DNA from: a virus
Strand: one strand, 5' to 3'
Virus record (IMG/VR): IMGVR_UViG_3300010883_000619
Location: 1-21,130 of that record
DNA length: 21,130 bases
Shown: piece by piece, positions 1-21,130 of the stretch
How positions within the stretch are numbered: position 1 is the first letter of the stretch
Layout of the letters: every line of letters begins with the position of its first letter
The notes under the pieces: model-generated
Told to the model about the DNA's origin: nothing
Databases searched by the model: none
Seen by the model: the letters and a program-made list of their open reading frames with translations, nothing else
Program-made: the position numbers and the translations under genes

Positions 1-26
1 ACCATTCCTACTTTCTTGGGTTTCAT
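1..26 (-). CDS. 5' end of an unknown leftward gene (partial)
   Basis: Only the first eight codons are inside the window, reading M-K-P-K-K-V-G-M on the minus strand before the left edge. The start is supported by an ATGA overlap with the stop codon of the upstream 45-residue membrane protein, an arrangement typical of translationally coupled phage genes. Nothing about function can be read from eight residues. Confidence 0.5.
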
Positions 27-160
27 AATCTTATCGTATTTATTATTATTAGTATAAAGGAAACTATCAAACCTATATAGGAGATAGTTGTAATAATCAT
101 AGTAGATTCATACTGTGCTTCTGATCTACCTTGTCGGTATTTATAATCTTCTTTTGTCAT
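23..160 (-). CDS. small single-span membrane protein, 45 aa
   Basis: A 45-residue minus-strand reading frame starts at ATG (160-158) and stops at TGA (25-23), which overlaps the ATG of the next leftward gene by four bases. The first 19 residues are polar and charged. Residues about 20-43 form one long hydrophobic stretch rich in Ile, Leu and Thr, enough for one transmembrane helix, followed by a tiny N-T-I-R-L tail. The charged N-terminus suggests an N-in, C-out inner-membrane protein. The coupled overlap and clean hydrophobic segment support a real gene despite its size. Small membrane proteins of phages include holins, spanin components and superinfection-exclusion peptides; nothing here separates these. 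It lies downstream of the leftward gene at 410-856, about 250 nt away. Confidence 0.55.
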   Translation of the reverse strand: MTKEDYKYRQGRSEAQYESTMIITTISYIGLIVSFILIIINTIRL

Positions 161-409
161 GTTAATGCTATATATTTATTATAGGTGTGTTATATATTAG
201 AGTGGGAAATAGTGGTGAAAAGTGGGTACTGTGTACACTACTTCTTTCGTATTCACATAAAATACATCAGAAGTACACAAATAGTAGTAGTATCCGTACT
301 ATATAGGTGTTATGTCTTATAATAAAGCCCAACCCTGATACTTTCCCACCCTATATATAAAGAAACTAAGAGTGCAATTGCTCGCACTCCCAGTACTTTC
401 TAGTTGCTA
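161..409. other. non-coding gap between leftward genes
   Basis: No convincing reading frame is present on either strand. The stretch is A/T-rich with short related words: TAGAGTGGGAAATAGTG near 198-214, a second AGTGGG near 220, and a partly inverted counterpart (TACTTTCCCACCC) near 340-352. A candidate minus-strand terminator sits at 370-389. I did not find a TTTG / TAnnTTTG promoter pair for the 45-residue gene. Confidence 0.5.
352..389 (-). terminator. candidate terminator of the leftward gene at 410-856
   Basis: GAGTGC (370-375) and GCACTC (384-389) form a 6-bp stem around an 8-nt loop, 20 nt beyond the stop codon of the minus-strand gene. Read leftward it is followed by TTAGTTTCTTTATATA, U-rich but interrupted, so this is a moderate candidate for an intrinsic terminator. 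Confidence 0.4.
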
Positions 410-856
410 TTAGAATGCAACCAGTTCACTTGCGTCAAACACAGGTGCAACGTAAGCTTCCACTTTGTCATTGTCAAATGTTAATAATGCATTATCATCA
501 GAAGGCATTTCGATTGAAGCGTAAGCCTCGAACAATTCAGCACCTGTTTCAGGGTCATGCATTTGGTCGCCATTATTATCACGTTGAAATGCTTGAGCTT
601 CGTAAATGCTAAAGCCTAGTAGGTTAGGAATGCTAATGCTCTTCTCTCGAATGCCTGCACTTACTTTCTTGGAACAAGTAACAGTAAGCTGTGTTCCATC
701 AGCCTTGCTAAGGATGCAAAATACCCTACGAGTACTGTTAAGGTTGCTCTTAACCAAGTTAAGTTTACCGCCTTTACCAATCAGTTTTGCAACTACTGCA
801 AGTTCTTTTCTTTCCAATGAGGCTTTCTCCCCAAATTTTAATAAATCTTTATTCAT
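410..856 (-). CDS. conserved-type phage protein of unknown function, 148 aa
   Basis: This soluble 148-residue protein has no membrane segment or signal peptide. The N-terminal third is basic and helical-looking, with a K-G-G-K turn at about residues 28-31. The middle alternates hydrophobic and polar residues in a beta-like pattern (residues about 43-60). The C-terminus is acidic. Such a basic beta core with an acidic tail is compatible with a small nucleic-acid-binding or single-strand-binding type protein, but I see no diagnostic motif, so function stays open. It is the first gene leftward of the divergent control region and faces away from the structural operon. In crAss-like phages the oppositely oriented block usually carries replication and expression genes. 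No consensus Bacteroidota promoter was seen upstream on this strand. The codons read cleanly and it is followed by a candidate terminator. Confidence 0.8.
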   Translation of the reverse strand: MNKDLLKFGEKASLERKELAVVAKLIGKGGKLNLVKSNLNSTRRVFCILSKADGTQLTVTCSKKVSAGIREKSISIPNLLGFSIYEAQAFQRDNNGDQMHDPETGAELFEAYASIEMPSDDNALLTFDNDKVEAYVAPVFDASELVAF

Positions 857-874
857 CTCTAAATGTTTTAGGTT

Positions 875-917
875 GCATGTCTTCTGCTAAGGGGGATACC
901 CCCACCATGCTTTTTTT
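875..917 (+). terminator. two-part hairpin followed by seven T
   Basis: GCATG (875-879) pairs with CATGC (906-910), and inside it GGGGG (891-895) pairs with CCCCC (899-903) across a 3-nt loop, with an asymmetric internal loop between the stems. On the plus strand the outer stem is followed directly by TTTTTTT (911-917), the shape of an intrinsic terminator. No rightward gene lies upstream, so it may block stray rightward transcription into the antisense of the 410-856 gene. On the minus strand it would be a structured 5' leader of that gene. Confidence 0.4.
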
Positions 918-998
918 AATTGGGGTTTCAATTGGAAGGGGTCTCCTATCGCATACACACGAGGGGTGGGGTGGTTTAGAAAAAAGTTTTATATAAAA

Positions 999-1031
999 TT
1001 TGGAACTTTGGGGTAGAATGTTATACCTTTG
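999..1031 (+). promoter_or_regulatory. distal rightward Bacteroidota-type promoter
   Basis: TTTG (999-1002), a spacer of 21 nt, then TACCTTTG (1024-1031) matches the known Bacteroidota primary sigma pattern, TTTG at -33 and TAnnTTTG at -7. Transcription would begin a few bases downstream, inside the GGGTGGGTGGG run, leaving a leader of about 165 nt before the 1201 start codon. Confidence 0.5.
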
Positions 1032-1137
1032 GAGGGTGGGTGGGTTATTAATAATAAGAAATATGCTTAGCGATGTTCCTAAAGACAGGTTAAAGTATGA
1101 ATGATTAAACATAATATAGCTTTTATAGCAAGATAAT

Positions 1138-1170
1138 TTTGATATGTTAATTATATTTTATATATATTTG
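1138..1170 (+). promoter_or_regulatory. proximal rightward Bacteroidota-type promoter of the structural operon
   Basis: TTTG (1138-1141), a 21-nt spacer and TATATTTG (1163-1170) give an exact match to the Bacteroidota TTTG / TAnnTTTG promoter, with the same spacer length as the distal copy at 999-1031. It lies about 30 nt before the ATG at 1201, leaving a short leader of roughly 20-25 nt. Host RNA polymerase with its primary sigma factor is the expected user. Confidence 0.65.
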
Positions 1171-1200
1171 CATATAGTATAAAGCCAACATAACTAAATA

Positions 1201-1629
1201 ATGGAAACAAGGAAACAAAAGATAGTACAAAAGCTAGGTAAAGAGTATGATGACAAGTATGAACTTGCACAGAAGTACTATGCTGTACTATCTGCTTTAA
1301 ATAACTTAAAGCTTACAGAAAGAGAAATACAACTTATAGCCTATACAGCTATCAAGGGTACGATCACCTATGCAAATGCAAGGAATGAGTTCTGTGCTAA
1401 GTACAACACTACTACAGCTACTATCAATAACATTGTAAGTAAGCTTAAGAAAGTGGGTATATTTATTAAAGAAGATAGTAAGGTGAAGGTTAATCCTGTA
1501 ATAGTTTTAAACTTCGATAAGCATATTAATCTGTTTATACAACTAAAACATGAAGAAGATCGACAAGACAGTAACATCACTCAGACAGCATATAGTAAAG
1601 AAGATGTCAGTGAAGATGGTGGTAAGTGA
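1201..1629 (+). CDS. helix-turn-helix (winged-helix-like) DNA-binding protein, 142 aa
   Basis: This is the first gene of the rightward operon. Residues about 38-60 begin L-T-E-R-E-I-Q and look like the first helices of a helix-turn-helix fold. Residues about 69-88 (T-T-T-A-T-I-N-N-I-V-S-K-L-K-K-V-G) have the spacing of a recognition helix, followed by a short hairpin-like strand pair (I-F-I-K ... V-K-V-N-P) resembling a wing. The N-terminus is basic and coiled; the C-terminal 25 residues are polar and probably disordered. Two roles fit: an autoregulator of the divergent promoters, since its gene follows them directly, or a small terminase, since TerL is in the same operon. Sequence alone does not decide. 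Its end overlaps the next gene. Confidence 0.75.
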   Translation: METRKQKIVQKLGKEYDDKYELAQKYYAVLSALNNLKLTEREIQLIAYTAIKGTITYANARNEFCAKYNTTTATINNIVSKLKKVGIFIKEDSKVKVNPVIVLNFDKHINLFIQLKHEEDRQDSNITQTAYSKEDVSEDGGK

Positions 1630-1897
1630 GAGAGTTATTGAGAGAGTGATCACACATCAGTTTAATGCTGCAGAAGATGCCACTAAAACAAAAAACAGCT
1701 TGGAGATTTCTGGGTTTGGAAAATTTGTTTTTAATACATCTAAGGCGAATAAAAAAATCGTAAAGCTTATTAAAGTAAAGAAGGTATACGAACAGCAGCT
1801 AGCCGAGAATACATTGCCAACAAAGAAATTAGATGTAATCAAGAGCAAGTTGAGCAATCTTAATCTTACATTGAACTCAATAGCACCTAAAGTCTAA
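1604..1897 (+). CDS. small HU/IHF-like protein, 97 aa
   Basis: Residues about 8-30 form an amphipathic helix, followed by L-E-I-S-G-F-G-K-F-V-F at residues 33-43 and then a basic stretch. The G-F-G-K-F block after a helical N-terminus is the hallmark of the first beta strands of HU/IHF DNA-bending proteins, and crAss-like phages are known to carry IHF-like genes. The DNA-contacting arm of full HU (R-N-P-x-T-G) is not present; a K-A-N-K-K run and a helical C-terminus replace it, so this may be a divergent or repurposed family member. The open frame extends upstream to an ATG at 1550. I chose the ATG at 1604, which leaves a 26-bp overlap with the preceding gene; the ATG at 1616 is also possible. 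The likely role is DNA architecture in packaging or regulation. Confidence 0.6.
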   Translation: MSVKMVVSERVIERVITHQFNAAEDATKTKNSLEISGFGKFVFNTSKANKKIVKLIKVKKVYEQQLAENTLPTKKLDVIKSKLSNLNLTLNSIAPKV

Positions 1898-1900
1898 GAT

Positions 1901-2203
1901 ATGTACAAAAACCTAAAAATAAACGTAGGTCAGATATACGAAGGATGGAAGAATAAGCTACTCCCTGATGCAGATATGAAGGAGCAGATAGATTTAGTCA
2001 GTGCTGAAAGGATAGCCATCTGTGAAGGATGTGCCAATCATTCTAATAACCACTCATCGAAAAGACCAGATGCACATTGTGTTAGTTGTGGATGCACTTT
2101 GTCAGCTAAAACAAAATGCCTATCTTGCAAATGTCCTATAGATAAATGGAGTGCAGTGTTAAATGATGAGCAACAAGATATAATTGAAGATAGAAAGTTA
2201 TGA
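1901..2203 (+). CDS. Cys-rich zinc-ribbon-like protein, 100 aa
   Basis: Eight cysteines lie in three clusters: C41-E-G-C44, C60-V-S-C63-G-C65 and C73-L-S-C76-K-C78. Paired C-x2-C knuckles at this spacing are typical of structural zinc sites, so the central 40 residues probably bind one or two zinc ions. The N-terminal 40 residues look helical, with a W-K-N-K-L-L-P-D motif, and the C-terminus is acidic. I do not recognise a named family. It begins 3 nt after the HU-like gene and overlaps the next gene by ATGA (2200-2203), so it is part of the same translationally coupled set. Zinc-ribbon proteins in phages often bind nucleic acid or RNA polymerase, but that is inference here. Confidence 0.75.
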   Translation: MYKNLKINVGQIYEGWKNKLLPDADMKEQIDLVSAERIAICEGCANHSNNHSSKRPDAHCVSCGCTLSAKTKCLSCKCPIDKWSAVLNDEQQDIIEDRKL

Positions 2204-2475
2204 TAAAGTTAACTAAGGTGCCACTATCAAGTATGATAGACATGTTGAAAAAGATTTATGATGAAGGAGCAGATTTTGTAGATATCGAAGCCCATCCAAC
2301 AGATGGGGAACAAGACACGATTAAGATTAATGTCAGACCGGAGTATTATGTAGATTCAGAAACACAAGAAGCTGATACTTTTGATACAGATCCAGAATAT
2401 GTGGTTACCGAACAAGATTTCGAGGAAGAGTTTCCTCCTATATCTGATGAGGACATAAATGACTTAATAAAGTAA
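2200..2475 (+). CDS. small acidic protein of unknown function, 91 aa
   Basis: The start ATG overlaps the preceding stop by four bases. The first 50 residues contain a possible helix (M-I-D-M-L-K-K-I-Y-D) and beta-like segments (F-V-D-I-E-A and I-K-I-N-V). The last 40 residues are strongly acidic, rich in Asp, Glu, Thr and Pro. No catalytic motif, membrane segment or cysteine pattern is visible. The tight spacing (4 nt to the next start) supports co-expression with the terminase genes. Function is unknown; acidic small proteins in this position could be binding partners of the neighbouring basic DNA-binding proteins. Confidence 0.75.
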   Translation: MIKLTKVPLSSMIDMLKKIYDEGADFVDIEAHPTDGEQDTIKINVRPEYYVDSETQEADTFDTDPEYVVTEQDFEEEFPPISDEDINDLIK

Positions 2476-2479
2476 ACCA

Positions 2480-2728
2480 ATGTACGTAAAAAAGATAATT
2501 AAGATTATAGATCTTCTAAAAAAGCAACATCCTACAGTAAATATAGGAAAGCATATTGCAACAGCTTTAGATGGTGAAGATGTATGGTCTATAACAGATA
2601 AAAAGTTTTATAACTTAATAAACGATTACCAAGCTCAACTAGATCTCGTAGAGATTACAGATTCTAACTTTGATGTAGATAAGATAATACAAGATGGCTT
2701 ATCAATAGGTAATAACATAATAGATTAA
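2480..2728 (+). CDS. small protein of unknown function, 82 aa
   Basis: An 82-residue soluble, mostly helical-looking protein. The N-terminal half is basic and Ile/Lys-rich (K-K-I-I-K-I-I-D-L-L-K-K), the middle carries W-S-I-T-D-K-K-F-Y-N-L-I, and the C-terminus is acidic. No known motif is visible. It starts 4 nt after the preceding stop and ends 4 nt before the next start, in line with the compact operon leading to TerL. Confidence 0.7.
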   Translation: MYVKKIIKIIDLLKKQHPTVNIGKHIATALDGEDVWSITDKKFYNLINDYQAQLDLVEITDSNFDVDKIIQDGLSIGNNIID

Positions 2729-2732
2729 CTGG

Positions 2733-3062
2733 ATGCCAGTAAAAAAAACTACATTTATAAATGCAGAGCTAGATTGGGCTGAAGGACAACTAGTCCAATG
2801 GAAAGCTTATGTTGATGCAAACCCTCTACCTAGTCTTAAAGATAGAATAGAGTGGAAACAAACTGCTAATGGTGGGTCTATACCTATGGTCATAGCCTCT
2901 ATTGAAGCACAAGGTAAGTTTATACAAGACACCATGAAGAACTACTTATCCTTACTTGGTCAAGTAGATGGACTACGTGAAAGAGAAGTAAAAAAAGTAG
3001 AAACAAGAGGTGGTGTAGCCTTAGGCAGTATGGCTGAAGACTTTCTAAAACAAAGAGATTAG
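2733..3062 (+). CDS. unknown helical protein just upstream of TerL; small terminase candidate, 109 aa
   Basis: The 109-residue protein is predicted by eye to be almost entirely helical, with a Trp-containing N-terminal helix (E-L-D-W-A-E-G-Q-L) and a long charged C-terminal segment ending F-L-K-Q-R-D. It sits 2 nt before the large terminase gene. In many tailed phages the gene directly upstream of TerL encodes the small terminase subunit, which recognises the packaging site and is usually a small helical oligomer. That makes this a positional candidate. The rival candidate is the helix-turn-helix protein at 1201-1629. I see no clear helix-turn-helix in this one, so the call stays tentative. 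Confidence 0.7.
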   Translation: MPVKKTTFINAELDWAEGQLVQWKAYVDANPLPSLKDRIEWKQTANGGSIPMVIASIEAQGKFIQDTMKNYLSLLGQVDGLREREVKKVETRGGVALGSMAEDFLKQRD

Positions 3063-3064
3063 GT

Positions 3065-5086
3065 ATGAAGCTTCACAATATTACTCATAGTGAATGGTTT
3101 ATTAACCAAAAGCGTATACCACCAAAAGATTCAGTAGATCACAAAGCATTTTTTGATTTCCAAAAGGAACTATGTATGAACGGATGCATGATGGATGGTG
3201 TATACATAAATCCATTTTTGTATTGGCACTTAAATGTATGGCATACAGAAGTAGATACTATAGATGAGTATGGTAGGATAAATCAAAAGTATGCAAAACC
3301 TCTACTAAGAGATAATGAGTGGTTAGTAACTAATGAGATAGACAGAGCACATAAAGAAAAGAAAGGACTAGTTATACTAGGAATTAGACGTTTTGCAAAA
3401 TCTGTTATAGAAGCTAGTTACATTGGTCACGGTGCAACCTTTGATGAAAACTCACAGAACATTATAGCAGGTTTGAACGCACCTGATATAAAACTTATTA
3501 CAGATAAAATAGACAAAGGTCTAAACTTTCTTCCTAAAGAATGGAGATGGCAAAGAGTAGAAGACAATTGGAAAAACCAAGTCACCTTAGGTATAAAAAC
3601 TAAAGGTGGAACAAGAATACCATTCTCACAAATCCTTATTCGTAACTTAGATGGAGGTAACAATGAAGAAGCTATTGCAGGTACAAAACCTAGAAGGTTA
3701 ATTATTGATGAGATAGGTAAAGGTAATTTCCTACGTGGACTGCAAGCTGCAATACCAGGATTTACAACACCATTTGGTTGGGGTTGTTCTCCTATACTCA
3801 CCGGTACAGGTGGAGACATGAAAATGTTCATGGATGCAAAAAGTTTAATGTTTGATGTAGATAACTTTAACTTTCTAACATATAACAATGCAAAGGATAC
3901 AAAAAGAATCCACGGATTATTCATTTCTCATAAGTATAGAATGGAAGCAAAAGAAGACTCCACGTTGGGTTCTTTTTTGGACAAGAAAAAAACATCCTCT
4001 CTTCACGAGATACCTATGTTAGTTTCGAATGAAGAGAAAGCTACCAAAATTACAAATGAAATATTAGAAAGATTAAAGAAGGCTGGTGACAGAGTTGCCT
4101 TCTTAAAAGAAAAGATGTACTATCCTCAAGAGGTGGATGATATATTTTTAAATGAAGATACAAACATCTTTGATATAGAAGCTGCAAAGAGACAGAAGTA
4201 TAGAATCAATGAACAAGAAAAAACAGGAGTTCCTGTAATTTTATATGATGATGGAGAAGGTGTAAAACATGACTTTACAGACAAGTTACCTATTACTAAC
4301 TTTCCATTAAAGCAAACAGATCTAAAAGATGCACCTGTTGTTATATATGAATTTCCTATAGAAAATCCTCCATATGGCCTGTATGTTGCAGGAATTGATC
4401 CATATAGACAAGGTAAATCAGCATATAGTACATCATTAGGTTCTATATACATATATAAACGTATGCATGCTATAGCTGGTGAGAAGTATCAAGATATGTT
4501 TGTTGCAAGCTATTGTGCACGTCCTGAGAAGAAAGAAACATGGGATGAGCAAGCTAGGTTACTAATTAAGTATTATAATGCTAGAGCATTGTGTGAAAAC
4601 GATGAGATATCATTTATTGATTATATGATTAGTAAAGGAGATGCACACTATTTAGAAAGACAACCAGAATGGTTAAAAGAAATAGTACCAAACACTACGG
4701 TTAGACGTGACTATGGTATACACAGGTCTTCATCAAAAGTAAGAGACTTTCTACATGGATGTCTTAAGAAATATACTGAAGATGTTATACATACTGAACT
4801 TGATGATGAAGGAGAAGTGATATCATCAGTTAAAGGTATGGCTAAAATATTAGATCCTGTATTACTAGAAGAGATGATACAGTATAATGAGACTGGTAAC
4901 TTTGATAGAATTATTGCAGCTGAGTTAGCAATAGGACTAGCAATGAAGTTAGATCCGATAATGGGTAGAGTAGGAGATAAAGAAGATGCGAGACTAACGT
5001 CCCTCTTCAAAACAAATAAGAAAAACATTCTTTTTACAGAGTCAAGAAACCTCTTTGGAAGGAAGAAAAATAAACTTTTTTCATAA
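3065..5086 (+). CDS. terL: terminase large subunit (DNA-packaging ATPase/nuclease), 673 aa
   Basis: TerL is the motor that cuts and pumps phage DNA into the prohead through the portal. The ATPase half shows a Walker-A-like loop G-I-R-R-F-A-K-S (residues 106-113), a Walker B strand R-L-I-I-D-E-I (211-217, D215 and E216) and a candidate coupling motif T-G-T-G-G (246-250). The nuclease half shows the RNase-H-like acidic residues in G-I-D-P-Y (D445), L-C-E-N-D (E511) and N-F-D-R-I-I-A (D614). The order and spacing are those of a complete two-domain TerL, at a length usual for crAss-like and related phages. Ala replaces the usual Gly before the Walker A lysine. The start is 2 nt after the preceding gene, and the stop overlaps the portal start by one base (TAATG). 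Confidence 0.92.
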   Translation: MKLHNITHSEWFINQKRIPPKDSVDHKAFFDFQKELCMNGCMMDGVYINPFLYWHLNVWHTEVDTIDEYGRINQKYAKPLLRDNEWLVTNEIDRAHKEKKGLVILGIRRFAKSVIEASYIGHGATFDENSQNIIAGLNAPDIKLITDKIDKGLNFLPKEWRWQRVEDNWKNQVTLGIKTKGGTRIPFSQILIRNLDGGNNEEAIAGTKPRRLIIDEIGKGNFLRGLQAAIPGFTTPFGWGCSPILTGTGGDMKMFMDAKSLMFDVDNFNFLTYNNAKDTKRIHGLFISHKYRMEAKEDSTLGSFLDKKKTSSLHEIPMLVSNEEKATKITNEILERLKKAGDRVAFLKEKMYYPQEVDDIFLNEDTNIFDIEAAKRQKYRINEQEKTGVPVILYDDGEGVKHDFTDKLPITNFPLKQTDLKDAPVVIYEFPIENPPYGLYVAGIDPYRQGKSAYSTSLGSIYIYKRMHAIAGEKYQDMFVASYCARPEKKETWDEQARLLIKYYNARALCENDEISFIDYMISKGDAHYLERQPEWLKEIVPNTTVRRDYGIHRSSSKVRDFLHGCLKKYTEDVIHTELDDEGEVISSVKGMAKILDPVLLEEMIQYNETGNFDRIIAAELAIGLAMKLDPIMGRVGDKEDARLTSLFKTNKKNILFTESRNLFGRKKNKLFS

Positions 5087-7662
5087 TGGCAATTATAAGA
5101 TACACAAATGATTCATCTATTAAGTATGCGTACTTAAACATCTTTCCAGATCAGTTTAAAACTGCAAAGCAAAAGAAAGATGATAGTTGGGTTAAAAATA
5201 CTATGGATTACTTTGCAAATCAATCATATGCAATGTATGTAAGGAACAGAGAAACGTTTGCAAAAAACTATGATCTAATGAAAGGGATTCTTCGTAGAGA
5301 AGACTTTTATCAAGAACCTGAAGTTAGAAGTTTTACTGATCAACTAGTAAGTGATATAGATCTTCCTGCATATGTAAAAATGTATTCTATTATAACAACT
5401 CCTGTGAATGAATTAGTAGGAGAGATATCTAAACGACCAGACTCTTTTAGAGTAAAAGCATTTGATGATGAAAGTCAAGCACAAGAATTACAATTCAAAA
5501 CAGACACACTTCAGAAATATGTAATATCAAAAGTTAAAGAACAGGTAGTAGCAAAAGTTGCTATGACTGGACAAGATATAAGTGAAGAGGATATAGATAA
5601 ACTAACATTTGAACAAGTTAAAGATCAATTAGATAGCTATACTTCAGTAGCAGAGAAATGGGCTAACCATGTCCTCACTGCACAGAAAGCAGATTTTAAT
5701 ATTAAAGAAAAGTCAGAAGAAGCATTTAGAGATCTTCTTATAACTGCTAGAGAGTTTTATCATATATATGAAGACAACTCTAAACTAGGTTATAACATTG
5801 AAGTTACAAATCCTAAAAATACATGGTTCTTAACTACACCAGATAAAAAATATACATCAGATCCTACAGGAAGAAAACAAGGAGCTTATGCTGCAGGCAC
5901 AGTACAGGTGATGGAGTTATCAGAAATAATTGAAGCAGTTCCTGAATTAACTAAAGCTGAGATTGATCATTTAAGAACATCTTTACAAGACTATGGATTA
6001 ATCAATGCAAGAGAATCTAATTTAACTAATGGTGTTACACCTGGTATTGATTCTATTACATATGATACATATGATCCTTTAGTATTACAGACTCGTATGA
6101 TGATTGAGTCTGAAATGAAAGAGAATGACGATGGTTTAAGAGACTTTCTAGGATTAGCTAGTAATGTAAATGCATTTGGATATAAGTATGTTGTAATACG
6201 TTCTTATTGGGTTTCTAAAAAGAAGATAGGTAAATTAATATACATGGATGATCTAGGTAATGAGCAATCAGTACTAGTAGATGAGAACTATAAAAGTGGA
6301 ATGATGCCTACAGAACAATCACTAGAGTGGGGTTGGATCAATCAATGGTATCAAGGAATTAAAATAGGTCCGGACATCTATCATGTTAAACCTTATAAAT
6401 TATTAGATTACTGTCCAATTATTGGTACAGTGTATGAGCAAAAGAATACCGAAGCAAAATCGTTAGTAGATTTAATGAAGCCTTTCCAGGTTATATATAA
6501 TGTTTGTATGAATCAATTATATAAACTACTAGAGAAAGAAGTTGGTAAGGTTCAACTAATGTCACTAAGACATATCCCTGTTCCAAAAGATGGAGATGCA
6601 CAAGATGCTCTTGATGTATGGGAAATGGAAGCTCGTAATAGAGGTGTTGTATTTGTAGATGATAGTCCAGAGAACTTAAAAGCTCCAAGTTCATTTAATC
6701 AATTTACTGCATTAGATCTTACACGTACACAAGAAATACAATCAAGATATACACTAGCCCAACAAATGAAAATAGAATGTTGGGAATTAATAGGAATGTC
6801 TAAACAGCGTATGGGTAATGTATCTGCATCAGAAACAGCTACAGGTACAAATACAGCAATGCAACAGAGTTACTCTCAAACAGAGCCTCTATTTGTTGCA
6901 CATGAGTATGTAATGGGTCAACTATACCAAGCAATTGTAGATGCTGCACTATATACAGAAAGTTCTAAGCCACAATCTACTCTTTCATATATAACTAATG
7001 AAGGTGAATCTGCATTTGTACAAGTTAATGGTACTGATTTATCATTACGTGATATTCAAGTATTCTTAACTAACAGACCAGAAGACACTCAAATGTTTAA
7101 TGAGCTTAGACAATTATCTCAAGCTGTTATTCAAAATGGTGGTACACTTTATGATATTATTGAATTATATAGTACTAAGTCTATGAGAGAGATGAAAAAG
7201 ACTTTCAAGGATCTTAAAGATAGACAAGAACAGCAACAGCAACAGCAGATGGAGCTTCAACAGCAACAACAGCAAGCTCAACAGCAACAAGCTCAAGCAG
7301 CATTAGAGCAAGCTAAGCAGATGGCAATGGAAGAACAGGTTAATGAAGATAGACAAAATGAACTAGATAGAGTTAATAAGAAAGAAGTTGCTCTTATTAA
7401 TGCTATGGCTAAAGGTCCAGAAATAGTTGGAGCAGATTTAGACAATTCAGGATCACCTGATATAGTAGAGCTATCTAAATTAGAAGCTGAAACTAATAAA
7501 GCTAATAGAGATTACCAAGGTAAAATGGCAGAGATCCAAAGTAGAAATTCAATGGCTCAACAAAAACTACAATTAGAAAGAGATAAAATAAAATTAGCTC
7601 GTGAGAACCAAGCTAATGATCTAGCTGTAGCAAAACAAAATGCAAAAGGACGAAATAAATAA
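5086..7662 (+). CDS. portal protein, large type with Gln-rich C-terminus, 858 aa
   Basis: The portal is the dodecameric ring at one capsid vertex through which TerL pumps DNA and to which the tail attaches. Position directly after TerL, a one-base stop-start overlap, and size around 850 residues match the large portals of crAss-like phages. The body is rich in Tyr/Trp beta segments and helices without signal or membrane segments. Residues about 712-751 are a Gln-rich coiled stretch encoded by CAA/CAG repeats. Residues 784-795 read D-L-D-N-S-G-S-P-D-I-V-E, an EF-hand/dockerin-like calcium-binding loop. The end is a charged coiled coil. The C-terminal part probably forms the helical barrel or extends into the head interior. 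Identification rests on order and size more than on a single motif. Confidence 0.85.
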   Translation: MAIIRYTNDSSIKYAYLNIFPDQFKTAKQKKDDSWVKNTMDYFANQSYAMYVRNRETFAKNYDLMKGILRREDFYQEPEVRSFTDQLVSDIDLPAYVKMYSIITTPVNELVGEISKRPDSFRVKAFDDESQAQELQFKTDTLQKYVISKVKEQVVAKVAMTGQDISEEDIDKLTFEQVKDQLDSYTSVAEKWANHVLTAQKADFNIKEKSEEAFRDLLITAREFYHIYEDNSKLGYNIEVTNPKNTWFLTTPDKKYTSDPTGRKQGAYAAGTVQVMELSEIIEAVPELTKAEIDHLRTSLQDYGLINARESNLTNGVTPGIDSITYDTYDPLVLQTRMMIESEMKENDDGLRDFLGLASNVNAFGYKYVVIRSYWVSKKKIGKLIYMDDLGNEQSVLVDENYKSGMMPTEQSLEWGWINQWYQGIKIGPDIYHVKPYKLLDYCPIIGTVYEQKNTEAKSLVDLMKPFQVIYNVCMNQLYKLLEKEVGKVQLMSLRHIPVPKDGDAQDALDVWEMEARNRGVVFVDDSPENLKAPSSFNQFTALDLTRTQEIQSRYTLAQQMKIECWELIGMSKQRMGNVSASETATGTNTAMQQSYSQTEPLFVAHEYVMGQLYQAIVDAALYTESSKPQSTLSYITNEGESAFVQVNGTDLSLRDIQVFLTNRPEDTQMFNELRQLSQAVIQNGGTLYDIIELYSTKSMREMKKTFKDLKDRQEQQQQQQMELQQQQQQAQQQQAQAALEQAKQMAMEEQVNEDRQNELDRVNKKEVALINAMAKGPEIVGADLDNSGSPDIVELSKLEAETNKANRDYQGKMAEIQSRNSMAQQKLQLERDKIKLARENQANDLAVAKQNAKGRNK

Positions 7663-7671
7663 CTAAATAAT

Positions 7672-7695
7672 TATTCTCATTATAAAGTGAGAATA
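7672..7695 (+). terminator. hairpin just after the portal gene
   Basis: TATTCTCA (7672-7679) pairs with TGAGAATA (7688-7695) across an 8-nt loop, 10 nt after the portal stop codon. No run of T follows, so it is more likely a weak terminator or an mRNA-stability/processing element than a strong intrinsic terminator. Confidence 0.35.
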
Positions 7696-7743
7696 GTTAA
7701 TGCTATATTATCTCGAATATTTATAAAAATATATAAATAAAGT

Positions 7744-7774
7744 TTTGTAAATCAATATGACTGAATTAACTTTA
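7744..7774 (+). promoter_or_regulatory. possible internal promoter ahead of the scaffold and capsid genes
   Basis: TTTG (7744-7747), a 19-nt spacer and TAACTTTA (7767-7774) match the Bacteroidota promoter pattern except for the last base. It lies about 48 nt before the ATG at 7822. It overlaps the inverted repeat at 7756-7782, so a binding protein could compete with polymerase. An extra promoter here would raise expression of the abundant scaffold and capsid proteins. Confidence 0.35.
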
Positions 7775-7782
7775 CAGTCATA
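7756..7782. repeat. 8-bp perfect inverted repeat in the scaffold leader
   Basis: TATGACTG (7756-7763) and CAGTCATA (7775-7782) are perfect inverted copies separated by 11 nt. As RNA it would form an 8-bp hairpin 39 nt before the next start codon. As DNA it could be an operator, because the candidate -7 box lies in its spacer. Confidence 0.45.
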
Positions 7783-7821
7783 GTAAGTAAAAACCAAGAT
7801 TTTAACAAAAAATAACTACAT

Positions 7822-9096
7822 ATGTCTGATAATTTACAGCCACAAGCTAACTTTGGTATACAAGACACCATGAATATGGGTGCCGGTGATACACAATTAT
7901 TGAATGATCTACTAGCTCCAGAAACTGCACAAGCAGATCCTGAGTCTGTAGAACCAATAGTAAAAGAAGTTAAAGATACAATTCCTGCAAAAACAGCAGC
8001 TAAGGGAAAAGAAATTGTTCCTCCTCTTAGTCCAGACGGAAAAACTGATGAAGAAAAACAAACAGGGGAATCCCTAATTGCTGACTTCCTAAGTGATGAT
8101 CCGGATGATACTGAAGAAGAATCAATTGAAGAAGCTCCATTAGTTAAAGAACCTGAAGATATTCTTGATCAAGTAGAAACAGAAGAATCTGAAGATGCTG
8201 CAACTGCAAACTTTGAAGCACTCTCAAACGATCTTTTTGATCTTGGAGTATTTAACAAAGAAGATGAAGAGGAAGTTTCTATATCTACCCCTGAAGAATT
8301 TCTAGCTCGATTTGAATCTGAAAAGAAAAAAGGAGCACAAAGTTTAGTACAAGATTTCATAGGTCAATTTGGAGAAGATTATCAACAAGCCTTTGATTCT
8401 ATCTTTGTAAAAGGAGTAAACCCAAAAGAATATTTTGGAACATACAACCAGATAGTAAATTTCTCTGAAATGGATCTATCAAAAGAAGGTAATCAAAAAT
8501 CAATTATGCAACAAGCATTAGCTGATCAAGGTTTTGAAAAAGAAGACATAGGTAAAGAAATTGAAAGATTACAAAATTACGGAGATCTAGAATCTGTATC
8601 TACTAGACATCACAAGGTGCTAGTTAAAAAGGAAGCTGCAAAGCTTTCAAAACTAGAAAAACAGTCTCAACAAGAGCTACAAGCAAAGAGCCAAATTAAG
8701 GATCAGTATGTAACTAATGTACAGACAATACTTTCTGATAAAGTAAAAGATAAAGAATTTGATGGTATACCTATCAATTCTAATTTAGCAAATGAACTAC
8801 AAGACTTCTTATTAGTAGACAAGTGGAAAACACCTACTGGAGACACCCTGACTGACTTTGATCGTGCTATTTTAGATATGAAAAGACCTGAGAATCATGA
8901 ATTAAAAGTTAAAGTGGGATTACTCCTAAAGATGTTAGAAAAAGATCCAACCTTGGCTTCTATACAAAGAGCAGGTGTGACTAAAAAATCTAACCAGCTA
9001 TTTGGAGAAGTTGCTAGACAAGTAACTAAATCAAAAACAGTTGCTTCTCAACAGAAAACAACTAGTAAAAAGAAACCAAATTCATGGTTCTTATAA
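7822..9096 (+). CDS. scaffold-like capsid assembly protein, 424 aa
   Basis: A 424-residue protein sits between portal and major capsid protein, the usual place of the scaffolding gene. Residues about 45-165 are extremely acidic (clusters of Asp/Glu with Pro and Thr) and probably disordered. Residues about 160-400 are mainly helical with charged coiled-coil stretches (K-E-A-A-K-L-S-K-L-E-K). The C-terminus is basic, ending in K-K-K-P-N-S-W-F-L. An acidic helical rod with a short basic C-terminal coat-binding tail is the general design of phage scaffolding proteins such as that of P22. No protease motif is visible in it. The start ATG is preceded by an A-rich leader without Shine-Dalgarno. An internal cargo protein is the main alternative. 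Confidence 0.7.
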   Translation: MSDNLQPQANFGIQDTMNMGAGDTQLLNDLLAPETAQADPESVEPIVKEVKDTIPAKTAAKGKEIVPPLSPDGKTDEEKQTGESLIADFLSDDPDDTEEESIEEAPLVKEPEDILDQVETEESEDAATANFEALSNDLFDLGVFNKEDEEEVSISTPEEFLARFESEKKKGAQSLVQDFIGQFGEDYQQAFDSIFVKGVNPKEYFGTYNQIVNFSEMDLSKEGNQKSIMQQALADQGFEKEDIGKEIERLQNYGDLESVSTRHHKVLVKKEAAKLSKLEKQSQQELQAKSQIKDQYVTNVQTILSDKVKDKEFDGIPINSNLANELQDFLLVDKWKTPTGDTLTDFDRAILDMKRPENHELKVKVGLLLKMLEKDPTLASIQRAGVTKKSNQLFGEVARQVTKSKTVASQQKTTSKKKPNSWFL

Positions 9097-9125
9097 TAAT
9101 TATTAATTAACAAAAAACGAATAAA

Positions 9126-10691
9126 ATGGCAATTCAAACAATTCCAGGTTTAACTGGCTTTACTTATGCACGTGTAGCGTCTATGGATGCACGAGCTGTA
9201 GGTAAGCTGACAGATGCGAACCACCTAGAGTCCTTTCACTCTACTGAGCCTGCAGACTATGATAAAAAGATTATCAGTCTGTATACTCAATCTTCATTGT
9301 ATAGCAATGATTTTCTAGACATGATTAACAAGAGTACTCCTTATTACATTGACACAAACTCAGATGCGTGGAAGTGGAATATAGCTGTACCTTACAAATT
9401 CCCTAAAATTATTGACATTCCAAAATCTACTAAAGATATCATTGCTGGTACTGGTAAGGTTGGAATTGATGGTCAAGAGTTTGAGCTTATATTAAGTTCT
9501 AACGAGTTCTCTAAGAACGCTATCATCTCTGTAGGAACACGTCAATATGGACCACGTTTTTACGTGATAAAAGATCCACAACCATGGAACATGGGATGGA
9601 TTTACAAATTTACATTAGTAAGTGATAACCCAACAGTAGACTTCGTTAATACTACATTTTTAGCACAAGGTGTTGAATTAGAATTAGTAGATGCTGCAAT
9701 TGGAGAATTTGATCAAGACTTATTAGGTCTTCCTAGATTAGGTGAAGAAATCACTATGTTCGAATCATTAGGTTCTGCATATGGTTATGAGCACAAAATT
9801 ACGGAATGGGCTGATGATAAAATGTTAAGAGACTCTTCTGGGAAACCATTAGATATTTTAGTATATGCACCACAACAACGTAATCAACTTCCTTTAAGAA
9901 GAGAAGACGTTAAATGGGAACCGTTCATTGAGTTCTGGATGCGTAAGTCTATGTTAGAATTAAAAGTTAAACGTATGATCTGGGCTTCTCCAGGTACGGT
10001 TAAAACTAATGGATCTAAACAAGAATTAAAAAGAACTTCTGCTGGTGTATACCACAGAATGAGAAATAATGGAAACTTAGTACAGTATAACAGAGGTGAA
10101 TTCTCTGCTAACTTAATACGTGCAGTTTTCGGTGATCTATTCTATCGTAGAGTGGATGTTAAAGATCGTAGAGTTAAAATGTATACTAATGAGGCTGGAT
10201 TCGATGTATTCCAACAAGCTCTTAAAGATGATGCACTTAATTCAGGTCTTACTTTCATGGCAGATTCTGGAAACAGATACATGCAAGGTGAAGGACAAAA
10301 CATTACTTATAACTTTGCTTTCGATGCAATGGTTACGAGAGAAACAGGTCGTGTTGAATTGGTTCACTTAAAAGAACTAGATTTACCACAAACTAATTTA
10401 GAATTTGGACAAAACATGAAATCTACGCCAGTATTTATGGTGTTTGATGTTTCTCCATTATCTGATGGTGCAATGGTAAATAATATCCGTGAAGTTCGTA
10501 TGCAAGGTGCTCCTTCTATGACTTGGGGTTATATTGATGGTACTCGTTCCCACTTAGGCTTTGCGAAGTCTCAAGGAATGCAGTCTGCTAACAAATTCCC
10601 AGGATATGAGTTATGGATGAAAGATCGTTGTGATGTATTCATTGAAGACTTATCTAGAACTGTGTTAATTGAAGAAATTCCACAATTCTAA
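9126..10691 (+). CDS. major capsid protein, 521 aa
   Basis: This would be the shell-forming protein, expected to have the HK97 fold as in all tailed phages. The call rests on the order portal, scaffold, this gene, on its length of about 520 residues (crAss-like capsid proteins are near 500), on a balanced alpha/beta composition without signal or membrane segments, and on the strong structured region after it. Codon choice includes more C- and G-ending codons than in neighbours (for example cgt and cgc-type Arg codons), consistent with high expression. N-terminal residues about 1-45 could form the arm, and no obvious prohead-protease cleavage site is evident. The A-rich leader (aacaaaaaacgaataaa) lacks Shine-Dalgarno. 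Confidence 0.82.
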   Translation: MAIQTIPGLTGFTYARVASMDARAVGKLTDANHLESFHSTEPADYDKKIISLYTQSSLYSNDFLDMINKSTPYYIDTNSDAWKWNIAVPYKFPKIIDIPKSTKDIIAGTGKVGIDGQEFELILSSNEFSKNAIISVGTRQYGPRFYVIKDPQPWNMGWIYKFTLVSDNPTVDFVNTTFLAQGVELELVDAAIGEFDQDLLGLPRLGEEITMFESLGSAYGYEHKITEWADDKMLRDSSGKPLDILVYAPQQRNQLPLRREDVKWEPFIEFWMRKSMLELKVKRMIWASPGTVKTNGSKQELKRTSAGVYHRMRNNGNLVQYNRGEFSANLIRAVFGDLFYRRVDVKDRRVKMYTNEAGFDVFQQALKDDALNSGLTFMADSGNRYMQGEGQNITYNFAFDAMVTRETGRVELVHLKELDLPQTNLEFGQNMKSTPVFMVFDVSPLSDGAMVNNIREVRMQGAPSMTWGYIDGTRSHLGFAKSQGMQSANKFPGYELWMKDRCDVFIEDLSRTVLIEEIPQF

Positions 10692-10703
10692 ATATATAAG
10701 ATA

Positions 10704-10828
10704 GGTGAATTTAATGTTCACCATTCTCAGAGAAGTGTCCCCTCACCCACACTGTCCCTCCTCAGAGGGGACATACTTCTCTAACTTGAGTACTGGATTA
10801 AGTTCCTACCTGTTCAATCAGAGTACTC
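10704..10828 (+). promoter_or_regulatory. three consecutive RNA hairpins after the capsid gene
   Basis: Hairpin 1: GGTGAA (10704-10709) with TTCACC (10717-10722). Hairpin 2: a 16-bp stem, AGAGAAGTGTCCCCTC (10729-10744) with its complement at 10765-10782, interrupted by one 2-nt bulge (AT at 10773-10774), loop 20 nt. Hairpin 3: GAGTACT (10788-10794) with AGTACTC (10822-10828), continuing as GATT/AATC after a small internal loop. None is followed by a T-run, so simple termination is unlikely. The array would protect the 3' end of capsid mRNA or partly reduce read-through, setting a high capsid to downstream-protein ratio. Confidence 0.6.
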
Positions 10829-10870
10829 TACAAATTATAAAACCAAAGAATTAATTAATAAAACTACATT

Positions 10871-11839
10871 ATGGGTAAATTAGGTAAAATCTCTACGATA
10901 ACGAGAGTATACAACAATACACAAGTTCAAACTTTACAAAGTGGTCTATCAAAGGCAGGTATGACAAGAATTCCTGGAACAGGAGTTTTTAAATATCCTT
11001 ACAAAGAATTAGATGGTAAATACAGAACAGGGCTAGATCCTGATGCTGGTTATATCAGAAGAATTCAAGATCCAACTGAAAAAGAACTTGAAATAGAAAG
11101 AGTAACTGCTCTAAAAGATAAGCTACAAAGTGTATTAGGAGATATTGATTTAGGACCAAGAGCAAAATTCTGGAACTATGGATTATCTACAGGAGTAAAT
11201 GATTCACTTCATGTTAAAGCAGTAAAGCTTTTAGATGGTGATAATATGTATGACTTAGATGTACCAATTCAAGAGATTTCTTTTGCTTGGTTAAGAGTTC
11301 ATCCAACTATTGCATCCTCATACCAAGCATGGGAAAGAGGAGAATTTCCAGCAGATACACAGTTTTATGTTGTTAATGATGAGATAGAAAGTCAACTAGT
11401 TTATAAAAAGAAGCAACTTATTAACAGAGCTATCATCAAGTTTGATGGCATGAGTATAGAAAAGAAAAGAAAAGTTGCAAGACTTCTAGGATTACCAGTA
11501 ACAAGTGACTCTAAAGAAGAAGTAGTTTATAACTTAGTAGACAACATGTTAAAGCTAACAGAAGTAAAAACTGGAAACTTCCAAGGATTAAATCCGATAG
11601 AAGTATTCAACAGATTTGCTGACATGAAAGAAAATTTACTCCATATTAAAGATTTAATTAAACAAGCTATACAACATTCAATCTATAGACTTAAGCCAAG
11701 TGGCAAGGTTTATGAAGGAGAATACGAAGTAGCAATGGATGAAGAAGAATTAGTAAAATATTTAATTGATGAAGATCATCAAGATGATTTACTAGTACTT
11801 GAAAAGAAATTGAAATCTAAGAAACTAGCTGCGGTATAA
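10871..11839 (+). CDS. unknown virion-associated protein after MCP, 322 aa
   Basis: A 322-residue soluble protein lies directly downstream of the capsid gene and its hairpin cluster. The N-terminal 80 residues are basic and Gly/Pro-containing (F-K-Y-P-Y-K-E-L-D-G-K-Y). The middle has Trp-rich segments (A-K-F-W-N-Y-G-L-S-T-G and F-A-W-L-R-V-H-P). Residues about 185-290 are helical and basic, and the C-terminus alternates acidic and basic patches. No enzymatic motif is seen. In crAss-like phages the gene after MCP belongs to the head structural set, so an internal head, cargo or auxiliary capsid role is plausible, but I do not recognise the family. Its last four codons form the left arm of an intrinsic terminator. 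Confidence 0.75.
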   Translation: MGKLGKISTITRVYNNTQVQTLQSGLSKAGMTRIPGTGVFKYPYKELDGKYRTGLDPDAGYIRRIQDPTEKELEIERVTALKDKLQSVLGDIDLGPRAKFWNYGLSTGVNDSLHVKAVKLLDGDNMYDLDVPIQEISFAWLRVHPTIASSYQAWERGEFPADTQFYVVNDEIESQLVYKKKQLINRAIIKFDGMSIEKKRKVARLLGLPVTSDSKEEVVYNLVDNMLKLTEVKTGNFQGLNPIEVFNRFADMKENLLHIKDLIKQAIQHSIYRLKPSGKVYEGEYEVAMDEEELVKYLIDEDHQDDLLVLEKKLKSKKLAAV

Positions 11840-11852
11840 GTAGCTAGTTTTT
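11822..11852 (+). terminator. intrinsic terminator overlapping the end of the 322-aa gene
   Basis: AAACTAGCT (11822-11830) pairs with AGCTAGTTT (11842-11850), with an 11-nt loop that contains the TAA stop codon (11837-11839), and the stem runs into TTTTT (11848-11852). A ribosome finishing the gene would cover the left arm, so termination may depend on translation. Confidence 0.65.
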
Positions 11853-11868
11853 ATAAACATAGTTAAAT

Positions 11869-12600
11869 ATGATACCAGTAGATAGTTTATTATACAAAAT
11901 AGATCAAAAACTAAATAAACTATCAACTAACGAGCACCAACAGATTGCATTAGAAGACAAAATCTTAAGCTTGAATGAAGCTCAGATTAAGTTGATAAAA
12001 CAAAAAGTTGATGGTTTTAGTGTTCCTAGCCGATTAGGTTATGACTCTTTTAAGAAAAGGTATGAGGATTTACAGAATCTAGTTGTAGATTTTACAAATC
12101 AACCATTACCGTTAGTGGAATCTAACAAAGAATTACATCAATGGGATGCTGACTTAACTGTACTTAAACCTAAGTATATGTTTTATGTAGACAGTTATGT
12201 ACTAGCAAACAAAGGTAGATGCAAAGATCGGATAATATGGATTAATAAAGATCTTAGTAAACATGGAGACTTATCTCTTTTACTAAACAATGATCATTAT
12301 AAACCAAGTTTTGAGTATCAAGAAACTCTGAATGGAATATCTTCCTCTGCAATAAGTGTATACACTGATGGTACATTTACCCCCACAACTATACAAATTA
12401 TGTACATGAGATATCCTGTCTATATAAATAAGGCAGGATACATCATGTTAGATGGAACTCCATCAACTAACGTAAATTGTGAACTAGAACTATATCTAGA
12501 GGATGAGATTGTAGATTTAACAGTTCAGAATCTAGCTATGTACACAGAGAATGCTGCTGCTGTACAAAGTGCCCAATTTAGAATACAAACAAATGAATAA
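11869..12600 (+). CDS. putative head-tail connector (ring/adaptor) protein, 243 aa
   Basis: The N-terminal segment reads L-L-Y-K-I-D-Q-K-L-N-K-L-S-T (residues 7-20) and later L-S-L-N-E-A-Q-I-K-L-I-K-Q-K-V-D-G (33-49). This pattern of a helical start with an N-K-A/E-A-Q-I repeat resembles, as I remember it, the ring/tail-stabilisation proteins of crAss-like phages, analogous to the P22 gp4 adaptor below the portal. Residues about 50-75 form another charged helix. The rest (residues about 100-230) is beta-rich with Tyr and Trp, ending in a short polar tail. Its place after the head genes and before tail genes agrees with a connector. The ATG lies 16 nt after the preceding terminator T-run, with no Shine-Dalgarno. 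Confidence 0.65.
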   Translation: MIPVDSLLYKIDQKLNKLSTNEHQQIALEDKILSLNEAQIKLIKQKVDGFSVPSRLGYDSFKKRYEDLQNLVVDFTNQPLPLVESNKELHQWDADLTVLKPKYMFYVDSYVLANKGRCKDRIIWINKDLSKHGDLSLLLNNDHYKPSFEYQETLNGISSSAISVYTDGTFTPTTIQIMYMRYPVYINKAGYIMLDGTPSTNVNCELELYLEDEIVDLTVQNLAMYTENAAAVQSAQFRIQTNE

Positions 12601-12627
12601 TAATATAACCCTTAAACACAATAAATT

Positions 12628-13767
12628 ATGAGTACATTCGCGTTAACCACGTTATTCGTGGTGCCAGTAGGTCAGACAGCTCTGCCTAGCACTGGTTCGA
12701 CTCAAGACCTTACAAAAGGTCAAGTAGGATTTTACAAAAGTGATTATGCTGTAGCAACTGCTGCAAACATAGCTGCTTCTCCGTATTTTTACGTAGCACA
12801 AGGTAGAGAAAACACCTACCTTCAAGGATCTAAAAGATCTGACAAAATTAAAGGCTGCCCATCTGGGTCAGGCTGTAACTCTAACGTAACTGAGTGGTAT
12901 AAAGCTTCTGGGTGTTCCCAAGCTGCTAACCAGATTACTGACGTTACAGACTTTAAAGTAGGATGTGGTGAGATAGTCACATTAACATTACGTGCTTTTT
13001 CTTCTTACATTAATACTTTATACTTCAACGGATTTACACGTTCAGTAACTGTTAACGCTCCATGTTGTGAGTGTGGTGGTGATGTGTGTACTGATGTAGA
13101 TGTTAATGCATTAATCAATTCACTTATCGTTAAGTTAGAGCAATCTGCTCCTGGCGATAATCCAGACAACGTATCTTTCAAAAGTTTCTTTACATTTGAA
13201 AACGTTGGTGGAACAAAATTAAGAATACATGGTAAACCATTAACTAAATATGGACAACCTTGTGATGTTGCTGCATTCCCATTTGAATATGACAGAATGT
13301 ATTTCAACGCATTTATTTATGATGGACCAGCTACAACTGCTGACTTTATCGTTGCTGATGCTTGTAACATTGTTGCTACATCTTCTATAATCCAAAATGC
13401 TACTTATCCTTCTGGATTAGCTGCTGAATGGAAACAAGCAGAAATCAATTACTATAGCTACCAAGCTGGGTATTTAAAATCTCTATACAGAATGGGAGGA
13501 TACAATGAGAACTTTGAGTCTTATGTAACTGACGGAGTTGTATATGATAGCTACTATATCAGATTCAATGAATATGATAGAGGTGCATATCAATGGGGTG
13601 ATTTTATCCATCAAGATTCTATCGTAATGATAGCCGTACCTAATGCTGACACTGATGGTGGAAGTGGTATAGCTGCTGACGTAGAAGCTGTTTTAGTTGC
13701 TGCTCTTGGTGCTGTTGTTGATAATAATACTTGTATTACAACTACAACTACTACAACTGCTGCATAA
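12628..13767 (+). CDS. Cys-rich presumed virion protein ending in poly-Thr, 379 aa
   Basis: A 379-residue beta-rich protein without a standard signal peptide, though its N-terminus is hydrophobic (residues 4-14). Cysteines cluster at 77, 83, 96, 113, 146, 147, 149 and 154, including C-P-S-G-S-G-C and C-C-E-C-G-G-D-V-C, suggesting a metal site or disulfides. The C-terminal half is rich in Tyr, Phe, Asn and Gly, typical of beta-structured tail or decoration proteins. The last residues are seven Thr and two Ala, echoing the Thr-rich linkers of the tail proteins downstream. Codons are less A/T-ending than in neighbours, and a strong terminator follows, so it is probably an abundant virion component such as a tail tube, muzzle or head-decoration protein. 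I do not recognise the family. Confidence 0.7.
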   Translation: MSTFALTTLFVVPVGQTALPSTGSTQDLTKGQVGFYKSDYAVATAANIAASPYFYVAQGRENTYLQGSKRSDKIKGCPSGSGCNSNVTEWYKASGCSQAANQITDVTDFKVGCGEIVTLTLRAFSSYINTLYFNGFTRSVTVNAPCCECGGDVCTDVDVNALINSLIVKLEQSAPGDNPDNVSFKSFFTFENVGGTKLRIHGKPLTKYGQPCDVAAFPFEYDRMYFNAFIYDGPATTADFIVADACNIVATSSIIQNATYPSGLAAEWKQAEINYYSYQAGYLKSLYRMGGYNENFESYVTDGVVYDSYYIRFNEYDRGAYQWGDFIHQDSIVMIAVPNADTDGGSGIAADVEAVLVAALGAVVDNNTCITTTTTTTAA

Positions 13768-13802
13768 GGAATAAACTACCTAATACAATACTAACCTAAT
13801 CT

Positions 13803-13850
13803 AATACCAGAGAGGCGAGGATAACGCTCAATCCTCTGGTATTTTTTTTT
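13803..13850 (+). terminator. strong intrinsic terminator after the 379-aa gene
   Basis: AATACCAGAG (13803-13812) pairs with CTCTGGTATT (13834-13843) in a 10-bp stem. The interior can add a small GCG/CGC pairing (13815-13817 with 13825-13827), and nine consecutive T follow (13842-13850). This is the clearest terminator in the window and separates the connector and 379-aa genes from the tail genes. Confidence 0.85.
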
Positions 13851-13861
13851 AAATAAAACTT

Positions 13862-14428
13862 ATGGCAGCCAATTTTCAGTTAGATCTTATTGTCCCTCCT
13901 AGCTATAGTGTAAATTTACTTGCTGTTACAGATGCGTCTATCTATCCAGATGACCCACCTCTTGTATCATCACCAAGTATTGAAATTCAGGTCCCAACAT
14001 TTGGAACCAAGATATTACCTTTTGTACCTTTAGAGACAAACATTTTTGCATCAGATACTTTAGGTATTACTGAAGCTGGATGTAAACAAGCACTACCAGA
14101 TGGTATTTACCATTTGAAGTATTCTGTTGCACCTGCATATCTAAATTATGTTGAGAAAACAATCATGCGTATAGACAAACTTCAAGAAAAGTTTGATAGT
14201 GCATTTTTAAAACTTAATATGATGGAATGTGCAAGTGAATTAAGAACACAATCAAGTGTAACATTAAATACAATTAATTTCTTTATTCAAGGCTCTTTAG
14301 CAGCTGCTAATAATTGTGCTGAGAAAGAAGCATTAACACTATACAATCAAGCTAGTGATATGCTTGATACATTTATAAAATCAAACTGTGGTTGTACAGG
14401 AAACAACTATAGAGTAAACTTCAGATAA
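13862..14428 (+). CDS. tail-region structural protein of unknown type, 188 aa
   Basis: Residues about 1-95 are beta-rich and Pro-containing (for example L-P-D-G-I-Y-H-L-K-Y at 79-88) and look like a small immunoglobulin- or jelly-roll-type domain. Residues about 96-180 are helical, with Cys at about 122, 152 and a C-G-C near the C-terminus. A beta domain followed by a helical bundle is common in tail-tube or adaptor-type proteins of Bacteroidota phages, but no named family is certain. It is the first gene after the strong terminator, so a separate promoter or read-through must drive it; I saw no consensus promoter between 13851 and 13861. The next gene begins 2 nt after its stop. Confidence 0.7.
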   Translation: MAANFQLDLIVPPSYSVNLLAVTDASIYPDDPPLVSSPSIEIQVPTFGTKILPFVPLETNIFASDTLGITEAGCKQALPDGIYHLKYSVAPAYLNYVEKTIMRIDKLQEKFDSAFLKLNMMECASELRTQSSVTLNTINFFIQGSLAAANNCAEKEALTLYNQASDMLDTFIKSNCGCTGNNYRVNFR

Positions 14429-14430
14429 TT

Positions 14431-14541
14431 ATGGCCCAGTGTGCAGGATGTGGAACTAAGGTGGGATGTGCGTGCAGATTAAATAATGGTCTATGTGCCA
14501 GCTGTCGAGCTAAATTAAAAGAAAAGCAAGGTAAAAAGTAA
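14431..14541 (+). CDS. 36-residue Cys-rich zinc-binding-type microprotein
   Basis: The frame reads M-A-Q-C-A-G-C-G-T-K-V-G-C-A-C-R, then L-N-N-G-L-C-A-S-C-R-A-K, then a basic tail ending in K-K. Six cysteines in the pattern C-x2-C-x5-C-x-C-x6-C-x2-C (residues 4, 7, 13, 15, 22, 25) would suit one compact zinc site, possibly two. The gene is 2 nt after one structural gene and 5 nt before the next, so it is clearly embedded in the tail operon. Similar tiny Cys-rich proteins occur, as I recall, in tail regions of other Bacteroidota phages, but with no known role. Possible roles are a structural cap, an assembly factor or an RNA-binding regulator. Too short for most gene finders. Confidence 0.7.
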   Translation: MAQCAGCGTKVGCACRLNNGLCASCRAKLKEKQGKK

Positions 14542-14546
14542 GATAT

Positions 14547-17500
14547 ATGTTATCACCAAAATTAACCAATTGCAAAGGATGTGCAGACATTCCTGATTTA
14601 CTTAGAAGAATAGACTGTAAATTAGCAGAGCTAGGTAACAACTTATACAACAATGTTGTATTTATGTTGAATAGACCCATAGCGGTTACTGATATATCAC
14701 AACTTTTAGTATACAAACGTGTACTAATGTTTAGATATTGTGATACACATTATGCAACTAGATGCCCAGAGATAAGTACAGAGGATATTGCTAGCAAGGT
14801 TATTCGTCTTACTGCTGGTTGTGTTTCATTATGTAATGAACCAACAGTATGTGAGATAACTACATGTGCTATTAAACCATGTCCTAATCCTACAACTACT
14901 ACTACTAGTACATCTAGTACAAGTACAACTAGTACAACCTCTACAAGTAGTACAACAACAAGTACAACAACAATTAACTGTAACTTTACTGGTGTAATTG
15001 ATTGTAGTATTACAACAACAACAACCACTACACCTCCTCCTACTACTACAACAACAACCAGTTATTTCCCAGATGCATTTGGTATACCATGTTTATGGTC
15101 TACTAATGGAGGCAATCCAGGAAATCTAGCTGTATATAACTTTGATACTAATACGGCTACTGAAGTATTAGTTCCTAATGACTTTACTACTACAGTAGGT
15201 ATTGAAAGACCTATATGTGCTACAGAAGATAAATTATGGTTAGCTAGTGTACTTGATCAAGGATCTAATTCAAATCATAATGACGATGTTGTATATATTA
15301 GAGAGTGGAATATAGATGGAACTACACCAAATGCTCCTACACTAACTTATGTAAGAGAAATAACAGTTTTAATAGGACAATACTCAGGAGCTAATCTTGG
15401 AGGTACAGCTGTGCAGGCTATGACTGCTATAAGTAATGATAGACTTATTATTGGAACAGGTAATCTAGATGGACAACCCTCAGGTACTGGTGGAAGTGGT
15501 AGTATATATGTTCAAGAATTTAATATTGCTTCTGGAGGAAATATTACAATTTCCGGAAATGATATGTCTTCTAGCTGGGCAGCTGCTGGACAACCTAATG
15601 CAGCTAAATTGAGTAATCTTACTTATACAAACTCAGGGCAACTTGTATTAGGATATAGAACAGATCTTCGTCCTGATGGATCTGGTTCAGCAGGTAATGT
15701 AGGTAACTACTTAAGAGTATTCCCTACAACTCCATCTGATCCTGACTTTTCTATAAATAATACGGCAATTCAAATTATAAAACTTCAGGAACAAGGATAT
15801 CCAGAATTTACAAATACTTATGTAGGACCAAAAGATGCACCTTTCTGGGGTGTAAATGGATTAGCACAAGTATTACAACCAGAAACTCTGAATGTATATA
15901 CTCTAGATCAGTTACCTCAGCAAACTTTTCCTGGAGGATATCAATTATCATTGACTACTAATGTAAGTAGTTCTAATGATTGGTTAAGTTCAGCTACAAA
16001 TTGTTCTAATATTGAATTTAGTATACTTGACTCTCCTGACTGTGGTCTTACTTATTTCCCTCCATTCTTTGAACTTGGTAGTCAGACTTATCTTGGACCT
16101 CAGACATTCCAATATGCTGGAATGACATGTACAGCAAGTCTATCTAATACTTTAACTTCTGTTAGGACTGGTCTACCATCTAATATTGGTATGGAGTTTT
16201 TAGGATGTAGTGGACTTGTGAAACCACAATATCCTGGGGTTGGAGTAACTAAAAGTGTTATTGTACAAGGTAATGACTTTAGTATTACAATAGATTTCCC
16301 TCAACCAGTTAATAATATTCCAATTAGAGCTGGTGTTTTAAATAGTACTACAGATGGTACAGGAGGAGATGTATACTACGTAGATACTAATGGTGGACCT
16401 GTAACACTTTCTATAAATCAAGGATGTTTTGCTCAAGTTAATGGTAACAGACTATTTGGTGGAGTAGCAAATCCTCCAGGAGAACCAGATGCATATAGCA
16501 ATGAAGGAGATGGAGAGTTTAAAGTTACTTCTACCAATAGCTTTACTTCTATGACAATATATGGTAATGCACCAACCGGTGGACCATTGTTCTTAGGATG
16601 TCCTCCAATAAATTGTGACAACATGTTCTTTATAGAACAAGGAGGTTCTTCTTGTAATGCTCCTGAAAATGCTGGACTTTGTCCAATACCACCAGTTGTT
16701 CCAATAAATCAAACTTCATTTACTAAAATGTATGTTTGGAATAAATTAACAGATGTGTGTACAGAAGTACCAACTCCAGTAGGTGAAGGATTTGCTTCTG
16801 GTGATACTGGAATAGGAGATAATATAATTGTAATGTCTTCTAACATTAACACCTCCAGTACCTTTAAAGAAGCCTTTATAAAATATACATACGATAATGT
16901 AAATGACGTTCCTGGCAACCTACAGTGGGATGGAGTACAATATGAGTTACCTACTGTCTGGAAAGATTATAACAATAATTCATTTATTCCAAATCTTGAG
17001 GTAATTGATGATCAAACAATAGGTGTAATAGTAACTACAAGTGTTGCTGCACCAGAATATAGAGAATCTAAATTCTTAGTTTGTACATTCCCTACAACTG
17101 GTACAGAAATGATAGTTGAAGAGAAATTTACTCTTTCAGCAGGACATATAGGATCTGGAGATATAGTAGTAACATATAAAGTAGATGGTGTAACACCGAA
17201 CAAAGTTCTAGTGTTAGGAGGAGTAGATGTATTTGTAAATGATAATAATTTTCTAGATAGCATACTTGCAGTTCAACAATATGACTATGATACAGGAGTT
17301 CTAGAAGTAACTACAAGAAGAGATGACTTTGGAGTTGATCCAACAATGGGTGGTGCATACTTAGCTATAGTGGATGGAGAACTTTATGCAGGAGCTAACT
17401 TGGCATGTAAGATATCTTTTACTGCTCCATATGCGTGGACTCAACTAAATGCTAATGAGAGATCATGTCCTGCTGGTGGAGCTGGTACATTACCTGGATG

Positions 17501-17630
17501 TAGAAAAAGTGATGGGTTTATTATAGATCCTAATGTAACCACTACTACAACTAGTAGCACAACAACGATAATACCATCTGGTGTAAGAACAATATTCACT
17601 AAATTTTATCCTATTGTAACTAATAATTGA
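14547..17630 (+). CDS. large modular tail protein with Thr-rich linkers, 1027 aa
   Basis: Modules in order: a Cys-rich helical N-terminal domain (residues 1-113, with paired cysteines such as C9/C12 and C103/C107), a Thr/Ser linker (116-143), a short Cys-containing island (144-154), a second Thr/Pro linker (156-171), then about 820 residues of beta-rich sequence. It ends with a third Thr/Ser linker (998-1007) and a 20-residue C-terminal tag with T-I-F-T-K-F. Two segments resemble each other: A-V-Y-N-F-D-T-N-T-A-T-E-V at 195-207 and Y-V-W-N-K-L-T-D-V-C-T-E-V at 729-741, suggesting duplicated propeller-like domains around a different middle domain (about 500-700). The N-terminal domain likely anchors to the tail and the rest is exposed, so host binding is the best guess. 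The stop overlaps the preferred next-gene leader closely (3 nt apart). Confidence 0.72.
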   Translation: MLSPKLTNCKGCADIPDLLRRIDCKLAELGNNLYNNVVFMLNRPIAVTDISQLLVYKRVLMFRYCDTHYATRCPEISTEDIASKVIRLTAGCVSLCNEPTVCEITTCAIKPCPNPTTTTTSTSSTSTTSTTSTSSTTTSTTTINCNFTGVIDCSITTTTTTTPPPTTTTTTSYFPDAFGIPCLWSTNGGNPGNLAVYNFDTNTATEVLVPNDFTTTVGIERPICATEDKLWLASVLDQGSNSNHNDDVVYIREWNIDGTTPNAPTLTYVREITVLIGQYSGANLGGTAVQAMTAISNDRLIIGTGNLDGQPSGTGGSGSIYVQEFNIASGGNITISGNDMSSSWAAAGQPNAAKLSNLTYTNSGQLVLGYRTDLRPDGSGSAGNVGNYLRVFPTTPSDPDFSINNTAIQIIKLQEQGYPEFTNTYVGPKDAPFWGVNGLAQVLQPETLNVYTLDQLPQQTFPGGYQLSLTTNVSSSNDWLSSATNCSNIEFSILDSPDCGLTYFPPFFELGSQTYLGPQTFQYAGMTCTASLSNTLTSVRTGLPSNIGMEFLGCSGLVKPQYPGVGVTKSVIVQGNDFSITIDFPQPVNNIPIRAGVLNSTTDGTGGDVYYVDTNGGPVTLSINQGCFAQVNGNRLFGGVANPPGEPDAYSNEGDGEFKVTSTNSFTSMTIYGNAPTGGPLFLGCPPINCDNMFFIEQGGSSCNAPENAGLCPIPPVVPINQTSFTKMYVWNKLTDVCTEVPTPVGEGFASGDTGIGDNIIVMSSNINTSSTFKEAFIKYTYDNVNDVPGNLQWDGVQYELPTVWKDYNNNSFIPNLEVIDDQTIGVIVTTSVAAPEYRESKFLVCTFPTTGTEMIVEEKFTLSAGHIGSGDIVVTYKVDGVTPNKVLVLGGVDVFVNDNNFLDSILAVQQYDYDTGVLEVTTRRDDFGVDPTMGGAYLAIVDGELYAGANLACKISFTAPYAWTQLNANERSCPAGGAGTLPGCRKSDGFIIDPNVTTTTTSSTTTIIPSGVRTIFTKFYPIVTNN
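14892..15059 (+). repeat. ACA/ACT-rich repeats encoding Thr/Ser linkers
   Basis: Two low-complexity tracts (14892-14975 and 15012-15059) made of ACA, ACT, AGT and ACC codons flank a short Cys-containing island. They encode the first two Thr-rich linkers of the 1027-residue tail protein. A third, shorter tract lies at 17538-17567 near the end of the same gene. Confidence 0.85.
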
Positions 17631-17632
17631 TT

Positions 17633-19966
17633 ATGAGATTAACGCAACACATATTAGATAAGATTGAAGAATTGAGATTACAATATCCCAATGCTACATC
17701 TATTGGATTTGGAAAGAAACAATCTAATGGTGTAGAAACTGGTGAGTTTGCTATTATAGTGGGAGTAAAAGAAAAGAAAGATACTTCTTTAATTCCTGCA
17801 AATGAGTTGCTTCCAGTTGAGGTTATTGTAAGTAATCAAAGCTTAAAAACAGATGTAGTAGAAGTATATGAAAACTTTGTATTAGGAACATGTTCTTCTA
17901 GTTGTGGTAACATAAATCCTGGAACAAACAATGCAGCTAATAGAGCTACTGTAAGACCTATTCAAGGAGGAACTTCCATGTCTAGTAGAAACAATAATAC
18001 TACAGTGGGAACTTTGGGAGGTATAGTACGTCATACAGATAGTGGGTGTACAGTGGGATTAACAAACAATCATGTTAGTATAAGTGATGCATTCTTTACA
18101 ACTGCTAGAGATTCAAACGGTATTCTAGAAAATGATTATGATCCAGTAAACCGAGTTTATCAAAATGGAGAACAAGGAAGTTCTACTCCTACTTCATTAA
18201 ACTTTGGAGTAAGTCTAAGATATGTTCCTATACATCCTTTAAGTACAGGATTAGTAAATCAGGTAGATGCAGCTATATTTTCTATTGATGAGAGTGCATT
18301 TTCAATATCACAGTCCTGGAATCAAGTAGGGCTAGAATCTATACTTGGAAACAACGCTCCACCTTTTGCAAGTACTACTGAACTAGATAATTTACTAGCT
18401 ACTAATCCTCGTGTTTACAGTTCTGGAAGAACAACTGGAGCAAAAGGATTTACTCCTGATTGTCCTATGACAATACATCAAACAGGTGTTACTATTAACT
18501 TAGAATATAAACTACAAGGAGTAGGTACGTTATGTCAATTTAGCAGATCTATTTCATTTATAAAACCAACTCAAGAAGAACCCAATGCTCAAAACCCTAG
18601 TTCAGTTTGTCCTAATCCTATATTTAGTGGTGACTCAGGATCTTTCTTACTAGCAGATATAAATGGAACTATCAAGATAATAGGAATATGTTATGCTGGT
18701 AGTGCGAATGCTTCAGGTGTAGCTATTATAGGTTATGCATGTAGAATAGATGATGTAGCAACACAATTAGGAATAGAACAATATGTAGATACAGCAACAA
18801 ATGCTGGAGTAATGGTAGATCCAACTACTGTTGAATATAGAACTATAGCAGGTGCGAGTGATGAAAAGTTTATTTTATGTGAAAACGAAGAATACTGGCA
18901 AGTAGGATTTACAGGTAGTTTATTAAATAACTGTGTTGCTGAAACAACTACTACTAGCACATCTACGAGCACTTCTAGTACTACAACTACAACAACTACA
19001 CCTGTACCTACTACAACTACAACAACTACCCCTGTGCCTACTACCACTACTACAAGTAGTTCTACTAGCACAAGTACCTCTACTAGTACATCAACTAGTA
19101 CCAGTACAAGCACATCAACTAGTACAAGTACAAGTACCAGTACGTCAACTAGTACCAGTACGTCTACTACTAGTACCAGCACTTCTACTAGTACAACAAC
19201 CAGCACTACTACTTTAACACCAACTACTACAACTACTACTACAACCGAAAAGATCTTTAATTTGGACTGGAGTATAGCTGGAAGTCCTCAACCGGAGTTT
19301 AGTGGTGGTACACTTATAATATTAAAAAATAGTATTGAAGTTCTTAATGAAACTATAGATTCAACAACTCCTTCTAAGAGTGGGGTGATAACATATATTA
19401 ATGGTGACTCTTTTAATTTCAAACAGGTTACTACCAATTCAAGTGGTGGTACTTTATCAATTGATCATCAGAGAAGTGGTACTCCTTCTGCAAGTATTCC
19501 TACACTTCCTGAAACTCAATTTGTAACTACTGGTAATTCGTTCCAATCAACTAGTACTGCTACTCTCGGAGCTTTTGATTCTACAGTGGCTTTTACATCG
19601 ATTTCTACTGTGGCAGTTAATGGATCAGTAACTGTAAATTATGCAGATGCCGGAAATCAGAGTTTCTATTCAATTATAACAAACCAATCTGGAACCCAGG
19701 TATTCTTAGCAGTATCTGATCCTATAGATAATGGTACTACAGCTGTAAACTTTATAGTTGGTGATCAATACGAAATAGAAACTTATTATGAAGCTACACA
19801 ACCTGGTCCTCAAAGAACTATTACTCAATCTGGATCTGGAGCAGGAATGTCTCCATTTGCTGATAGTCTAACAGGTAATGTTAACACTTTAATAGGTCCT
19901 AATACTAGTACTTTTACCCCAACGACAGATTCTTCTGCTATAATAATTAGTATAAATCAAAATTAA
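17633..19966 (+). CDS. trypsin-like serine protease fused to a Ser/Thr linker and beta-rich C-terminus, 777 aa
   Basis: The protease domain spans about residues 20-390. The catalytic triad is visible: T-N-N-H147-V, V-D212-A-A-I-F and F-S-G-D-S335-G-S, in the chymotrypsin order His, Asp, Ser, with the G-D-S-G-S nucleophile motif intact. A preceding strand pair (S-I-G-F-G-K-K ... T-G-E-F-A-I-I-V) resembles N-terminal extensions of bacterial trypsin-like peptidases. Residues 438-538 are almost entirely Thr and Ser, with two P-V-P interruptions. Residues 539-777 form a beta-rich C-terminal domain. There is no signal peptide, so it probably acts as a virion component in the tail, on other tail proteins or on host surface proteins. 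I chose ATG 17633; an in-frame TTG at 17627 overlaps the previous stop and is less likely. Confidence 0.85.
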   Translation: MRLTQHILDKIEELRLQYPNATSIGFGKKQSNGVETGEFAIIVGVKEKKDTSLIPANELLPVEVIVSNQSLKTDVVEVYENFVLGTCSSSCGNINPGTNNAANRATVRPIQGGTSMSSRNNNTTVGTLGGIVRHTDSGCTVGLTNNHVSISDAFFTTARDSNGILENDYDPVNRVYQNGEQGSSTPTSLNFGVSLRYVPIHPLSTGLVNQVDAAIFSIDESAFSISQSWNQVGLESILGNNAPPFASTTELDNLLATNPRVYSSGRTTGAKGFTPDCPMTIHQTGVTINLEYKLQGVGTLCQFSRSISFIKPTQEEPNAQNPSSVCPNPIFSGDSGSFLLADINGTIKIIGICYAGSANASGVAIIGYACRIDDVATQLGIEQYVDTATNAGVMVDPTTVEYRTIAGASDEKFILCENEEYWQVGFTGSLLNNCVAETTTTSTSTSTSSTTTTTTTPVPTTTTTTTPVPTTTTTSSSTSTSTSTSTSTSTSTSTSTSTSTSTSTSTSTSTSTTSTSTSTSTTTSTTTLTPTTTTTTTTEKIFNLDWSIAGSPQPEFSGGTLIILKNSIEVLNETIDSTTPSKSGVITYINGDSFNFKQVTTNSSGGTLSIDHQRSGTPSASIPTLPETQFVTTGNSFQSTSTATLGAFDSTVAFTSISTVAVNGSVTVNYADAGNQSFYSIITNQSGTQVFLAVSDPIDNGTTAVNFIVGDQYEIETYYEATQPGPQRTITQSGSGAGMSPFADSLTGNVNTLIGPNTSTFTPTTDSSAIIISINQN
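18944..19246 (+). repeat. long Ser/Thr-encoding imperfect repeat
   Basis: About 300 bp of degenerate ACT/ACA/AGT/ACC codons with recurrent words such as ACTAGTACAAGTAC and ACTAGTACCAGTACG. It starts with two copies of a Thr7-Pro-Val-Pro unit (about residues 451-470) and continues as alternating Ser-Thr. Synonymous codons vary, which suggests selection on the protein rather than fresh expansion, although slippage or recombination is possible. Confidence 0.85.
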
Positions 19967-19986
19967 ACAAATAAAATAATAAAATT

Positions 19987-21130
19987 ATGTCAACACAAAA
20001 TTGCTCAAATTGTTACAACGGCTGTACTGAAATTACTTCAGACAAGTGCGTTAAATATACAGGAGTAGATGTACCTATATTAGGAATAAAGAATGGAGAT
20101 TCTTTATCTTTTGTAGAACAAGCTCTTATTACTTTTTTAGGTGCTGCTTTAGATGGCACAGGAATACTTCCTGTAGTTCCTGCATCAGATATATGTCCTG
20201 TAGTACAGGCTAATCTAGATGATTGTAATCCTCTATCCTTAAATAATTATCTTGTAGGTATAATAAAAACTATTTGTATATTAAATGAACAACTAGAAAA
20301 TATACAAGGTGGTGCACCTAATGGTGCATATACTTTAGAATGTGTTACAGGAGTTCAAAATCCAAATAGTACATCTGATGTACTACAGCAAACTATAGTA
20401 AAGTTATGTGAAGTTGAGCAATCACTAAACACTTTTATTACAGATGTTACAAATAACTATGTACAAATTGTTGACATAAATACATACATAGAAAACTATT
20501 TTAATACTAATCCTGAGCAACAATTACTTAGTAATAGAATGGTTCCAGGTTCTGCTCAAGCTTACTTTGGAGCATTAACACCGTTTGATGCATCAGGTGC
20601 AGGTATAGGTGTATGGGACAGAATATTTCTATGTAACGGAAACAATGGTACACCTGATTTAAGAGGAAGAGTAATAGTTACTGTAAACTCTGCTGAAATG
20701 GGTGGAGGAACATTAGATAATGCTGTTAATCCTTCTTTAGTTGGAAACCCTGCTTATAATATAAATTCTCAAACAGGAACTAATCAAGTTACTTTATCTA
20801 TACAACAAATGCCAGGGCACGGTCACACAACAAATACAGGTACAAATACAACTGGAACATCAAACCCTGCAACTCATAAACACCAAATGTTAGTTAAACC
20901 AGGGGTGATGGGCCAACCTGGAAATACTGATTATTCTAATCCTGGAGGAAAGGGAGAAGGTGGTAGAAGAACAATGGATGCTGGTGTTGCTGGTTCTGGT
21001 AGTTATAACGCAGCATATACAGAATTAGAAGGACAACACAATCATGCAATAAGTATTGATCAAACTGGTGGAGGATTATCACACGATAATTACCAACCTT
21101 CATACTCAGCATACTATATTATTTATTTAC
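19987..21130 (+). CDS. tail fibre with phage tail-collar domain (partial, runs off right edge)
   Basis: 381 codons are visible from ATG 19987 and the frame is still open at the window end, probably only a few residues before its stop. The N-terminus is Cys-rich (C6, C9, C13, C21) followed by a helical region to about residue 180, likely the attachment module. From residue 186 the pattern M-V-P-G-S-A-Q-A-Y-F-G, then W-D-R-I-F-L-C-N-G and P-D-L-R-G-R is characteristic of phage tail-collar domains in short tail fibres. Three H-x-H motifs (278-280, 297-299, 351-353) recall the metal-binding histidines that stabilise trimeric fibre tips such as T4 gp12 and gp37. Such proteins contact the host surface. 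The gene follows the protease gene by 20 nt of A/T-rich leader. Confidence 0.8.
   Translation, partial: MSTQNCSNCYNGCTEITSDKCVKYTGVDVPILGIKNGDSLSFVEQALITFLGAALDGTGILPVVPASDICPVVQANLDDCNPLSLNNYLVGIIKTICILNEQLENIQGGAPNGAYTLECVTGVQNPNSTSDVLQQTIVKLCEVEQSLNTFITDVTNNYVQIVDINTYIENYFNTNPEQQLLSNRMVPGSAQAYFGALTPFDASGAGIGVWDRIFLCNGNNGTPDLRGRVIVTVNSAEMGGGTLDNAVNPSLVGNPAYNINSQTGTNQVTLSIQQMPGHGHTTNTGTNTTGTSNPATHKHQMLVKPGVMGQPGNTDYSNPGGKGEGGRRTMDAGVAGSGSYNAAYTELEGQHNHAISIDQTGGGLSHDNYQPSYSAYYIIYL

Follow-up and report, generated by a model that had tools for sequence, protein, structure and literature searches.

Why would a phage encode a serine protease among its fibre genes? The question is raised by a virus record of 21,130 nt, hereafter the window, which is the whole stretch of DNA analysed here and which also encodes a terminase, a portal protein and a crAss-type capsid protein (Table 1). 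The presence of these three genes indicates a source phage related to the crAss-like phages; with the capsid protein, tblastn against INPHARED gave a single match at an E value of 1e-5, Leptolyngbya phage Lbo-JY46 (25% identity). An earlier note on this DNA had placed the protease between a large adhesin-like protein and a collar fibre, and these neighbours were confirmed, as the upstream product is a large fibre-like protein modelled with two beta-propellers and a beta-sandwich, while the downstream product belongs to a tail-fibre family (its match to Pfam Gp10_C, at 0.018, lies below the cut-off). Relatives organised like the window show the order capsid genes, large fibre, protease, collar-type fibre, Thr-rich proteins, virion structural genes and muzzle gene. 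In L021 and some other loci, the protease and its upstream partner remain together but lie elsewhere in the region. No muzzle protein was seen in the 21,130-nt window, and one was found in the fetched flanks of 14 of the 37 protease clusters.

Table 1. Features of the window, with their positions and the evidence for each.
Feature	Position	Strand	Evidence or description
Terminase large subunit	3065..5086	+	phrog_6681, 4.2e-83
Portal protein	5086..7662	+	phrog_6547, 3.1e-95; P22_portal, 7.4e-11
crAss-type major capsid protein	9126..10691	+	PF23898 Crass_capsid, 9e-31, 107 bits against a cut-off of 27
Partner gene	14547..17630	+	1027 aa; N-terminal region, Thr linkers, two beta-propellers, beta-sandwich, C-terminal tag
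First beta-propeller of partner, model residues 1-307	15084..16004	+	VIA Z 12.5 to phage 80alpha baseplate protein (6v8i_AG), model 19-307
Second beta-propeller of partner, model residues 509-806	16608..17501	+	VIA Z 12.2 to kelch domain (5yq4), 511-803
C-terminal tag of partner, GVRTIFTKFYPIVTNN	17580..17627	+	by eye and by motif
NAL1-like serine protease gene with Ser/Thr linker and C-terminal tip	17633..19966	+	777 aa; ATG at 17633, stop at 19964-19966
N-terminal domain, residues 1-105	17633..17947	+	aligned with N-terminal part of NAL1
Chymotrypsin-fold protease domain, residues ~108-386	17954..18790	+	VIA Z 17.6 to S. griseus protease B (3sgb_E), 110-384
Catalytic His147 (TNNHV)	18071..18073	+	99/99 distinct relatives
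Catalytic Asp212 (QVDAAI)	18266..18268	+	99/99 distinct relatives
Catalytic Ser335 (GDSGS)	18635..18637	+	100/100 distinct relatives
Conserved C-terminal region, residues 387-435, motif around YWQVGFT	18791..18937	+	alignment, lengths
Ser/Thr-rich linker, residues ~439-538	18947..19246	+	present in part of the relatives only
C-terminal tip, residues 540-777	19250..19963	+	also ends fibre-type proteins of relatives
Tail-fibre family protein, cut by window end	19987..21129	+	phrog_8469 tail fiber, 9.6e-18

Relatives of the protease were collected in a first scan (16 loci), a profile scan (53 loci) and later scans with more divergent queries, which confirmed 186 and 215 relatives, the best 80 of each being kept; many of the later loci share contigs with earlier ones. 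Flanks of up to 10 kb per locus were examined. Proteases shorter than 350 aa (4 of 270) were excluded and clusters were formed at 70% identity. Searches of INPHARED by tblastn with the window, L055 and second L031 proteases, the partner and the tip gave no match at an E value of 0.01. Two scans of genome_contigs yielded 265 and 73 pattern matches, none of which was confirmed as a relative, meaning only that relatives close enough for the scan method were not found there.

We modelled residues 1-432 of the protease with AlphaFold2 (pLDDT 82.5, pTM 0.88; poor at residues 92-99, 161-167, 405-409 and 424-432) and carried out the structural comparison that the earlier note had proposed. Foldseek ranked chains of NAL1, the plant protein NARROW LEAF 1, at positions 1 to 34 (best E value 7.8e-17), and VIA superposed model residues 1-396 on residues 92-458 of NAL1 (8pmi_B) with a Z of 30.1, aligning 335 residues with an rmsd of 3.4 and 16% identity. 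Bacterial S1 proteases came next, with Z of 16-18 over about residues 108-386. The model is thus predicted to share the two-domain architecture of NAL1, an N-terminal domain followed by a chymotrypsin fold. The N-terminal part, where pLDDT reaches 85-95 at residues 1-80, gave a weak HMM alignment of profile positions 26-150 to NAL1 29-150. At the level of profiles the likeness is faint: against the NAL1 Pfam families (PF25608/PF25819), the window protease scored 11.8 and 15 bits with Nal1_C against a cut-off of 26.1, and relative L079 scored 24 bits with NAL1_N against a cut-off of 27. The best PDB profile match to NAL1 had an E value of only 0.037, with the His region weakly aligned. For this reason, we call the protease NAL1-like rather than a member of these Pfam families. 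The window protease also matches phrog_20754, annotated 'protease', over residues 5-359 (6.3e-14; 5.6e-20 for L117), and an NCBIfam search returned nothing useful.

The three catalytic residues lie exactly where the earlier note had put them, and they are invariant both in an alignment of 29 relatives and in the larger set of 100 distinct sequences of at least 350 aa, tandem copies included (Table 1; L015 lacks the N-terminal part, which leaves 99 sequences for His and Asp). C87 and C326 are two further near-invariant positions, with Cys in 99 of the 100 sequences and a gap in the remaining row at each. A chance occurrence of the triad is rejected by this invariance together with the Foldseek and VIA scores, and the chymotrypsin-fold serine protease is apparently intact. 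Six positions before the catalytic Ser, 97 of 100 distinct relatives have Pro, two have Ala and one has Thr, as matched by position and not by superposition; we take this position to be that of trypsin Asp189, at the base of the S1 pocket. The predominance of Pro there makes trypsin specificity unlikely. The term 'trypsin-like' used in the earlier note therefore probably holds for the fold and not for the specificity, and NAL1-like describes the protein better.

The linker of about 100 residues and the C-terminal domain that had been reported beyond the protease are both present in the window (Table 1); residues 431-545 (115 residues) include 63 Thr and 30 Ser. The tip matches seven non-protease ORFs of relatives with E values below 5e-8, some of them near-identical, and in five of these seven the N-terminal region MLSP-LTNC is visible (an eighth match, in L017, is a fragment of a protease ORF and was excluded). 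Neither Pfam, in which the window protease matched nothing beyond Nal1_C, nor INPHARED provided a match for the tip. Most relatives terminate near the conserved region of residues 387-435, a segment in which pLDDT is low over about residues 400-432. Among 103 distinct proteases (a count that includes near-identical variants), 26 run on for at least 60 residues past the end of the profile; the remaining 77 stop at or close to the short C-terminal region. The mucin-like stalk of the earlier note is thus real in the window protease but optional in the family, and we rejected it as the defining feature. Among 18 distinct cases, once loci without the N-terminal region of the window's partner had been dropped, the tip was carried by the protease in 10, by the fibre in 3, by neither in 5 and by both in none. 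These cases are too few to establish exclusivity, and we do not claim a rule by which the tip sits on either the protease or the fibre.

A more constant feature, overlooked in the earlier note, is found in the gene directly upstream of the protease, whose product usually ends in a short C-terminal tag. The partner in the window was modelled with a pLDDT of 83.8 and a pTM of 0.67 as two beta-propellers round a beta-sandwich. Its first propeller matched the 80alpha baseplate protein, endosialidase NF and other propellers in a tie at a Z of about 12.5, and Foldseek placed generic propeller proteins at the top; such values point to a predicted propeller and not to a function. The tag was seen by eye in 52 of the 52 first-set loci with visible upstream sequence (54 loci examined, many near-identical), with GVRTIFTKFYPIVTNN in the window and KTIWTWFESEINQ or NTIFTYFQGVTP as examples elsewhere, mostly preceded by a Thr-rich linker. 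Polar and hydrophobic residues alternate in it, an aromatic residue is conserved, and its codons vary synonymously.

We scored the tag with two motifs. The narrow motif, fixed after the first set, was found in 51 of the 891 ORFs of 56 loci, all 51 lying directly upstream of a protease, and in 9 of 22 held-out clusters without a first-set member, three of the nine (L131, L150 and L180) coming from the partner-domain scan described below. The wide motif, T[IVLM][FYW]xx[FYLW], was composed after part of the data had been seen; it was present in 29 of 32 clusters compared to 3 of 722 distinct background C-termini and, with more loci, in 31 of 35 protease clusters compared to 3 of 801 (two further clusters of the 37 had no upstream ORF). 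It was also present in two of three new, held-out clusters, both matches coming from a single locus, L231. For these counts, the upstream gene was the longest ORF ending within 150 nt of the nearest one, and a cluster was scored positive if the upstream gene of any member carried the motif. One of the three background matches, L158, is a true tagged partner, and the other two were judged to be spurious ORFs. With so low a background, the idea that the tag is common to all Thr-linker proteins was rejected. Of 88 distinct upstream C-termini, 80 have 3-9 residues between the end of the motif and the stop. A Ser/Thr/Pro-rich stretch precedes the motif in 25 of the 31 clusters; in L117, two copies of the tag stand in a row.

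Four of the 35 clusters lack the wide motif, namely L077/L081, L069, L232 and the second protease of L079/L200, although L232 and the cluster of the L200 second protease have tag-like ends that fail it. The second protease of L031 is preceded by a protease without a tag. Approached from the other side, a scan with the partner domain retrieved 65 loci, in 62 of which the tag and the protease adjoin; among the other three, L158 shows the start of a protease before the contig ends, L162 runs off its contig, and L172 (the contig of L081) has a protease and no tag. When their last 35 residues were removed, 35 partners fell by single linkage into seven groups unconnected by BLAST, the largest with 26 members. 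Motif-bearing partners occur in six of these groups, and the seventh is L232 with its tag-like end. The L055 partner, which ends in HTIYMKFGTKNC, was missed by the partner-domain scan and yet belongs to the large group. Pairing of tag and protease is near-exclusive in the loci examined, and the upstream tag, rather than a stalk on the protease, is the more constant feature of the system.

Proteases in tandem (L031, L200) provided a natural swap of the tag. In L200, and likewise in L198 (same contig as L079), the series starts with a fibre-type protein that has a tag, A (NNTIYIKYNTKSC), at its end. Next comes a first protease of 612 aa, whose own C-terminus consists of a Pro/Thr linker and a tag-like peptide, B (GPFTSFVTFESYNC), and then a second protease of 642 aa. 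In L244 and L257, the fibre-type protein ends directly in B (GPFTAFVSFDSYNC) and is followed by an orthologue of the second protease. The fibres of L200 and L244 are 76% identical over about 300 columns, their second proteases 73% identical, and their B peptides 81% identical over 16 residues; identity between the first and the second protease of L200 is 38%. Peptide B fails the wide motif and was left out of the tag counts. This arrangement indicates that B goes with the protease that follows it, whatever protein bears it.

The link to the tail comes from relatives. The contig shared by L064 and L222 encodes a 2202-aa protein with the tagged module as its C-terminal part. Compared with an L021 protein of the crassvirus muzzle family (PF25731, 9.3e-34, 117 bits), it shows 58.5% identity over its residues 1-731 and 59.9% over its residues 846-1283. 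The L064 protein had no Pfam match at an E value of 0.01 or better, and both proteins match phrog_37948. On the strength of this shared family and of BLAST to L021, the L064 partner appears muzzle-like in its first 1283 residues, in one contig. In L231, a muzzle-like protein with a motif-bearing end precedes the protease. The muzzle of crAss001 is described as a hexamer at the tail tip (PMC10172136). We regard the L064 fusion as the best evidence for a tail location, a genomic indication that suggests where the protease may act. The tail-appendage protease of the earlier note is in this respect tied genetically to tail-type fibre proteins and, in L064, to a muzzle-like one.

How do the tag and the protease work together? 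The earlier note had offered maturation of neighbouring fibres or attack on the host; to these we add the possibility that the protease docks on the fibre, which we rank first. We consider it moderately probable that the NAL1-like protease is one half of a two-gene tail module and is docked on the upstream fibre by the tag. The fibre would be the other half, exposing the short tag, usually behind a flexible Ser/Thr/Pro-rich linker; the adjacent protease would recognise the tag and dock, and the virion would then have, at its tail, a protease mounted on a flexible stalk. The window protease would itself add another stalk and a tip of the fibre type. We infer that such a tail-tethered enzyme is present in virions and active, its substrates most likely being host-surface proteins that it would clip during adsorption. 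Docking is favoured because proteases bearing stalks and tips need a place in the virion, and because the L200 chain (fibre, tag A, first protease, tag-like B, second protease) reads like a plug-and-socket series. Only tentatively do we extend this to a general scheme, in which tags on fibre, muzzle-like and even protease proteins would be matched one to one to docking NAL1-like proteases, building chains of stalk, protease and tip, and in which many uncultured phages would bring tethered proteases to the host on their virions.

Equally, the protease could have the tag as its substrate and would then be a maturation enzyme cutting the tag or the linker of the upstream gene's protein during assembly, with no need to stay in the virion. 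Serine proteases bind extended strands, and the alternating polar and hydrophobic residues of the tag, with its conserved aromatic, would suit such binding; the Pro six residues before the catalytic Ser may be compatible with a non-basic S1 site, and cognate pairing fits substrate recognition as well as it fits docking. However, the extension of 26 of the 103 proteases, many with linkers and fibre-type tips, makes little sense if the enzyme is left behind, and the first protease of L200 ends in tag-like B ahead of the second, as in a chain. We judge maturation of the partner unlikely, although it is the strongest of the alternatives to docking. Less likely still is a latched enzyme, in which the tag would occupy the active site as a pseudo-substrate and silence the protease until host contact. 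The same pairing data, the position of the motif a few residues before the stop and the invariant triad agree with such a latch, but also with binding elsewhere on the protease.

We consider it very improbable that the gene encodes the ordinary head-maturation protease of the lineage, located in a fibre operon by chance. Neither 'protease' nor 'peptidase' appears anywhere in the main text of a crassvirus structure paper (PMC10172136) or of a Crassvirales review (PMC10136315), so that this function is not assigned in those texts. Nevertheless, the gene keeps company with tagged fibres, also in loci arranged in another order; tandem copies of it exist, some of the proteases carry fibre tips, and the best fold match is NAL1 (the lack of a prohead protease from the match list excludes nothing). 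Finally, the tag might reflect coding effects or translational coupling at the gene junction and not serve as a recognition peptide, as the closeness of its codons to the protease start could suggest (median gap of 5 nt over 237 tagged pairs). We rejected this as highly implausible, since the amino acids are kept while the codons vary synonymously and the gaps range from -41 to 18 nt (each start being placed at the first ATG).

Phage tail enzymes are known mainly as sugar-cutting depolymerases. Enzymes of tail appendages, such as depolymerase tailspikes and endosialidase, resemble the docked protease proposed here in combining an enzyme with propellers in a tail-type module, but their targets are mostly polysaccharides and the enzyme is covalently built into the spike, whereas here the protease has a gene of its own and goes together with a C-terminal tag. 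NAL1 shares the two-domain fold, but at low identity and below the Pfam cut-offs, and the phage protein adds its phage context, the linker, the tip and the partner tag. Maize NAL1a is described as degrading a TOPLESS-like corepressor (PMC12915138). Related in sequence are the uncharacterised protein A0A7S9XDX3 of Virus NIOZ-UU157 (43% identity over 450 columns, in a viral model library) and a putative serine protease of Aeropyrum coil-shaped virus (tblastn of L117 to HE681887.1, 4e-4). The latter, of 326 aa, matches the phage profile but, unlike the window protease, lacks linker and tip, and no tag is found at the end of its upstream neighbour of 54 aa; we count the HTIFMSF found more than 30 residues from the end of that neighbour as a coincidence. 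Phage prohead proteases are also serine proteases encoded in the structural gene region, but PMC7824862 names other superfamilies for them, whereas the present enzyme has a chymotrypsin fold and is paired with fibres. Among the open-licence matches listed, the titles and opening lines of abstracts contained no description of a protease matched to C-terminal tags on tail-type proteins. Within the literature covered, then, the fold and enzyme-bearing tails are already known, and the tag-matched protease is the new part.

With the L200/L244 pair, a few proteins would suffice for a direct test of the recognition claim. If true, a tail protease carried by a tag would represent a new way for phages to deal with host protein surfaces, would give a testable function to uncharacterised genes of many uncultured crAss-like and other phages, and would provide a natural set of peptide tag and enzyme pairs.

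The protein encoded directly upstream of the protease usually ends in a Thr-rich linker followed by a short C-terminal tag, and in one relative (L117:4531-6591) it ends in a tandem pair of tags, TNTVFAKYDVV and VKTVFVKYDVQ. A 379-aa protein of the structural region in the window (12628-13767) has a Thr run at its end (CITTTTTTTAA) without a tag. The 54-aa gene upstream of the Aeropyrum coil-shaped virus protease (L258:3295-3459) codes for HTIFMSF at an internal rather than C-terminal position, and this resemblance is probably a coincidence.

Three neighbouring protease ORFs of 450, 455 and 430 aa lie in L231:2996-7281, the third preceded by a 100-aa ORF containing the tag motif. The protease reading frame of L040:1160-2463 is split into two ORFs of 123 and 219 aa.

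Proteins neighbouring the partner-protease module (L031:7508-8302, L021:2517-5594 and L055:5780-9916) contain domains tentatively labelled FISUMP-like; fibre domains are joined to differing N-terminal regions. In L021, the gene at 13557-14798, whose product resembles the exonuclease family phrog_704 (DNA repair; 4.3e-52), follows the Thr-rich fibre genes and lies ahead of the virion structural genes preceding the gene for the muzzle, the crassvirus tail-tip protein.

Muzzle-like proteins are encoded upstream of protease genes in two loci; the one in L064 has a C-terminal extension that comprises the tag, a domain of propeller type and Thr linkers.

Muzzle-like proteins encoded upstream of protease genes
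Locus	Coordinates	Same contig
L064	3390-9998	L222:2-5998
L231	1-2985
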